A DNA stretch of 64,000 nt from Bacteroides faecichinchillae JCM 17102 (GTDB lineage: Bacteria; Bacteroidota; Bacteroidia; Bacteroidales; Bacteroidaceae), in contig NZ_BAKK01000014.1 of NCBI RefSeq assembly GCF_000614145.1, positions 1 through 64,000 on the forward strand. The letters run 5' to 3'. Shown here one piece after another: positions 1 to 64,000 of this stretch (positions are counted from its first letter, which is position 1; every line of letters starts with the position of its first letter). The notes beneath the pieces were generated by a model, which searched no databases, had not been told where the DNA came from, and saw only the letters and a list, made by a program, of their open reading frames with translations. The translations under genes and the position numbers were made by a program.

Positions 1-440
1 GTATTTGCTAACCATACGCGTTATTACAATGTAAATATACTAACTATATTATGAATACCAAATATAATATTAGTATTTTATACTATTTAACTAATAACTA
101 TTAGCTAGACAATAGCATATGTAAGCATAATACGCCAGCAAATCTAAAGGAATTGTAATCACAATAATATGATTACTAACAGAAAGACTAACAATTATAA
201 ATGGACCGAAGCGTGAGAATAAGAATCTGTTTTGAGTTTATTTACTAAGTTTTGTAAGCATAATCTAGCAGCATATAATTTGTAGCATCGCATTAAGCTG
301 TTATTTTATAATTCGTATACCAGAACCTTCATACTGAAAAGAGAGGGAGGGATCATGATTTTTCTTATATCACCAGCTTATAAATCAAAGCATTTATTTA
401 ACTTTGTACAGTTTATAAAGTAAAACAGACTTTTAATACT
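1..440. other. AT-rich intergenic region upstream of GH95 gene
   Basis: No convincing ORF is seen here. It holds two copies of an imperfect 20-bp direct repeat (121-140 and 254-273, 16 of 20 identical, both beginning GTAAGCATAAT) and the promoter of the fucosidase gene near 399-406. The beginning may belong to an upstream gene's control region outside the window. Confidence 0.6.
399..406 (+). promoter_or_regulatory. Bacteroides -7 box for the fucosidase gene
   Basis: TAACTTTG fits the Bacteroides sigma-ABfr consensus TAnnTTTG and lies 35 bp before the ATG at 441. No clear -33 TTTG is seen at the usual distance. Confidence 0.45.
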
Positions 441-2939
441 ATGAAAATGAAAAAACTCTATCTGCTTCTTATCAATGCGTGTCTATCTTTCTCCGGGCTT
501 CAGGCAGAAGAACCCGACTACACACAGGGACTTTCTATTTGGTTTGACACCCCTAATACCTTGCAAGGATATGCCGTCTGGTACAATGGAAGACCAGATA
601 TATCGAGAACTCAAGATGAACTGGAAGTAGCTGGAAACACCAATACGAATCAAGACCCCAGCTGGGAATCAAAATCATTGCCTATTGGAAATGGTAACAT
701 TAGTGCGAATATTATGGGCTCTGTTGAAGCGGAGCGCATTACTTTTAATGAGAAAACACTTTGGCGGGGAGGCCCTAATACAGCGAAGGGAGCAGATTAT
801 TATTGGAACATCAACAAACAGTCTGCCCATGTTTTAGACGAAATACGGAAAGCATTCACAGAAGGAGATCAACAAAAAGCAGAGAGACTGACTCAACTCA
901 ATTTCAACAGCGAAGTAGCCTACGAACCCGGTGGAGAAAAGCCTTATCGCTTTGGTAGTTTTACAACTATGGGAGAATTTTATGTAGAAACCGGATTGAA
1001 TACCCTCCATATGAGCGAATATAAGCGTATCTTATCTTTGGATTCTGCTTTGGCGGTAGTGCAGTTTAAAAAAGATGATGTGGCTTATCAACGTAATTAC
1101 TTTATTTCTTATCCGGCAAACGTAATGGTGATGCGTTTCAGTGCAGACCATCCGAGAATGCAGAATCTGATTTTCAGTTATGCTCCTAATCCGGTCTCCA
1201 GTGGAGAAATGAAAGCGGACGGTAAAAACGGTTTAGTGTATACTGCTGCTTTGAATAATAATGGTATGAGATATGTAGTTCGGATCCAAGCAGAAACCAA
1301 AGGCGGGCAACTGACAAATGAGAATGGAAAGCTGATCGTCAAAGAAGCAGACGAAGTTGTGTTTTATATCTCAGCAGATACTGACTACAAGGCTAACTTT
1401 AATCCGGACTTTAAAGATCCGAAAACGTATGTCGGGGTTAATCCGGCTGAAACCACCCGTCAATGGATAGACAATGCCACAGTTAAAGGATACACAGCTT
1501 TGTTTAAACAACATTATGAGGATTATGCCGCTTTATTCAACCGGGTTAAGCTTAGCCTCAACCCTGCCATGAAAACAGATAATTTACCAACCGGACAACG
1601 GTTGAAGAACTATCGACAAGGACAACCGGATTTTTATTTAGAAACTCTGTATTATCAGTTTGGCCGTTATTTACTTATTTCCAGTTCCCGCCCAGGCAAT
1701 ATGCCGGCTAATCTACAAGGAATCTGGCATAATAATATAAGTGGACCTTGGTCTGTAGATTATCATAATAATATCAACATACAGATGAATTACTGGCCTG
1801 CCTGTTCCACTAATCTGAACGAGTGTATGCTACCTTTGGTAGATTTCATCCGTACATTAGTGAAACCAGGTGAGAAAACAGCACAGGCATACTTTGGAGC
1901 AAGAGGATGGACAGCTTCTATCTCCGCCAATATCTTTGGATTTACCACCCCGCTGGAAAGTCAGAGTATGTCGTGGAACTTCAATCCCATGGCAGGGCCT
2001 TGGCTAGCTACCCATATCTGGGAGTATTATGACTATACGAGAGATCTGAAATTTCTAAAAGAGACAGGGTATGAACTGATAAAAAGCAGTGCGAATTTTG
2101 CTGCCGATTACTTGTGGCACAAACCCGACGGTACTTATACTGCTGCTCCATCTACCTCTCCCGAGCATGGTCCCATTGATCAGGGAGCCACCTTTGTACA
2201 CGCTGTAATACGTGAAATTTTATTAGATGCCATCGAAGCAAGCAAAGTATTAGGAGTGGATAAAAAGGAACGGAGACAGTGGGAACACATTCTAGCCAAT
2301 CTGGCACCTTACCAAATCGGACGCTACGGGCAGTTGATGGAATGGTCGGTGGATATCGACGATCCGAAGGATGAACATCGCCATGTGAATCATTTGTTCG
2401 GACTACATCCGGGCCGTACCCTTTCACCAATTACTACTCCGGAATTGGCAAAAGCAGCTAAAGTAGTACTTGTACATCGGGGTGATGGTGCTACTGGCTG
2501 GAGCATGGGATGGAAACTGAATCAATGGGCACGTTTACAAGACGGAAACCATGCATATACTTTATTTGGCAATCTGCTAAAAAACGGGACATTGGATAAT
2601 TTATGGGATACTCATCCCCCTTTTCAAATTGACGGAAATTTTGGCGGAACAGCGGGAATTACTGAAATGCTGCTGCAAAGTCATTTAGGCTTTATTCAGC
2701 TGTTGCCAGCTTTACCGGATGCCTGGAAAGATGGTTCTATTAGCGGTCTATGCGCAAAAGGAAATTTTGAGATAGCTATGGTATGGGAAAATGGTAAATT
2801 GAAAGAAGCTACTATTCTATCAAAAGCCGGAGGTAACTGTACTATAAAATATGCAGGCAAAACACTGTCCTGGAAAACAGTAAAAGAGCGTAGTTATCAA
2901 CTTAAATATGACGAAATCAAAGGTTTGTTCAGAATCTAA
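441..2939 (+). CDS. GH95 family alpha-L-fucosidase, secreted
   Basis: Glycoside hydrolase family 95 enzymes are inverting 1,2-alpha-L-fucosidases (some act on alpha-L-galactosides) that remove terminal fucose from host or plant glycans. The 832-residue length fits the family. An N-terminal signal peptide (residues 1-22, ending near LQAEE) suggests export to the periplasm. The family core is visible: PANLQGIWHN, then HNNINIQMNYW, with Asn444 and Asn446 matching the two Asn residues that activate water in the bifidobacterial AfcA enzyme, Glu575 in SPEHG as the likely general acid, and Asp731 in QIDGNFGGTAG. Residues 73-330 form the usual N-terminal beta region, beginning SKSLPIGNGN. No SusC/SusD pair is adjacent in the window, so the substrate cannot be read from context. 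Start at 441 is chosen because it gives the signal peptide; Met at 447 is an alternative. Confidence 0.9.
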   Translation: MKMKKLYLLLINACLSFSGLQAEEPDYTQGLSIWFDTPNTLQGYAVWYNGRPDISRTQDELEVAGNTNTNQDPSWESKSLPIGNGNISANIMGSVEAERITFNEKTLWRGGPNTAKGADYYWNINKQSAHVLDEIRKAFTEGDQQKAERLTQLNFNSEVAYEPGGEKPYRFGSFTTMGEFYVETGLNTLHMSEYKRILSLDSALAVVQFKKDDVAYQRNYFISYPANVMVMRFSADHPRMQNLIFSYAPNPVSSGEMKADGKNGLVYTAALNNNGMRYVVRIQAETKGGQLTNENGKLIVKEADEVVFYISADTDYKANFNPDFKDPKTYVGVNPAETTRQWIDNATVKGYTALFKQHYEDYAALFNRVKLSLNPAMKTDNLPTGQRLKNYRQGQPDFYLETLYYQFGRYLLISSSRPGNMPANLQGIWHNNISGPWSVDYHNNINIQMNYWPACSTNLNECMLPLVDFIRTLVKPGEKTAQAYFGARGWTASISANIFGFTTPLESQSMSWNFNPMAGPWLATHIWEYYDYTRDLKFLKETGYELIKSSANFAADYLWHKPDGTYTAAPSTSPEHGPIDQGATFVHAVIREILLDAIEASKVLGVDKKERRQWEHILANLAPYQIGRYGQLMEWSVDIDDPKDEHRHVNHLFGLHPGRTLSPITTPELAKAAKVVLVHRGDGATGWSMGWKLNQWARLQDGNHAYTLFGNLLKNGTLDNLWDTHPPFQIDGNFGGTAGITEMLLQSHLGFIQLLPALPDAWKDGSISGLCAKGNFEIAMVWENGKLKEATILSKAGGNCTIKYAGKTLSWKTVKERSYQLKYDEIKGLFRI

Positions 2940-3362
2940 TGGGATTCATAAAGTAGAGCAAAATATTTTCTTTGATACTTAATATTTTGATTTAGATTGC
3001 AACAAACTATTCTACGTTGCGTATACTTATATTTTTTCGGAGCGAAAAGCTATATAATGGGGGCTTCAGAAGATTCATTTTAGCATCAGTACGAAGCAAT
3101 TTACAATTGATTATTTTCTCAAAGCATTCTTATCGCTATGAGAAAAAATTCTCACCACTATGAGAAAAAATACTCATTGCATTGAGAAAAAATTCTCGTT
3201 ACTATGAGTATTTATTCTCATTGCGGTGAGAATAATACTTTGTCCTTATAGACTGTTTTTTGCTACCAACTACTAAGTTTTTAGCTAAGTGACAGTCAAT
3301 AGTTTCTTGTTATTCAGAGGAGTAAAGTGACGAAAAATTTCCTCCTTATGTATCAGAAGATA
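2940..3362. other. Convergent intergenic region (fucosidase / thrC)
   Basis: This 423-bp stretch lies between two genes that point at each other and has no supported ORF. Its main content is the 22-bp tandem array at 3129-3238. No ordinary GC-rich terminator is visible. Confidence 0.6.
3129..3238. repeat. Tandem array of five degenerate 22-bp units
   Basis: Five consecutive units start at 3129, 3151, 3173, 3195 and 3217, each exactly 22 bp. The consensus is roughly CTCATTRCTATGAG followed by AAAAAATT. Each unit carries a small dyad (CTCA-N6-TGAG), and neighbouring units also form GAGAAAAAATTCTC dyads, so the RNA could fold into several alternative hairpins. It lies between the 3' ends of convergent genes and may act in bidirectional transcript ending or as protein-binding sites; this role is inferred. 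Confidence 0.85.
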
Positions 3363-4664
3363 TCAGATAGAAAGCAAATACTGCTTAAAGCCCACAAACT
3401 CCTTCGTCATCGGCAAACTCTTCTTTTCTCCATTCATAAAAGCCTGTAGCTTAGCCGGAATTTCGACAGTCTCCCCAATGATACCCTCTACTGTCTCAAG
3501 GAATTTGGCAGGATGAGCCGTTTCAAGAAATACTCCTGTTTCTCCCGGTTTCAATACTTCTGTCAAAGCACGATATCCGCAAGCTCCATGAGGATCGAGC
3601 AGATAATGATGTTCTTTCCAAGTAGTTTTCACAGTTTCACGAATTTGCTCATCATTGTAAGTCGCGCCGGAGATTTCAGCAGTAATATCCGCATGAGAAT
3701 TTCCGTATAAATCAAGAATACGGGCAAAATTACTAGGATCACCTACATCCATTGCATTTGCAATCGTTGCAACAGACGGACGAGGTTTATATTCACCCGT
3801 TTGCAAATATTGATAGAAAATATCGTTGCGATTATTAGCAGCAATGAAGCGTTTTACAGGCAATCCCATTTTCTTTCCAAATAGGCCGGCAGTGATATTA
3901 CCAAAGTTTCCACTAGGCACACAAATGATGGCATTATCAGCTTTTCCGACACGCTTCAACTGAGCGTATGCATAGAAATAATAGAATGCCTGGGGCAGGA
4001 ATCGGGCAACGTTGATGGAGTTAGCCGAGGTCAGAGATAAATGCTCGTTCAGTTCTTTATCCATGAAAGCAGCTTTCACCAATGCTTGACAATCATCGAA
4101 AGTTCCATCTACTTCAAGAGCCGTAATATTCTGTCCTAATGTAGTAAATTGCTTTTCCTGAATCTCGCTAACTTTTCCTTTTGGATAAAGTACATATACA
4201 TGAATTCCCTCTACCCCCAGAAAACCATTAGCCACAGCACTTCCCGTATCACCGGAAGTAGCAACTAATACATTCACATTTTTCTGTCCTTCTTTCCTGA
4301 TAAAATAACCCAGTAAACGAGCCATGAAACGCCCACCTACATCTTTGAAAGCAAGTGTCGGTCCATGAAATAACTCTAACGAGTAGATATTCTCCGTAAC
4401 TCTCACTAAAGGGACATCAAAGTTCAATGTATCATATACAATCTGCTTCAAAACATCTGCCGGAATATCTTCACCAAAGAAAGCATCGGCTACCCGATAA
4501 GCTATTTCCTGAAAAGATAATGTATCAATTGTATCGTAAAACTCCTGCGGCAGAGGTTTTATAGTCATAGGCATAAAAAGTCCTCTGTCGTCAGCAAGTC
4601 CTTTCACCACAGCTTCTTGTAAAGAAGCCATCGGTGCTTGTTTATTTGTACTGTAATATTTCAT
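3363..4664 (-). CDS. thrC: Threonine synthase
   Basis: Converts O-phospho-L-homoserine and water to L-threonine plus phosphate, the last step of threonine synthesis, in the cytoplasm and with pyridoxal phosphate. The 433-residue length and opening MKYYSTNKQAP are typical of the bacterial enzyme. The PLP-binding lysine is Lys107 in GPTLAFKDVGG, and the phosphate-binding loop appears as ATSGDTGSAVANGF. A later SGNFGNITAGL motif also fits the fold. It is the distal gene of thrA-apgM-thrC on the minus strand, 87 bp after the preceding gene. Expression is probably controlled from the leader upstream of thrA. No defect is seen. Confidence 0.96.
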   Translation of the reverse strand: MKYYSTNKQAPMASLQEAVVKGLADDRGLFMPMTIKPLPQEFYDTIDTLSFQEIAYRVADAFFGEDIPADVLKQIVYDTLNFDVPLVRVTENIYSLELFHGPTLAFKDVGGRFMARLLGYFIRKEGQKNVNVLVATSGDTGSAVANGFLGVEGIHVYVLYPKGKVSEIQEKQFTTLGQNITALEVDGTFDDCQALVKAAFMDKELNEHLSLTSANSINVARFLPQAFYYFYAYAQLKRVGKADNAIICVPSGNFGNITAGLFGKKMGLPVKRFIAANNRNDIFYQYLQTGEYKPRPSVATIANAMDVGDPSNFARILDLYGNSHADITAEISGATYNDEQIRETVKTTWKEHHYLLDPHGACGYRALTEVLKPGETGVFLETAHPAKFLETVEGIIGETVEIPAKLQAFMNGEKKSLPMTKEFVGFKQYLLSI

Positions 4665-4751
4665 TATACTATATTTTAGAGTTCAACACAAATTATACAG
4701 ATTTACACAGCTACCAAATAGCTGAAAATAATCTAGATAACCCGTTGTGAA

Positions 4752-5960
4752 TCATTTCATAAATTCTTTTATAAACTCGTCTTCTTTCATAATTCCGTAA
4801 CTACCATTACAAGCAGCCGCTTCATCAAAAGTCTCTACTTCATCAGGTTCAATTCCCGGATACCAAATAAAGAACGGAACTGGTTCGGCAGTATGAGTAC
4901 GAAGCTCGCAAGGAGTCGGATGGTCGGGCAATACAGCAATGGCAACCGGTTCATCCCAATCCTTCACAGCCTCATAAATAGGTCCAACAGCACGTTTATC
5001 CAGATTCTCAATCGTCAGAAGTTTTAAGTCGATATCTCCTTCATGACCAGCCTCATCGCTGGCTTCAATATGTAGATAAACAAAATCATCGGTCTTCAAA
5101 GCCTCCAATGCAGCAGCTACCTTATTTTCATAATTCGTATCATAAAGTCCGGTGGCACCTTCTACGGTAATACGATGTAGTCCGGCATAATAACCAATTC
5201 CATTAATCAAATCCACAGCTGAGATAACAGCTCCTTTCTTTATCTGTGGAAAAGTCTCGGAAAGTTTAGACATCTGCGGACGATACCCAGGACTCCAAGG
5301 CCAGATACTGTTTGCAGGATCTTTGCCTTCTGCTATCCTTTTCTTATTCAATGGATGATCTTTCAGCAACTCCTGAGACTTTAGAATCAAATCATTAATC
5401 AAGTCTGCTGTTTCCTTGGCCTCCGAAACTAAAGGCTTTACCATCAACGGGCGGAAAGGTTTCAATGGAACATCATGTGGAGGCGTACAATCCAATTCCT
5501 TATTCCCTCCTTTAATCACTAACAAATGACGATACTGTACCCCCGTATGAAAGCGTACTTTGTCATTTCCCAACTTCTCTTGCAGATATTTAATTAAGAC
5601 ATCCGCTTCTTCCGTAGAAATATGACCGGAAGAGTGATTCTTCAAAATATCCCCTTCCACGCAAATCAGATTACAACGCATAGCCATCTCTCCCGGTTGT
5701 AGATCAATGCCGATACTAGCCGCTTCCAATGGTCCGCGACCTTCGTATACCTTTGGAAGATCATACCCCAATACAGACATATTAGCTACCTCACTACCCG
5801 GATGAAATCCTTCGGCCACAGTCATCAACCGCCCGTTTCGCCCCATTCGGGCCAATTTATCCATATATGGCGTCTTTGCATATTGCAAAAGCGTCTTTCC
5901 CCCTAATGACTTCACCGGCCAATCGGCCATCCCGTCACCCAATATAATAATATGTTTCAC
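4752..5960 (-). CDS. apgM: ApgM-type phosphoglycerate mutase-like protein, proposed homoserine kinase
   Basis: A 402-residue member of the archaeal-type cofactor-independent phosphoglycerate mutase family (alkaline phosphatase fold). Metal-site motifs are visible: Asp9 in IILGDGMADWP, the likely phosphoryl-accepting Ser62 in VANMSVLGYD, and downstream EASDEAGHEGD and LPDHPTP. It lies between thrA and thrC, exactly where homoserine kinase (thrB) would be expected, and no GHMP-type thrB is seen in the window. Members of this family in thr operons have been annotated as functional analogues of homoserine kinase; that role, phosphorylating homoserine for ThrC, is the better guess here. A mutase role in glycolysis cannot be excluded. 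It begins 29 bp after the thrA stop, which suggests one operon. Confidence 0.85.
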   Translation of the reverse strand: MKHIIILGDGMADWPVKSLGGKTLLQYAKTPYMDKLARMGRNGRLMTVAEGFHPGSEVANMSVLGYDLPKVYEGRGPLEAASIGIDLQPGEMAMRCNLICVEGDILKNHSSGHISTEEADVLIKYLQEKLGNDKVRFHTGVQYRHLLVIKGGNKELDCTPPHDVPLKPFRPLMVKPLVSEAKETADLINDLILKSQELLKDHPLNKKRIAEGKDPANSIWPWSPGYRPQMSKLSETFPQIKKGAVISAVDLINGIGYYAGLHRITVEGATGLYDTNYENKVAAALEALKTDDFVYLHIEASDEAGHEGDIDLKLLTIENLDKRAVGPIYEAVKDWDEPVAIAVLPDHPTPCELRTHTAEPVPFFIWYPGIEPDEVETFDEAAACNGSYGIMKEDEFIKEFMK

Positions 5961-5989
5961 TTTTACTTAATTTAGAATGTAGAATGATG

Positions 5990-8425
5990 TTAGACGTTTG
6001 CGATACTCATGATATCAGCAAATACTCCGGCAGCCGTTACTCCGGCACCGGCACCGTATCCTTGAATCATCATCGGATATTCTTTATAACGTTCCGTAGT
6101 AAGCAAGATAATATTGTTACTGCCTTCCAATCCGTAGAACGGATGATTGGAGTCTACTTCCTGCAAACCGACAGAAGCTTTTCCATTCTCTAGTTTAGCT
6201 ACAAAACGCCAGTGTTTATGCTCTTTCTCCAAAACCTGTCGACGAGCCTCGAAATCAGCATCAAGACTTGGAACCTTCTTCCAAAAGTCTTCTAACGTAC
6301 CATCAAAAAAATCATTCGGAACAAAGAGATTCTTTTCAACATCTTCCTGCTCAATACGATATCCGGCTTCACGTGCAAGAATCACCAATTTACGAATAAC
6401 GTCCTTACCACTTAAATCAATACGTGGATCGGGTTCAGAATAGCGTTCTTCCTGCGCCATCTTTATTGTACGGCTAAAAGGAATATCAGCACTGATTTTA
6501 TTAAAAATATAGTTCAATGTACCCGATAGTACAGCTTCAATTTTCAGAATCTTATCCCCACTATGAATCAGGTCATTAATCGTATTAATAATCGGAAGTC
6601 CCGCGCCTACGTTTGTCTCAAACAAGTATTTTACTCCACGCTGACGAGCAATTGTTTTCAATTCACGATAATTATCATAAGCCGAAGAAGCAGCAATCTT
6701 ATTGGCAGCTACTACAGATATATTATGTTGCAGGAAGTCCTTATAGAGTGATGCAATCTCTGCACTTGCCGTACAATCTACAAATACCGAGTTAAAAATA
6801 TTCATGCCAATCACTTCCTCACGAATAGACTGAAGATTGCTGTCTTTTCCTTTCTCTTTCAACTCCTCACGGTAATTAGCTAAATCGAAGCCTTCACGAC
6901 TAAACATAGCCTTTGCAGCATCGATAACACCTACTACATGCAATTTCAATCCGTTCTCCATCATCAACTTTTGTTGCTGGCTACGAATTTGTTCTACCAA
7001 ACTTCCTCCTACAGTTCCGATACCGCAAATAAACAGATTGAGTACCTGATATTCGGACAGGAAGAATGAATCATGAATAACGTTCAACGATTTACGCAAA
7101 GATTTTCCATCAACAACAAAAGAAATATTTGTTTCTGAAGCACCTTGTGCACAAGCAATTACATTAATACCGTTACGTCCCAATGTTCCAAACAGTTTAC
7201 CTGCAATCCCCGGAGTGTGTTTCATATTCTCACCTACGATAGCCACTGTTGCCAAATCTCTCTCAGCAAGAATCGGTGAAATCTCACCCATTTCTATTTC
7301 CTTAGCAAACTCTTCATTCAATACCTCGCAAGCCAAATCTGCATCAGCATTACGAACACCAATAGAAGTACTATTCTCGGATGAAGCCTGTGAAACGAGG
7401 AATACACTAATACCATTCTTTGCCAAAGCCTTAAAGATACGGTAATTGACTCCGATCACACCTACCATACCAAGCCCCTGAACAGTAATCAAACTAGTAT
7501 CATTGATAGAAGAAATACCTTTAATAGCTTTGCTGTGAGGATTGGAAACTTCTTGTTTAATGATAGTTCCTACTCCTTCGGGATTGAAAGTATTCTTAAT
7601 TAAAATAGGAATATTCTTATGACATACCGGATAAATAGTAGGCGGATAAACGACTTTAGCACCAAAGTTACAAAGCTCGGTAGCCTCTACATAACTTAAT
7701 TCAGAAATTGTATAAGCAGTAGAAATGACACGCGGATCGGCAGTCATAAAGCCATCCACATCTGTCCATATCTCTAAAGCATCCGCATCAAGCGCAGCGG
7801 CTATAACAGCAGCCGTATAATCCGAACCGCCACGACCAAGGTTCGTCACGTCTCCCGTCATTTTATCGGATGAAATAAATCCCGGCACCAAAGCTACTTT
7901 CGGGATGGAGCGAAAAGTTTTCTTTACCAACTCATTAGTCAGTTCAGCATCGATAGTATGCTTATTATGTTTTTTTTCAGTCTTAATAAAAGTGCGCGAG
8001 TCAAACCATTCAGCTTCGTCAATCAATTCGGCAACGATGATAGAAGAGAGACGCTCACCATAACTTACAATAGTATCCGAAGTTTTCGGCGAAAGGTCTT
8101 TTATCAGATAAATCCCCTGGAAAATATCCTTCAATTCATTTAGCAACTCACCGATCTGACGTTGCAATGCCACTTGCCCTTTCCCGGCAGGAATAACCTC
8201 TTTTATCATTTCCACATGACGATAAACAATCTCACGGAACTCACCTTCATAAGCAGAATCCCCGGCTGCTGCCATCTTCGATGTATTTATCAATTTGTCA
8301 GTGATGCCTCCTAATGCGGAAACAACTACGATTACCGGCTCACTTGCCGACTCAACAATTCTCTTTACGCTTAAAATGCTGTTCACGGAACCTACGGACG
8401 TTCCGCCGAATTTCATTACTTTCAT
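5990..8425 (-). CDS. thrA: Bifunctional aspartokinase / homoserine dehydrogenase
   Basis: Catalyses the first (aspartate to aspartyl-phosphate, ATP) and third (aspartate semialdehyde to homoserine, NAD(P)H) steps of the threonine/methionine branch. At 811 residues it has the usual length for the fused enzyme. The N-terminal kinase opens with MKFGGTSVGS and has GRGGSDYTAAVIAAAL. Two ACT-like regulatory segments follow (around residues 310-460), as expected for threonine feedback control. The C-terminal dehydrogenase starts near residue 465 with LFICGIGTVGGSLVEQI as its Rossmann motif and contains FETNVGAGLPII and the KLVILAREAG segment. It is the first structural gene of the operon with apgM and thrC. 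A 21-codon leader peptide ends 133 bp upstream, so attenuation is likely on top of feedback inhibition. Confidence 0.97.
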   Translation of the reverse strand: MKVMKFGGTSVGSVNSILSVKRIVESASEPVIVVVSALGGITDKLINTSKMAAAGDSAYEGEFREIVYRHVEMIKEVIPAGKGQVALQRQIGELLNELKDIFQGIYLIKDLSPKTSDTIVSYGERLSSIIVAELIDEAEWFDSRTFIKTEKKHNKHTIDAELTNELVKKTFRSIPKVALVPGFISSDKMTGDVTNLGRGGSDYTAAVIAAALDADALEIWTDVDGFMTADPRVISTAYTISELSYVEATELCNFGAKVVYPPTIYPVCHKNIPILIKNTFNPEGVGTIIKQEVSNPHSKAIKGISSINDTSLITVQGLGMVGVIGVNYRIFKALAKNGISVFLVSQASSENSTSIGVRNADADLACEVLNEEFAKEIEMGEISPILAERDLATVAIVGENMKHTPGIAGKLFGTLGRNGINVIACAQGASETNISFVVDGKSLRKSLNVIHDSFFLSEYQVLNLFICGIGTVGGSLVEQIRSQQQKLMMENGLKLHVVGVIDAAKAMFSREGFDLANYREELKEKGKDSNLQSIREEVIGMNIFNSVFVDCTASAEIASLYKDFLQHNISVVAANKIAASSAYDNYRELKTIARQRGVKYLFETNVGAGLPIINTINDLIHSGDKILKIEAVLSGTLNYIFNKISADIPFSRTIKMAQEERYSEPDPRIDLSGKDVIRKLVILAREAGYRIEQEDVEKNLFVPNDFFDGTLEDFWKKVPSLDADFEARRQVLEKEHKHWRFVAKLENGKASVGLQEVDSNHPFYGLEGSNNIILLTTERYKEYPMMIQGYGAGAGVTAAGVFADIMSIANV

Positions 8426-8558
8426 GAAGATACTTATTTAAATGCAATGTCCTGTATATATCTTAAAATACAGTACGATTGGTTGTTTTACGAAAATATT
8501 ATAAATTGAATTTTGCCTTTTTCCAAGGCGTGAATCACGTAGATACACAAAACTATCC

Positions 8559-8624
8559 TCAACCCCTAAGGGTCATGGTGCACATGCACATGGATGTGAC
8601 TGTATGTGGATAGCAATTCATCAT
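8559..8624 (-). CDS. Threonine operon leader peptide (Thr/Met/Cys-rich)
   Basis: This 21-residue ORF begins with two ATG codons and ends in TGA. It contains four Thr, five Met and three Cys codons, clustered in the second half around MCMCTMT. AAAGGA precedes the start by a few bases. A promoter-like TACTTTTG lies 37 bp upstream and thrA begins 133 bp downstream. Such codon enrichment is the hallmark of ribosome-mediated attenuation, where scarcity of charged tRNA stalls the ribosome and changes RNA folding. The transcript can pair CTATCC at the start of the ORF with GGATAG just after it, and ACCC with GGGT across its stop, so alternative structures are available. I see no textbook terminator with a U-run before thrA, so the switch could be translational. 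Confidence 0.72.
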   Translation of the reverse strand: MMNCYPHTVTSMCMCTMTLRG

Positions 8625-8660
8625 TGTCCTTTGTTCTACTATTGTTTCTGATAAGTGTCG

Positions 8661-8668
8661 CAAAAGTA
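8661..8668 (-). promoter_or_regulatory. -7 box of the thr operon
   Basis: Read on the minus strand this is TACTTTTG, matching TAnnTTTG. It would start a transcript near 8654, about 30 nt before the leader peptide ATG. A -33 element is not obvious. Confidence 0.5.
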
Positions 8669-8797
8669 ATAATAAAAACATTCAATCTATCACATTTTTC
8701 TATATTTTTCTAATAAAAAGAATCTTTGCTCTTTCTCACTCTCTGAAAGGCCCACGCACTTTTATGACATATTGTTATTAAATATGGATTATATTGC

Positions 8798-8805
8798 TAT
8801 ATTTG
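8798..8805 (+). promoter_or_regulatory. -7 box for the asparaginase gene
   Basis: TATATTTG matches TAnnTTTG and lies 27 bp before the ATG at 8833, so the leader is short. A TTG 23 bp upstream may serve as the -33 element. Confidence 0.5.
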
Positions 8806-8832
8806 CAGAAAATATAAGCATAAAACCAGCCA

Positions 8833-9870
8833 ATGAATTCACCATATACTTCCGTATTGTTAATATACACCGGCGGCACGATTGGAATGATCGAAAACAC
8901 CGAAACAGGCGCACTCGAAAACTTCAATTTCGAACAACTGCAAAAACATATTCCAGAACTACACAAATTCAACTTCCCAATCGACACCTATCAGTTTGAT
9001 CCTCCTATGGATTCTTCGGATATGGAACCGGACATGTGGAGAAAACTGGTACGTATCATTCACGAGAATTACAGCCGTTATCATGGCTTTGTTATTTTGC
9101 ATGGTACAGATACGATGGCTTACACTGCTTCTGCATTAAGTTTTATGTTGGAAAACCTGGAAAAGCCCGTTATATTGACCGGTTCTCAACTCCCCATCGG
9201 AGTATTACGAACGGACGGAAAAGAAAACCTAATGACAAGCATTGAAATAGCAGCCGCACAAACCAAAGAAGGGAAACCTCTTGTACCGGAAGTCTGCATT
9301 TTCTTTGAAAACCATTTAATGAGAGGAAACCGTACTACAAAAATGAACGCGGAGAATTTCAATGCGTTCCGTTCGTTTAATTACCCGGTATTGGCGGAAG
9401 CAGGTATCCATATTAAATATAATAATGTGCAGATTCGTTCTTATAAAGAGAAACAGAAATTAAAACCTCATTATTTACTGGATACCAATGTGGTAGTACT
9501 TAAACTTTTTCCTGGTATTCAGGAAAATGTGGTTGCTACAATACTGGGAATTGAAGGATTAAAAGCTGTGGTACTCGAAACATACGGTTCAGGCAATGCT
9601 CCACGAAAAGAGTGGTTTATACGGCGGCTTTGCCAGGCTAGTGCACAAGGAATTGTGATAGTCAATGTAACACAATGCAATGCCGGAATGGTAGAAATGG
9701 AACGGTATGAAACAGGGTATCAATTGCTACAAGCAGGAGTTGTATGCGGTTATGACAGTACAACCGAATCAGCAGTCACCAAATTAATGTTCCTACTGGG
9801 ACATGGTTATACACCAGATGAGGTACGTGACCGCATGAATCGATCAATGGCTGGAGAAATAACGATTTAA
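8833..9870 (+). CDS. ansA: Type I L-asparaginase
   Basis: Hydrolyses L-asparagine to aspartate and ammonia. The 345-residue length, lack of a signal peptide and family motifs point to the cytoplasmic type I enzyme. The first catalytic threonine lies in IYTGGTIGM (residues 11-19), and the second Thr-Asp pair is Thr92-Asp93 in HGTDTMAYTAS, followed by the conserved EKPVILTGSQLPIG. It is divergent from the thr operon across a shared 200-bp control region. Its product, aspartate, feeds ThrA, so the arrangement makes metabolic sense, but shared regulation is only inferred. The start at 8833 is supported by the short distance to a promoter box. Confidence 0.93.
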   Translation: MNSPYTSVLLIYTGGTIGMIENTETGALENFNFEQLQKHIPELHKFNFPIDTYQFDPPMDSSDMEPDMWRKLVRIIHENYSRYHGFVILHGTDTMAYTASALSFMLENLEKPVILTGSQLPIGVLRTDGKENLMTSIEIAAAQTKEGKPLVPEVCIFFENHLMRGNRTTKMNAENFNAFRSFNYPVLAEAGIHIKYNNVQIRSYKEKQKLKPHYLLDTNVVVLKLFPGIQENVVATILGIEGLKAVVLETYGSGNAPRKEWFIRRLCQASAQGIVIVNVTQCNAGMVEMERYETGYQLLQAGVVCGYDSTTESAVTKLMFLLGHGYTPDEVRDRMNRSMAGEITI

Positions 9871-10028
9871 CGGTAAGAAGGTCAGAGCCATCTTTTTTAA
9901 CCGAATAATTTTCTCAGCCAGTTTACAAACAATCGATGAGATTTGTTTTGTGTTTTGAGGTATTTATACTTACTTTTGTCCAAAAAGCAACCTGAGCAAG
10001 GTTATTTTCTAACCTGAATTACAAAATA
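9871..10028. terminator. ansA-radA spacer with weak terminator-like hairpin
   Basis: Just after the ansA stop, AAGAAGG and CCATCTT (9876-9898) can pair and are followed by TTTTTT. The stem is imperfect. The rest of the spacer carries no ORF. Confidence 0.35.
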
Positions 10029-11396
10029 ATGGCTAAAGAAAAGACAGTATATGTATGCAATAACTGCGGGCAAGAGTCTCCCAAATGGGTAGGAAAATGT
10101 CCATCATGTGGAGAGTGGAACACGTATGTGGAAGAGATTGTACGAAAAGAGCCAACGAACCGACGCCCGGTTTCCGGCATCGAGATTCAGAAAGCGAAGC
10201 CACTTACTCTCGGCGAAATAGAAGCAGATGACGAGCCACGTATTAATATGCACGATGATGAATTAAACCGCGTATTAGGCGGCGGACTTGTACCGGGCTC
10301 TTTAGTACTGATCGGTGGTGAACCGGGAATCGGTAAATCTACCCTAGTGATGCAAACCGTACTCCGAATGCCGGAAAAAAAGATTCTTTATATATCTGGA
10401 GAAGAAAGTGCCCGGCAATTGAAGCTTCGCGCCGATCGCCTGTCTGAAGTTTCCAGCGACTGCCTCATTGTTTGCGAAACATCATTGGAGCAAATCTATG
10501 TACATATAAAAAATACCCGTCCTGATCTGGTAATTATCGATTCGATTCAGACCATTTCTACAGAAAATATAGAATCTTCTCCCGGAAGCATTGCTCAGGT
10601 ACGCGAATGCTCAGCTTCTATTCTTCGGTTTGCCAAAGAGACTCATACTCCGGTATTGTTAATCGGACATATAAATAAGGAAGGAAGTATTGCCGGACCG
10701 AAAGTGCTGGAACATATCGTAGATACTGTCCTTCAGTTCGAAGGAGACCAACATTATATGTATCGTATTCTCCGTAGCATCAAAAATCGTTTCGGAAGTA
10801 CAGCGGAATTGGGTATTTATGAAATGCGTCAGGATGGTTTGCGCCAGGTTAGTAATCCTTCGGAACTATTACTAAGTCAGGATCATGAAGGGATGAGCGG
10901 TGTTGCTATTGCTTCCGCTATCGAAGGAGTCCGTCCGTTTCTGATTGAAACACAAGCTCTAGTCAGTTCTGCTGTTTACGGAAATCCGCAACGTTCGGCA
11001 ACTGGCTTTGATATACGAAGAATGAATATGCTATTGGCTGTTCTCGAAAAGCGTGTAGGTTTTAAACTCGCACAAAAAGATGTATTCCTGAATATTGCCG
11101 GAGGATTGAAAGTAAATGATCCGGCCATTGACCTAGCAGTTATCAGTGCTATCCTTTCTTCCAATATGGATGCAGCTATCGAACCGGAAGTTTGTATGGC
11201 AGGCGAAATCGGTTTGTCAGGAGAAATACGCCCGGTAAACCGCATTGAACAACGTATCGGAGAAGCAGAAAAGCTTGGTTTCAAACGATTCTTATTGCCC
11301 AAATATAATCTGCAAGGGATAGATACCCAAAAACTCAAAATAGAATTAGTGCCGGTAAGAAAAGTTGAAGAAGCTTTCCGGGCATTATTCGGATAA
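10029..11396 (+). CDS. radA: DNA repair protein RadA/Sms
   Basis: RadA is a RecA-related ATPase and helicase that helps process recombination intermediates and branch migration. At 455 residues the protein has all parts in order: an N-terminal zinc finger (Cys10, Cys13, Cys24, Cys27), a RecA-like core with Walker A GEPGIGKST at residues 97-105, the RadA-specific KNRFGS motif at 252-257, and a C-terminal Lon-protease-like domain with the region around GEIGLSGEIRPVNRIEQR. It lies alone downstream of ansA on the same strand, separated by 158 bp. It is intact. Confidence 0.97.
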   Translation: MAKEKTVYVCNNCGQESPKWVGKCPSCGEWNTYVEEIVRKEPTNRRPVSGIEIQKAKPLTLGEIEADDEPRINMHDDELNRVLGGGLVPGSLVLIGGEPGIGKSTLVMQTVLRMPEKKILYISGEESARQLKLRADRLSEVSSDCLIVCETSLEQIYVHIKNTRPDLVIIDSIQTISTENIESSPGSIAQVRECSASILRFAKETHTPVLLIGHINKEGSIAGPKVLEHIVDTVLQFEGDQHYMYRILRSIKNRFGSTAELGIYEMRQDGLRQVSNPSELLLSQDHEGMSGVAIASAIEGVRPFLIETQALVSSAVYGNPQRSATGFDIRRMNMLLAVLEKRVGFKLAQKDVFLNIAGGLKVNDPAIDLAVISAILSSNMDAAIEPEVCMAGEIGLSGEIRPVNRIEQRIGEAEKLGFKRFLLPKYNLQGIDTQKLKIELVPVRKVEEAFRALFG

Positions 11397-11442
11397 AATT
11401 AAATAAGCTAGAAAACGTAATCATATCATAAATCGATTATTA

Positions 11443-13100
11443 ATGATCCAAGAATATCAACTCCGCATTCTCCCTGAAATTGCAGCTAACGAACAACTGT
11501 TAAAAGAATATCTTGTGAAAGAGAAAGGCTGAATCTCCGTAACATAACTGCTACCCGTATATTAAAACGTAGCATTGATGCTCGCCAACGTACGATTTTT
11601 GTCAATCTGAAAGTCCGCATCTACCTCAATGAGATGCCTACAGACGATGAATATGAACATACTATATATAATAATGTAGAAGGAAAGCCACAAGTGATCG
11701 TAGTCGGTGCAGGTCCCGGAGGATTATTTGCAGCATTACGTCTTATTGAACTCGGAATGAGACCGGTAATTGTGGAACGTGGAAAAGATGTACGTGAACG
11801 GAAAAAAGATCTGGCACAAATCAGCCGGGAACACTTGATAAATCCTGAATCCAATTATAGTTTTGGAGAAGGAGGTGCGGGAGCTTATTCAGATGGTAAA
11901 CTCTATACCCGAAGCAAGAAAAGAGGAAATATTGATAAAATACTGAATGTATTCTGCCAGCATGGAGCTTCGACTGCCATATTAGCGGATGCACACCCAC
12001 ATATAGGTACGGATAAACTGCCCCGTGTCATTGAGAACATGAGAAATACGATTATCGAATGCGGCGGTGAGGTGCATTTCCAGACACGGATGGATGCTTT
12101 AATTATTGAGAATAACGAAGTTAAAGGAATAGAGACAAATACAGGAAAAACATTTTTAGGACCAGTAATACTGGCAACAGGTCATTCTGCAAGAGATGTA
12201 TATCGCTGGTTAGCAGCCAATAATGTGACGATTGAAGCCAAAGGAATTGCTGTAGGCGTTCGTCTGGAACACCCGGCAATGCTTATTGATCAGATACAAT
12301 ATCACAATAAGAACGGAAGAGGGAAATATCTCCCTGCTGCCGAATATAGTTTTGTCACTCAAGTAGAGGGACGGGGAGTATATAGTTTCTGTATGTGTCC
12401 CGGAGGATTCATTGTCCCCGCAGCCAGTGGACCGGAACAAGTAGTGGTGAACGGTATGTCTCCTTCTAATCGTGGTTCACGATGGAGTAACTCGGGAATG
12501 GTTGTGGAACTTCAACCGGAAGAGATAGTTAATGACGAACTAAGAACTAAGAATGAAGACTTGACAGCACAACAGGATGAGCAATTGCTTGCTTTTAATC
12601 CGTCTCTTACAAATAATCAACTTTCAGTTATCCATTCTCAGATTCTTCCGGTTTTGCATTTCCAGGAAGAATTGGAACGACAATGTTGGTTGCAAGGAGG
12701 TAGACGGCAGACAGCACCGGCACAACGAATGCTGGATTTCACTCGTAAAAAGTTAAGTTATGATTTGCCGGAGTCTTCATACAGTCCGGGATTGATTTCT
12801 TCTCCGCTTCATTTTTGGATGCCGGAGTTTATTAGCAAGCGACTATCACTTGGATTTCAACAATTCGGTAGAAGTAGTCATGGATTCTTGACGAACGAAG
12901 CTGTGATGATTGGTGTGGAAACACGTACTTCTTCTCCTATCCGGATCGTGCGTGACAAGGAAACATTACAGCACGTAACTATCCGCGGACTATTCCCTTG
13001 TGGAGAAGGAGCCGGATATGCCGGTGGAATTGTTTCCGCAGGAGTGGATGGGGAGAGATGTGCAGAAGCTGCCGCTCTTTATCAGAAAACTAAAATATAA
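11443..13100 (+). pseudogene. NAD(P)/FAD-dependent oxidoreductase, frameshifted near its N-terminus
   Basis: The reading frame starts at 11443 (MIQEYQLRILPEI) and meets TGA at 11530. It continues one base earlier as LNLRNITATRILKRS and joins the long ORF. Restoring one G in the GG of AAAGGCTG reconnects the frames and gives about 553 residues. The family (COG2509-like) has a short N-terminal domain followed by a Rossmann FAD-binding motif, here VVVGAGPGGLFAALR, and the FGEGGAGAYSDGKLYTR segment; its reaction is not known. A hydrophilic segment of about 40 residues (nt 12527-12645) looks inserted before FQEELERQCW. The single missing base is probably a sequence error. If real, translation could restart at 11634 and keep the FAD domain. 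Confidence 0.8.
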
Positions 13101-13139
13101 ATGATTAGATATAGAAATAAGTAACACAAAAATAAGATT

Positions 13140-13529
13140 ATGAAACGCTCAATCCTTTTTATCATGCTAGTTGCCGGATTATTAATCGGAAATTACTGTT
13201 TTGAGGATGCCTATATTGAAAGAGACCGCCAATCGAAAAGTTACCAACAGGTACTTAATTATGCTTCTACTTACCTATTAAATCATTGGGATGTTGAACA
13301 TTTTGATTACGAATTAAAGTATCTTAGAGAAAAACATCCACAGTCTTTCCCCAAACATACATTATCTGATGCCTTTCCAAGGAGCTGGAATGAAAGAAAA
13401 TGGCAGACGTTATATATAGCTAAAGATACAGCTCCTTTACTTGATGCAATTTGTTGGAATTCTACTGACATGCCGGAAGAGTTTCACGTTGATTTTGATA
13501 AGATTGATTTCGAAACGTTACTTAAATAA
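13140..13529 (+). CDS. Small hypothetical protein with N-terminal membrane segment
   Basis: A 129-residue protein I do not recognise. Residues 1-19 (KRSILFIMLVAGLLIGNY) form a hydrophobic helix that could be a signal anchor or uncleaved signal. The rest is soluble and rich in aromatic residues (two FDYE/HWD-type patches, SWNERKWQTLY). The cysteine after GNY does not make a good lipobox. It starts 39 bp after the oxidoreductase and ends 8 bp before a LuxR-type regulator, so it is likely cotranscribed with that regulator. Confidence 0.6.
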   Translation: MKRSILFIMLVAGLLIGNYCFEDAYIERDRQSKSYQQVLNYASTYLLNHWDVEHFDYELKYLREKHPQSFPKHTLSDAFPRSWNERKWQTLYIAKDTAPLLDAICWNSTDMPEEFHVDFDKIDFETLLK

Positions 13530-13537
13530 TAAAAACT

Positions 13538-14140
13538 ATGAACTATCAACCGGAAATAGCGATTGTAGAAACAAATACTCTCACCTGTCTGGGGCTAAAA
13601 TCCATATTGGAAGAAATCATTCCAATGGCAATCATTCGTACTTTCCACAGTTTTTATGAATTAATGGATGATACCCCAGACATGTATGCTCATTATTTTA
13701 TTTCAGCACAAATCTACGTAGAACACAATGCTTTTTTTCTTCCGCGAAAACGAAAGACAATTGTACTGGCAAGTGACAGTCCACAATTCCAACTTTCCGG
13801 GATTCCGGTTTTAAATATCTACGAACCCGAAGAGGAGTTAGTAAAAAATATTCTGAAACTGCACCAACATGCTCATCACAACGGTTATCCGGTAAAAGAT
13901 ATGCCACCAGTCCATACAGTTGAGCCTCATCAGGAAATTCTTTCTCCTCGTGAGATTGAAGTACTCGTACTCATCACCAAGGGGTTAATCAACAAAGAGA
14001 TTGCCGACAAACTGAATATCAGCTTAACAACTGTTATTACACACCGGAAAAATATTACAGAAAAACTCGGAATCAAATCTGTATCCGGTTTAACAATCTA
14101 TGCAGTGATGAATGGCTACGTAGAAGCCGACCGGATATAA
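13538..14140 (+). CDS. LuxR-family transcriptional regulator with degenerate receiver-like domain
   Basis: A 200-residue regulator. The C-terminal part (about 135-195) is a clear LuxR/NarL helix-turn-helix: LSPREIEVLVLITKGLINK, then ADKLNISLTTVITHRKNI and EKLGIKSVSGLTIYAV. The N-terminal 115 residues have the length and pattern of a response-regulator receiver, but I cannot find the phosphorylatable Asp in a typical VxxDxxMP context, so it may work without phosphorylation. No histidine kinase is adjacent. The next gene is a TonB-dependent receptor whose promoter carries a dyad (14230-14267), the likely target. A regulator-receptor pairing is inferred from position only. Confidence 0.85.
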   Translation: MNYQPEIAIVETNTLTCLGLKSILEEIIPMAIIRTFHSFYELMDDTPDMYAHYFISAQIYVEHNAFFLPRKRKTIVLASDSPQFQLSGIPVLNIYEPEEELVKNILKLHQHAHHNGYPVKDMPPVHTVEPHQEILSPREIEVLVLITKGLINKEIADKLNISLTTVITHRKNITEKLGIKSVSGLTIYAVMNGYVEADRI

Positions 14141-14229
14141 ACAGTGAAATCGGTATTTAGATGCAGAATTGTATACGAGTATTTATCAGACATCGTTCAG
14201 GATAATCACAGTATGTACTATCCGAAGCC

Positions 14230-14267
14230 AATATCCTAATAAATGAGGATTGACTAACTAGGATATT
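14230..14267. promoter_or_regulatory. Inverted repeat at the TonB-receptor promoter, possible LuxR operator
   Basis: AATATCCTA (14230-14238) and TAGGATATT (14259-14267) are perfect 9-bp inverted arms with a 20-bp spacer. A -7-like TTACTTTGC follows at about 14273-14281 and the ATG is at 14302. The dyad centre would lie roughly 40 bp before transcription start, where LuxR-type activators commonly bind. Confidence 0.55.
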
Positions 14268-14301
14268 TGTCTTTACTTTGCACCCGACAAAATAACTGCA
14301 A

Positions 14302-16672
14302 ATGAAGAAAAAAAATATTTTGATTGTCCTCACTCTTTTAACGACAGGGACTGCATGGGGAGAAGATTTCCCGAAAGACTCACTGAAAGTGGTAGATATT
14401 GAAGAAATAGTAGTGATTGCCGCTCCTAAAGAGAATCGTAAACTGCGCGAGTTGCCTATGGCTTCAACGCTCCTGTCTCAAAAGGACATGCAAGCCAATC
14501 AAATAAAATCAGTCAAAAACCTGTCAGCCATTGTTCCCAATCTATTCATTCCGGATTATGGTTCTAAATTGACTACCTCTATTTATATTCGCGGAATCGG
14601 TTCACGCATCAATACTCCTTCCGTAGGACTTTATGTAGATAATATCCCCTATATCGACAAGTCTGCTTTCGACTTCAATTATTGCGATATTGAACGTATT
14701 GATATTCTTCGCGGTCCTCAGGGAACACTCTACGGGCGTAACACAATGGGGGGCTTATCAAAGTACATACCAAATCACCGTTCACTTATCAAGGAACAGA
14801 TATCCGTATGGGAGCAGCGACTATAATGACTACAATGTTTCGTTGACTCACTATCATCGTATTTCCGACAAATTTGCTTTTTCCACTGGAGGATTTTATG
14901 AGCATACAGGAGGGTTCTTCAAAAACGTAGCGCGTAACAATGAAAGAGTGGACCGTAGTAATGCAGGCGGTGGACGCTTTCGTGGAATCTACCTTCCAAC
15001 GGAGAAATTGAAAGTAGACATGACTCTCAATTATGAATATGGTGACCAAGGTGGATATCCTTATGAATATACAGGAGCCATAACAGGAGAAGAAAAGCGT
15101 CCGGAATATATTGGTAAAATATCCTATGACAATCGTAGCAGTTACCGTCGTGGACTATTGAATGCAGGAGTAAATCTGGAATACCAGGCTAATCACTTCA
15201 TTCTTAGTGGAGCCACCGGCTACCAAAACCTGAATGACCGCATGTTCCTTGATCAGGATTTTACAGAAGAAGATATTTATATATTGGAACAAAAACAAAG
15301 AGCAAATACGGTCTCAGAAGAAATTACTTTCAAATCGAAACCGGGAAGTAATTGGCAATGGGCTACCGGTGTTTCCGGATTTTATCAATGGCTACATACA
15401 AGTGGTCCGGTACAATTTCGGAGGGATGGAGTGAAAACAATGATCGAAAAGAAAACAAATGATATCTTTAGCGGTTTAACAGGCGCTCCTCCAATGAAAA
15501 TGACTGCCAATAATCAGACTTTAACAGTAGGTGGCAAATTTGACACTCCCATATTGAACGGGGCAGTTTTCCATCAATCCACCTTTAATAATATTCTAAC
15601 CGAAGGATTATCAGCCACTATCGGATTGCGACTAGACTATGAAAAACTAAAAATGAACTATAACTCTGTCAGCGACCCTTTAAATTTCGATTTCTCAGTA
15701 GCAAGCCTTAGCAGTAGTGGTATGGAAGCTATGAGCTCTTTTATTGGCAAGGAATCTACCGACTATATGCAATTGCTTCCCAAGTTCGCTATCCAATACG
15801 AATGGAAAAAAGGAAATAACCTATACACCACAGTCTCTAAAGGTTATCGTTCAGGAGGCTATAACATTCAAATGTTTTCCGACCTGGCAACCGGTGCTCT
15901 AAAAAATTCAATGTTAGACGCATTAGCTGCCGATCCTAATTTCTCTAGAATGGCAGGTATGATTCAAAAACTAAAAGATAAACTTCCGGAAGTTAGCGAA
16001 GCTACCCAATACAAGCCTGAATATTCCTGGAACTATGAAGTAGGAAGTCACCTTACTTTGTGGGAAGGTAAACTTTGGGCAGATCTTGCCGCTTTCTACA
16101 TGGATACACGCGACCAGCAAGTTTCACAATTTGCCAAAAGTGGTCTTGGACGTATCACTACCAATGCCGGAAAGAGCCGTAGTTATGGTGTCGAAGCCGC
16201 CCTTCGCGCCAGTCTGACAAACGCTTTGAGCTTGAACGCCAGCTACGGATATACGTATGCTACCTTTACCAATTACGTGATTATGCAGGAAGATGCAGAA
16301 GGCAATCTCGAAGAGAAAGAAAACTACAATGGTAAATATGTACCATTTGTGCCTAAACACACCTTGAATATAGGTGGTGAATATGTTTTCACATGTAACC
16401 CACGTTGTATCTTCGACCGAATCGTTCTCCAAGCAAACTACAGTGCTGCCGGACGTATCTACTGGACAGAACAAAATAATGCAAGTCAGTCTTTCTATGG
16501 CACATTGAATGGTAGAGTAAATTTCGAAGTAGGTAATGCCATGATCAGTTTCTGGACGCGCAACGCGCTAAACAAAAATTACGCTGCATTCTATTTCGAA
16601 ACGATGGATAAAGGTTTCAAGCAACAAGGACGTCCGATACAATTAGGAATAGATCTCCGTTGCCGTTTCTAA
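14302..16672 (+). pseudogene. TonB-dependent outer-membrane receptor, two frameshifts
   Basis: Outer-membrane beta-barrel receptor that imports a ligand with TonB energy. The signal peptide is residues 1-21 (MKKKNILIVLTLLTTGTAWG). A plug domain follows, with SIYIRGIGSRINTPSVGLYV and ERIDILRGPQGTLYGRNTMGG. After MGG the frame breaks in a G run (14748-14753); restoring one G gives LIKVHTKSPFTYQG, and a second missing base near 14820 reconnects to YNDYNVSLTHYH. The rest is the barrel, ending in the C-terminal RPIQLGIDLRCRF, with final aromatic residue. Restored length is about 790 residues. No SusD-like partner is present, so a siderophore, haem or corrinoid ligand is as likely as a glycan. Two one-base losses within 70 bp are probably sequence errors. 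Confidence 0.85.
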
Positions 16673-16693
16673 ATCGCTCATACCCTCTGTCAT

Positions 16694-16746
16694 GCTTCAT
16701 CATATCCGGTTGGCATACAACCAATTACGATGAAGCTTCTTTTTTA
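16694..16746 (+). terminator. Rho-independent terminator after the TonB receptor
   Basis: GCTTCATC (16694-16701) pairs with GATGAAGC (16729-16736), followed by TTCTTTTTT. It lies 22 bp after the receptor stop codon. Confidence 0.75.
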
Positions 16747-16960
16747 TAGTAATTTAGAGATGCAAAAACATAGAAAAAATAAACGGATCAAACATACAGA
16801 ATTGCAGCTATTGAAATAGTGCCAACAAGAGCTATGAATGATAGCTAAATTTCATATCAAAAAAGACGGCGCAATGCAACTAACTATATATCAGAATAAT
16901 ACGTCAAAATATGACTATGACCAAAAGTATTTTCATTTACTAAAAACAAGCCTTATTTGC

Positions 16961-17046
16961 GAAAAAAACATCGAATAGATTACTATCAAACCTCGTTATG
17001 TTTGAAAAAAAGATCGAATAGATTGAAAATGATCTTCCTATAGATT
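16961..17046. repeat. Degenerate 21-22 bp tandem repeat array
   Basis: Units begin at 16961, 16982, 17004 and 17025. The first and third agree closely (GAAAAAAA, then C or G, then ATCGAATAGATT), the fourth keeps GAAAA, ATC and TATAGATT, and the second is very divergent. Unrelated in sequence to the array at 3129 but with the same period. Confidence 0.6.
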
Positions 17047-17100
17047 TTAAAAGAATAAACTAATATAATTAGAATCATAGCCTATAGTTAAAGTCAAAGA

Positions 17101-17228
17101 AGTACTAGAGTCACCTGACTCTAGTACTTCTTCCAACCTGCTCCAGTACTTCAATCGTCCAAGTCTAGTACTTCAGTTACCTAACTCTAGTACATGTTCC
17201 CAACCATTCTTGTACTACAATCCAAAAG
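17101..17228. repeat. Degenerate 22-23 bp tandem array led by a perfect palindrome
   Basis: The array opens with a 13-bp perfect inverted repeat (17101-17113 and 17116-17128, arms AGTACTAGAGTCA and its complement, loop CC). Units then follow at about 17116, 17139, 17162, 17184 and 17207 with consensus near CTCTAGTACTTC followed by a CCAA-rich stretch. Later units decay. It lies just past the 3' end of the AraC gene. Confidence 0.75.
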
Positions 17229-17275
17229 ATTCCATGTCCTAACCATTCAGGACAAAACTTATTAAGAGCATACAA

Positions 17276-18175
17276 CTATTTATTTTTATACTCTTTCGGA
17301 GACATCCCCGCACACCGCTTAAAGAACTTCCCGAAAAAAGATTGATTCGGAAAATTCAATTGTTCACTGATCTGCTGGATGGTCAACTTTCCCGATTTCA
17401 ATAATGTTTTCGCCTCCAGAATCACATAACCATCAATCCATTCTCCCGCCAATTTCTGACTAACCTTATATATAACAGAAGAAAGATATTTAGGAGAAAG
17501 ACACAGCAAATCCGCATAAAACTTCACACTCCGTTCCTTCCGATAATGCGTTTCCACTGCACTGATAAAATTATAAAAAATCTCTTCCTGGCGTGTACGT
17601 GGATACTTCGACTGCAACTCTGCCTCTTTGATCACCACCGGTGCCATCCGATAATACATAATCTGAACGTATGATTGTGAAATAGAAATTCGGAAAGGAT
17701 GTTCCTCATCCAACAGAGTCTCCTTTATAGCACGATATACCTTCACAAACTCCGGCACATCTTTCTCTTCAAAAGTAAAACAGTATTTTTCCTGCAAGCA
17801 TTTATAAAAAGACATCACTTGCATTGTCTTCTCTGTAACAGGCATAAAATCATTCCGGGTAGCCACCATGAATCCTCGAAAATCATCCGAAGTAGAAAGT
17901 ACTTCGAAAATAATTCCGGGGATGATGATTACAAACATATTCGGATGCAGAACATATTCCTTCAAAGCAATTCTAATCTGTAGTTCTCCTTCCAGACAGA
18001 ATAACACCATAGACATTCTGGCTTGCACCGGAAAACTATTGTGCGGCTGTTGTGCCATTTGTCCTGCAGAAGGTGAATCGATATTATCCAACAATACAAT
18101 CTTTCCTTCAATAAAAGTAGCCATGTCTATTTCGGCGAGATGTGAGATATCAAGCAAAAAGATATTTTGGTCCAT
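17276..18175 (-). CDS. AraC-family transcriptional regulator
   Basis: A 299-residue regulator. The C-terminal 100 residues hold the two AraC helix-turn-helix units: FYADLLCLSPKYLSSVIYKV and then KLTIQQISEQLNFPNQSFFG with FFKRCAGMSPKEYKNK at the end. The N-terminal two thirds form a cupin-like sensing domain (VLFCLEGELQIRIALKEY), ligand unknown. It is transcribed away from the RND efflux operon across a 181-bp region, which suggests that it controls that operon. A dyad with arms ATTTGG and CCAAAT (18217-18251) in that region could be its binding site. Confidence 0.9.
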   Translation of the reverse strand: MDQNIFLLDISHLAEIDMATFIEGKIVLLDNIDSPSAGQMAQQPHNSFPVQARMSMVLFCLEGELQIRIALKEYVLHPNMFVIIIPGIIFEVLSTSDDFRGFMVATRNDFMPVTEKTMQVMSFYKCLQEKYCFTFEEKDVPEFVKVYRAIKETLLDEEHPFRISISQSYVQIMYYRMAPVVIKEAELQSKYPRTRQEEIFYNFISAVETHYRKERSVKFYADLLCLSPKYLSSVIYKVSQKLAGEWIDGYVILEAKTLLKSGKLTIQQISEQLNFPNQSFFGKFFKRCAGMSPKEYKNK

Positions 18176-18216
18176 GTTTATATAAAAATTAGAATAATCG
18201 ACGACAAATTTAATCT

Positions 18217-18251
18217 ATTTGGAATATAAAATCCATATTATTCAACCAAAT
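18217..18251. promoter_or_regulatory. Dyad between araC-type gene and efflux operon
   Basis: ATTTGG (18217-18222) and CCAAAT (18246-18251) are inverted around a 23-bp AT-rich core in the divergent promoter region. Short arms make this tentative. AATTTTGC at 18301 may be part of the efflux operon's -7 box. Confidence 0.3.
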
Positions 18252-18356
18252 GACCAAAAAAGCATTCCTTTTTACCTTGAATCATACCTAAATAAGAGAG
18301 AATTTTGCAGCCGAAAATGAAATGATTATTTTTCAATCAAACAAAAAGCGACAACA

Positions 18357-19418
18357 ATGAATGTAAAAAGGTGGTTTATGCCAGCAATGATTTTATTACT
18401 GGCAGCTTGTAATACCAACAAGGAAGAGAAGTTCGTACGAAGTGTAAAACTAGTCCAACCAGTAGCGTTAGGTAATGTATCTTATAAAAGTTTATCGGGA
18501 ACAGTAAAGGAATCGCGGGAAATTAGCCTAGGATTCAAAACCGGCGGACAAATTGATAAGATTTTAGTAAAAGAAGGTGATTTTGTACGTCAAGGACAGA
18601 CTATTGCAATGTTGGATCAGGAAGATTATCAACTCGGCGTAGACGCTTATCAGATTCAATACGATCAGATGAAAAACGAAGTGGAACGTATGAAACAATT
18701 GTACGAGGCAAAGAGTCTTAACGGAAATGACTACGAAAAGGCAGTCGCAGGACTGGAACAGCTTCGGGTACAATTACAGATAAATAAGAATAAACTGGAG
18801 TACACAACTCTAAAGGCCCCAGTTAGCGGCTATATACAAACGGTAAATTACGAAAAAGCGGAAATGGTACAAGCCGGTTCGCCCATTGTCAATTTGCTGG
18901 ATGTTTCTAAAATTGAAGTAGAAGTTGATATCCCTGCCAGCCTATATATGCAGCAGGATAAGTTTTCAGGCTTCTCTTGTGCTTCTTCGCTGTCACCAAA
19001 TGTCAGCCATCCTCTTACGCTCATCAGTATTAACCAGAAAGCAAGCAGTACACAACTTTATAAAATGCTCTTGTCTCTCACCGACAATCACTCTACCAAA
19101 CTTACGGCGGGTATGAACGTAGTGGTAAATATTTCGCTGACAGATGCGCAACCGAACATAACCGGATTTACCCTTCCGGTAAACTCAATTTTTAGCGAAC
19201 AGGAGAAGAGTTATGTATGGGTATTAGGAAATGATTCCACCGTCAGCAAACGTGAAATAAAACTGCAAGGAATAGATACCACAGGAAAAGCCATCATCAC
19301 AGAAGGTATTCAAGGTAATGAACAAATTATCAAAGCGGGAGTACATTCACTCACCGAAAACGAGAAAGTGCATGTGCTTCCCGAATCAGACAAAACCAAT
19401 GTAGGAGGATTATTCTAA
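18357..19418 (+). CDS. RND efflux membrane-fusion lipoprotein
   Basis: Periplasmic adaptor that links an RND pump to a TolC channel. It has a lipoprotein signal peptide with lipobox LLAAC (Cys18). The biotinyl-lipoyl-like domain shows in GFKTGGQIDKILVKEGDFVRQGQ, followed by a coiled-coil hairpin (about 90-150) and TTLKAPVSGYIQTVNYEKAE, the usual return strand. C-terminal beta-barrel and membrane-proximal domains complete 353 residues. The stop codon overlaps the pump gene by one base (TAATG), which indicates translational coupling. It is the first gene of the MFP-RND-TolC operon. Confidence 0.93.
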   Translation: MNVKRWFMPAMILLLAACNTNKEEKFVRSVKLVQPVALGNVSYKSLSGTVKESREISLGFKTGGQIDKILVKEGDFVRQGQTIAMLDQEDYQLGVDAYQIQYDQMKNEVERMKQLYEAKSLNGNDYEKAVAGLEQLRVQLQINKNKLEYTTLKAPVSGYIQTVNYEKAEMVQAGSPIVNLLDVSKIEVEVDIPASLYMQQDKFSGFSCASSLSPNVSHPLTLISINQKASSTQLYKMLLSLTDNHSTKLTAGMNVVVNISLTDAQPNITGFTLPVNSIFSEQEKSYVWVLGNDSTVSKREIKLQGIDTTGKAIITEGIQGNEQIIKAGVHSLTENEKVHVLPESDKTNVGGLF

Positions 19419-22400
19419 TGAAATTTGCCTTAACCGAATATTTCATCAAGCGCCCGACACTGTTCTGGTCGCTAATGGCAGCTCTACTCATTGCAGGAGT
19501 ACTATCTTTCGTGCAAATGCCGAAACTCGAAGACCCCGCTATCGGAGTAAAACAAGCGATGGTCGTAATCGTATATCCTGGAGCCACAGCACACGAAGTA
19601 GAATTGCAAGTTGCACAAGTCATGGAAGATGAATTGCGCACGATCCCTAACGTAAAGAAAATCAGTTCGGAATGTACCAAAGGAATGGCACAGATTACTG
19701 TTGAATTTCAGGAAACAGTACTGATGACAGCTATCGAACAGCATTTCGACCAACTCCGCCGTAAAGTAAGCGGTGCCGTAAACAAACTACCGCAAGGATG
19801 TTATGAACCAATTGTAATTGACGATATGATGGATGTCTACGGCATGTTCTATGCACTGACTTCCGACGGTTACGAATATCCGGAAATGTACAAGTACGCC
19901 AAGATGATCCGCCGAGAATTACTTGGTGTCAAAGGCGTAAAGAGAATCAACATTTATGGTAACCGGGATGAAGTAATCAACATTACCTTATCAAAAGAAA
20001 AGATAGCCCGCAACGGTATTATCCCGACACAAATCATGAGTGTGCTGCAAGACGCTACTAAAACAGTGGATGCAGGAAACTATCAGGACGGTGACCAGAA
20101 AATACAGCTACGAATCACCAATCGCTCACAGAGCGTGGAAGATGTCAAGAATCTGATTGTCCAGACTTTAGACGGAAAGCAAATGCGTATCGGTGACATT
20201 GCAGAAGTAGAGCGTACTTATAAAGATCCGCAAGAAAATGGCTTCTTTGTAGACGGTGAACAAGCATTGGCTATTTGCATCTCTATGGAAAATGATGCTA
20301 TCGTGCCGGACGTTGGAAAAGCAGTGGAAGCCAAACTGAAAGAAATCATGCCCAATGTACCGGTAGGAATGGATATGGAGAAAATCTTTTTCCAACCAGA
20401 TAAAGTAGACGAAGCAATTAGTTCCTTCATGGTCAATCTGGTGGAATCCGTTCTTATTGTTATCATTGCCCTCATCTTCACAATGGGCCTCCGAAGCGGA
20501 TTGATTATCGGTATCGGTCTGATATTGACTATTGCCGGCTCCTTCCCCATCCTGCTGATGTGCGGCACAACGTTGCAACGTATTTCGTTGGGTGCCTTTA
20601 TTATTGCAATGGGTATGCTAGTCGATAATGCCATTGTTATCATCGATGGTATCTTGGTAGACCGAACACGAGGGCTAGGACCGAAAGTCTATCTTTATCG
20701 TATTTGTAAAGCAACCGCTATGCCGTTATTAGGAGCAACTCTAATTGCAGCTTCTGCGTTCCTGAACGTATTCTTATCCAAAGATACCGCCGGAGAATAT
20801 GCCCGAGACTTATTCCTTGTGCTTTGTGTCAGTCTGCTCGTCAGTTGGATATTAGCACTGACTCAAGTCCCGATGTTTACCAAATACATATTGCCACTTC
20901 ATGTACGCAAAGTAGGATATGAAGAGCAAATTGGCAAGATGCAACAGGCCGTCAGAAAGATTATCATCAAACTAATTAATTATAAAAAGCTGACTATAGG
21001 TATCTCAGTGGTAGTGTTGATAGCCTCATTCCTCGGTATGACCAAGATCAAAAATTTGTTCTTTCCTGACTTTAGTTACAAACAATTCGTCATCGAATAT
21101 TTTACCCCTTATCAAACTAATCCTGAGCAAGTGAAACTGGACTTACTGGAAATGAGCAAACTGGTGAAGGAAAACCCGAACGTAGAACGAGTAGCCGCTT
21201 CAATGGGAAGTGCACCTGCCGCTATTGCCTAGTTCGTCCAATGACAAGTGGTGGAGGTTGTTACGGGGAGTTGATTATCGACTGTCCCGATTATGAGACA
21301 GTGGTAGAAGAACTTCCCAAAATACGCCAACAACTGCGCGAACGTTATCCCGATGCCTATATCCGTGCACGTAAATACAACTTCTCTATATCAAGCACGC
21401 ACACTGTCGAGGTGGAATTTACAGGCCCCGACCCTGCCGTGCTCCGTGATCTTGCCGGACAAGCTGAAGAGATTATGCGTAAATGCAAATATGTAGATAC
21501 CTATTCGGTACAAAACAACTGGAAACCGACAGGCAAAGCACTGACCGCTCAATACATGGAACAAGAAGCACGCCGCTCGGGCATCAGTCGTGCTAATATT
21601 GGGAACGCATTACAGGCAGCTACCGACGGAATGGTTTGTGGTGTGATCAATGATCAAGACCAGCAGGTAATGCTCAACTTCCGTATTCGTAATGCAGACG
21701 GAAGTAAGATTCAAGATCTGAACGATATTCCGGTATGGACAGACATTAATATTAAGGTGGACGATAACGATATCAACCAACTGATTACAGGTAGCAAAAG
21801 CTCCGAAGCCATTCAGGATGATATGTATAAAAGTGCACCTATGAGTAATGTCACCCATAATATCGACCTTGGCTGGGAAGAACAGATGATACTTCGCGTG
21901 AACGGTTCGCGTCATATTGAAGCAGAATGTGATCCGGACTATACACAATGGGAAGCGACTCCAGCCAAAGTGAAAGCAGATATTGAAGACCAAATCAACA
22001 AGATTAAGTTACCGGAAGGTTATACTATGGGCTGGTCAGGAGAAATTGCCAAACAGGGTGATTCCATGGAAGGGTTGATGAAGTACGGACCAATTACTCT
22101 ATTCATCATTCTAACCATCTTATTATTGCTATTTAGCAACTGGAAGAAAGTGATTCTCATCTTGCTTTGCTTTCCGTTCGTTCTCTGCGGTATCACTCCG
22201 GCATTGCTCCTAAGCAAACAGCCATTCACATTTATGGCAATTATCGGGGTGATGGGATTGATGGGAATGATGATTAAAAATGCCATCGTTCTGGTGGACG
22301 AAATTACACGTCTCACCAACGAAGAGCAACAGCATCCTTATGATGCGGTAATCAATGCGACAGTCTCACGTACTCGCCCAGTTATAATGGCCTCTGTTAC

Positions 22401-22587
22401 CACGATTCTTGGTATGTTGCCATTAGTCACAGACCCAATGTACGCTTCGATGGCGGTCACCATTATGAGTGGTCTTGCTATGGGAACCATTATTACACTG
22501 GCACTTTTGCCTCTGTTCTATACGGCTTTCTTCCATATCACACCACCTCGTACACGACCTAAAACAACTAAAACTACTAATGAATAA
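19418..22587 (+). pseudogene. RND efflux pump, inner-membrane transporter (one frameshift)
   Basis: Proton-driven AcrB/MexB-like exporter of about 1056 residues. The N-terminal transmembrane helix (YFIKRPTLFWSLMAALLIAG) is followed by the porter domain, a central membrane domain with GMLVDNAIVIIDGI, and the second half with GVMGLMGMMIKNAIVLVDEI. The frame breaks near 21219: GCACCTGCCGC should read GCACCTGCCCGC, which restores APARYCLVRPMTSGGGCYG. One missing C in a CCC run is likely a sequence error. As printed the two halves would be separate proteins of 604 and 448 residues and the pump would not work. Substrate is unknown; drugs, bile salts or solvents are typical. Confidence 0.9.
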
Positions 22588-22605
22588 AAGAATATCCCTG
22601 AGTAT

Positions 22606-23897
22606 ATGAAAAGGACTATTTTATGGATAGCATTGGGCTGGCAGTCAATCTGCCTGCCTTCGCCCAACTTCAACTTTCTCAAGCAGAATGCCGGAAAATG
22701 GCATTGAAGAATAATGAAGAAATGAAGATAGCGGAAAACTCTTACAGACAGGCAAAACTAGATAAAGAAATCGCCTTCGCCGCATATCTTCCCGAACTAG
22801 AAGGTTCATTAACTGGTATCTACCGCAAAGATATGGACCTGATGGGTGCAGAACTGCAAATGCGTGGAACATATCTGGCAGGACTCACCTTGACCCAGCC
22901 CATATTTACCGGTGGAAAAATCGTTGCTTCCAACAAACTTGCCAAAATTGGTGTAGATTGTGCAGAAGAATCACTCCGAAAAACGGAGATGGATATTATC
23001 GCCGAAGCTGATAATGCTTATTGGACATACATTGCTGTGGGGGAAAAAGTTAAACAACTGGAAGCTTATCAAAAGCAGCTGGACGAATTGTATCATCAAA
23101 TAGCCAAGAGTGTGGAAGTCCAAATGGCTACTCAGGCTGACCTGTTACGGGTAGATTCCAAACGTAGCCAGATACTTTATCAATTGAAGAAAGCTAAAAA
23201 TGGAGTTGAACTTTGCCGAATGTCTTTATGTAGTACATTAGGAGTTGATATTCATACCACCATCCAAGCTACTGAGACAAATATAGAAATCACCTCACCT
23301 CAGCAATTGGAAAGTAGCATTCTTATGCGTCCCGAATACAGATTACTGTTAAATCAGGTAGAAGCCCAAAAGCAGCAAATCAAAGTGGCACGTGCCGATA
23401 TCCTCCCGACTTTCGGAATTTCCGCTCAATATTCTTACTACGGTAATCTCAAACTTGCCGGACAAGCGGAAGACGGAACGCCCTTCAAACAGGAATATAA
23501 AGATGGATCTCCCATGCTAATGGCATCTATCAGCGTTCCTCTTTTCAGATGGGGAAAAGGGCTGAAAGGAATAAAGAAAGCTAAACTGAATTACCAAAAT
23601 GCTCAGTTGGACTTGCAGAGAAACGAACGTTTACTCAATATAGAACTGCAACAGGCTATTCAGAATATAGCAGATGGTTACAATCTAGTAGAAACTGCCA
23701 ATATCGGAATGTCACAAGCAGCTGAAAACTTACGTAATATGCAAAACAGTTACGATGTAAGCATGTGCACATTAACCGATTTATTAGATGCACAGGCACA
23801 ATGGCAAGAAGCATACAGTAACCAGATTGAAGCAAAGACTCAGTATAAGATTTATGAATCGGAATATATGAGAGTTTCGGGACAATTAAAACCTTAG
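22606..23897 (+). pseudogene. TolC-like outer-membrane efflux protein (one frameshift in signal peptide)
   Basis: Third part of the tripartite efflux system, forming the outer-membrane channel and periplasmic tunnel. The true start is ATG 22606 (MKRTILWIALG), giving a signal peptide that ends near LPAFAQ. One G is missing in the run at 22635-22637, which shifts the frame; the remaining ORF begins in-frame at 22623. The mature part shows two TolC-type repeats of coiled helices, ending with LDAQAQWQEAYSNQIEAKTQYKIYESEY split across residues. Restored length is about 430. It starts 18 bp after the pump stop. Confidence 0.88.
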
Positions 23898-23913
23898 CAG
23901 TACCTCTATACAT

Positions 23914-23992
23914 CAGATGCAAACTTATCATAGTCTATCAGTTCACCAGAGTTCCGGCTAATAGAGATCAGACTATGATTAAGTTGCAACTG
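23914..23992. repeat. Long inverted repeat after the efflux operon
   Basis: Arms at 23919-23936 and 23970-23987 agree at nearly all of 18 positions with one slipped base, and pairing extends outwards through ATCAG/CTGAT. The loop is 33 nt. There is no U-run, so it is not a classic terminator; it may protect the 3' end of the efflux transcript. Confidence 0.6.
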
Positions 23993-23997
23993 ATTTG

Positions 23998-24179
23998 ATC
24001 TCCAAAAACTACTTTTCTTTGACTTTCTATTTAGAAAAAGGAACATTAGAAAGAATCTCACATTATTATAGTACCACTCACTTTTCATTGTAATATCATA
24101 GAAAGTCAATGATTACATAAAAGACCTTAATTACCCATATAATTAGAAAGAAAAAAGAGAAACTTTCATCTTATTTCTC
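23998..24179. other. Intergenic sequence without recognised gene
   Basis: AT-rich sequence after the inverted repeat. I see no ORF that I can support here. Confidence 0.5.
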
Positions 24180-24187
24180 TATTTTTG
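24180..24187 (+). promoter_or_regulatory. -7 box before the decayed VCBS-type gene
   Basis: TATTTTTG matches TAnnTTTG and precedes the ATG at 24211 by 23 bp. Confidence 0.4.
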
Positions 24188-24210
24188 TACAACCGTACAT
24201 TTATAGATGT

Positions 24211-24359
24211 ATGATTTACATAATCTTATTTTTTATATCAATCTGTCCGGCCATCCTTTTCGGACAATCCCAATGGAAAAAATATCTTCTCTCAGTGGTG
24301 ATATAGAAATACCGAATGGTGATAATCAGCAGATTTATGGCTTACCAAGACTGGTATGA
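24211..24359 (+). pseudogene. Decayed N-terminal fragment of a secreted repeat protein
   Basis: The first frame reads MIYIILFFISICPAILFGQS, a good signal peptide, then QWKK. Restoring one A in the run of six A at 24273-24280 gives QWKKISSLSGDIEIPNGDNQ before a TGA. In my memory similar N-termini open Bacteroides proteins with VCBS/FG-GAP repeats, but only the first 50 residues or so remain. It is a gene remnant with its promoter still in place. Confidence 0.45.
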
Positions 24360-24414
24360 GATTTAATAAAGAACAGCCTTATAATCATATTAACAAACAC
24401 TTTATAATATACTA

Positions 24415-25850
24415 ATGAAGAAGTTACTATTACTATTTATTACTGCTACAACGTTAAGTTATGGGGCAGAAAAAACGTCTATTGAGAGATTAGTTTACGG
24501 AAAACCCAAGACTCAGTTATCTTTGTAGCACCGCCGATAGAGGGCATCACATTAGGATTTACGGATACATTATATGCTACAGAAGGGAAAAAAGCGACAC
24601 TGCAACTGGAGATAAATGATTTATCATCTGTCTATTTACAACATGGGAAAACATTTTGTAATGTCATCGTGGAGCCAGGTAAAAATTATTCCATATGTTT
24701 CGATTATGGAGCTGATCCTATCATTCAGATCAGTGATCCTGTACAGATGTTGAGAAACAAAGTATTTCGGGATAAGAATTTTTATAAGTATGAATTTGTG
24801 AGAGATTATAAAGCCACTCCACTTGATACGATTGGTGCCAAGATGCGCGCTAACTTCGATGCTTTGCTAATGGCGGATAAGAAACAATTTGAGAAATTAG
24901 AGATGAGCCAGGCTATGAGAAAGTTCATAGAACTGGATTTGGAATTATATTGGATGGGATCAATGGCTAAAGTGATAAGAGCAAATTTTAGTGATTGTTC
25001 CAGAAACGAAAAGCAGATGTATGACGATTATATGAAAGAGTGGTCCAAAATATACAAAGATTATCCACTAACAACACAGATGATACCTTCACAATACTTT
25101 GAACCCTATGTAGAAATAGCCACAGCTCTCAAATCAGCAACAGACGGAAAAGTTTGTAACTTTAAAACCGCTCAGGAATATTATGACTATTTATTCAATA
25201 ATGTGCGATTAATAAAAAACAAAAAAGTAAAACAAGCATTTTGGGCACAAGCTTTGTTTATGGAAGCCTTAAACAACAAACGATTTGAGAAGATACTGAA
25301 GAAATATATAAATGAATTTCTGACTACATACCCTAATGAAGGTTTCAAAACGACTTTCATTCCATTTATAAAAGCAATAGACCATTTCTATGCAAAAGCT
25401 GATAGCGATTTCGATAAGAATGTTTCATTTGTGGAAAATGGAGATAGTATTAAGACATTCCAAGAATTACTAGCAAAGTTCAAAGGAAAGCCTGTACTTG
25501 TGGATTTTTGGTTCAGCACTTGTGGACCATGCGTGAGTAATTCTAAAAAATTTGGAAAAGAAATGGAAAGATTTACTGAGCAGAATGGTATTACATTACT
25601 TTGCGTTTCAATAGATCAAGATAAAGAGCAATGGCATAATGCCATAAAATACTATGAGATTGGTGGTAATCACATCAAAGCATGTAAGAGGCTACACGAA
25701 GATATTTATAAAGCCTATAGTATATACATGTTTCCACACTATATGCTTGTAGGTCCCGACGGTAAGATACTGATTAACAAGTTAAAGGACCTAAGCGAAG
25801 GTGACGATTTCTACAATCAAATCCATGATGCATTAGAAAAAAAAGAATGA
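24415..25850 (+). pseudogene. TlpA-like thiol-disulfide oxidoreductase (one frameshift)
   Basis: Secreted redox protein of about 478 residues. The signal peptide is MKKLLLLFITATTLSYGAEK. After LVYGK the frame hits TAG; one added base in the GGAAAACCC segment (24499-24507) restores TQDSVIFVAPPIEG and joins the long ORF. The C-terminal thioredoxin domain (last 150 residues) has FKGKPVLVDFWFSTCGPC with the CGPC active site, and the conserved cis-Pro region FPHYMLVG. The N-terminal half is a Bacteroidetes-type extension (DUF4369-like), with no clear catalytic motif. Such proteins are usually periplasmic reductases tied to cytochrome maturation or stress. The break is probably a sequence error. 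Confidence 0.75.
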
Positions 25851-25886
25851 TGTTTCATTGATTAGAATTATCTTAAACCGGAATAA

Positions 25887-26080
25887 TTTAACTCATTCTG
25901 GAATAGTTATGAACTAAATGACAAAAGAATTATTTTTAGGTATAAGAAGAAAAGAACAAATAATTACAATCCGATTGAAAAGATCAGCGAACTCTACGAA
26001 CGTCTTTAAAAGAAAAAGACGAAAAATATGCTACTTTAGAGCAACGGTTGCAAAATATTGAGCAAAGCATGCAAAAATAG
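25887..26080 (+). pseudogene. Remnant encoding the coiled-coil tail of a regulator-like protein
   Basis: Open from 25887, this fragment ends NPIEKISELYERL, then breaks at TAA; one added T restores LKEKDEKYATLEQRLQNI and EQSMQK before TAG at 26078. A C-terminal coiled coil preceded by NNYNP is, as I recall, common in short Bacteroides XRE-type DNA-binding proteins, but no helix-turn-helix is left here. No start codon or promoter is evident. Confidence 0.35.
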
Positions 26081-26186
26081 AGTTTCTTTTTATCACTCTT
26101 ATGCAGATCAATATAAAGCAATACAAGTTAGGAACCTAAATGCTAAAATATTCCGAAGTATTCAATCACTCTGAAAGAAGAATATA

Positions 26187-26702
26187 TTATTTGCCTTCTA
26201 CGCTCATACTAGGAGGTAAATACACCTGATAAGCAATACGTTCTGTACCATTTTTCACGTAAATAATGCCACAACGCTGAAAGCCATGCTTCGTCAAAAT
26301 GTGTTGCATCACTTTATTATCACGATGTGTATCCACACGAATATTACCACAACGTTGAAAGCACCAATCTAAACAAGCTTCCGACACCCCTCTTTGTTTA
26401 CCGCTTGTTGCCATTCGATGAATCACTCCGTAAGGTTCATCATTGAGCCAAGCACCATCATAGATATGCTGATAGGTAGGATCTTCTCCCAATATAAAAC
26501 AAAAAGTTCCTAGAATTTCACCTTGTTCATCCGTACAAACAAAACTATGACCGTCTTCGATTTCTTGGCGAATCAAAGTCTCGGAAGGATAACCATCCAT
26601 CCATTGAGTAGTATTTCCATTTGCACGCATAAAGGTACGTGCATAATCATAAATATTCATTACGATAGGAAGATCTTTCGGTTCAGTAGCGCTGATTCTC
26701 AT
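26187..26702 (-). CDS. GNAT-family N-acetyltransferase
   Basis: A 171-residue acetyltransferase. The GNAT fold is seen in EILGTFCFILGEDPTY (beta 4), then VIHRMATSGKQRGVSEACLD, where the acetyl-CoA pyrophosphate loop is present in altered form (SGKQRGVS), and HILTKHGFQRCGIIYVKNGT near the end. It opens MRISATEPKDLPIVMNIYDYA, as is usual for the family. The substrate is unknown. It lies just downstream of, and on the same strand as, the zinc-ribbon membrane protein, 44 bp apart. Confidence 0.85.
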   Translation of the reverse strand: MRISATEPKDLPIVMNIYDYARTFMRANGNTTQWMDGYPSETLIRQEIEDGHSFVCTDEQGEILGTFCFILGEDPTYQHIYDGAWLNDEPYGVIHRMATSGKQRGVSEACLDWCFQRCGNIRVDTHRDNKVMQHILTKHGFQRCGIIYVKNGTERIAYQVYLPPSMSVEGK

Positions 26703-26746
26703 TATTCAATCGATTATTAAAATGTAAGGATTAGGTAAATATGACA

Positions 26747-27691
26747 TCATTCATTGATCGCGCCACAATGTGGACACACACCTTTCTCTTTTATTTTCTC
26801 TCCACAATGACCGCATCGATATCTATAACCAATATTTCGATGTACTTTCTTGGCAAATACCCAGACGAAAAATGCCAGGAATAAATAACCAATATAAATA
26901 TGAGTCATCAAGATAAAGAAGAAATAACAGAAAATGCAACAAGACATCAGTCCCAGCAAATAGAATATAGCTGTTGCCGGAGTTAATTGACGGAACAGAT
27001 CATCGAGTACCGCCAAAGCAACAATCAAGAAAAGCCAGATACTCAACAAGAAAATAGAAAGTATAAAAGGAACTTTAAAAGGAGATAACGTCGGATTATA
27101 ATAGAAATGTTCCCACGTTCCCGGAACGAAAACTTGTACCGATTCATAAATTGTGGCACTAAAAGCCATCAACAAACACAAAAACAACGGATAAACACTG
27201 GCAATATCATTGAAGTAAACCAACTGCAATTGTTTACGACGAAAGACACGGAACAGATATACCCCAACAAACAATGCAAAGATAATCACAAAATAGGAAG
27301 CATGAGTATTACTAAAAAGGTGAATCGCTTGCGAAATACTATCGGTAGGCGCAAAAGCTTTTTTCAGTTCCGTCTCCCGTATCCAACCTTGTTCATCCTG
27401 TGTATGCGCCAGTTTCACCCAGACAGTATCTATACTATCAGCAGGATGTACAGCAAATTCGGCTACTACAACACGATCTCCCCTATATAATGTGATGTAC
27501 TTTTCTTTAATAGGTAAACACTCCAATATGGAAGAATCTACCATTACTTCTAGGTTTGTATTCCAAGTATAATGCCGTTCGTAAAGATAATCCAAAGAGT
27601 CTTTTATTTTCTGCGGAATCTCCTCCGAAGACAGATCGGGACGGGAGTAAAAACATGATGAAAGAAATAACAGACAAAACAGCAAATTCAT
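26747..27691 (-). CDS. Membrane protein with SH3-like domain and C-terminal zinc ribbon
   Basis: Starting at Met 27691 gives a 314-residue protein with a lipoprotein-like signal (MNLLFCLLFLSSC). An upstream in-frame Met at 27808 would add 39 residues and lie inside the U32 gene, so I prefer the later one. Residues 30-125 resemble a bacterial SH3 domain (YRGDRVVVAEFA, VWVKLAHTQDEQGWI). Several transmembrane helices follow from about 140 to 285, and the last 25 residues are a zinc ribbon (CGHCGEKIKEKGVCPHCG). The function is unknown. The order U32, this gene, GNAT suggests cotranscription. Confidence 0.7.
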   Translation of the reverse strand: MNLLFCLLFLSSCFYSRPDLSSEEIPQKIKDSLDYLYERHYTWNTNLEVMVDSSILECLPIKEKYITLYRGDRVVVAEFAVHPADSIDTVWVKLAHTQDEQGWIRETELKKAFAPTDSISQAIHLFSNTHASYFVIIFALFVGVYLFRVFRRKQLQLVYFNDIASVYPLFLCLLMAFSATIYESVQVFVPGTWEHFYYNPTLSPFKVPFILSIFLLSIWLFLIVALAVLDDLFRQLTPATAIFYLLGLMSCCIFCYFFFILMTHIYIGYLFLAFFVWVFAKKVHRNIGYRYRCGHCGEKIKEKGVCPHCGAINE

Positions 27692-27777
27692 TACATAACG
27701 GCAAAAATTGGCACTAGGTTTCTTCTTCAACGAATCAACCTTCGTGACACTCTGTGCTACTCTGTAGTGGAATATGC

Positions 27778-29607
27778 TCATTGTGCAGTTTTTACTTTCA
27801 TTTGACAATTCTTACAATCGAACTCAAGACAGAAGCGCTTTCCATCGTTCGATACCAGATAGTAAGGCTCTTTATAAGGTGATCTCTCCCGTTGATGAAT
27901 AGGACACCAACCCATACTATAACGCAAACAATGTTTACAAAACATCAATATAGCATCTTCTAGCTGTGTTTTTTCGTAAGCTTCAGCAACACGTTGCACT
28001 CCATGATCCTGATAAAAAGAAACAGCACGTGTATTCATCACATTTCCCAGATAGGTCAAAGTGGTTTGAGGAAAAGCATGAGTAGTTTGTTTCCACACTG
28101 CCAATTCTTGACGATAATTGATCTTTCTGGCAGCAATCAGCTTTTCTACCGCCTGACGACGAAAATCAGCTAGCACAGAAGCCGGAAGGAACCAATTCTT
28201 CGCAAAAGAGATTTCTATCTTTTTCGCTTCAAATGGGGTATTACCCAATTTGCCCAGTTGCGTCTTCAGATTCTCCTCCTGTGGGGTACGAGCCGGTTCT
28301 TTGTCACGGTGAATGGAAAGTGTAATGCTATTATCGTCTTCATCGGTGAAAGTCAAAGAGAATCCGAAATTATTATCAGCAAGAAGGATATCAACGGCTA
28401 TCTTGCGCTCGGCCGATTTACGGGAAAGCAACCGTTCAAACTCTTGATCAAAATTACGATAAAGGACAGTTCGGGGTTTGATACGCGGCATTTCCTGTGG
28501 ATAAAGTTTATTACCATCCACCCGGTTGATACGAAATCCCTGCAAACGTCCCTGTTCATCTATATAGCAAACACCATCTCCATTGTTAAATGATTTCAAC
28601 CCGGCAACTGTCAGATAATTACTACGGGCTTCTTTCATTGTTCCCATCTCCTCTCCTAATGATTTCGGTGTATCAAAAGAAAAGATATCCCGGTCACGAC
28701 CATGCAAAAAGTAATGAGTAAATCCCCGACTGAAACTTTTGTTCAATTGTGGCTGAAATTCAAAACGGGATGTCCCCGAAGAAGCACGTACATATTCGGA
28801 ACGACGGGCAAAGATGGCATCCAGTTTTTGCCGATAGGCAGCTGTCACGTTTTTCACGTAAGAGACATCTTTCAAACGACCTTCTATTTTAAAGGAAGAA
28901 GCACCAGCATCCAGAAGTTGTTCCAGTTCATCGCTCTGATTCAGATCTTTCAAAGAAAGCAAGTGCTTATCTTTTACAATTACCTTTCCTTCGGCATCGA
29001 CCAGATTGAAAGGCAACCGACAAAATTGCGCACATTCTCCACGATTTGCACTACGTCCGAAACAAGCTTGACTAACATAGCACTGCCCACTGTAACTCAC
29101 ACAAAGAGCACCATGAACAAATATCTCTAAAGGAACTTCCGGACAGGTTTCATGTATCTTTTTAATTTCCCGAATCGACAATTCACGCGCCAACACTACC
29201 TGACGAAATCCAGCTTTCCACAAGAATTTAACCTTTTCCGGTGTACGGTTATCCATCTGCGTACTGGCATGAAGGGGAATTGGCGGAAGATCCAGTTTCG
29301 TAATTCCCATATCCTGAACAATCAGCGCATCGACTCCAATCCGGTATAAGGCATGAATCATTTCTTCTGTCTCCTTCAATTCTTCTTCTTTCAGTATCGT
29401 ATTGACAGTGACATAGATACGGACGTTATACAAGTGAGCATGATTTACCAATGTTTCAATGTCTTCCAATGAATTCACTGCAGCAGCACGAGCACCAAAT
29501 TTAGGTGCCCCGATATAGACAGCATCCGCACCATGATTGATAGCCTCGATACCACATTCCAGATTTTTCGCCGGAGCCAGAAGTTCTATTTTACGCTGTT
29601 TAACCAT
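27778..29607 (-). CDS. U32 family protein, probable RlhA-type rRNA hydroxylation factor
   Basis: A 609-residue U32 'peptidase' family member. It opens KIELLAPAKNLECGIEAINH and GADAVYIGAPKFGARA, and contains IFVHGALCVSYSGQCYVSQA followed by CFGRSANRGECAQFCR, the conserved cysteines that bind an Fe-S cluster in this family. The long C-terminal part, with another cysteine group near HCLRYSMGWCPIHQ, fits the RlhA branch, which hydroxylates C2501 of 23S rRNA in E. coli using prephenate. Assignment to RlhA rather than to a protease or another U32 branch rests on length and domain plan. It follows metA by 6 bp, so both are likely in one transcript. Confidence 0.8.
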   Translation of the reverse strand: MVKQRKIELLAPAKNLECGIEAINHGADAVYIGAPKFGARAAAVNSLEDIETLVNHAHLYNVRIYVTVNTILKEEELKETEEMIHALYRIGVDALIVQDMGITKLDLPPIPLHASTQMDNRTPEKVKFLWKAGFRQVVLARELSIREIKKIHETCPEVPLEIFVHGALCVSYSGQCYVSQACFGRSANRGECAQFCRLPFNLVDAEGKVIVKDKHLLSLKDLNQSDELEQLLDAGASSFKIEGRLKDVSYVKNVTAAYRQKLDAIFARRSEYVRASSGTSRFEFQPQLNKSFSRGFTHYFLHGRDRDIFSFDTPKSLGEEMGTMKEARSNYLTVAGLKSFNNGDGVCYIDEQGRLQGFRINRVDGNKLYPQEMPRIKPRTVLYRNFDQEFERLLSRKSAERKIAVDILLADNNFGFSLTFTDEDDNSITLSIHRDKEPARTPQEENLKTQLGKLGNTPFEAKKIEISFAKNWFLPASVLADFRRQAVEKLIAARKINYRQELAVWKQTTHAFPQTTLTYLGNVMNTRAVSFYQDHGVQRVAEAYEKTQLEDAILMFCKHCLRYSMGWCPIHQRERSPYKEPYYLVSNDGKRFCLEFDCKNCQMKVKTAQ

Positions 29608-29613
29608 TCAGTA

Positions 29614-30531
29614 TTATTCGATATCATTAATATTATAAGGAGTCTCCTGATAAACAAAGTAGTTCAACCAATTGGAAAATAAGAGGTTGGCATGAGCTCG
29701 CCAACGCACCAATGGGCCTTTTTCTGGATCATTATCAACATAATAATTGCGAGGCATTTCAATAGGTAGCCCTTTGTTTAAATCACGACGATATTCCGTA
29801 TCCAACGTCAAAGGAGAATACTCCGAATGTCCGGTCACAAAGAACTCACGCCCACCGCGAGCCACCACCATATAAACGCCTGATTCTTCAGACTCTGAAA
29901 GCAAAGTAAGTTCAGGAACTTTCAGAATGTCTTCTTTCCGCACTTCCGTATGACGACTATGAGGCACATAGAAGCAATCATCGAATCCACGAAAAATCGG
30001 ATGCAATGGTTCCAACACACAATGCTCAAAAATACCAAACATTTTCTGATCCAAAGAATATTTGGGCACTCCGTAATGATGATACAGTCCGGCCTGAGCC
30101 GCCCAGCATATATACAGAGTAGATGTGACATGTGTTTTCGCCCAATCAAATATCTCCGTTATTTCATCCCAATAGGTCACCTCTTTGAAGTCCATCTGTT
30201 CTACTGGTGCTCCGGTTATAATCATACCGTCATATTTTTCATCGCGCATCTGGTCAAAGTCCGTATAGAACGCTTTCATATGCTCTACCGGAGTATTTTT
30301 GGATGTATGACTCTTGATCTTCATAAACGAGATCTCCACCTGAAGAGGTGTGTTTGAAAGCAATCTAACCAAATCTGTCTCCGTTGTAATCTTCAACGGC
30401 ATTAGATTCAATATGACAATCCGTAGCGGACGAATATCCTGTTGCGTAGCACGGGAAGCATCGATCACAAAAATATTTTCTTCCTTTAGCAATTCTATCG
30501 CAGGGAGTCTATCAGGTAAATTTAAAGGCAT
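29614..30531 (-). CDS. metA: Homoserine O-acyltransferase, probably acetyl-CoA dependent
   Basis: Activates homoserine for methionine synthesis. Starting at Met 30531 ([20 protein letters not shown]) gives 305 residues, the normal MetA length; the ORF extends 18 codons further upstream but without family similarity. The catalytic Cys142 lies in [17 protein letters not shown], and the His-Glu pair in [10 protein letters not shown] and [11 protein letters not shown] follows. Residue 111 is Glu ([11 protein letters not shown]). In MetA enzymes Gly at this position goes with succinyl-CoA and Glu with acetyl-CoA, so this is probably homoserine O-acetyltransferase. A -7 box lies 30 bp upstream. It draws on the homoserine made by ThrA. 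Confidence 0.93.
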
Positions 30532-30560
30532 ATTATTGCTATGTATTAGTAATTTGTCTG

Positions 30561-30568
30561 CAAAAATA
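30561..30568 (-). promoter_or_regulatory. -7 box for metA
   Basis: On the minus strand TATTTTTG matches TAnnTTTG and lies 30 bp before the metA ATG, leaving a leader too short for a riboswitch. Confidence 0.5.
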
Positions 30569-30667
30569 CGAAAAATATAGCACAAATAAGACGTGTCTCT
30601 TATTTAGAAGAAGTACAAATTAAATCATTTTAATCATAGAATCATATCAAGTAACAAATAAAACGCT

Positions 30668-30675
30668 TATTTTTG
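30668..30675 (+). promoter_or_regulatory. -7 box for ferredoxin gene
   Basis: TATTTTTG matches the consensus and lies 39 bp before the ATG at 30714. Confidence 0.5.
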
Positions 30676-30713
30676 CCAAACGAATTAGTACTAATAATTT
30701 AAATCTTAAAAAA

Positions 30714-30883
30714 ATGGCTTACGTAATTAGTGACGATTGTATTGCTTGCGGAACTTGTATCGACGAGTGTCCGGTTGAAGCTATCTCTGAAGGTGATATC
30801 TATTCTATCAACCAGACGTATGTACTGACTGTGGTACTTGCGCAGACGTTTGTCCGTCTGAAGCTATTCACCCAGCTGAATAA
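30714..30883 (+). pseudogene. 2[4Fe-4S] ferredoxin (one frameshift)
   Basis: Small clostridial-type electron carrier. The first cluster motif is intact (CIACGTCIDECP, starting residue 9). Then the frame shifts at 30811-30813: AACCAGAC should be AACCCAGAC, which restores PDVCTDCGTCADVCP and the ending SEAIHPAE, 56 residues in all. A single ferredoxin of this kind is expected to be important for anaerobic metabolism, so the missing C is most likely a sequence error. It has its own promoter and terminator, a monocistronic unit. Confidence 0.88.
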
Positions 30884-30903
30884 TACAATCTACTCAAAAA
30901 AGT

Positions 30904-30937
30904 GAAGGCTGCTTTCTACGGAAGGTAGCCTTTTTTT
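30904..30937 (+). terminator. Rho-independent terminator after ferredoxin
   Basis: AAGGCTGCTTTC pairs with GAAGGTAGCCTT around a TACG loop and is followed by T residues. It lies 20 bp after the ferredoxin stop. Confidence 0.85.
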
Positions 30938-31029
30938 ATGGATGGATGGGTACACTCAAATAACAAATGCGACGGAGCATTTTCCTTTCTGGAAAACTTC
31001 CGCCGCAGTAATTTTATTTCGTCTGTCGA

Positions 31030-32223
31030 TTATTTCAATTTAGCCAACGCTTCCTTGATACGGCAAATAGACTTTTCAATGTTCTCATCACTTGTAGCAT
31101 AACTCATACGAATGCAGTCAGGAGCACCGAACGATGCACCGCCTACACAAGCTACATGAGCTTCTTCAAGCAAGTACATAGCTAAGTCATCTGAATCTTT
31201 AATTGTACGCTCACCACAACTCTTACCAAAGAAGCTATCGCATTTCGGGAACAAGTAGAAAGCACCTTGCGGTACATTTACTTCAAATCCCGGCACTTCT
31301 TTTGCCAACTTAACGATTAAGTCACGACGACGTTGGAAAGCCTTCTGCATTTCTTTAACTGGCTCTTGTGTACCTGTATAAGCAGCCTCAGCAGCTTTCT
31401 GTGATACAGAACAAGGACCTGAAGTGTATTGACCCTGTAACTTATTACAAGCTTTCACCAACCATTCCGGACCGGCAATAAAACCAATTCTCCATCCTGT
31501 CATGGCGTATGCTTTAGAAACACCATTTACAATCACTGTACGTTCCTTCATTTCCGGAAATTGAGCAATACTTTCGTGTTTACCGATATAGTTGATATGT
31601 TCGTAGATTTCGTCAGCAATTACTATTACTTGCGGATGTTTAGCCAATACAGTAGCCAATCCTGCTAATTCTTCCTTAGTATATACAGATCCAGTCGGAT
31701 TAGACGGAGAACAAAGAATCAATGCCTTCGTTTTCGGAGTAATAGCAGCTTCCAACTGTTCCGGAGTAATCTTGAAATCCTGTTCGATACCTGCTGAAAC
31801 AATCACAGGAGTACCTTCTGCCAATTTCACCATTTCCGGATAACTCACCCAATAAGGAGCTGGCACAATTACTTCTTCACCCGGATTTACCAACACCATG
31901 ATTGCATTACAAACAGATTGTTTTGCACCATTCGCACAAGAAATCTGAGCGGCAGTATATTCCAGACCGTTCTCTTTTTTCAGTTTCTCAACAATCGCAT
32001 TACGCAAAGCGGGATAACCCGGTACCGGAGAATAGCGAGAGAAATTGTCGTCTATAGCTTTTTTCGCAGCTTCTTTGATGTGGTCAGGAGTATTGAAATC
32101 TGGTTCTCCTACACTTAAGTTAATAACATCAACGCCTTGTGCCTTAAGCTCATTACTCTTTTGAGACATGGCAAGTGTCGCCGATGGCGACAAGCTGTTC
32201 AAACGATCTGATAATTGATTCAT
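31030..32223 (-). CDS. PLP-dependent aminotransferase, aspartate aminotransferase type
   Basis: Class I aminotransferase, fold type I, 397 residues. Family motifs include NLSVGEPDFNTPDHIKEAA near the start, SPSNPTGSVYTKEE, ADEIYEHI, and the PLP lysine in VNGVSKAYAMTGWRIGF. These fit the aspartate aminotransferase Ib subgroup, interconverting aspartate and oxaloacetate with glutamate; related substrates are possible. Aspartate would again supply the thr operon. It is 82 bp downstream of ribBA on the same strand and ends convergently with the ferredoxin gene. Confidence 0.92.
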   Translation of the reverse strand: MNQLSDRLNSLSPSATLAMSQKSNELKAQGVDVINLSVGEPDFNTPDHIKEAAKKAIDDNFSRYSPVPGYPALRNAIVEKLKKENGLEYTAAQISCANGAKQSVCNAIMVLVNPGEEVIVPAPYWVSYPEMVKLAEGTPVIVSAGIEQDFKITPEQLEAAITPKTKALILCSPSNPTGSVYTKEELAGLATVLAKHPQVIVIADEIYEHINYIGKHESIAQFPEMKERTVIVNGVSKAYAMTGWRIGFIAGPEWLVKACNKLQGQYTSGPCSVSQKAAEAAYTGTQEPVKEMQKAFQRRRDLIVKLAKEVPGFEVNVPQGAFYLFPKCDSFFGKSCGERTIKDSDDLAMYLLEEAHVACVGGASFGAPDCIRMSYATSDENIEKSICRIKEALAKLK

Positions 32224-32305
32224 TTTGTATCTATTTTATTGTTATTGAGTGAAATTCGTTGCAAAATAAGAGATTTTATTTGATATATGAAAACAAAACA
32301 GCAAT

Positions 32306-33520
32306 TTACTTATTAAAATGTAATATATGACCCATTCTCTCTTTTTTCGTTCTCAAATACCGTTCATTATACTGATTAGGAACCGTTTCAACAGGAACAT
32401 TTTCGACAATCTCCAATCCATAGGCCTCCAAACCTACGCGTTTTACAGGATTATTTGTCAAAAGCTTCATCTTGTGTACTCCTAACTCTCTAAGAATCTG
32501 CGCACCTACCCCATAATCACGTTCGTCAGCCAAATGCCCCAGACAAATATTTGCATCCACTGTATCCATTCCGTCCTCTTGAAGTTTATAAGCTCTCATT
32601 TTCTCCATCAAACCGATGCCACGACCTTCCTGATTGAGGTAAACAACAACTCCTTTTCCCGCCTGGTCGATCATCTCCATGGCTTTGTGCAACTGTTCAC
32701 CACAATCGCAACGTCTGGAACCGAAGATATCACCTGTTGTGCAAGATGAATGTACACGTACCAGAATAGGCTCGTCTTCCTTCCAAGTACCCTTAAATAA
32801 AGCTACATGTTCCAAACCATTTGATTTCTGCCGGAAAGGAATCAGACGAAACATACCATGCTCGGTCGGCATACTTACTTCTACCCCTTTTTCTACAATG
32901 GATTCTTGTTTAAGACGATAAGCAATCAAATCGTTAATAGAGATCAACTTTAATCCATGTTCATCTGCCAGCTTACGAAGCTCCGGCAAACGTGCCATCG
33001 TACCGTCGTCGCTCATAATCTCCATCAAAGCACCAGCTGGATAAAGTCCGGCAAGACGTGCCATATCAATCGTTGCTTCTGTATGTCCGGCACGACGCAA
33101 CACTCCTTTTTCTTGTGCATAAAGCGGATTAATATGTCCCGGGCGGCCGAATGTAGACGGTGTAGAAGCAGGGTCTGCCAATGCCTGAATCGTTGCAGCA
33201 CGATCATTAGCAGAAACGCCGGTTGTACAGCCTTCTAACTTGTCAATCGTAATGGTGAAAGGAGTACCCAATACAGAGGTATTGTCACTCACCTGATGTG
33301 GTAAGTCCAATTCTTTACAACGAGACACTGTGATAGGCGCGCAAAGTACTCCACGCGCATACTTTAACATAAAGTTTACTTTCTCAGGAGTTATCTTTTC
33401 AGCAGCTATAATTAAATCACCTTCGTTCTCACGATCTTCATCATCCACTACTATAACGAACTTGCCTTCTTTGAAATCGGCAATCGCATCTTCTATTTTA
33501 TCCATTTTAATCTCTTCCAT
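32306..33520 (-). CDS. ribBA: Bifunctional 3,4-dihydroxy-2-butanone-4-phosphate synthase / GTP cyclohydrolase II
   Basis: Makes both precursors of riboflavin. The N-terminal RibB domain has [20 protein letters not shown] and [20 protein letters not shown], with [12 protein letters not shown]. The C-terminal RibA domain has [20 protein letters not shown], holding the zinc cysteines, and [11 protein letters not shown]. At 404 residues it is complete. Two starts are possible, Met 33520 and Met 33505 (MDKIEDAI). It begins 5 bp after the LptF/G-like gene, so it is probably translated from the same transcript, and no FMN riboswitch is seen before it. Confidence 0.96.
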
Positions 33521-33525
33521 AACAT

Positions 33526-35424
33526 TTATTTATTAATATTCTGTATGATGAATTGAATTTGTTCATTGTTCTTAATGATCCGCTCCATATCTTTAGATAA
33601 CCGGACACGAAATGCCCAGATACGGAAATAAAAGAATAAACCAATAGGGAATATGACTCCGGCAAGCAGATTCATCCAATATTTATGGAACGGACGTATA
33701 TGAGCCGAAACGGGAATAATGGGATAATTGTTTAATGTATTCACTAAAGTAACCGACTTCGTGTTGGACATTTCTTCTATTAACGATTCTAGTTGCTCGT
33801 TGATAGCCACCACTTCATCGTCCTTCTCACCCACCATCCATAGTTTGAAATAATTTGGTGCTTTAGTCAAGCGATTCTTCGCCATGTAAGCTTTGCACTC
33901 AGTAGTAAGGCGGTCTAAATCTCCTGGTAAACGTTCATAATCAGGATCATTAATTACTACTTCCTTCTTAAACAAATGACGCATACTCCGGATACCGACA
34001 ATCTTCTTGAACCAATTAATATAAGCATCGGCATTAAGCACCACTGAATCTTTATTCGATTTGTAGGTAAGGAAAAAACCTAAAGGAGCCAGAATAGCAC
34101 TACTGGTCCACATTCCCATCCATACAACCCATTTTCCGTCACGTGCCATCTTATAACCTGTATTATCTATAATGTAATAGATAATAAATACCATTACAGA
34201 CACAATCACAGGCATACCAAGCCCCCCCTTACGAATGATACCACCTAAAGGAGCCCCGATGAAGAAGAACAGTAAACAGGACAATGATATGGTAAATTTC
34301 TTATGCCACTCGGTCCGATGTCTACGGATACGGGTATCATTGTCTGACATCTGGAAAGTCTTGAAAGAGATATCATTAGATATATTCTCTGCTTTACCTG
34401 CTGCTGCTGTAATCACCTTCTGTTTCTGCGCCAACGATGCTATCTCATAAAGACTGTCTACATTATATGTACGAATATCCGCTTCTTCTATCTTTATTGT
34501 ATCTTCCTTACTCAACGTGTAAGATGGGCGGAAATTACCCTGTGATACTTCCGTATAATATTGCCGCCCGATGCTATCACCGACCAACTTCATTGAGTCA
34601 ATAGAGGCTTCCAACTGTTTCATATCTTTGGCTGAGGACTGCTTACCCATAATATCACTGTCCACCATATTAAAGTCGGAATTAAACTCAATGATCGAAT
34701 GTTTTTCACGAAATGATTCACGACGATAAGGCACATTCTGCGCTTTCACATTCTGTGCTTTCAAATTTTCAAACAAGTCACCACTATATAAATGTAGCCA
34801 AAGATGTTGCTTATCAGCTGTCATCTCCATACGGCCGGAGTCTGCGTAGATAATATGTGCATTTTCAAAACCATCGCGCAGATTATAGATCAACACATCA
34901 TATAGCATACCGGTTTTTCGATCCTTCTTGGCAATCTTCAGGTTGTAATCCGGTATTTCAGAATAGAACACTCCTTCCGGAATATCTACTTCCGGAGATT
35001 TTTGTTTCATCGAAAGAATCAGAGTCCCCAGTTTAGCCTGAGCGATAGGTCCGACAACATTCTGAAAATAAAAGGAGACGCCCACCAACCCGCAGACAAA
35101 AATTGCAAGCGGACGCATGATTTTAAGCAAGGAAATACCAGCTGCTTTCATTGCAAGCAACTCATAACGTTCACCAAAGTTTCCGAAAGTAATCAAAGAA
35201 GCCAACAACACAGCCAATGGCAATGACAATGGCACCAACGTTAAAGCAGAATAAAAGAAGAACTGAGCCATAACACTCATCTCCAATCCCTTTCCAACTA
35301 ATTCGTCAACATATCTCCATAAAAACTGCATCATGAAAATGAAGAGACAGATGAAGAATGTACCGATAAAAAGCAGAAAAAAGCTCTTAACGATAAATAT
35401 ATCTAATTTCTTTATGCGTAGCAT
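33526..35424 (-). CDS. LptF/LptG (YjgP/YjgQ) family permease
   Basis: Inner-membrane component of the lipopolysaccharide export ABC system, which extracts LPS towards the periplasmic bridge. At 632 residues it is longer than the E. coli proteins, as is usual in Bacteroidetes. Three N-terminal helices ([20 protein letters not shown] and following, [20 protein letters not shown]), a long periplasmic beta-jellyroll domain (about 130-340) and three C-terminal helices starting [20 protein letters not shown] give the family plan. A further hydrophobic segment near the end ([20 protein letters not shown]) is an extension. LptF and LptG cannot be told apart here. Confidence 0.88.
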
Positions 35425-35505
35425 CTTAAACAGGTTCTTCGTGCATTTTAAGATGCAAAATTAGTATAAAAAAAGTAGCCTAGGAAATTTTTAATTGAAA
35501 GTTAA

Positions 35506-35892
35506 CTAAAATCCACATGTTCTTCGCAATTTAGTCACTTGCAACTCCCACAATTCTTTCATATCATTTACTTCATCCGGTTCAGCAAAATCAATTATTT
35601 CCAATACATAGTCACTTGTCAGTTCATTATAAGTCATCTTTATTTCGAAATAATTACGCTCGTTATCGTCGTCCAGCCAACGGAAACGGATAAAGGAAAA
35701 AGCACGAATTGCTATAATCTCGGCATTTCTTTGTTCCGTTTTCCCCCAATGAAACTCTACAACTTTGTCGTCGGATACCACTCTATCAGCAAACCAGTCC
35801 TCCAACCCGGTCGGTGTACTAATAGCTGTCCAAATAATATTTTTAGATGTTGCATTTAGCAAATACTCCAAATGAATTTTCTCTTTTTTCAT
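35506..35892 (-). CDS. START-like / AHSA1 (SRPBCC) domain protein
   Basis: A 128-residue protein when started at Met 35892 (MKKEKIHLEYLLNATSKNII). Ten extra codons upstream are unlikely to be used. The pattern of WTAISTPTGLEDWFADRV, then HWGKTEQRNAEII and FIRFRWLDDD, fits the SRPBCC fold (Aha1-like), which has a deep hydrophobic ligand pocket. The ligand and role are unknown. It is upstream of and on the same strand as the LptF/G gene, 81 bp apart. Confidence 0.75.
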   Translation of the reverse strand: MKKEKIHLEYLLNATSKNIIWTAISTPTGLEDWFADRVVSDDKVVEFHWGKTEQRNAEIIAIRAFSFIRFRWLDDDNERNYFEIKMTYNELTSDYVLEIIDFAEPDEVNDMKELWELQVTKLRRTCGF

Positions 35893-36064
35893 AGCAATTT
35901 CAAATTGTATTGAGTGCGCCAAGATAAATACTTTTTTCTAAATACATAGTATAAATCAAGCACTTTATTTAAAACTTCTTTCATCTTTAACCCTCAAACT
36001 CCTTAATTAAAAGAGAAAGTAAGGTTTTGTCATATAGAAAAAACACAAAAAAGTACTCAATTGT

Positions 36065-36095
36065 TTTGGAGGTTATAAAAAAACAACTATCTTTG
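36065..36095 (+). promoter_or_regulatory. Consensus Bacteroides promoter for the tRNA gene
   Basis: TTTG at 36065-36068 and TATCTTTG at 36088-36095 are separated by 19 bp, an ideal -33/-7 pair. Transcription would start near 36103. Confidence 0.75.
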
Positions 36096-36116
36096 CACCC
36101 GCAATCGAGAAATGAT

Positions 36117-36189
36117 GGCGGGATAGCTCAGCTGGTTAGAGCGCATGATTCATAATCATGAGGTCCCCGGTTCAATCCCGGTCCCGCTA
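36117..36189 (+). tRNA. tRNA-Met (anticodon CAU), one base missing in T stem
   Basis: Acceptor GGCGGGA, D arm GCTC/GAGC and anticodon arm CATGA-TTCATAA-TCATG (anticodon CAT) are all well formed. The 3' half reads CCCGG-TTCAATC-CCGG-TCCCGCT-A; the T stem needs CCGGG, so one G is missing at 36180-36181. With it restored every stem pairs and A is the discriminator. CCA is not encoded. Elongator tRNA-Met is most likely; an isoleucine tRNA with lysidine-modified CAU is the alternative. The missing base is best read as a sequence error of the same kind as in nearby genes. Confidence 0.9.
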
Positions 36190-36208
36190 CGAAATAAATC
36201 ATTGAAAT

Positions 36209-36247
36209 TGAGACTGTTGAGAGGCTTCCACTCTTGGCGGTCTTTTT
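36209..36247 (+). terminator. Terminator after the tRNA
   Basis: AGACTG can pair with CGGTCT (one G-U), with an inner GAG..CTC helix, followed by TTTTTTAT. Confidence 0.5.
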
Positions 36248-36576
36248 TATTTCGAATTCATGGGAACACGGCGGGAACACAAAAAATCACCTTTAAGCCC
36301 CATTTTATTTGCTGATAATCACAATCCATCTTGTTTCAATTTAGTAATACTAATAAAAAAGTATGTATATATAGCCACTATACAATTATCATTCTTAGAT
36401 AAAAACTAGAGAATATATAAAATTTTAAGGCAGGGAACACAAACGGGAACACAAGTCTAATAACCCAAAGCAAAAATACTAAAACATGAACACTAAAAAA
36501 ATCACTAATACATCGAAAAAGGGCAATGCATTTAATACCATGACATTGCCCCTTCAATAGATAAATATAGCAAATA
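36248..36576. other. Junction region between tRNA and accessory island
   Basis: No gene is supported. It holds two pairs of the octamer GGGAACAC: 36262-36269 with 36273-36280, and 36433-36440 with 36445-36452, 11-12 bp apart within each pair. Such paired sites next to a tRNA could be recombinase arm sites or remnants of an element end. No repeat of the tRNA 3' end was found within the window by eye. Confidence 0.45.
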
Positions 36577-37455
36577 CTACAAACACTCAATTTCATCTTG
36601 AGACAATCCAGTAGCTTTTGAGATAATATCAATAGCAACTCCTAACTTCTTTAAATTACGAGCACTTTCTCTTTTTTCTTCTTCACGACCTTTAAGTAAT
36701 CCTTCTGCCCTTCCTTCTTCACGTTCAGTATTGATATTATCACGAAGGATTACAATATTATCCAGATGACGATAATAGGCAGCAAGCTCATCCTTAGTCA
36801 TGCTATCCAGTTTCAACCTTTCACGGGCCTCCTCAAGACCGGGAGCTGTAGCACTGGAAGGTATCTCTCCGGTATTCAGGTAGTAGATCCATTCTTCCAG
36901 GGGACTTTTGGCTACCTGATTGAAACCGTTTACTTTCAGGATATAATATTCAGGATATAGCTGACTTACCGTATCCACCTTGAATGTCTGCTTCTGGAAT
37001 GGAGTGAGTTCAAGAAGATCGTTGGTGTGGATGCCTCTGAATTCTGTCTTCCCATGATAAACAAAATCAGTTCCATGTCCCAGAGAGAAATAGACAATAT
37101 TGACGCTATATACCTTACGAACCTTGTCATAGCTTTCTCCCCTATTGATATACTCGGTCACCAGCTTGGAAGTGCCGAACAACATACGCTGGAAGTAGGC
37201 GTATTCATTATTGTTCTGTACCTCTATCAACACCAGTTCACCCTTGGAATTCTCGGCAAGCATATCGACACGGTTATACTTGTCATACTCATCCTCCTGA
37301 TTGCTTTCACTTTCCAGGAGTCGCTGAATAATGATTTTCTCACCCAATAACGTAGTGAGCAGACCTTCAAGGACACTGAAATTGGCCTTGTTCCTGAGCA
37401 GACGTTTCATAGCCCAGTCAAAACGGATTATCTGATTTTTATTGTTGCTATTCAT
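36577..37455 (-). CDS. Rpn family recombination-promoting nuclease / PD-(D/E)XK transposase-like protein
   Basis: A 292-residue protein of the PDDEXK_2/Rpn type, very common in Bacteroides. The nuclease core has RVDMLAENSKGELVLIEVQN, with the Asp and the E-x-Q catalytic set, followed by YAYFQRMLFGTSKLVTEYIN. The C-terminal part is charged, with GRAEGLLKGREEEKRESARN forming a helix, and ends in the typical IDIISKATGLSQDEIECL. Such proteins cut DNA non-specifically and promote RecA-independent recombination; they may also act as toxins or defence factors. It is the first gene of the accessory island. Confidence 0.85.
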   Translation of the reverse strand: MNSNNKNQIIRFDWAMKRLLRNKANFSVLEGLLTTLLGEKIIIQRLLESESNQEDEYDKYNRVDMLAENSKGELVLIEVQNNNEYAYFQRMLFGTSKLVTEYINRGESYDKVRKVYSVNIVYFSLGHGTDFVYHGKTEFRGIHTNDLLELTPFQKQTFKVDTVSQLYPEYYILKVNGFNQVAKSPLEEWIYYLNTGEIPSSATAPGLEEARERLKLDSMTKDELAAYYRHLDNIVILRDNINTEREEGRAEGLLKGREEEKRESARNLKKLGVAIDIISKATGLSQDEIECL

Positions 37456-37536
37456 AATTGTCTAATATATTGGTTACTACAAAGGTAAACAAAAAGATTC
37501 AGAATACCAAAAGTGACACTATTCCCTTTTCACATA

Positions 37537-37854
37537 TCACCAGAGAGCGACCTTTCCCAATGATCCTAAATCCAAATTGGCTGAATTTACTCCCATAGCT
37601 TTGAATGCTCTGATTATGGTTGAAAAAGTGACGCTCTTTCCACTTTCTATTTTTGAGATCTGCGCTCTTTTTACTCCCATCAACTCACCAAGCTGTTCCT
37701 GTGTCAGATTCCTGGCTTCTCTGGTTTGCTTGATTGCTTCACCAATTAGAAAATTATTGATGTCATCTTCATATTTGTTACGTACCGGAGTACCTTTTTC
37801 ACCTATCACTTTATCCAACGCTTCTTCTTCCGTATAAAATTTCATTTCTTCCAT
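37537..37854 (-). CDS. XRE-family antitoxin, HigA-like
   Basis: A 105-residue protein with a clear XRE helix-turn-helix at residues 38-95 (AIKQTREARNLTQEQLGELM, GVKRAQISKIESGKSVTFST). The N-terminal 35 residues are acidic and probably contact the toxin. It lies 4 bp after the RelE/HigB-like gene, giving the toxin-first order typical of HigBA systems, where the antitoxin also represses the operon. Confidence 0.85.
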   Translation of the reverse strand: MEEMKFYTEEEALDKVIGEKGTPVRNKYEDDINNFLIGEAIKQTREARNLTQEQLGELMGVKRAQISKIESGKSVTFSTIIRAFKAMGVNSANLDLGSLGKVALW

Positions 37855-37858
37855 ATCT

Positions 37859-38203
37859 TCACTTTTTAGAATTGAAATATATCTTTCTTATCTCTTTGGC
37901 TTTTGCTATTTCTTTGGATGGGGTTTTCTGGGGCTTTTTGATTATACCATGAGTCGTTATGACCAGAGTTTCCTTGTCAGTGTCCCAGAAAGCGAATAAC
38001 CTATATGAAATTCCATTGTATAAAGTTCTGAATTCCCATATATCATCCGCATCATCCAGTTTCTTGAAAAGCTCCTTGTCAATCACATACTTGCTTTTAT
38101 TTATATTGTACATGATTTTAGCCTTCGCTTTTTCGTCAAGACTGTTTAAAAACCGGATAGTCTCTTCCGAATATATTATTTTGAATTTTGCTTTTGCTTC
38201 CAT
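37859..38203 (-). CDS. RelE/HigB-type (Gp49-like) toxin
   Basis: A 114-residue basic protein. The core DIWEFRTLYNGISYRLFAFW and TLVITTHGIIKKPQKTP match the phage Gp49/HigB toxin family, mRNA interferases that cut at the ribosome. The conserved C-terminal KKPQKTPxxEIxKAxxI region is present and intact. It precedes the XRE antitoxin by 4 bp. The pair probably stabilises the island. Confidence 0.85.
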   Translation of the reverse strand: MEAKAKFKIIYSEETIRFLNSLDEKAKAKIMYNINKSKYVIDKELFKKLDDADDIWEFRTLYNGISYRLFAFWDTDKETLVITTHGIIKKPQKTPSKEIAKAKEIRKIYFNSKK

Positions 38204-38732
38204 GCCTGTTGATTAACCTACTGCAAAAATAATGAATAGTTCCAATTTAGGAAACAAAAAAAACAATGAGAATATCAAAAGCAAACTGATTTTTAACTTA
38301 TTCATGATAATTCTTTCTCATGTTCTCTCCATTTCCAAAGCCCTTAAACCCTTATATATGATAAAAAACTTGGAGCATTATTCAGCACTGCAATGAAGAG
38401 TGCGTCAGCTTCAAGCATTAATGATAAAAACAATTACCGGGTCACACTTATTTTCAGAAGATGGATAAGTTGGAGATTCGATGATGCGTAGCAATTTCAG
38501 TATGTGGACAAGACATAAAGTTCCCCACGAAAGAATGTATGCCGCATGATAGGCCAAGTAAATGCGAGGAGCTATTTACAACGGTTCAACTATCACAACC
38601 AGTCGAAAGACCGGTCTATTTTTTTCTTCTCCCCCTTCCTTGATTTCCCCTCAAAGCCTTATATATGAGAAAAGTATATAAGAGAAATTGAGAATAGAAA
38701 TAACAATATTAATAACTTAAAATTTAAGAGAC
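38204..38732. other. Long intergenic region between TA pair and small peptide genes
   Basis: About 530 bp. A 32-codon ORF at 38393-38491 is possible but I cannot support it. A short palindrome AGACCGGTCT followed by ATTTTTTTC at 38611-38630 may be a terminator. Two similar blocks, CCTTATATATGA at 38350 and 38660, lie upstream and downstream. Confidence 0.45.
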
Positions 38733-38897
38733 ATGGGAAATTTAATTAAAGGATTGAAGGTCGCAGCTTATGTGGCCGAGATTATCGTGGCAGGTTCAGT
38801 AGTAATCGAGCTTGCGGAGAAGTATAGTGGCAAATTCGGAAAAAAGAAGATTGCCACGGGTGAAGTCAAGGCCGTTGATGCTGCGACTGAAAACTGA
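38733..38897 (+). CDS. Small hydrophobic peptide, 54 residues
   Basis: Short ORF preceded by an AT-rich leader. The sequence has a hydrophobic centre (KVAAYVAEIIVAGSVVIELA, residues 9-28), then a basic stretch (KYSGKFGKKK) and an acidic C-terminus. It could be one membrane helix with a charged tail. I do not recognise a family. It lies just before a second small ORF and the DUF3871 gene, all on the same strand. Confidence 0.5.
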   Translation: MGNLIKGLKVAAYVAEIIVAGSVVIELAEKYSGKFGKKKIATGEVKAVDAATEN

Positions 38898-38912
38898 TAG
38901 AACGTCTGATGA

Positions 38913-39023
38913 ATGGATTATGACAAGAAAGCAGACGTGATAATAACGGTATTGGAGGTAGCAACTTCAATACTCAAAGGGATAAAGAAGCTAAGAGGTA
39001 TATTCATAAAAGCAAAGAAATGA
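38913..39023 (+). CDS. Small peptide, 36 residues
   Basis: ORF starting MDYDKKADVIITVLEVATSI and ending with a basic tail (KKLRGIFIKAKK). The pattern of alternating hydrophobic residues then lysines suggests an amphipathic helix. It begins 15 bp after the previous peptide and ends 61 bp before the next gene. Coding status is uncertain because of its size. Confidence 0.4.
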   Translation: MDYDKKADVIITVLEVATSILKGIKKLRGIFIKAKK

Positions 39024-39084
39024 CACCTCTTGGCTTTTTGTTTTTTCACCGCATTTTATTAACCGACTAAAAAATAACAAGAGT

Positions 39085-40122
39085 ATGGAAACAATGACTA
39101 ATGAACTTACTATCATTCCAAGAACAATCGGAATGGTAACAAGAATGATGGATGCAATTGGTGTCGAAGATGCTGTAATCGTATCTGAAGAAGAACAGAA
39201 AGAGCATCCTAATTTTATTGAGAGCAACACTTCGGGAATAACACTTGAAGAACTTGAAAGGAACTGTATTGTACCCAGCTTCGGAGACAACCAGCTAACA
39301 ATCAGCCACCAGAAATTTATCCACCAGGTAGAAGATGCCGCAAGAATGTATTTTACCGGAGAGAACTTTGGAAACACGGAAATCAGAGTTTCACATAAGA
39401 TTTTAGGCAGGGTTCCGGGAGCATTGACCAAAAGGAAGGAGGAACTTAAACCGGAGGACGAGACCATCTACTACCAGAGAATGGCCTTCTGTTTTCATAT
39501 CCGTTCCATGAGCAGAATGATGAACGGAGAAGAAGTCAATTTATGTATCGGAGGTGTAAGAAGTCTGAATGAGGAAAACTTATACGCCCGAAAATCACCC
39601 GAGAAATTCAAGATCTTTATCGGGTGGAGGGTTCGTGTGTGTTCAAATCTGATGCTGACCAATGATGGCTTGACCGGACGACTGGAAGTGATGAGTGACA
39701 CTGATATATACAGTTCAGCACTCAGACTGTTTCAGGATTTTAAACCGGAGCAAAATTTAAGACTTCTTGAAAACCTGGGAAGAACAAAGATTTCACAGGA
39801 ACAGTTCTGTCAGATAATAGGAAGATTGAGATTATATCAAGCTTTACCCGCTTCACAACTTAAAGAATTGCCAAAGGTGATTTTAGGTGACTCCAATGTC
39901 AATGCAGCTACGAAAGGCTATATAGAGAATCCAAATTTCGGATTGTGTGGCAGAGAGAATATCACTTGTTGGGATTTGATGCAGCTTCTTAATGACGCCG
40001 CCAAACAATCCTACATAGACAAGTTCCTGGAGCGCAATCAGAACTGTACTGATTTTTCTGTAGGTATCCAGAGAGCTTTAAACGGTGAAGATACTGAGAA
40101 TTACGGATGGTTTTTGAGTTAG
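39085..40122 (+). CDS. DUF3871 family protein of mobile elements
   Basis: A 345-residue protein that matches what I recall of DUF3871, a family found in Bacteroides conjugative and mobilisable elements. The centre has DNQLTISHQKFIHQVEDAAR, then IRVSHKILGRVPGALTKRK and RMAFCFHIRSMSRMMNGEEV, and the C-terminal half YGWFLS closes the protein. Its molecular role is unknown; related phage/plasmid proteins are sometimes DNA-transaction factors. A strong terminator follows at 40145. Start at 39085 or the nearby Met 39094 (MTNELTIIPRT). Confidence 0.75.
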   Translation: METMTNELTIIPRTIGMVTRMMDAIGVEDAVIVSEEEQKEHPNFIESNTSGITLEELERNCIVPSFGDNQLTISHQKFIHQVEDAARMYFTGENFGNTEIRVSHKILGRVPGALTKRKEELKPEDETIYYQRMAFCFHIRSMSRMMNGEEVNLCIGGVRSLNEENLYARKSPEKFKIFIGWRVRVCSNLMLTNDGLTGRLEVMSDTDIYSSALRLFQDFKPEQNLRLLENLGRTKISQEQFCQIIGRLRLYQALPASQLKELPKVILGDSNVNAATKGYIENPNFGLCGRENITCWDLMQLLNDAAKQSYIDKFLERNQNCTDFSVGIQRALNGEDTENYGWFLS

Positions 40123-40144
40123 ACCTGAAAATAAATTAACTCAC

Positions 40145-40192
40145 AAGGGAGAAAGAACTAAAATATAACAAACCGGTTCTTTCTCCCTTTTT
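40145..40192 (+). terminator. Strong Rho-independent terminator after DUF3871 gene
   Basis: AAGGGAGAAAGAAC (40145-40158) pairs perfectly with GTTCTTTCTCCCTT (40176-40189), followed by TTT. Confidence 0.85.
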
Positions 40193-40218
40193 GTTGAACC
40201 CTTTGACAGATATATGAT

Positions 40219-40371
40219 ATGGAAGTGAATGATATTATGACATACATAGACAGATTGCTGCAAGGCTGTTCTGATAAAAGATGTGCCGAGATTCTAAAGG
40301 AAGTAACGGAGGAATGTCAGTCACGTATAGATGAATGTAGGAAAGGTGCTTATTCCAAATCATTGCAATAG
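40219..40371 (+). CDS. Small hypothetical protein, 50 residues
   Basis: ORF MEVNDIMTYIDRLLQGCSDK continuing to RKGAYSKSLQ. It is rich in charged residues and has two cysteines near the centre and two in the second half, so a small helical protein is plausible. It lies between a terminator and the next hypothetical gene. Family unknown. Confidence 0.4.
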   Translation: MEVNDIMTYIDRLLQGCSDKRCAEILKEVTEECQSRIDECRKGAYSKSLQ

Positions 40372-40390
40372 GAATAATATATAAACAATA

Positions 40391-40681
40391 ATGAATATTA
40401 TGGAAAGATACGAATTGGAAAACAGCAGGGAATTCAAGGCTGCAAAAGAACTTGAACATGCCCTGAACGACTATGGGTGGAATGAGAAAAGGTTCGCTAT
40501 TGCAGTTACCACATTCCACAGGACCCTGCAACAGACCTTATTCAGAAGTATGGTTGAAGTGATTAAGATTATGGGAAGTGAAGATTACGGATATGACCTG
40601 AGAAACAAGGCTTCGCATGAGATTTGTAAGAAGATAGTGGAATCGGGAGTTCTGGAGGACGAGACGATACCATTCATCTGA
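40391..40681 (+). CDS. Hypothetical protein, 96 residues
   Basis: Predicted helical, acidic protein beginning MERYELENSREFKAAKELEH when started at the Met 40400. It follows the 50-residue ORF by 20 bp and is followed by a clear terminator. The motif LNDYGWNEKRFAIAVTTFHR suggests a small accessory protein of mobile elements, but I cannot name a family. Confidence 0.55.
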   Translation: MNIMERYELENSREFKAAKELEHALNDYGWNEKRFAIAVTTFHRTLQQTLFRSMVEVIKIMGSEDYGYDLRNKASHEICKKIVESGVLEDETIPFI

Positions 40682-40714
40682 AACGGTTGAGAGATACCAA
40701 GACTAATATTCCGG

Positions 40715-40757
40715 GGAGGGATATTTCCGATAAAAAGGAAGTATCCCTCCTTTTTTA
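40715..40757 (+). terminator. Rho-independent terminator
   Basis: GGAGGGATA (40715-40723) pairs with TATCCCTCC (40742-40750), followed by TTTTTT. Confidence 0.85.
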
Positions 40758-40786
40758 TTTACCGACAATTTAAAATTCAGAAGATT

Positions 40787-42393
40787 ATGTTATACTATAA
40801 TTTTTATGGTTATGAAGAATTCAAGGCCCGTTTCGGACTTGAAAAGAGAGAAAATGGTGTGGCGGTAAGAAAGAACAGGATATTGCTGGCCCACCTGAAA
40901 AATCCTGTACTACTGAAGTATTGCAGGGAACATGACGACTATGCCTGCTACATATATATGATATGGCTGCCCTGCAGAAAAGAGTGGTTGAAGCCGTTAT
41001 CGGGTCGGGCAAGAATGATGAAGAATTACCGTATGAGGTGGAACTGATAGGCAAGACATACCATTCCGCCAAATATAGGACTGACGAAGCCAAAGGCCTG
41101 TGTGAGGATCTGGATAAAAGTTCGGTCCGCTATGTCAACATTGAACGTAACCGGGTTTTCAAGATGAGAGCCGGAAAGTTCATGAGGGAGCTTATACTTG
41201 AAACAGGGATAGGGAAACTACTCTCGCCTTGTGTCGTAAACTGGATTGCAGGGGATGTTTTCACCCAGCAATGGTGTACTTATACTCATGGGAAATCACC
41301 TGATATGGAACTTCATGTCAACAATGATTTTGGGAGAATCTATGATAGTAACTATTGTAAAGGGAGTTTCGGTTCATGCATGGTGGATGAGAACAGGACT
41401 TCGTTCTATCATGATTCGGTAAAAGCCAAGGCTGCATACATAATAGACAAGACGGGGCTGATTGTAGCCAGAGCCATTCTTTTTACCGATGTTACGGATC
41501 AAGACGGCAAGAAATGGAGGCTGCTTGAAAGACAGTATTCCTCGGAAGGTGATGATGTATTGAAACGGTTACTGATTGACAAGCTCATTCAGGAGGATTA
41601 TATAGACGGTTATAAGATTGTGGGCGCGTCCTGTCATGAGGCGAACGCATTCGTGGACATTGACGGCAGTTCATTATCCGATAAAAAGTTTGAGATAGAC
41701 TGTAATCTCGAATTGGAAGACACGCTTTCCTATCAGGATTCCTTCAAATGGTACAGTTACAGCCGGAACAAGGCCTATAACTACGAAAACTCCGGGACCT
41801 CATACAACCTTGATACAACAGACCTTAATCTTTATGGGGATGATGATGAAGATGATGGGGAATGGGATGCTTACCACCAATACTATTGCGATGATACAAG
41901 GCTCTGTTATCGGAATGGAATAGAAATCTGGGTGGATTCAGACAACCTGGATGATTTTGTATGGATAGAATCAAAACGGGAGTATCACCATGAGAACGAT
42001 TGTGTATGCTGTGACAATTGTGGAGAGAACCTGCTGAAAGATAATGCGGAATACTCCGAGGTGACAGAAGAGCATTATTGCTGCAAGGAATGTATGGAGA
42101 AAGCGGAAAATGAGTTCAAGCGGAAGAACTGGTATTATTCCGAGTATGATGAAGCATGGTATGAGAACCTTGATGATATAACCCGGATCAATATCTGGAA
42201 TGAATCGGAAGGTATCTATGAGGAGAAGTCCATTAGTATAGACACATTGGATGGATTGATTGAGAATGAAGATGTATGGGAGTTCGGTGAGGATGTATTT
42301 GATAAAGTAAATCCGAGCACCAACCTTCCATACGGTTATAAACTTAAAAAAGAGATGAGTCATGAATATGCAATTGTTGAAGAGGCTGTATAG
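40787..42393 (+). pseudogene. Large mobile-element hypothetical protein with CxxC motifs (one frameshift)
   Basis: Begins MLYYNFYGYEEFKARFGLEK. The frame breaks near 40947; adding one C (GCCTGCCTAC) gives DDYACLHIYDMAALQKRVVE and joins the long ORF, about 535 residues. The first 250 residues resemble proteins I remember from Bacteroides mobile elements (KGLCEDLDKSSVRYVNIERN, FKMRAGKFMRELILETG). The centre is very acidic (DDDEDDGEWD), and then come paired cysteines CVCCDNCGENLL and CCKECMEKAENEF, a likely zinc-binding unit. The tail carries GIYEEKSISIDTLD. The function is unknown. The stop overlaps the next gene's start. Confidence 0.65.
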
Positions 42394-43354
42394 TATCTAC
42401 AGCCCGAGCGGAAAGGAACAGAAGATGGTGAAGTTCCTCTGTTCCTACATAAGACAACTTCCCGGAAACATATCCGTGTCAAAGGATAAATTCGGGAACC
42501 TGTATGTAGTAAAGGGAGAATCAGAAAGTTATCCCTGCCTGGTGAGCCATATCGACCAGGTTTCACACTGCAACCACTCAAAGGATTTCAAGGCGGTGGA
42601 GACCAGGGAAATCATATTCGGTTATTCGCCCAAGAACAGGAGGTTTGAGAATCTGGGAGCCGATGACAAGAACGGAGTGTTCATCTGCCTTGAATGCCTG
42701 AAGAAGTATGATGCTGTTAAAGTAGTGTTTTTCAGAGAGGAGGAGAACGGATGCAGGGGAAGTTCTGAAGCGGTGATGTCCTTCTTTGATGATGTGAGGT
42801 TCGTTATCCAGCCTGACAGAAAGGGTAATTCGGATCTGATTACAAGTATCGGATATTCTGACTTGTGTTCCGAAAAGTTTATAGAAGCCCTTGAACCTGA
42901 AAACTGGGGGTACAGGGAGGGGAACGGCTTGATGACCGATATCCTGACCTTGAAAGAAAACGGACTTGGGGTTTCCTGCATCAACGTCTCATGCGGTTAC
43001 TACAATGCCCATTCTGACGAGGAGATAACAATAAAGAAAGACCTGCTGAAATGCCTGATGTTTATAGAACATGTCATAGAGGATTGTACCGGTGTATATC
43101 CTCATGTACTGACTGATTCATATTTCAGCCCCTATGAGCTTGAGGACGAGGTTTACGATATGCTGAACCATGACCCGACATTAACCCCTGAAGACCTTTA
43201 TGACATGTATTCCACCAATTTTCCTCATTTCGGACTGGAGGATTATAGAAGGATATGTGAGGATTACCGGATGTTCTGGTGTGATGATGAAGAAGATATA
43301 TATGAAGAAAAAAGTATGGACTTAAAAACTTTGGAAGTATGGAAAGAGACATGA
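42362..43354 (+). CDS. M20/M42-like metallopeptidase
   Basis: A 330-residue protein with a zinc peptidase pattern: VSHIDQVSH (first metal His and Asp), ENLGADDKNGVFICLECL (second Asp with the DDKNG motif), FFREEENGCRGSS (catalytic and metal Glu) and GYYNAHSDEEITIKKDLL (the last His). The plan is that of tripeptide aminopeptidase-like M20/M42 enzymes. After residue 250 it carries an unrelated acidic tail (EDLYDMYSTNFPHFGLEDYR) that ends DIYEEKSMDLKTLE. It overlaps the preceding gene by 32 bp and the next by 16 bp. An aminopeptidase on a mobile element is unusual; its substrate is not known. Alternative start Met 42368. Confidence 0.75.
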   Translation: MNMQLLKRLYSIYSPSGKEQKMVKFLCSYIRQLPGNISVSKDKFGNLYVVKGESESYPCLVSHIDQVSHCNHSKDFKAVETREIIFGYSPKNRRFENLGADDKNGVFICLECLKKYDAVKVVFFREEENGCRGSSEAVMSFFDDVRFVIQPDRKGNSDLITSIGYSDLCSEKFIEALEPENWGYREGNGLMTDILTLKENGLGVSCINVSCGYYNAHSDEEITIKKDLLKCLMFIEHVIEDCTGVYPHVLTDSYFSPYELEDEVYDMLNHDPTLTPEDLYDMYSTNFPHFGLEDYRRICEDYRMFWCDDEEDIYEEKSMDLKTLEVWKET

Positions 43355-43692
43355 ATTACGATTTGGAACTGGCCAGGTATATCTGGTCAATCCTGAAATC
43401 CAATCCCCCGGTCCTTATGTCCTGGGGAGTTGAGATTGAGACTGTAAAAGTAATAACGTGTGGCATTGAATTCAAGGTCAACGGATTCAAGCACACCGGA
43501 AAAGTTCAGATAGTCTTGAATGAAGGTGCGGACCTGTTTGAAGTCTGTCTGATTGGTGAGGATGGAGGAATCAGGGACAAGAGGGAGGACATCTACCTTG
43601 ACATGCTTGTTTCCGTGGTGGATGGACTTGTGGAGAAAACCGACGATTATGAAAAGAGGATTGCTGAAACATATAATATTATAAGGTATTAA
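43339..43692 (+). CDS. Hypothetical protein, 117 residues
   Basis: Follows the peptidase with a 16-bp overlap, so it is probably translationally coupled. It begins MERDMNYDLELARYIWSILK and contains VITCGIEFKVNGFKHTGKVQ with regular beta pattern and a C-terminal helix (VSVVDGLVEKTDDYEKRIAE). No family is recognised. A terminator follows, marking the end of the transcript. Confidence 0.55.
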   Translation: MERDMNYDLELARYIWSILKSNPPVLMSWGVEIETVKVITCGIEFKVNGFKHTGKVQIVLNEGADLFEVCLIGEDGGIRDKREDIYLDMLVSVVDGLVEKTDDYEKRIAETYNIIRY

Positions 43693-43725
43693 CAGTTCTC
43701 TGAGAAATCGGGAAATGTGACAACG

Positions 43726-43785
43726 GGCTTTCTGTGAGGGAGTAGATTTTATAGGGACTCGAAATCTCATGGAAAGCCTTTTTTA
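43726..43785 (+). terminator. Rho-independent terminator
   Basis: GGCTTTC-TGTGAG (from 43726) pairs with CTCATG-GAAAGCC (to 43778), followed by TTTTTT. Confidence 0.75.
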
Positions 43786-43852
43786 TAAATCAGCTTAAAG
43801 GTTATTGAACGGTCGTTTAGTAACCGGGAAGAGCGTTAAATAAGTGTTAATT

Positions 43853-44536
43853 ATGAAACGGAAAAATTATGTAGCCTATCTACGACAGTCCACGATGAAA
43901 CAGGAAATCTCGGGACTTGGCGTGGAGGCACAGAGAGAAATAATACGGAATTACCTGAAGGACAGAAAAACGGTTGCTGAATATATTGAAACAGAGAGCG
44001 GCCGTAAATCTGACAGACCTAAACTTGCTGAAGCTTTGGAGTTATGCAGGAAAACAAATTCTGTCCTGATTGTTGCAAAACTGGATAGGCTGAGCAGAAA
44101 TGTGGCCTTCACCAGCAAACTGTTGGAGAGTGATGTCGAGATCGTATTTTGTGATTTTCCGGAGGCCAATAAACTTGTACTACATATCATCAGTAGTATA
44201 GCAGAGTATGAGGCGGGATTGATCAGCCAAAGAACGAAACAATCCCTGAAAGCCAAGAAATCAAGAGGATATAAGCTTGGTAAATCTGAAAACCTATTGA
44301 ACAAACTGAATCAAGCGGTAGAGAACAGCAACAAGACTAATCATCAGAAAGCCCTTGACAATCCCAATAACAAGAGAGCCATAGCATTACTGAAAAACTT
44401 GGTAAAAGAAGAGCGGAGCTTATCTGAAATGGCGAGAATTCTGAACAGTGAAGGATTTTTAACTTCCAAGGGATGTCAATTCAGAGCATCACAGGTGAGT
44501 ATATTATTGAAAAGGTATAACTTAAAAGAGGATTGA
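43853..44536 (+). CDS. Serine recombinase (resolvase/invertase family)
   Basis: A site-specific recombinase of 227 residues when started at Met 43853 (MKRKNYVAYLRQSTMKQEIS); three extra codons upstream are unlikely. The catalytic serine is in YLRQST (Ser13). Conserved segments are VLIVAKLDRLSRNVAFTSKL, and the E-helix region ISSIAEYEAGLISQRTKQSL. A C-terminal DNA-binding helix-turn-helix follows (RSLSEMARILNSEGFLTSKG). It is intact, unlike the second, different serine recombinase at 47666. Its sites are unknown. Confidence 0.88.
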   Translation: MKRKNYVAYLRQSTMKQEISGLGVEAQREIIRNYLKDRKTVAEYIETESGRKSDRPKLAEALELCRKTNSVLIVAKLDRLSRNVAFTSKLLESDVEIVFCDFPEANKLVLHIISSIAEYEAGLISQRTKQSLKAKKSRGYKLGKSENLLNKLNQAVENSNKTNHQKALDNPNNKRAIALLKNLVKEERSLSEMARILNSEGFLTSKGCQFRASQVSILLKRYNLKED

Positions 44537-44540
44537 AACT

Positions 44541-44774
44541 ATGGAACCCAAGTATGTATTGATTCTAGACTTTTGTGTCGGTTGTCTGAATATCATAAAG
44601 CTGACGGACGAAGAATTAAGGGAATCAGAGGAATATGAGGACTTTGAATCTTTCCTTTCAACCATCGAGGAGAGATACGGATTCAGACTTAACAGTTGCC
44701 AATGGATGGTTACAGAAAATCTGGACATCCATTGCTATCAGAACGGGGAAGAGACAGGCCCCAATCTGTTATAG
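44541..44774 (+). CDS. Hypothetical acidic protein, 77 residues
   Basis: Begins 4 bp after the recombinase stop (MEPKYVLILDFCVGCLNIIK), rich in Glu, with two Cys near the start. It may be a small accessory factor of the recombinase or an unrelated mobile-element protein; I recognise no domain. A terminator follows. Confidence 0.5.
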   Translation: MEPKYVLILDFCVGCLNIIKLTDEELRESEEYEDFESFLSTIEERYGFRLNSCQWMVTENLDIHCYQNGEETGPNLL

Positions 44775-44786
44775 CCAAATAAGGAA

Positions 44787-44820
44787 GAGAAACTGAGGTA
44801 ATGCTTGGTTTCTTTTTTTC
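44787..44820 (+). terminator. Rho-independent terminator
   Basis: AGAAAC (44788-44793) pairs with GTTTCT (44808-44813), followed by TTTTTTTC. Confidence 0.65.
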
Positions 44821-45109
44821 TTTCTTCTGGAGTAGTTGGAAATGATGGTAGTAGAAGAAAAATATAATCAGGTTAAGTTGTTTTTCTATCTGTCATCCAC
44901 CATATTCTTAACCGGATGAATAATATCGGCATGGCTTTATATTGTAAGCGACTGCTCAACTACATCTTGTGTATTCGATTTTTTATTGAGGTGCACTCCA
45001 TTGTAAGTGCGTCTCGATTTTTTCATATGCCAACTTATCTCAGGGTTGTTATTGAGTGTCAATCTCGCTTTTTCCCGTTTTTTCCTGCATTTTCCCGGAA
45101 CTGTCCCGA

Positions 45110-46695
45110 TTATTTTCTCCATACATCCGGTAGCAGTTCCTTCAGGTCTCTGTCTGATTTGGGTGCCAGATAATAGGGGAGTTTACTGATCACATCATTC
45201 AGCCACTCTCTGGGGTTGACACCACGTTCCTTACATGAGCCAAGCAAGGAGCAGATTATAGCCGTATTCTCAGCAGCTTCGTGATTTCCGCAGAACAGCA
45301 TGTTCTTTCTTGATATGACCAGTGGCCTCAGGGCATTCTCACAGCGGTTGTTGTCTATAAAGATTCTTCCGTCATGGAGATACGGTTTCATTCTTGGCAG
45401 CAGGGAGTAGGCATAGGCTACGGCTTTCCCTATAAGACTTCGTTTTAGAACTTTAGGGTATGTGTTTTTAAGCCAGAGTTCAAAGCTGTCAAGTATCGGC
45501 TCGGATAGACGTTGACGTAATTCAGCACGTTTTTCATACGGGAGTTCCTGTTTATCCGCCATGTATTCCACATTATACATATCCTGGATAAATTTGAGTC
45601 CCTGCATGGCATATTCCGGATTTTCTTCCTTGCACAGCTCTATATGCCTGCGGATATGTGCGAGACAGCCACACAGGCACACGTCCTCTCTATCCTCAAA
45701 GGCGTCATAAATAGGATGGCCGTCACTTTGGAGATATCCTTTGAAGTTTTTCAAAAGCCTGACCGCAACTTTTTGTGAACGCGATCCGTTGTCGTAATGG
45801 AAGAAGAGCAGACGCGGCACAGCCGCTCGGACTATCCAGATGTATTCTTTTGCGGCTTTATGCCTCTCATGGTTTATAACCGGAAGCGTGGTCTCGTCAA
45901 CCTGGAGGTAATCTGCGGCCAGTACTTTCTTCCTGAGTTCCAGATAAAGTGGTCTGAGAAGTTCGCAGACCGGTCTGAACCAGCCGTCCAATGTGTTTCT
46001 GGACAGTTTCACACCCAGATGTTCCAGCTGTTTCACTTGTCGGTAGAACGGGACATGATATTCGTACTTCTGTAAAAGGACCTCAGCGAGCATGGAAGCC
46101 CCGGGCATGCCTTTATATATGGGCATCAGTGGCATGGGAGCGGTTATTACAGCCTTTTCTCCGTTGTCAACGGCCTCCATTTCATTTTTCAGGGCATATG
46201 TGGGACGTACCGTGTCTTTCACATAGAGGTAGCCGGGTTTCATCTCAAGGGTCCTGGTATGTTCCTCGCCTATCTTGACGTATCTGCTTAAATCGACATT
46301 CTCCGGTTCGATGACGACTGTTACAACCGGAAGGTTATTCATGACGACCCGGTTACGGCGTGGCGTTTTATTGGCGGCCCGGGACTTGGGGACGGTAATC
46401 TGTTCAGCCGCCCTGCTCCGGGCCTCTTCGATTTCCGCCTCTATCTGTTCCAGGTCGCCATAGTCAAAAGGGAGCTTCGGGTCTCCGTTATCGACAGGCT
46501 TGCATTTCTCACTCATCTTTCCGAACACCTTCCTCTTCAGCCATGCCAGGGAGCGTTCAGCTCAACTATCGTACCCCGGAGCTCTTCTATGGTCCTTGCC
46601 TGGGCCGAGATGATCTCACTCTGTTTACGGTTGATATCCAGCAGCTGTTCCATTGAGGATTCCACAGCTTGTCCGGTTGCATCTTCTTTTGCCAT
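45110..46695 (-). pseudogene. tnpC: IS66 transposase TnpC (one frameshift)
   Basis: The DDE transposase of IS66. The true start is ATG at 46695 (MAKEDATGQAVESSMEQLLD); the frame breaks near 46558-46564, where one missing base separates it from RSLAWLKRKVFGKMSEK. Restored length is 528 residues. The zinc-binding and transposase parts are intact: YLQVDETTLPVI (first Asp), LQSDGHPIYD (second), and NRCENALRPLVISRKNMLF (Glu). The C-terminal IS66_C segment starts CSLLGSCKERGVNPREWLND. Frameshift probably a sequence error. Confidence 0.85.
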
Positions 46696-46775
46696 TCAAT
46701 ATCCTTTTTTGATGATATAAAGATAGCGAAAAGCTATAAGAAAAACAAGCCTTCAAGCTGTTTGTTTACAACTGT

Positions 46776-47147
46776 TTACCAATGCTTTTTCAAATTGGAA
46801 AGCCGTCTTTGCCTGCCTTTGCTGACATCTTCATTGATGCCTTCCACCATAACGACCAGGTCACTCCAGGTCATGGGGTAAGAACGGGTGGCAGGATCAT
46901 AGGCGGGTATCTTGAAGGTGCCTTCTTCAAGCAGTTTCTCGTAAAGGACCAGACCGCCCGGTTCGGCATGGAGCAATTTTATCTTGGTCCGGAAACGGTT
47001 GTAGAAAATGAATACGTCCCCACTTCTGATGTCGCCTCCCATCCTCTCATGCACAAGGCCGCAAAGAGTGAACATACCTTTCCTCATGTCCGTATAACCG
47101 GGGCATAGGAAATATCTCATGCTGTCATTTAGGCAGAACATTGGCAT
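46776..47147 (-). CDS. tnpB: IS66 accessory protein TnpB
   Basis: A 123-residue IS66 Orf2-like protein. It shows MRYFLCPGYTDMRKGMFTLC, then DVFIFYNRFRTKIKLLHAEP and GGLVLYEKLLEEGTFKIP, the family signature. It overlaps tnpA by about 23 bp and precedes tnpC. Intact. Confidence 0.9.
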   Translation of the reverse strand: MPMFCLNDSMRYFLCPGYTDMRKGMFTLCGLVHERMGGDIRSGDVFIFYNRFRTKIKLLHAEPGGLVLYEKLLEEGTFKIPAYDPATRSYPMTWSDLVVMVEGINEDVSKGRQRRLSNLKKHW

Positions 47148-47558
47148 TATATATTTTAGAGATCAGATTCAGGGCAGCTTCACAGCCGGAAGACCCTTTA
47201 AACTTCAACTTCAATCCGTTGGGTAATTCCAAGGATATTTCAGAGCTGTCCTTTCCTTTCAAGGGAAAGGGGACGCTAGGCTGGGGAGATGGCAGGGGAG
47301 TCTCGTGAGATATACCGGGGGATGGCGTGTCGCCATTGATTACTATGGGGACAAAGCTGTCTTTAACCCCTAAGCGGGAGCTTCTGCCAATAACTCCCGC
47401 TCCGTTATACCGTATTTTTGTTTCCAAAGATAGAATCTACTACGGCTATAACCTTCATTCTCACAAAAATCAGCAATGGACAAACCACTCTGCTGCTGAC
47501 GGAAAAGAACGGAGATAAATTTTTCTCTGCTCATCATGTGTTTACGTCGCTGCATCAT
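47125..47558 (-). pseudogene. tnpA: IS66 TnpA helix-turn-helix protein (one frameshift)
   Basis: Starts at 47558 (MMQRRKHMMSREKFISVLFR) with the helix-turn-helix SIADFCENEGYSRSRFYLWK. The frame stops after LLAEAPA; restoring one T at about 47371 gives LGVKDSFVPIVIN and continues to the IS66-type ending LKFKGSSGCEAALNLISKIY. Restored length 144 residues. Later Met start MSREKFIS is possible. Confidence 0.8.
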
Positions 47559-47665
47559 AGGATATTATTTTTTTGTAGCAAAAGTAAGGAGGGAAAATGA
47601 ACTGTAGAAGATGTACTTACTTAGGCGCTTACCCTAATTTGAGCGTTTACCAAAGTATAATTGAC

Positions 47666-48288
47666 ATGGAAAATAGCAGGGTGGTGATTTATGCCAGAGT
47701 AAGTTCCACTACCGACAGACAATCCACGGAGCGTCAGGTATCGGACTTGAGGATGCTGGCTGAATCGAGAAAATATACGAGGAGAAAATATCAGGAACAA
47801 AGAAAAATTCAGAAAGAGCAGTTCTTACAGAGTGTCTTGAATACTGTTTCTCCGAGGGTATAGGAACACTACTTATCAGCGAACTCTCCAGACTGAGTAG
47901 AAACGTTGATGAGGTGCTTAAGAATGTGATGCTGTGTAAGGAGAGAGGGCTGAACGTCCATTTCCAGAAAGAGAACCTGAGCATATTCGACTCCACGGGT
48001 AGGGAGCATCCATTCCTTACTATCTTCATCGCTATTCTCGGTACTGTAGCCGCGATGGAGAGGGAGAATATCAGCTTCCATCTTCAATCGGGTAAAGCAT
48101 AATATATAGCTAAGGGAGGCAAGGTAGGCAGAAAAACCGGATATCGTAAACCGGAGGAGGACAAGCGCAAGCAATATGCCAGTGTACTCAGGTTACTCGG
48201 CAAGGGTTATCCGATGAAGATGATAGCCGGTACCGAGGGAGTGAGTGTAAGTACGGTCCAGAGGTTGAAGAAGGAATTTGGGCTGTAG
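47666..48288 (+). pseudogene. Degraded serine recombinase
   Basis: N-terminus MENSRVVIYARVSSTTDRQS with catalytic Ser in RVSS. After AESR the frame shifts by one base (47761-47772), continuing EKIYEEKISGTKKNSERAVL and TLLISELSRLSRNVDEVLK, then GTVAAMERENISFHLQSGKA. A TAA in that frame (where CAA or similar is expected) precedes YIAKGGKVGRKTGYRKPEED and a C-terminal helix-turn-helix ending QRLKKEFGL. Frameshift plus nonsense codon make this a likely true pseudogene. It lies directly beside IS66 and differs from the intact recombinase at 43853. Confidence 0.8.
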
Positions 48289-48291
48289 AGG

Positions 48292-48328
48292 TAAAGGAGA
48301 CTGTGACGGCCTCCCTTTAGTTTTTTCT
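48292..48328 (+). terminator. Terminator-like hairpin after recombinase remnant
   Basis: AAAGGAG and CTCCCTTT pair with one bulge, followed by AGTTTTTTC and further T-rich sequence. Confidence 0.5.
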
Positions 48329-48511
48329 TTTTTTGCTCTATAAAGAATACCCCGAAAGCTACATAAATGTACATCAAATCAAAAGACGGATAACAATCTT
48401 TCATTATACCTTCCAAAGTCTAATTCTCTAGAAAACAACAAAGAGGAGCTTCCTAATTCTACGCCTAGACAGAAAGCCCTTCCTGCAATTAAATGAAATC
48501 TAAACAAGCTC

Positions 48512-49240
48512 TTAACGAATTTTATTTTTTATAAAATAAAAAGGAAACAAGAATGTGGCTTTCAAGTAACGTTTCCTTGTATGTTTTTCCTTGTAAAAAC
48601 GGTACAAAAATCTAAAATTGAATCTATCCATCCATTGAGGATAATATTGGATACTTTTTATACTCAATTGTGAAAAGAAACCTCCGCATGTAAATCCAAT
48701 ACCTTGATAACCATTCTCTTTCAACTGCAATAAAAAATGTTCTTGTAAGGGTACTCCCATTCCGGCAATTACATAGTCAGGATTAAGATGGAGAATTTTT
48801 TTACATTCTTCTTGTATTTCTTCTTTCGACGAAAAATACCCGTCCCTATAGCCTGCTATTCGCATTTTAGGATATTGTTCTAATAAGATGCTCACCGCTT
48901 TCTCTATCTGTTCTTGCTGTGCACCTACCAAATATACAGTTTTTTTCTCAGATAAGATATGTCGAAACAGCAAATCGGCAATAGAGGTCATATCAAAACT
49001 TCGTCGTTTGATTTTTTTATTATATAATAGCCTGATGGCGGTAGCCAGGATAGAGCCATCAACCATTACCGCATCAAAACGGGTGAACAAGCTTTCATCC
49101 TTTAATGCTGTCAGATAAGAGACAGGATTTAGAAATGTATATATCTTTCCACGACTTACCAACATATCTTCTGTCAACTGTTTATTTGTGAGAAGTATTG
49201 ATTTTATTAATGGGGAATAATTCCTAATTTTTGTCTTCAT
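48512..49240 (-). CDS. WecG/TagA/CpsF family glycosyltransferase
   Basis: A 242-residue GT26 enzyme, transferring a sugar (N-acetylmannosamine or its uronic acid in characterised members) to a lipid-linked acceptor. Motifs: FTRFDAVMVDGSILATAIRL (acceptor/catalytic region), RHILSEKKTVYLVGAQQEQI, LHLNPDYVIAGMGVPLQEHF and GGFFSQLS. It is the last gene of the minus-strand EPS operon, 21 bp after the polymerase. In capsule loci this enzyme usually acts early in repeat-unit assembly despite its position. Confidence 0.88.
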   Translation of the reverse strand: MKTKIRNYSPLIKSILLTNKQLTEDMLVSRGKIYTFLNPVSYLTALKDESLFTRFDAVMVDGSILATAIRLLYNKKIKRRSFDMTSIADLLFRHILSEKKTVYLVGAQQEQIEKAVSILLEQYPKMRIAGYRDGYFSSKEEIQEECKKILHLNPDYVIAGMGVPLQEHFLLQLKENGYQGIGFTCGGFFSQLSIKSIQYYPQWMDRFNFRFLYRFYKEKHTRKRYLKATFLFPFYFIKNKIR

Positions 49241-49261
49241 CTTTAACTGTCACAATCTATA

Positions 49262-50332
49262 TCATTTTATTCGTGCATATAAGTATTCTCCATACAAGAA
49301 CCAAGATATATTCAAAAAACAATTAGGTAAAAATGTTTCGCATATTCCATAGACCGAATACATAATTAAAATGGCCACTTCTATCATTCTATTGTTATCA
49401 TACATATACTTGATTACAGCCTTATTAACAAATACCCATAAAACAAAAAATAACGCTCCCTCACAAATTAGCATATCGAGATAAGCAGAATCCAAAACGT
49501 AATAATCATCACTATTACCACTCTCATAGATAGGTTGTCCAAACAATTTTATGTCATATAGGTTTAAAAAATAATTACCTTGATATATTCTGCCTTGTAC
49601 CAATTTATCCAACCATATCAGAATGAGACTGTCTCCATATTTAAATGCCGAGAGCCAAGATACTCCTGCGCATATTGCCGGTGATAATATACAACTGTAT
49701 CTAACAAATTTCAGACGACTGATATATTCACTTCTCAATATTATAAGCGAAAACACAAGAACCAACATGGATACGAACCCCGTCCTTGCACCTGCATATA
49801 AATACATCAAATAACTGGAAATCAAAATGCACAATATATGCCGAAAAAAGAGATTGTTTTTTTTAATTAAAAGGTATAGACAAGTTACAGCCGTAAAAGA
49901 TACATATAGAATATTACTACGTTTCATTATCGTTCTCCATTCCCCGTTTATGAATCGAATTACTTCTCCTCCATGCCTGCTCAGATAACAAGCAATAAAT
50001 AGAAATATTAATCCAACTATGAAAGATATCTTATAGACATTTCGGTTCATGTCAACGTCTTTCATTAAAATCAACATGGCAACAGAAAACAAGAAACCTT
50101 GCTTTTCACAAGTAAATACAAGAATTACAGAATAGACCAATAATAAAGCAAATAACCGGGCAAAGTTTTTGCTATATCTCCTTTTTTGTGCGACAAATAG
50201 TATAAAAAAAACAAAACATATTGCCCCTGCCATCATTAACAACCTACTTTCTGCTGTTATATTAAGCAGTTTAATAGCCAATAGAGGTAAAAAGAATGCC
50301 AAAAAGCCAATTTCATTTATAGATAACCTCAT
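49262..50332 (-). CDS. O-antigen/EPS polymerase (Wzy-like)
   Basis: A 356-residue protein with many hydrophobic helices throughout (for example NEIGFLAFFLPLLAIKLLNI and YVSFTAVTCLYLLIKK) and a large central loop around GRIYQGNYFLNLYDIKLFGQ. Sequence is too variable for certain identification, but topology, size and position between acyltransferase and WecG fit a Wzy polymerase that joins repeat units in the periplasm. It would use units flipped by the Wzx protein of the same operon. Confidence 0.75.
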   Translation of the reverse strand: MRLSINEIGFLAFFLPLLAIKLLNITAESRLLMMAGAICFVFFILFVAQKRRYSKNFARLFALLLVYSVILVFTCEKQGFLFSVAMLILMKDVDMNRNVYKISFIVGLIFLFIACYLSRHGGEVIRFINGEWRTIMKRSNILYVSFTAVTCLYLLIKKNNLFFRHILCILISSYLMYLYAGARTGFVSMLVLVFSLIILRSEYISRLKFVRYSCILSPAICAGVSWLSAFKYGDSLILIWLDKLVQGRIYQGNYFLNLYDIKLFGQPIYESGNSDDYYVLDSAYLDMLICEGALFFVLWVFVNKAVIKYMYDNNRMIEVAILIMYSVYGICETFLPNCFLNISWFLYGEYLYARIK

Positions 50333-50427
50333 TTTTTATAAGTCCAAAAACAATTCTTATGACCTTGACACTTTCCATGTGTTTTTACTCAAAGATAATA
50401 TGCCTATTGGAAATCTGAATAAGCCGT

Positions 50428-51143
50428 TTATAAGTTCTCATCATAATGAACTATATCATCCGACATATCCCTCCAAATTCCGGCTTTTATTAATTTAGCT
50501 GGCCTTCCTGCATACAATCCTCTTTCATTATTTGAATAGTCCTTATTTAGAATGGAGCCTAAGGCACAAACGCTATATGATGGGAATTTTGTTCCCGGAA
50601 GTACTACACACTGCGATGATATCCAAGTATTTCCACCGATATCTACCATATCATATCCTTTCCCCTTCCAAGTACCATCTTCGTTTTTTAATCGGTGCAA
50701 ATTAGAATCCATTATAGTGACATTCCACCCGAATCTGGTTTTCTCTCCAATGCTTATCCGGTAATGACAGTCTATTTTTAGAGAGGAAGCATTACATACA
50801 TTATCTCCAAATTCCAATATAGCCTTGGGATGTGCTATTTTTATTACAGAGCCCGGACCTACAGTAAATTTTCCATGGAAATTACTGTTCCAGCCTCGTT
50901 CATCCAAACAAATCCATGCCCGTTACTTAGTCCTCCATTGAATAATCCCAAGCGAATCATTCTGAAATAGATTTGCGGAGCATCTATAATAATTTTTCCT
51001 TTCAACGACCAAAAGTGGGGTGAATATAGTATGATGGGCAATTTTATGGCTTGCCTGATAGGCAAGTAATGAAAATTAAAATATAAAGAATATGGTAAAG
51101 ACTTTAACATAGACCATATCCTCTTAAATCGGTATAGGGTCAT
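50428..51143 (-). pseudogene. LbH-fold acyltransferase (one frameshift)
   Basis: Begins MTLYRFKRIWSMLKSLPYSL. After NGHGFVW the frame breaks near 50903; restoring one G (TGGGATGAACGA) gives DERGWNSNFHGKFTVGPGSV. The C-terminal 160 residues form a left-handed beta-helix with hexapeptide repeats (VDIGGNTWISSQCVVLPGTK, FPSYSVCALGSILNKDYSNN) and end with a GRPAKLIK loop, as in serine or sugar O-acetyltransferases. It probably decorates the repeat unit with acetyl groups. The start overlaps the GT2 stop (ATGA). Confidence 0.78.
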
Positions 51144-52046
51144 TTCGATGATTTTAAACCATGTTTATAAATCAAGGCTATTGCTTTCCGCTTCCATCTT
51201 GCAACCAAACGTTTCCATAATGGCCCATATAATCCTCCCCATATTCTATTGAAATACCGATAAAACGACGCCAGTACATAAGCTTTCCGTAAATTCAAAT
51301 CTTTAGAATACAGTTGCAGGATCTTGTTTTACGTAAAAATCCTCTACAATTATGGTGGCTTCATATTGATGAACTAGACTATGAATATCTTGTGTTGCAA
51401 CAAGCGACATCGTATTATAAGTAATATGATGGTACAAGGGCACATCTATACTGATAATATTTTGAACATGGAATAGGTATTTGATACAGAATACATAATC
51501 TTCGGCTACGTTGTAGCCTACCGGAAAAAGAATAGAATTCTCAGTTGCAATTGACCGTCGAAAGAAAAATCGCCAAACAGCTCCCCAATTATTACCTATT
51601 ACATCTTTTAGACACTCCTTTACCGATTTATATTTATAATGATACACCGTTGCACAACGAGATATACCTTCATAATAGAATCCAAAGGAAACGATGTCCG
51701 CTTTGGAAGAACAAGCCGTTTCGTATAACAACCGTATTGCATCCGGCTCTATCCAATCGTCACTATCTACATACCATATATATTCTCCCTTGGCTTCTAC
51801 CAATAAACGATTCCGTGCAATAGAAACACCCGAGTTCTGCTGTGCGGAAATGATTCTTACCTGCTCCCATCTGTCAGGATGTTTTTCCAAGCATTGATGT
51901 ATCAAGGAAACACTTGCATCGGGCGAACAATCATCATAAAAGATAAATTCCACATCATCAAATGCTTGGCTAAATAAAGACTCTACACATTGATTTATGA
52001 ATTTCTCGCATTTATATACAGGAACTAAAATGGAAACTTTAATCAT
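51140..52046 (-). pseudogene. Family 2 glycosyltransferase (one frameshift near C-terminus)
   Basis: Starts at Met 52046 (MIKVSILVPVYKCEKFINQC). The GT-A core has VEFIFYDDCSPDASVSLI and GEYIWYVDSDDWIEPDAIRL with the DSDD metal site. The printed frame ends VKQDPATVF; removing one A from the run at 51327-51330 gives VNKILQLYSKDLNLRKAYVL and a basic tail to TGA 51140, which overlaps the next gene's ATG as in the rest of the operon. This is the only break here that needs one base fewer, not one more. Restored length about 301. Confidence 0.82.
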
Positions 52047-52086
52047 ATTATTTATGTACAGATTTGAGAATAGCATGATATGATAT

Positions 52087-52809
52087 TCATTTCTTCAAGA
52101 GAGATTTCAGGAAAGGATACTTTGCCGATAATGGCAACCATAACCATAGTAACATTTTCTTCCATATTGATTGCCAAGTTCCGGCGAAATGGTGAATACA
52201 ATACGTGTTTTGGGTAATTGATATTTTCTTGGTTATATAATTTTTGGGACTAAAATAATCGGGTGGAAGAACACAAACATATTCTTGTGAATTTACAAAT
52301 TCAGATACTTCATGAATAAACTGTAAGGTGTAAAATCTATCAATTACTTTTGTTAAGATGGAAGGAAGTACGGCGGTTTGTTCTGTTCCATTGTCACCAA
52401 TAAAATTGCGGTTATCATAATAACTCAGGCATTTCATTATCCATGGCGTTCCCTTTTCAGCTCCCATAATCGCGGCTTCTATTCCTTGTGGGCTGTTTTC
52501 CTTGCATACAAAATAAGGCAAATACAACAAATCATCAAATGGCTTCACGAGTTCCACATCACAATCAAGATATATCCCCCCTTCTGTAACCAGTGCATAG
52601 AGCCGAATATAATCGGTTGCAAAAGCATATTTCTTCTGTTCAAAAGCTTGTCTGACCCAAATGCTCTTTTGTAAAGGGAAACGTTCTAAATTCCACTCGA
52701 TGAACTCATAGTCAGGAAGATATTTTCTCCAACTTTCTGTGCAATGCAGGAACTTATCCGGCATGGCATTCTTACTTAACCAACAATAATGAATTTTTTT
52801 TGGAATCAT
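52087..52809 (-). CDS. GT32-type glycosyltransferase (DXD sugar-binding)
   Basis: A 240-residue enzyme of the capsular polysaccharide synthesis/OCH1-like group. It opens MIPKKIHYCWLSKNAMPDKF and contains KYAFATDYIRLYALVTEGGI followed by YLDCDVELVKP with the DxD metal site. HHFAGTWQS near the end is also typical. It probably adds one sugar of the repeat unit. It overlaps the previous gene by 4 bp. Confidence 0.88.
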   Translation of the reverse strand: MIPKKIHYCWLSKNAMPDKFLHCTESWRKYLPDYEFIEWNLERFPLQKSIWVRQAFEQKKYAFATDYIRLYALVTEGGIYLDCDVELVKPFDDLLYLPYFVCKENSPQGIEAAIMGAEKGTPWIMKCLSYYDNRNFIGDNGTEQTAVLPSILTKVIDRFYTLQFIHEVSEFVNSQEYVCVLPPDYFSPKNYITKKISITQNTYCIHHFAGTWQSIWKKMLLWLWLPLSAKYPFLKSLLKK

Positions 52810-53786
52810 ATATCTTCTAGTTTTGAGAGCTTATTTTTATTGGGAAATATACGTTTCAATTTATTATATATTCTGTAAGCAATGTCTTTATATCCCAAAG
52901 CCGAAAAAATAATAAAAGATTTCATTTTTATGCTAATCGGAGAACATAAAAAGAGGATAATCTTGTTTCTATATTTTTCTTTATATTCAGAAGCGGAAAA
53001 TAAATTGTCTGCAAAGAATTCATAAGCAGTGGCAGACAAACACGCATTATATAGTTTTGGACTTGTTTGATATAAGTCATCTTTATAGTAGTTAAATCTA
53101 GTTGTTCTTACTGCTACAATGTCTTTTTTTTCTCTTCTTGTTAATGAATTCAAATTAGAATATAGATTATAATGATAATAGGCTTGCGGTAAATAAGAAA
53201 TTGTTTTCATTTGACATATTAATCGTATAAGTACACAATTATCCTCTCCATATTTTAACTCTTGAGGGAAATAAATTCCATGGTTTCTATAGCAGGATAA
53301 ACGTATAAGCCGATTGCACAAAGACACTCTTTGTTTATAATAAACCAATAAGTCGAATAATATGGATCTATTACTTAAACCTGACGGTTGCTGATTTTCG
53401 TATTTCGTTTTATCCTTATATTCTAAATAAAAATCGCAAAACACCATATCTGCATTATCCTTTTGGGCTCTTTTATACAGCTTTTCCAGCATATCCGGTT
53501 CTATCCAATCATCCGGATCAACATGAATGGTATATTCCCCAAATGCATTATCTATTCCACATTGACGTGCAGAACTTACCCCACCGTTTTCCTTATGAAA
53601 TACTCGGATACGCGCATCCTTTTTTGCATACTCATCGCATATCCTGCCGGAATTATCGGGGCTGCCATCATCAATAAGTAATATCTCAAAGTCCCTAAAA
53701 GTTTGATTAAGCAGACTTTGCATGCAATAGTGGAAATAGGCTTCCGCTCTGTAAACTGCTACAATAATGGTAATCGGGGGAGGCAT
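52806..53786 (-). CDS. Family 2 glycosyltransferase
   Basis: A 326-residue GT2. Motifs: ITIIVAVYRAEAYFHYCMQS, EILLIDDGSPDNSGRICDEY, ENGGVSSARQCGIDNAFGEY and YTIHVDPDDWIEPDMLEKLY with the metal-binding DPDD. The C-terminal third is helical and less conserved, including a hydrophobic stretch that may touch the membrane. Donor and acceptor are unknown. It begins 23 bp after the DUF1919 gene. Confidence 0.92.
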   Translation of the reverse strand: MPPPITIIVAVYRAEAYFHYCMQSLLNQTFRDFEILLIDDGSPDNSGRICDEYAKKDARIRVFHKENGGVSSARQCGIDNAFGEYTIHVDPDDWIEPDMLEKLYKRAQKDNADMVFCDFYLEYKDKTKYENQQPSGLSNRSILFDLLVYYKQRVSLCNRLIRLSCYRNHGIYFPQELKYGEDNCVLIRLICQMKTISYLPQAYYHYNLYSNLNSLTRREKKDIVAVRTTRFNYYKDDLYQTSPKLYNACLSATAYEFFADNLFSASEYKEKYRNKIILFLCSPISIKMKSFIIFSALGYKDIAYRIYNKLKRIFPNKNKLSKLEDI

Positions 53787-53809
53787 AATTGGAACGTATT
53801 TATTAAATG

Positions 53810-54454
53810 TTATATTTTTCCTCTTTTTAGAAATCTCATCCAGTTGAATTGATCATAAATCCGCAATGGAAGTATCTTACGAAAATAATACAGACCAGTC
53901 ACCCCATCCTGATTCTCATAGCCTTTTATATAATAAGCACATTTGATTTGCGGATATGCCTTATGGGTCAAAGCCACTTTATTCTTGTAAGGCAAATGGT
54001 CAAACCGTTCCAGATCTTTTATGGTACAACCGTCAGTTTCCACAAAAATAAAGAACATCCGTTCCCGGTTGATACGGTTTTCTCTTCTTCTCCAGATTTC
54101 CTTGGCCTCTTCCAACGTATTGTAATGGATAAGGTGCAAACACACTTTATTTCCCAATAATGCTACCGGATATGGGAGACTGGTATCTATTGCTTCAATA
54201 TCCGCATTAATATAGTGCTCCAGATTGGATATGTAATTGACATAATCAGCCGGAGGTATCATCAAGTTCACCGTCGGACTGTTAAACGGCAGCCTAAAAT
54301 CTGACGCGACAAATGCTCCTATGCAATTGTTGCAAAAGATGGAAATTTCCTTGTCCACTCTTCCAGCCAATAGCTGGCAGCTGTCGAGTATCAATTGACG
54401 TATTTTTTGTTTGGCGCGATTCACATAATGTGAAAACATTTGATCAGAAATCAT
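53810..54454 (-). CDS. DUF1919 family EPS protein
   Basis: A 214-residue protein that matches DUF1919, annotated in other bacteria as an exopolysaccharide biosynthesis protein. The signature is SIFCNNCIGAFVASDFRLPF followed by NSPTVNLMIPPADYVNYISN, and later PVALLGNKVCLHLIHYNTLE and FFIFVETDGCT. The exact chemistry is not known; a sugar-modifying or transferase role has been suggested. It overlaps the flippase gene by 4 bp. Confidence 0.82.
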   Translation of the reverse strand: MISDQMFSHYVNRAKQKIRQLILDSCQLLAGRVDKEISIFCNNCIGAFVASDFRLPFNSPTVNLMIPPADYVNYISNLEHYINADIEAIDTSLPYPVALLGNKVCLHLIHYNTLEEAKEIWRRRENRINRERMFFIFVETDGCTIKDLERFDHLPYKNKVALTHKAYPQIKCAYYIKGYENQDGVTGLYYFRKILPLRIYDQFNWMRFLKRGKI

Positions 54455-55986
54455 GTTTTGTGTCTGGTTATTATTAGAAATCGGTAGAACAAGTTTCTGA
54501 ACTCTTTGCAGAACACAGCAAACAGGATAAAGAAAACCAAAATACTATATACGAATAATAATATACTATTGTATATCCATTCTGTAAAACTATAATAAGG
54601 GGGCATAAGGTGCTTTGTCGTGATTTGGCAAATGCCAGCTGATAACAGAATCAGAAATATCACCTTGCCCATAAGTTGAATGTGGCGCTTTATCGGAATT
54701 TGAAATCCACGACTGTATAAAAAATAAGGTTTCCAACATATGAGGAACAATAATCCAGCTACTCTGCCGGCAAGAATACCGGGTAGCCCCCAGTAGTATC
54801 CCAATAAAATGGAAAAGGACAAGTGTAACGCCCCCTCTACGACAGGTGAAAAAACATCCTGAAATAATCCGTATGCAGACAAGAACGATTCAAAGCTGTT
54901 TGCCAAAGACAAAAATGTACTCAGTATCAATATATAAAAAGAAACAGAATCCAACACATATTCATTGCCGAGCCATAACGAGATAAATGGAGTGACTTGT
55001 TGTAATAAACAAAAACAAATGACAGCTGACAGCCAATACCGGGCAGTAATGTATTCTGCAAAAAAAGCATGTACCTGCCTGGGGTGTTTTTCTGCTACCA
55101 GATTTCCAATGCCGGCTCTCATGCTTTCGAACAAAGCAGAAAACAAGATTGTTATATTTGAAATAATTGCGAGATAGTTTCCGTAAACTGCAACCATTGT
55201 CAATGATAAACATGCATAAGTTACTAAAGGTATGGTTTGATTGACAATATAGGAGGAGACTTTATGGAAAAACAATTGTTTGGTTTTCCGGGTAACTTCA
55301 CTATATTTTCGAAATAGGAATTTCCCTTTGGTCAAATCTGTATGAAGCCACGGATAACTTCGCTTAACTGTCCGGTGTAGAGATAAACAAGAAATTAAAG
55401 TCCTGCCTAATTCGACAACAAGCCAAAAGAAATATCCATAATGCAGATATTTTATACCTACAATCTGGATAATAACACCTAAAGCTTCCCAGCCTTTTAT
55501 ATTATAGGTTATTTTATATATTTGCTGGTCTGCACTTAATAAAATTTGTGCGTAATTAATGATATACCCGAGTATCGCCCCTATTAACAAGACCCCGAAT
55601 GAGCCATAGGCATACCACAATGGCAGTTTCATCTGTGAGAATATCCATGGGAAAAACGACATTAACACTATGCTTCCGACCAGTATGACATATGTCACAC
55701 GCTTGTATAACCATCCTTGTAAAGAAACTATTTCATTTACCGTTTTACAGTCGGATTGAGCTAATGGGATATAAAGAAAATAAGAAACTGCACTTCCTAT
55801 TCCTAACTCTGTCAGATTTAATAAATTTAGAAGACTGGTCAGAGCAGTGTTTAGCCCCAGTACTTCTATACCAATGTGGTCGATAAACACCTTTCGCGAG
55901 AAGAAACGAAGAACAAGTATTAAAATAGAGAAACATAAGGAAACACGTATATTCCTTATGCTCTGTTTGGTGCGATTGACGAACAT
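54451..55986 (-). CDS. Wzx-type polysaccharide flippase
   Basis: A 511-residue integral membrane protein with about a dozen hydrophobic helices, such as VSLCFSILILVLRFFSRKVF, YVILVGSIVLMSFFPWIFSQ and a C-terminal series from GKVIFLILLSAGICQITTKH. The pattern is that of the MATE-like polysaccharide flippases that move undecaprenyl-linked repeat units across the inner membrane. Conserved LGLNTALTSLLNLLNLTELG near the N-terminus is typical for the group. Gap to the upstream pyruvyltransferase is 2 bp. Confidence 0.88.
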   Translation of the reverse strand: MFVNRTKQSIRNIRVSLCFSILILVLRFFSRKVFIDHIGIEVLGLNTALTSLLNLLNLTELGIGSAVSYFLYIPLAQSDCKTVNEIVSLQGWLYKRVTYVILVGSIVLMSFFPWIFSQMKLPLWYAYGSFGVLLIGAILGYIINYAQILLSADQQIYKITYNIKGWEALGVIIQIVGIKYLHYGYFFWLVVELGRTLISCLSLHRTVKRSYPWLHTDLTKGKFLFRKYSEVTRKTKQLFFHKVSSYIVNQTIPLVTYACLSLTMVAVYGNYLAIISNITILFSALFESMRAGIGNLVAEKHPRQVHAFFAEYITARYWLSAVICFCLLQQVTPFISLWLGNEYVLDSVSFYILILSTFLSLANSFESFLSAYGLFQDVFSPVVEGALHLSFSILLGYYWGLPGILAGRVAGLLFLICWKPYFLYSRGFQIPIKRHIQLMGKVIFLILLSAGICQITTKHLMPPYYSFTEWIYNSILLFVYSILVFFILFAVFCKEFRNLFYRFLIITRHKT

Positions 55987-55988
55987 TA

Positions 55989-57041
55989 TCAGGATAGTAT
56001 ATTATCTCTTAAATATTCCATAGATTTATTGCGCAGTTCTGCAAGGTTCTGTCGTATGGTGGTATAGTCTATTTGCATGGCAATGGGAGAAAAATCCTTA
56101 TCTGCCAGCATCTGTTTGCCATTGACAAGTGACAAGAGATTCACATAACGTTCGTCTAATGAATCGTAAGACCGAATGGCGTACAAAGGCTTCTCGAAAA
56201 TCAGGGCTAAAGCAACTCCATGAAATGAATTGGTGATAACATATCGGGCAGATTTGAAATAGGATAGGAATGTTTCCGGACTGACGATATTGGCAGATAA
56301 GTCTGTAACTTCGTACTTTAACAATTGTGCCAATTGGTGGGCTTTTCTTAAAATATCCCGATTTATTTCTTCACTATTCCTAAACCTCATCAAGTAAACT
56401 ACCACTGACATCCTTTTTTCCTCTACACTTCCAAAACCATTCCAGTAATCAAACGGCAACAATAGTGTGGGATCCAGCACCGTTTCACCTTTTACCCCCA
56501 CCATATCATATATCAGCTTGCCAATTATTTCCTCCCGGAAAGACAGAGAGGAAAAAGCCTCAAGGCAATGTCTTATTAGCGTTTCTCCCATTTGATATAA
56601 TGAATCTTGGGTAGAACTGATGGCATAACCTACTACTCTGCTATGGAAGGGGCGGATAAATTGTCCCCAATAAACTTTATCCGTCTCTTTTGTGCAATGA
56701 AGGCTCCATAACTGATCGCTTCCTATAACGTAGCAATCAAATGGCGGAATAGTGTCTTTATCACATTTCTTTGTCGTATGCAGATATTTTTTGCGATAAC
56801 GGTGATAATATATGGCGCGTAATATTGTATCTCGTATATAACGGAAGTGCAAATGTACAACCATCGAAAAAAAACATTTCCAATTGAATACCTTATAATA
56901 CAGATTTTCTATATAAGGCTGTCTGTAATCTATCACCCATACCTCATGCTCCATCTGCGCCAATGTTTGCTGTAAGGCATAACATTGCAGGACAGCCCCA
57001 TAACTATGTGCACGATGAAATGTCAATATCCCTATTCTCAT
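55989..57041 (-). CDS. Polysaccharide pyruvyl transferase family protein
   Basis: A 350-residue protein of the PS_pyruv_trans (WcaK/CsaB) family, which adds ketal pyruvate from PEP to a sugar. It opens MRIGILTFHRAHSYGAVLQC and has DCYVIGSDQLWSLHCTKETD, VLDPTLLLPFDYWN and FKSARYVITNSFHGVALALI, the family signature with the conserved NSFHG. It overlaps the FrhB-like gene by 4 bp; such pairs are commonly found together in EPS loci. Pyruvylation would give the polymer negative charge. Confidence 0.9.
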   Translation of the reverse strand: MRIGILTFHRAHSYGAVLQCYALQQTLAQMEHEVWVIDYRQPYIENLYYKVFNWKCFFSMVVHLHFRYIRDTILRAIYYHRYRKKYLHTTKKCDKDTIPPFDCYVIGSDQLWSLHCTKETDKVYWGQFIRPFHSRVVGYAISSTQDSLYQMGETLIRHCLEAFSSLSFREEIIGKLIYDMVGVKGETVLDPTLLLPFDYWNGFGSVEEKRMSVVVYLMRFRNSEEINRDILRKAHQLAQLLKYEVTDLSANIVSPETFLSYFKSARYVITNSFHGVALALIFEKPLYAIRSYDSLDERYVNLLSLVNGKQMLADKDFSPIAMQIDYTTIRQNLAELRNKSMEYLRDNILS

Positions 57042-58162
57042 GAAATGCCATATTTAATAAGATTGGTTATTCTCACAATTTTTTTTATAATTTTCAAAAC
57101 AAGCATGACTAAAACAATTCCACCGGAACGATAGCTCCATTCCAGAAGTAGGTGATAGTGGGGAATAAATGTTGGATGTATCAAATTGGGTTGTAGACAT
57201 TCCTCTATCCCTACCAGTTGGAATTGCACGCTGTCTTTAATTTCATCAAATAGCTTTTTGCCTTTTAGAGTGTTGCATAATAGCAATGAACATCCTTTAT
57301 TGTCTGCTCCCATCAATGGATGGTTTCTTTCTATTCCCCAAAAATCCCCAATGGTTATGTCTGAAGGACGTTTTAGACAGGCAAAAGGACAAATACCACA
57401 TGAGGGACGCAACAAACTGTCTTGATAAATGGAAAAATAGGGATAAATGGTATATCCGTCATTGAAACAAAAAGATTCCCGGTGGGAATGCCATCCGAAA
57501 CTCTTATCCCTAAAATTGACGGATATAATTCGTTTCTTGTATTTGCCTTCCAAATACCTCAAATAATCTCTCCACATATAGGGACTGGCCACTCCATGAC
57601 ACACCAGATCAATCAAGTACAATTTTTTTCGTAATGCACTGTTCACGTAGAAATAAAGTCCTGAAGTTTGGCATGGCGTTCCCGAAAAGAGAACTTCCTT
57701 TCCGTTAAGCAAATCTGTTTTTATTTGCTGAAACAAGTTTCCCGGATGGCTTTGTACGTATTTACTGCCTCTGAATTCATCACGTCCCTTTTTCGTGACA
57801 GAACGTTTATGCACTACTTCAAAGCTGTCTGTGTAACCGGCTCCATAAACCACTCCCTTATGTTCGAGTATCCAATTGGATATGGCAATGAAGGCGGCAC
57901 CACTTTGACTGCTTCTTAATTGATTCATATCCTTATGCCTTACAGCATAAGGATATGGCTGTGGTAAAGAATCATTCAGATTACAGACATGATTAAATGG
58001 ACAAACAGAATCACATATTCCACACTCTGTACAACGTGCGGAATCTATAACGGGATAAAGAAAACCCAAATTATCCGGTTTCATCTGAATAGCCTGATAG
58101 GGACAGATGTTTGCACAAGCCGTACAGCCACTGCATTGTTTTTTATCTCTTGAGTTTATCAT
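57038..58162 (-). CDS. FrhB-like Fe-S protein (coenzyme F420 hydrogenase beta-subunit family)
   Basis: A 374-residue protein. The N-terminal ferredoxin part has two clusters, Cys10/13/16/20 (QCSGCTACANICPYQA) and Cys44/47/50/54 (RCTECGICDSVCPF). Then come the FrhB domains with SSQSGAAFIAISNWILEHKG, KYVQSHPGNLFQQIK, LFSGTPCQTSGLYFYV and CGICPFACLKRPSDITIGDF. F420 itself is not expected in Bacteroides, and family members in EPS loci are thought to carry out a redox or pyruvyl-linked sugar modification, not yet well defined. Tight coupling to the pyruvyltransferase suggests a joint step. Confidence 0.88.
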   Translation of the reverse strand: MINSRDKKQCSGCTACANICPYQAIQMKPDNLGFLYPVIDSARCTECGICDSVCPFNHVCNLNDSLPQPYPYAVRHKDMNQLRSSQSGAAFIAISNWILEHKGVVYGAGYTDSFEVVHKRSVTKKGRDEFRGSKYVQSHPGNLFQQIKTDLLNGKEVLFSGTPCQTSGLYFYVNSALRKKLYLIDLVCHGVASPYMWRDYLRYLEGKYKKRIISVNFRDKSFGWHSHRESFCFNDGYTIYPYFSIYQDSLLRPSCGICPFACLKRPSDITIGDFWGIERNHPLMGADNKGCSLLLCNTLKGKKLFDEIKDSVQFQLVGIEECLQPNLIHPTFIPHYHLLLEWSYRSGGIVLVMLVLKIIKKIVRITNLIKYGIS

Positions 58163-59095
58163 GAATAAAATGGTAACAAGCAGCTATAAGTTTCTTTATC
58201 GCTAACAACGATGAATGTGATGACAGCCAATGATCAAGATATATTTTTCTATAAATGTTACGTATTTGGCCTATATATACTTTCTTCTTTGCTTCAGGCA
58301 AATGGGGTATTTCTTTTAATGTTTGTATCAGCACATATTCAAAGTCTTTGTATTTGTTCAATAATTCATCATGCGTTTTGTATTTCCCCCGTGAATGTGA
58401 ATCTTCCCGAACAGTCACATTATATAGGTATTCCTTTATGGTCAGACATTTATAACCATATAGTAGGGGAAGAAGTAATTGCCAGTTTTGACCTGCATGT
58501 TTTGCGGTGCTTATGTTTCTGTTTCTGACTGTCTTATCCAATATACTGGTTTTTACCATGTACCTCCCGACAAGTACCAAAAACCATTTCTCCCAAAAAT
58601 GCAATCTTCGAATAAATCTTCTTTATCAAGGTTTGCGATGCGAGATTCTGTATAAGCATTTCCTGATTGGTTAACATAGGTGGGAAGACACCGAATCATA
58701 CTAACACTTTCATCACTACCTTCCAGCTTGGATACTAGTTTTGAAATAGCATTTGGAGCGGCATAATAATCATCGCTATCTGGCCATAACAGATATTTAC
58801 CTTTAATCAGTTTCAATCCTTTGTTAATAGCTCCGGACTGACCGGCATGTGCCTGGTATATATAGCCCAAAGAATATCCTTTCTGCTCGAAAAAAGGGAT
58901 ATATGCCTGAATAATTTGCTTGGTATTGTCAGTCGAGCCGTCATTGATGGCATACATCTCAATAGAAGGATAGTCTTGTAACAAAATAGAGTCCAACAAT
59001 ACATGCAAGAAGCTGCCGGAATTGTAACATGGAGTAAGAATACTTACTAAAGGAAATTTTATTGCTGATTTGTTATTGGTTTTTTTCCTTAACAA
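58143..59095 (-). pseudogene. Family 2 glycosyltransferase (one frameshift)
   Basis: First EPS gene of the operon, about 317 residues when restored. The GT-A core is FPLVSILTPCYNSGSFLHVL, MYAINDGSTDNTKQIIQAYI and KYLLWPDSDDYYAAPNAISK. The frame ends at GGTW*, and one missing base near 58557-58562 separates it from MVKTSILDKTVRNRNISTAK. The last residues overlap the FrhB start by 20 bp. The start Met 59095 is followed by a basic stretch. Probably a sequence error. Confidence 0.82.
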
Positions 59096-59106
59096 GACTT
59101 TTTTGC

Positions 59107-60465
59107 TTATTTAATATATTTGACGGTAATTCTTGCACAGCGATTCAACTTGGCCTTTAGTCCACGGGTGCTTTGATCATCTACACATCCGATAGGGTCG
59201 GAAAGCACATTGATGGAGAAGTCTCCTTGTTTCAATTCACCAAACTTACCGCTTTCTCTGAGCCATTTGATGGCTGAAAGAGCACGATAATGGGAAAGTG
59301 TTCGGTTACGATTCAATCCTACTACCTCTGCGTTTTTACCGATATAGTTGTCCTGACTGGTGGCAAGTCCTTCGGCTTGCACGTGCAGAATCCGGCTGTT
59401 CTCAAGAATATCCTTGATGGCATCTACTGACTGCTTGTCACTAAATTGGCTGATGTATCCTTCGTTACCGGTCAATGCGGCATATACGTCAGCAAAGCTA
59501 TATAGTACGGTGCCTTCTCCCAGCGGCATGTTTTCGCGTACCGTGGTTAGTCCAGCATGAGCATTCAGTGAATAAGAGGCGGTTTCGTTGTAGTTGTCAC
59601 GGCTTAGCAGTGTTTGGGTACGTGTTTCGTTGTCAATTCGGTAGCCCCAGACTTTATCAGCCTCGTAGATGGGAGCATAATAGTAGTCTGCTACGTCCTC
59701 GAAGCGTTGCATATTATCAGCATCCATATTCAATGACAAAGGTTGTCTGGACATTTCGTAGCCACGTGCTACGTTGGTAGGATTTTCTGTAAAGGTAGCC
59801 TTTTCGGTAGGAATATCCTCTGTTTTAAGCGAACGCAGAGAAGTCCCGGCCTTCAAACGTGATGCTACAACAGAACTGTTTTTGAATCTTTTCTGTGTGA
59901 AAATACCTCCTGCAAGATAGTCCATAGTGTGTACGTCGGCATCGGCTACGACAGGAGCATCATTACGTCCGGAATAATTGTTCGGATAAAAGATATAGAA
60001 AGTAAACGTACTGTATTCCGGACAATTTTGTACCACTACCGGGGCAGGCATACTGATGATGTAGTTGATGTTGTCGCCCTGAATGCAGCGTTCCCAACCA
60101 CGTTTCCTAATATAATAGGTGGCTCCTATGTTCAGACCGAGATGGTAATCCCATCGATGACCGGCTATGGGTGAGAGATCGTAATGGGTTTCGTAGAATC
60201 TTCCGCGCAGTTTTACATCAAGTGACCACGCTTTGTTACGATTGAAGAAACGACTGTATTGTAATTCAACGTTGCCGTACCATTCATGCTTAGGACCACC
60301 ATAAGGTTTACCCCAAGAGAGATTCTTGAGTTCCTTGTCGCAATGCTTTACGGCACCTATACCTAAAGATAGTGAAACTCGCTCACATACGGATGGTTTT
60401 GGAGAAAATAATGCAAAGTGTTTGAGACCGAAAGGGATATGTGGTTTTGTACCAGATTCTTCCAT
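59107..60465 (-). CDS. OmpA-like outer-membrane protein with DUF3575-type region
   Basis: A 452-residue protein. The N-terminal 130 residues contain a porin-like stretch (HEWYGNVELQYSRFFNRNKA, YHLGLNIGATYYIRKRG) like DUF3575. The C-terminal 150 residues fit an OmpA peptidoglycan-binding domain (ILHVQAEGLATSQDNYIGKN, NRTLSHYRALSAIKWLRES, INVLSDPIGCVDD, LNRCARITVKYIK). Such proteins occur in Bacteroides fimbrial (Mfa-type) clusters next to tyrosine recombinases. The start here is odd: no signal peptide is visible, so the N-terminus may be truncated or replaced. It is much richer in G+C than the EPS genes that follow 12 bp downstream. Confidence 0.7.
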   Translation of the reverse strand: MEESGTKPHIPFGLKHFALFSPKPSVCERVSLSLGIGAVKHCDKELKNLSWGKPYGGPKHEWYGNVELQYSRFFNRNKAWSLDVKLRGRFYETHYDLSPIAGHRWDYHLGLNIGATYYIRKRGWERCIQGDNINYIISMPAPVVVQNCPEYSTFTFYIFYPNNYSGRNDAPVVADADVHTMDYLAGGIFTQKRFKNSSVVASRLKAGTSLRSLKTEDIPTEKATFTENPTNVARGYEMSRQPLSLNMDADNMQRFEDVADYYYAPIYEADKVWGYRIDNETRTQTLLSRDNYNETASYSLNAHAGLTTVRENMPLGEGTVLYSFADVYAALTGNEGYISQFSDKQSVDAIKDILENSRILHVQAEGLATSQDNYIGKNAEVVGLNRNRTLSHYRALSAIKWLRESGKFGELKQGDFSINVLSDPIGCVDDQSTRGLKAKLNRCARITVKYIK

Positions 60466-60494
60466 TTATGGCTTTTAACCATTTTTTGGGGGAG

Positions 60495-60641
60495 TTAGGA
60501 TAACGAATCGCTACCTATCCGTTGCCTTTTTTCAGGATTGAAAAAGAGGTTTGGAAATTGCTCCCGTATCTCGTCCTATATCCTGTTTACCATAGTAAAG
60601 AACGCAGTTTTTGCTATGTCTGTTGATGCAAACTTAGTCAT
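60495..60641 (-). pseudogene. Coding-like remnant with internal stop
   Basis: From ATG 60641 it reads MTKFASTDIAKTAFFTMVNR, I, TAG, then in the same frame DEIREQFPNLFFNPEKRQRI and GSDSLS before TAA. The composition is protein-like on both sides of the stop codon. I do not recognise the family. It lies directly before the OmpA-like gene. Confidence 0.35.
60629..60636 (-). promoter_or_regulatory. -7 box before OmpA-like gene
   Basis: On the minus strand TAAGTTTG matches TAnnTTTG. It would give a leader of about 150 nt before the ATG at 60465. Confidence 0.35.
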
Positions 60642-60744
60642 ATTTTTCCGTATTAGAAAAAAATATAGGCTTTGTTTACAAGCCAAGGAATCTTATTCTT
60701 CGTTCCGCTATATTTTTCATGCCGTTCATTTGCTCCGCATATAA

Positions 60745-60752
60745 TAATTTTG
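60745..60752 (+). promoter_or_regulatory. -7 box for first integrase
   Basis: TAATTTTG fits TAnnTTTG and lies 18 bp before the ATG at 60771. Confidence 0.45.
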
Positions 60753-60770
60753 CAAACAAAGGAATTAGTT

Positions 60771-61994
60771 ATGAATCAGGCAAATGTAAAGGTATCGTTC
60801 TACCTAAAAAAGAGCGAGGCGGATGCTGACGGCAACTGTCCTGTAATGGCAAAGTTGAATGTCGGAAAGTATTCCGAGGCGGCTTTCAGTGTGAAGATGA
60901 AAGTGCCACAGTCACGCTGGACCTCCGGACGTGCAACCGGCAAGAGCGTGGCGGCAAAGGAAATCAACAACCGTCTGGATGAGATTCGTGCGATGGCATT
61001 GAATATCTACACGGAGCAGTCGGCTGTTCGTGACGGTGTGACAGCCGATGAAGTGAAAGGTGTACTGCTTGGAATGGCCAGCGGGCAAGAAACGCTTTTG
61101 GGGTATTTCAAACGATTCATCAGCAATTTTGAAAAGCGTGTGGGAGTAAACCGCACAATAGGAAGCCTGCGGGCCTATCGCAATGCCTACAACCATATCG
61201 AAAGATTCTTGCAGGTGCAATACAAACTGTCGGATATTCCGTTTTCCGCGTTGGACCGCTCTTTTATCGACAAGTATGATTTGTATCTTCGGACTGAACG
61301 TAATCTCGCTCCCGGAACGATTATCAATCTGACCGTACAGCTGAAAACGATTGTCGGTGAGGCCATCGCTGACGGCATCATTACCGCCAGCCCGTTTTGG
61401 GGATATGAGCCGGTGCGTCCCAAAGCCGTACAGAAATATCTCACGGCAGAAGAGTTACACAGGATTATGACCACTCCGCTTCACAGGCAGACTCTCTATC
61501 ATGTCCGTGATTTGTTTCTGTTTTCCTGCTTCACCGGCATTTCATACGGAGATATGCGCCTGTTGACCAGGGATAACCTGTGCCTTGCGGAGGATGGGAC
61601 ATGGTGGATTAAAAGTGCCAGACAGAAGACCAAGATAGAATTTGAGATTCCGCTGCTGGACTTGCCGTTGCAGATTCTGAAGAAGTATGGCGACACAGCT
61701 CCCGGTGACAAGTTACTGCCGGTGTATTGCAATTCCATGCTGAACCTTTACTTGAAAGAGATTGCCCGGATCTGCCATATAGACCGTCCGCGAGTCTTCC
61801 ATGTGGCCCGGCATACATACGCAACGGAAATCACGCTCTCCCACGGAGTTCCTCTTGAAACGGTCAGCAAGATGCTCGGACATAGCCAGATAGAAACGAC
61901 ACAGATTTACGCGAAAGTGACCGACGACAAGATAGATGCCGATACAAAGGCCTTGAACCGGAAAATTTCGGAGCGTTTCTCCGTCATCATTTAA
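60771..61994 (+). CDS. Tyrosine site-specific recombinase
   Basis: A 407-residue integrase when started at 60771 (MNQANVKVSFYLKKSEADAD); the 33 codons upstream lie before its promoter box and are excluded. It has an N-terminal arm-binding region, a core-binding domain (TLLGYFKRFISNFEKRVGVN) and the catalytic domain. There, HVARHTYATEITLSHGVPLE supplies the HxxR motif, and LGHSQIETTQIYAKV the second His and the Tyr nucleophile. The usual first Arg is replaced in FTGISYGDMRLL, as in many Bacteroidetes integrases. Its partner at 62016 begins 21 bp later. Confidence 0.9.
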   Translation: MNQANVKVSFYLKKSEADADGNCPVMAKLNVGKYSEAAFSVKMKVPQSRWTSGRATGKSVAAKEINNRLDEIRAMALNIYTEQSAVRDGVTADEVKGVLLGMASGQETLLGYFKRFISNFEKRVGVNRTIGSLRAYRNAYNHIERFLQVQYKLSDIPFSALDRSFIDKYDLYLRTERNLAPGTIINLTVQLKTIVGEAIADGIITASPFWGYEPVRPKAVQKYLTAEELHRIMTTPLHRQTLYHVRDLFLFSCFTGISYGDMRLLTRDNLCLAEDGTWWIKSARQKTKIEFEIPLLDLPLQILKKYGDTAPGDKLLPVYCNSMLNLYLKEIARICHIDRPRVFHVARHTYATEITLSHGVPLETVSKMLGHSQIETTQIYAKVTDDKIDADTKALNRKISERFSVII

Positions 61995-62015
61995 TAACCA
62001 CTTGAAAACAATTAT

Positions 62016-63317
62016 ATGGAAAAGAATATTGAAAAACAGAACACTAAACGGCGCAGCACTTTTGCCGTGTTGTTTTATATCAACCGTACGAAAGTTCGCA
62101 AGGACGGGATGTGCCAGCTATTGTGCAAGGTGAGCATTGATGCAGAATGGGCACAGATAGGAACCAAGGTTTCGGTCAATCCTGCCATCTGGAATCCGGA
62201 GAAAGGGCGTGCTGACGGAAGAAGCGAGAATGCCGTTACAGTAAACCGCGCCATAAATGACCTGACAAGCGAGATTGCCGGACATTATGAGCGGATAAAA
62301 AATAGCCTGGGTTTCATCACGGCGGAACTGGTTAAGAATGCAGTCAAGGGTATCGGACAGAAACCGCTTACCCTGCTGGCTCTCTTCAGGGAGCATAATG
62401 AGGAGTTCAAGAAACGTGTCGGGATAGACCGCATACAGGAGACATACGACTCCTATCTGCGTTCCTACAAGCATCTTTCCGCTTTCGTCCGGGAAAAGAG
62501 AGGTGTGGAGGATGTAACGTTACGAAGCCTTGACCGGGTGTTTTATGACGATTTCGAGGTATTCCTGCGTACAGTCCGCAACCTGAAGCCCAAAAGCGTG
62601 CATGAGCACCTGTACCGCTTGAAGAAACTCACGATGCGTGCGGTCAGCCAAGGAACATTGCGCCGCGATCCATATTGCCGCCTGCATCCCGAACTGCCCA
62701 AAAGGAAGAGCCGCCACATGAAACTGGAGGATCTCAAGACATTGATGACTACACCGGTGAAGAAGCCGCAACTGCAATTCGTACGGGATATGTTCATCTT
62801 TTCGACGTTCACCGGACTGGCATATGCGGATTTGAAGAAGCTGTCAGTAAATGATATTACGCAGGCGAAGGATGGCATATGGTGGATTCATATCCACCGG
62901 CAAAAGACCGACACGCTTTCCTCTGTCCGCCTGTTGGATATTCCACTCCAAATCATAGAGAAATACCGCAACCTAAGAACCGGGGACAGAGTTTTCAATA
63001 TTTATACCCGCAGATATTTTATCCAGCTGACGAGAGAATTAGGCCGGGTATATGGATTTGATTTGACCTTCCACCAGGCCCGGCATAATTACGGAACCCA
63101 CATCACTCTTTCGCTCGGTGTTCCGATAGAGACGGTAAGCCGCATGATGGGACATACCTCCATTTCCACCACGCAGATTTACGCGCAGGTTACGGATACG
63201 AAAGTGGATGAGGACATGAAACGGCTGAGAGCCACTGGTTTCGAAAACAGGATTGATTTGTGTGAAGAGGATTTCCCTACAAAGAAAAAACGAAACAAGA
63301 AAGCGCAAACCGTATGA
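62016..63317 (+). CDS. Tyrosine site-specific recombinase, second of tandem pair
   Basis: A 433-residue integrase related to the preceding one. It starts MEKNIEKQNTKRRSTFAVLF and has an arm-binding part (FYINRTKVRKDGMCQLLCKV), the core-binding segment with TYDSYLRSYKHLSAFVREK, and the catalytic domain with FTGLAYADLKKL in place of the first Arg motif, HQARHNYGTHITLSLGVPIE (HxxR), and MGHTSISTTQIYAQVTD with the Tyr. The tail is basic. Tandem recombinases like these occur beside phase-variable surface loci and in transposons of Bacteroides. Confidence 0.9.
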   Translation: MEKNIEKQNTKRRSTFAVLFYINRTKVRKDGMCQLLCKVSIDAEWAQIGTKVSVNPAIWNPEKGRADGRSENAVTVNRAINDLTSEIAGHYERIKNSLGFITAELVKNAVKGIGQKPLTLLALFREHNEEFKKRVGIDRIQETYDSYLRSYKHLSAFVREKRGVEDVTLRSLDRVFYDDFEVFLRTVRNLKPKSVHEHLYRLKKLTMRAVSQGTLRRDPYCRLHPELPKRKSRHMKLEDLKTLMTTPVKKPQLQFVRDMFIFSTFTGLAYADLKKLSVNDITQAKDGIWWIHIHRQKTDTLSSVRLLDIPLQIIEKYRNLRTGDRVFNIYTRRYFIQLTRELGRVYGFDLTFHQARHNYGTHITLSLGVPIETVSRMMGHTSISTTQIYAQVTDTKVDEDMKRLRATGFENRIDLCEEDFPTKKKRNKKAQTV

Positions 63318-63326
63318 AACAAGAAA

Positions 63327-63367
63327 GCGGAGAAACGACCTGCCCGAGCCACAGGCTGTTTCTCCGC
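63327..63367 (-). terminator. Hairpin between integrase and HTH genes
   Basis: GCGGAGAAAC (63327-63336) pairs perfectly with GTTTCTCCGC (63358-63367). On the minus strand it is followed by TTTCTTGTTT, so it best ends the HTH transcript; it may work in both directions. Confidence 0.65.
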
Positions 63368-63387
63368 ACTTGATTAATGAGGAAGGG

Positions 63388-63699
63388 CTATACCCAGCGT
63401 TGTTCCTCCCGGCATCTCTTGTAGGCATCGTCCAGAATCTTCATGATATCGGACTCTTTGTAAAGAGCCTTCCCCTGAACCATGTAGTAAGGGATCACAC
63501 CGAATGCACGGTATTCCTGCAATGTGCGCCTGCTTACCCGCAGGACTTTGGAAAGTTCCTCGTCCGTAAGGAAACGTTCACCGTTGAAAAGGGATCTCGG
63601 CATATCCTCCATCGCTGAGAGCATCTTCTCCATTTTCTCCAACCCCTGGAACATAACGTCTATGCGCGGGTCTTTCTTGTCTATAAAATGATAGCTCAT
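63388..63699 (-). CDS. Excisionase-like helix-turn-helix protein
   Basis: A 103-residue protein when started at Met 63699 (MSYHFIDKKDPRIDVMFQGL), giving a 4-bp overlap with the gene upstream. A MerR/excisionase-type winged helix fills the centre (RFLTDEELSKVLRVSRRTLQ, EYRAFGVIPYYMVQGKALY). Such proteins bind near recombination sites and steer tyrosine recombinases; the facing integrases are obvious partners. Confidence 0.8.
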   Translation of the reverse strand: MSYHFIDKKDPRIDVMFQGLEKMEKMLSAMEDMPRSLFNGERFLTDEELSKVLRVSRRTLQEYRAFGVIPYYMVQGKALYKESDIMKILDDAYKRCREEQRWV

Positions 63700-63992
63700 A
63701 ATTTGCTCTTTATTAAAGGGTGATAACTCAATTCCAACAATCTCTGTATATCTTCTGGCTTGTAGAAGAGTTTGTTCTTGATACGGCTGAAAGGCAGTAA
63801 GCCTTTGGCCCGGTACGCCTGAAGGGTCTTTTTGTTGATGCGAAGCACATCGCACACCTCCTGGTTGTCCAGCCAGTTTTTTAGGCCGAGGTCTTTAACC
63901 GGACGGCATATCCATGTCACCCGTTCCTCGAACTCGCAAAAGCGGACACGCAGTTCTTCAAAAGTCTGTTTATCAATACATATAAGTTCCAT
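63696..63992 (-). CDS. Excisionase-like helix-turn-helix protein
   Basis: A 98-residue protein with a coiled N-terminal part (KQTFEELRVRFCEFEERVTW) and an HTH_17-type domain (WLDNQEVCDVLRINKKTLQA, YRAKGLLPFSRIKNKLFYKP). It is the first gene of a two-gene unit with the similar protein just downstream, overlapping by ATGA. Role as for its neighbour, probably recombination directionality or regulation. Confidence 0.78.
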   Translation of the reverse strand: MELICIDKQTFEELRVRFCEFEERVTWICRPVKDLGLKNWLDNQEVCDVLRINKKTLQAYRAKGLLPFSRIKNKLFYKPEDIQRLLELSYHPLIKSKL

Positions 63993-64000
63993 AATTCTTG

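Follow-up and report, generated by a model that had tools for sequence, protein, structure and literature searches.

A Thr- and Met-rich leader ORF enclosed by a co-evolving stem as a probable attenuator of the Bacteroidaceae threonine operon

The threonine operon of Bacteroides faecichinchillae JCM 17102 is preceded by a short open reading frame (ORF) rich in Thr and Met codons, and we consider it probable that this leader is an attenuator in which a ribosome stalled on those codons blocks a stem, A:C, that spans the ORF. The leader was analysed in a window of 64,000 nt (contig NZ_BAKK01000014.1, positions 1 to 64,000), on the minus strand of which lie thrA, encoding bifunctional aspartate kinase/homoserine dehydrogenase I (5990–8425), a proposed homoserine kinase gene (TIGR02535; 4752–5960) and thrC, encoding threonine synthase (3363–4664). 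Sequence comparison shows that the ORF is conserved and enriched in Thr and Met codons, that the arms of A:C co-evolve, that hairpins B, D and E accompany them and that such leaders occur in other families. We counted in favour of an attenuator that the leader precedes a threonine operon and the only homoserine dehydrogenase found; we counted against it the modest fold stability, the lack of a terminator in the window and the many thrA loci of the order that fail an ORF-plus-hairpin test.

The Homoserine_dh domain has one match in this genome, within this thrA, so threonine and methionine synthesised in the cell would, as we take from pathway knowledge, share this single enzyme. A single match was also the rule elsewhere (19 of 21 genomes checked), including five of the six checked genomes with Thr-only leaders; enzyme number alone therefore does not explain the Met codons. 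The 407-nt intergenic region that holds the leader is common to thrA and a divergent type I asparaginase gene (8833–9870, plus strand). Farther along the plus strand, a gene that by eye resembles those of TonB-dependent receptors (14302–16672) is split into overlapping frames, 14302–14826 and 14690–16672; as read from the sequence, the split is a frameshift or an assembly error.

The leader ORF (MMNCYPHTVTSMCMCTMTLRG; 8559–8624, minus strand) has 21 codons, four of them Thr, five Met (two at the start) and three Cys, and lies between a promoter box and thrA, as an earlier note on this DNA had described. A short ORF between the promoter and a biosynthetic operon is a feature of ribosome-mediated amino-acid attenuators, and so is the enrichment of codons for end products of the pathway, here Thr and Met. 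The stop codon is 133 nt from the thrA start in the window, a distance that varies from 68 to 254 nt among relatives. When 95 distinct segments were picked through anchors in hairpins B and D, without demanding an ORF, 93 contained an ATG-initiated ORF, 36 nt or longer, that runs into hairpin B in the same frame, as against one and four in the other frames. The distance from the A motif to hairpin B keeps a single phase in 64 of the 66 sequences with a recognisable A motif, and 221 of 603 changes among close pairs are synonymous, a share of 0.37 compared with 0.21 expected. Across 73 related ORFs (1,218 core codons), Thr accounts for 24.5% and Met for 15.3% of core codons; shuffling gives 8.6% and 1.3%, with either observed value reached in 0 of 500 shuffles, and the other two frames give Thr/Met shares of 7.5/0.1% and 3.8/0.4%. 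By these measures, the leader ORF is conserved, coding-like and rich in Thr and Met. Thr is present in every leader peptide and Met is missing from only two of 73 cores. By contrast, 23 of the 73 lack Cys, and the usual Cys site is occupied across relatives by C, W, R or G. The earlier proposal of attenuation that senses several amino acids at once is thus supported in part: the conserved Thr- and Met-rich ORF and the co-evolving stem described below agree with it, sensing of Met would be a further step, and Cys as a sensed amino acid is not supported.

That proposal had been staked on conservation of the ORF in related species, which is borne out by the single reading frame, the codon enrichment and DNA matches throughout the genus. 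Of 99 genomes of the same genus, 81 contain a match to the 275 nt of leader DNA, as do 60 of the 64 good ones; one of the 81 (G055) matches only through a 50-nt promoter piece, without the leader and without a match to R1, a model for which the stretch between hairpins B and D, both included, was taken from 64 sequences. Most DNA matches stop at query position 171–173, from which it follows that the stretch from the promoter to D is conserved and the remainder up to thrA is variable. R1 recovers the leader in three of the 18 genomes that had no DNA match (G048, G085 and G088), each time before a thrA-like start; weak matches in G061 (not at thrA) and L173 (not before a thrA-like start) were also obtained in the genus. 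Within the family, 145 of 398 genomes, spread over 10 of its 22 genera, match R1 at E ≤ 0.01, and the order search yielded matches in 10 of 392 genomes, several of them not at thrA: among the weak ones, L178, L180, L181 and L182 are not followed by a thrA-like start, whereas L177 and L179 are. Ahead of B in L179 there is a frame rich in Thr, in which no ATG start was found.

A looser test, for a Thr-containing ORF that ends on hairpin B before thrA, is passed by 42 of 80 named loci and failed by 38. Order-wide, 13 of 42 thrA upstream regions pass, in 12 other families, and 29 fail; these regions derive from the 44 genomes, of 109 searched, that match ThrA at E ≤ 1e-40, less our own genome and G034. 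Of one set of 20 fetched stretches, the three outside L256–L272 were read. In controls, 0 of 6,100 shuffles and 7 of 122 reverse strands pass, the latter probably because the hairpin is nearly palindromic. Some distant leaders close on runs of Thr, as in MQINPKYLFSYTTTTTPWGV, MFRISFHITTTTTPWGVK and MMFWQLHITTTTTTTPAGV (L232), written in mixed Thr codons, and 7 of the 13 other-family leaders have no Met codon close to the hairpin.

Arm A of the ORF-spanning stem (GCTATCC; 8608–8614, minus strand) covers codons 4–6, and its partner, arm C (GGATAGT; 8552–8558), follows directly on the stop codon; the Thr and Met codons and hairpin B (ACCC-TTAG-GGGT; 8562–8573, on the final ORF codons) are enclosed between them. 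Minimum free energy (MFE) and centroid folds of the window leader both pair CTATCC with GGATAG, and covariation of these two motifs, which the earlier note had put forward as a check, is found across relatives. The mean best-stem score of A:C is 17.3 over 74 sequences, compared with 15.6 ± 0.31 when arm C is swapped between sequences (observed value reached in 0 of 200 swaps) and 12.8 ± 0.28 when arm C is shuffled. In some relatives the stem has a wholly different sequence, for example CGTTGTACG/CGTACAATG in L074. Among 36 region pairs (69 sequences), only A:C clearly co-evolves (z 6.5; next highest 2.7). The leader thus possesses what an attenuator needs, a fold in the RNA that cannot persist while a ribosome occupies the ORF. 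Pair counts on alignment A3 gave mixed support, with 15 double-change cells versus 9.7 (0 of 500), 3 double-change pairs versus 1.7 (70 of 500) and 6 pair types versus 6.5 (452 of 500); RNAalifold on alignment A1 returned ten pairs, one of them with double changes.

The 74–76 segments used for the structure and composition tests were chosen with the anchors CC[CT]-N-GGG and [TA]CTACG[CT]G, which by construction leaves no variation in the core of either B or D. Two rows were dropped before the counts (L023, cut by a contig end, and L106, a match unrelated to the leader), and L064 (Phocaeicola oris), which has D and E and no such ORF, was excluded from most structure tests; the 36-pair test kept 69 of 76 sequences, those without a recognised thrA start or ORF also being dropped. 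Hairpin B, seen by comparison and itself an anchor, has the loops TTAG (33), TTTG (10), CTCG (10), TTCG (7) and four singletons in 64 sequences. For the 60 of 73 sequences with a good A:C score (at least 14), on which the MFE and tail U-richness tests were made, the MFE fold contains A:C in 53 cases, hairpin B in 57 and hairpin D in 44; mean stability is modest (z −1.27). The whole 241-nt window leader folds no better than shuffles (z −0.52). Single folds of close relatives hinted that arm C might pair with the region around the thrA start; this pairing was rejected, as it shows no co-variation (z −0.6). Together with the variable distance between the leader stop and thrA (68–254 nt), the result argues that the thrA start is not directly sequestered.

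The Thr and Met codons lie between A and C, where any ribosome has to open the A:C stem, which is why direct occlusion is proposed. The leader ORF would be translated while being transcribed. When Thr-tRNA (and, in this family, probably also Met-tRNA) is scarce, the ribosome would stall on the Thr or Met codons between arm A and hairpin B and keep arm A off arm C; A:C would not form and transcription would continue into thrA. When the amino acids are plentiful, the ribosome would reach the stop codon beside arm C and leave, A:C would then close over hairpin B behind RNA polymerase, and the polymerase, with or without the help of Rho, would terminate or be held up in the U-rich/D region. No separate antiterminator would be needed, as the stalled ribosome would serve in its place. 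The stalling, the sensing of Met, this off-state and the manner in which transcription ends are what we infer from the arrangement of the leader.

The last of these steps was considered against the classical design, known from the thr operon of enterobacteria, in which separate and mutually exclusive antiterminator and terminator hairpins would follow the ORF. Two Thr-rich thrA leaders of the order, L244 (MKHQLHTIITITTTRPQTS) and L247 (MIFTGTGNTTVTTGTGTLLYRGCCAL), do appear on reading to carry a separate hairpin followed by a T-run between the ORF and thrA. In the window, however, no terminator-like site was found between 8400 and 8832, in keeping with the absence of a clear U-run terminator remarked on before, and the intrinsic terminator that precedes the first gene in classical thr, trp and his attenuators is missing from this stretch. 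Nor does the comparison reveal mutually exclusive hairpins: A:C is the only clearly co-evolving stem among the 36 region pairs, and neither C nor D nor the region that follows has another partner with which it co-evolves (a pairing kept without sequence change would escape the test), and the stretch past D/E is poorly conserved. We therefore regard classical attenuation as unlikely for this leader. The tail after A:C in Bacteroidaceae is moderately U-rich (0.50 versus 0.32), with a tail score of 1.98 compared with 1.01 in random leader windows, 14% of which reach 1.98; given this tail and the lack of a terminator in the window, a polymerase stop in the U-rich/D region is proposed, alone or with Rho. 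A clear U-run follows A:C in 3 of 21 distant leaders: L221 has a stem GCAACA/TGTTGC around B and then directly TTTTTT, L235 has CATGATT/AATCATG and then ATTTTTTT, and L226 has TTTT after the stem. In these three, the 5′ arm of the terminator would be the leader ORF itself. Over the distant leaders, the A:C signal is weak, the observed mean being reached in 11 of 500 swaps.

Hairpin D (GTGTATCTACGTGATTCAC; 8530–8548, minus strand; loop CTACGTG) belongs to the region in which the polymerase would be held. In 93 distinct leaders chosen by peptide alone, without D as a criterion, the loop is CTACG followed by TG (86) or CG (3) in 89; exceptions include L142 (CTGCGCG) and L082 (CTATATG), and no D is present in Parabacteroides L075 and L077. 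Both sides of the D stem have changed at three pairs. Hairpin E (GCCTTGGAAAAAGGC; 8515–8529, minus strand) is absent in part of the genus and has compensatory pairs in relatives; in the consensus fold of alignment A2, which is of the Phocaeicola type, 5 of the 15 predicted pairs show compensatory changes, which fall in D and E. A role for D as a general element of amino-acid leaders was rejected, since it occurs at only one place in our own genome, both by pattern (up to three mismatches; a reversed control pattern gave two) and by R1.

Rho-dependent attenuation would give D another part: release of the ribosome would leave the leader free for Rho, with D as the pause site, and stalled ribosomes would shield the RNA. 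The elemental-pause consensus is G at −10, Y at −1 and G at +1. The D sequence, GTGTWTCTACG[TC]G, fits it, with G at −10 in all of the leaders that have CTACG plus TG or CG (89 of 93), and an intrinsic terminator is absent in the window. However, L177, from another family, keeps CTACGT within the loop CTACGTA, which there tops another stem (GCATCC/GGATGC) at a distance of 130 nt from a thrA-like start, and has A at both −10 and +1. This points to an RNA hairpin rather than a pause sequence; as a DNA pause motif, D would suit the leaders of Bacteroidaceae and not L177. Rho has been proposed for mycobacterial Cys leaders without terminators (PMC1262725). We hold Rho-dependent attenuation to be a reasonable minority reading, clearly less probable than occlusion of A:C by the ribosome in its general form.

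A nascent-peptide arrest or a riboswitch-like RNA could in principle replace codon sensing. The D loop is nearly invariant, and the peptides of Parabacteroides and other Tannerellaceae resemble one another (for example AYYTWALMTPWGV). By contrast, leaders of Bacteroidaceae and of other families vary in length and residue order and yet stay rich in Thr, and often in Met, with runs such as TTTTTMMT and TTTTTTT; we consider both alternatives improbable. In the Tannerellaceae/Parabacteroides leaders (L073, L075, L076, L077, L096 and L107), the peptides have a core in common, centred on YxTWAL and TP(WG) and including one or two Trp codons, whose sequence suggests conservation of the peptide itself more than a run of codons.

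The proposed promoter (8661–8685, minus strand) combines a TTG (8685–8683) with the −7 box TACTTTTG (8668–8661), which is kept in relatives, and transcription would be expected to start at about 8654. The box corresponds to the Bacteroides promoter consensus TAnnTTTG/TTTG given in PMC7366714. Of 91 distinct leaders, 89 have a TAnnTTTG box no more than 75 nt upstream of the ORF, and 74 of these 89 also have a TTG 14–26 nt above it. The earlier note had named a transcription start downstream of the ORF as a second refutation; the conservation of this upstream box makes such a start less likely. A second −7-like box, TAGTTTTG, is found at 8555–8548, directly past the leader ORF, and raises the question of whether a promoter there drives thrA and leaves the leader ORF of little importance. 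It matches TAnnTTTG, and a box 3–7 nt past the stop recurs in 18 loci (not de-duplicated) from more than one clade, including B. mediterraneensis. However, it is present in only 10 of the 64 rows of A3, whereas TAGTATTTG, one base longer, is present in 19 of 64; its bases co-evolve with arm A, and the box upstream of the ORF is the one that nearly all leaders have. A −7-like box anywhere between the leader stop and thrA occurs in 20 of 91 leaders, compared with 10% after shuffling. A second promoter that bypasses the leader is, in our judgement, the least probable of the readings. In the leader 5′ untranslated region (UTR), positions 8632–8639 (minus strand) read GTAGAACA in the window and TAGAAACA in most relatives. 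Pairing of the 5′ UTR with the 5′ half of hairpin D is not proposed: the two are complementary (z 14.5 versus shuffles) but do not co-vary (z 0.8).

More tentatively, occlusion of A:C can be extended to a two-amino-acid attenuator for Thr and Met, in which the leader as a Thr sensor would be older than the Bacteroidaceae. The stalled ribosome may here replace the antiterminator because the sensing codons sit inside the regulatory stem, and the CUACGUG-loop hairpin of the Bacteroidaceae may be a sequence-specific pause, termination or protein-binding element that couples the ribosome to RNA polymerase. We put this joint reading forward as a possibility that we think somewhat unlikely as a whole. 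If true, a leader absent from Rfam could be traced from Thr-run leaders in several families to a Thr-plus-Met form in Bacteroidaceae, and would offer, in a major group of gut bacteria, a small and experimentally tractable example of attenuation that lacks a recognisable terminator, as well as a nearly invariant RNA loop (CUACGUG) that may have a partner.

Scans of the window with Rfam covariance models returned only a tRNA at gathering scores; within 8400–8720 there were four chance-level matches (E 2.4–9.1). The leader was thus not matched by any Rfam family, Thr_leader and Bacteroid-trp included. A literature search that covered few subscription journals found no paper on a Bacteroides thrA leader, although Lopatovskaya et al. 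(2010) may treat Bacteroidetes attenuators. In B. thetaiotaomicron, long 5′ UTRs contain short ORFs reminiscent of leader peptides, as reported in PMC7366714, the main text of which includes neither ‘thrA’ nor ‘threonine’.

A close parallel is the enterobacterial thr operon attenuator (Thr_leader), which has Thr and Ile codons. In both systems the thrA gene of a threonine operon follows a leader ORF rich in Thr codons, and ribosome stalling would presumably be the signal, whereas here Met rather than Ile stands beside Thr, the regulatory codons lie inside the A:C stem, and neither a terminator/antiterminator pair nor an Rfam match was found in the leader. Bacteroid-trp RNA is a trp-operon leader. 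Like the thrA leader, it (RF01692) is an RNA motif of Bacteroidetes (PMC2864571), but Rfam scans gave no match between the two. In actinobacterial ilvB leaders (PMC1262725), leader codons likewise overlap a regulatory hairpin, there a candidate terminator followed by poly-U; these leaders differ in having branched-chain codons and in belonging to another phylum. Mycobacterial cys leaders, from the same source, resemble the thrA leader in having a conserved ORF without a conserved terminator hairpin, with Rho proposed, and differ in their runs of Cys codons and in that no ORF-spanning co-evolving stem is described in the passages on them. The Corynebacterium ilvB-II motif (PMC10272879) shares one copy per genome, an upstream ORF with a length always divisible by three and an ORF that spans a structured stem, but differs in that its P2 is a strong terminator and an antiterminator is predicted. 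As neither an antiterminator/terminator pair nor an intrinsic terminator was found, we do not file the thrA leader as a classical thr attenuator. The general idea nevertheless has precedents in the overlap of codons and terminator in actinobacteria and in the Cys leaders with proposed Rho terminators (PMC1262725), and the Bacteroidaceae leader, although not a classical thr attenuator, probably works like an attenuator.
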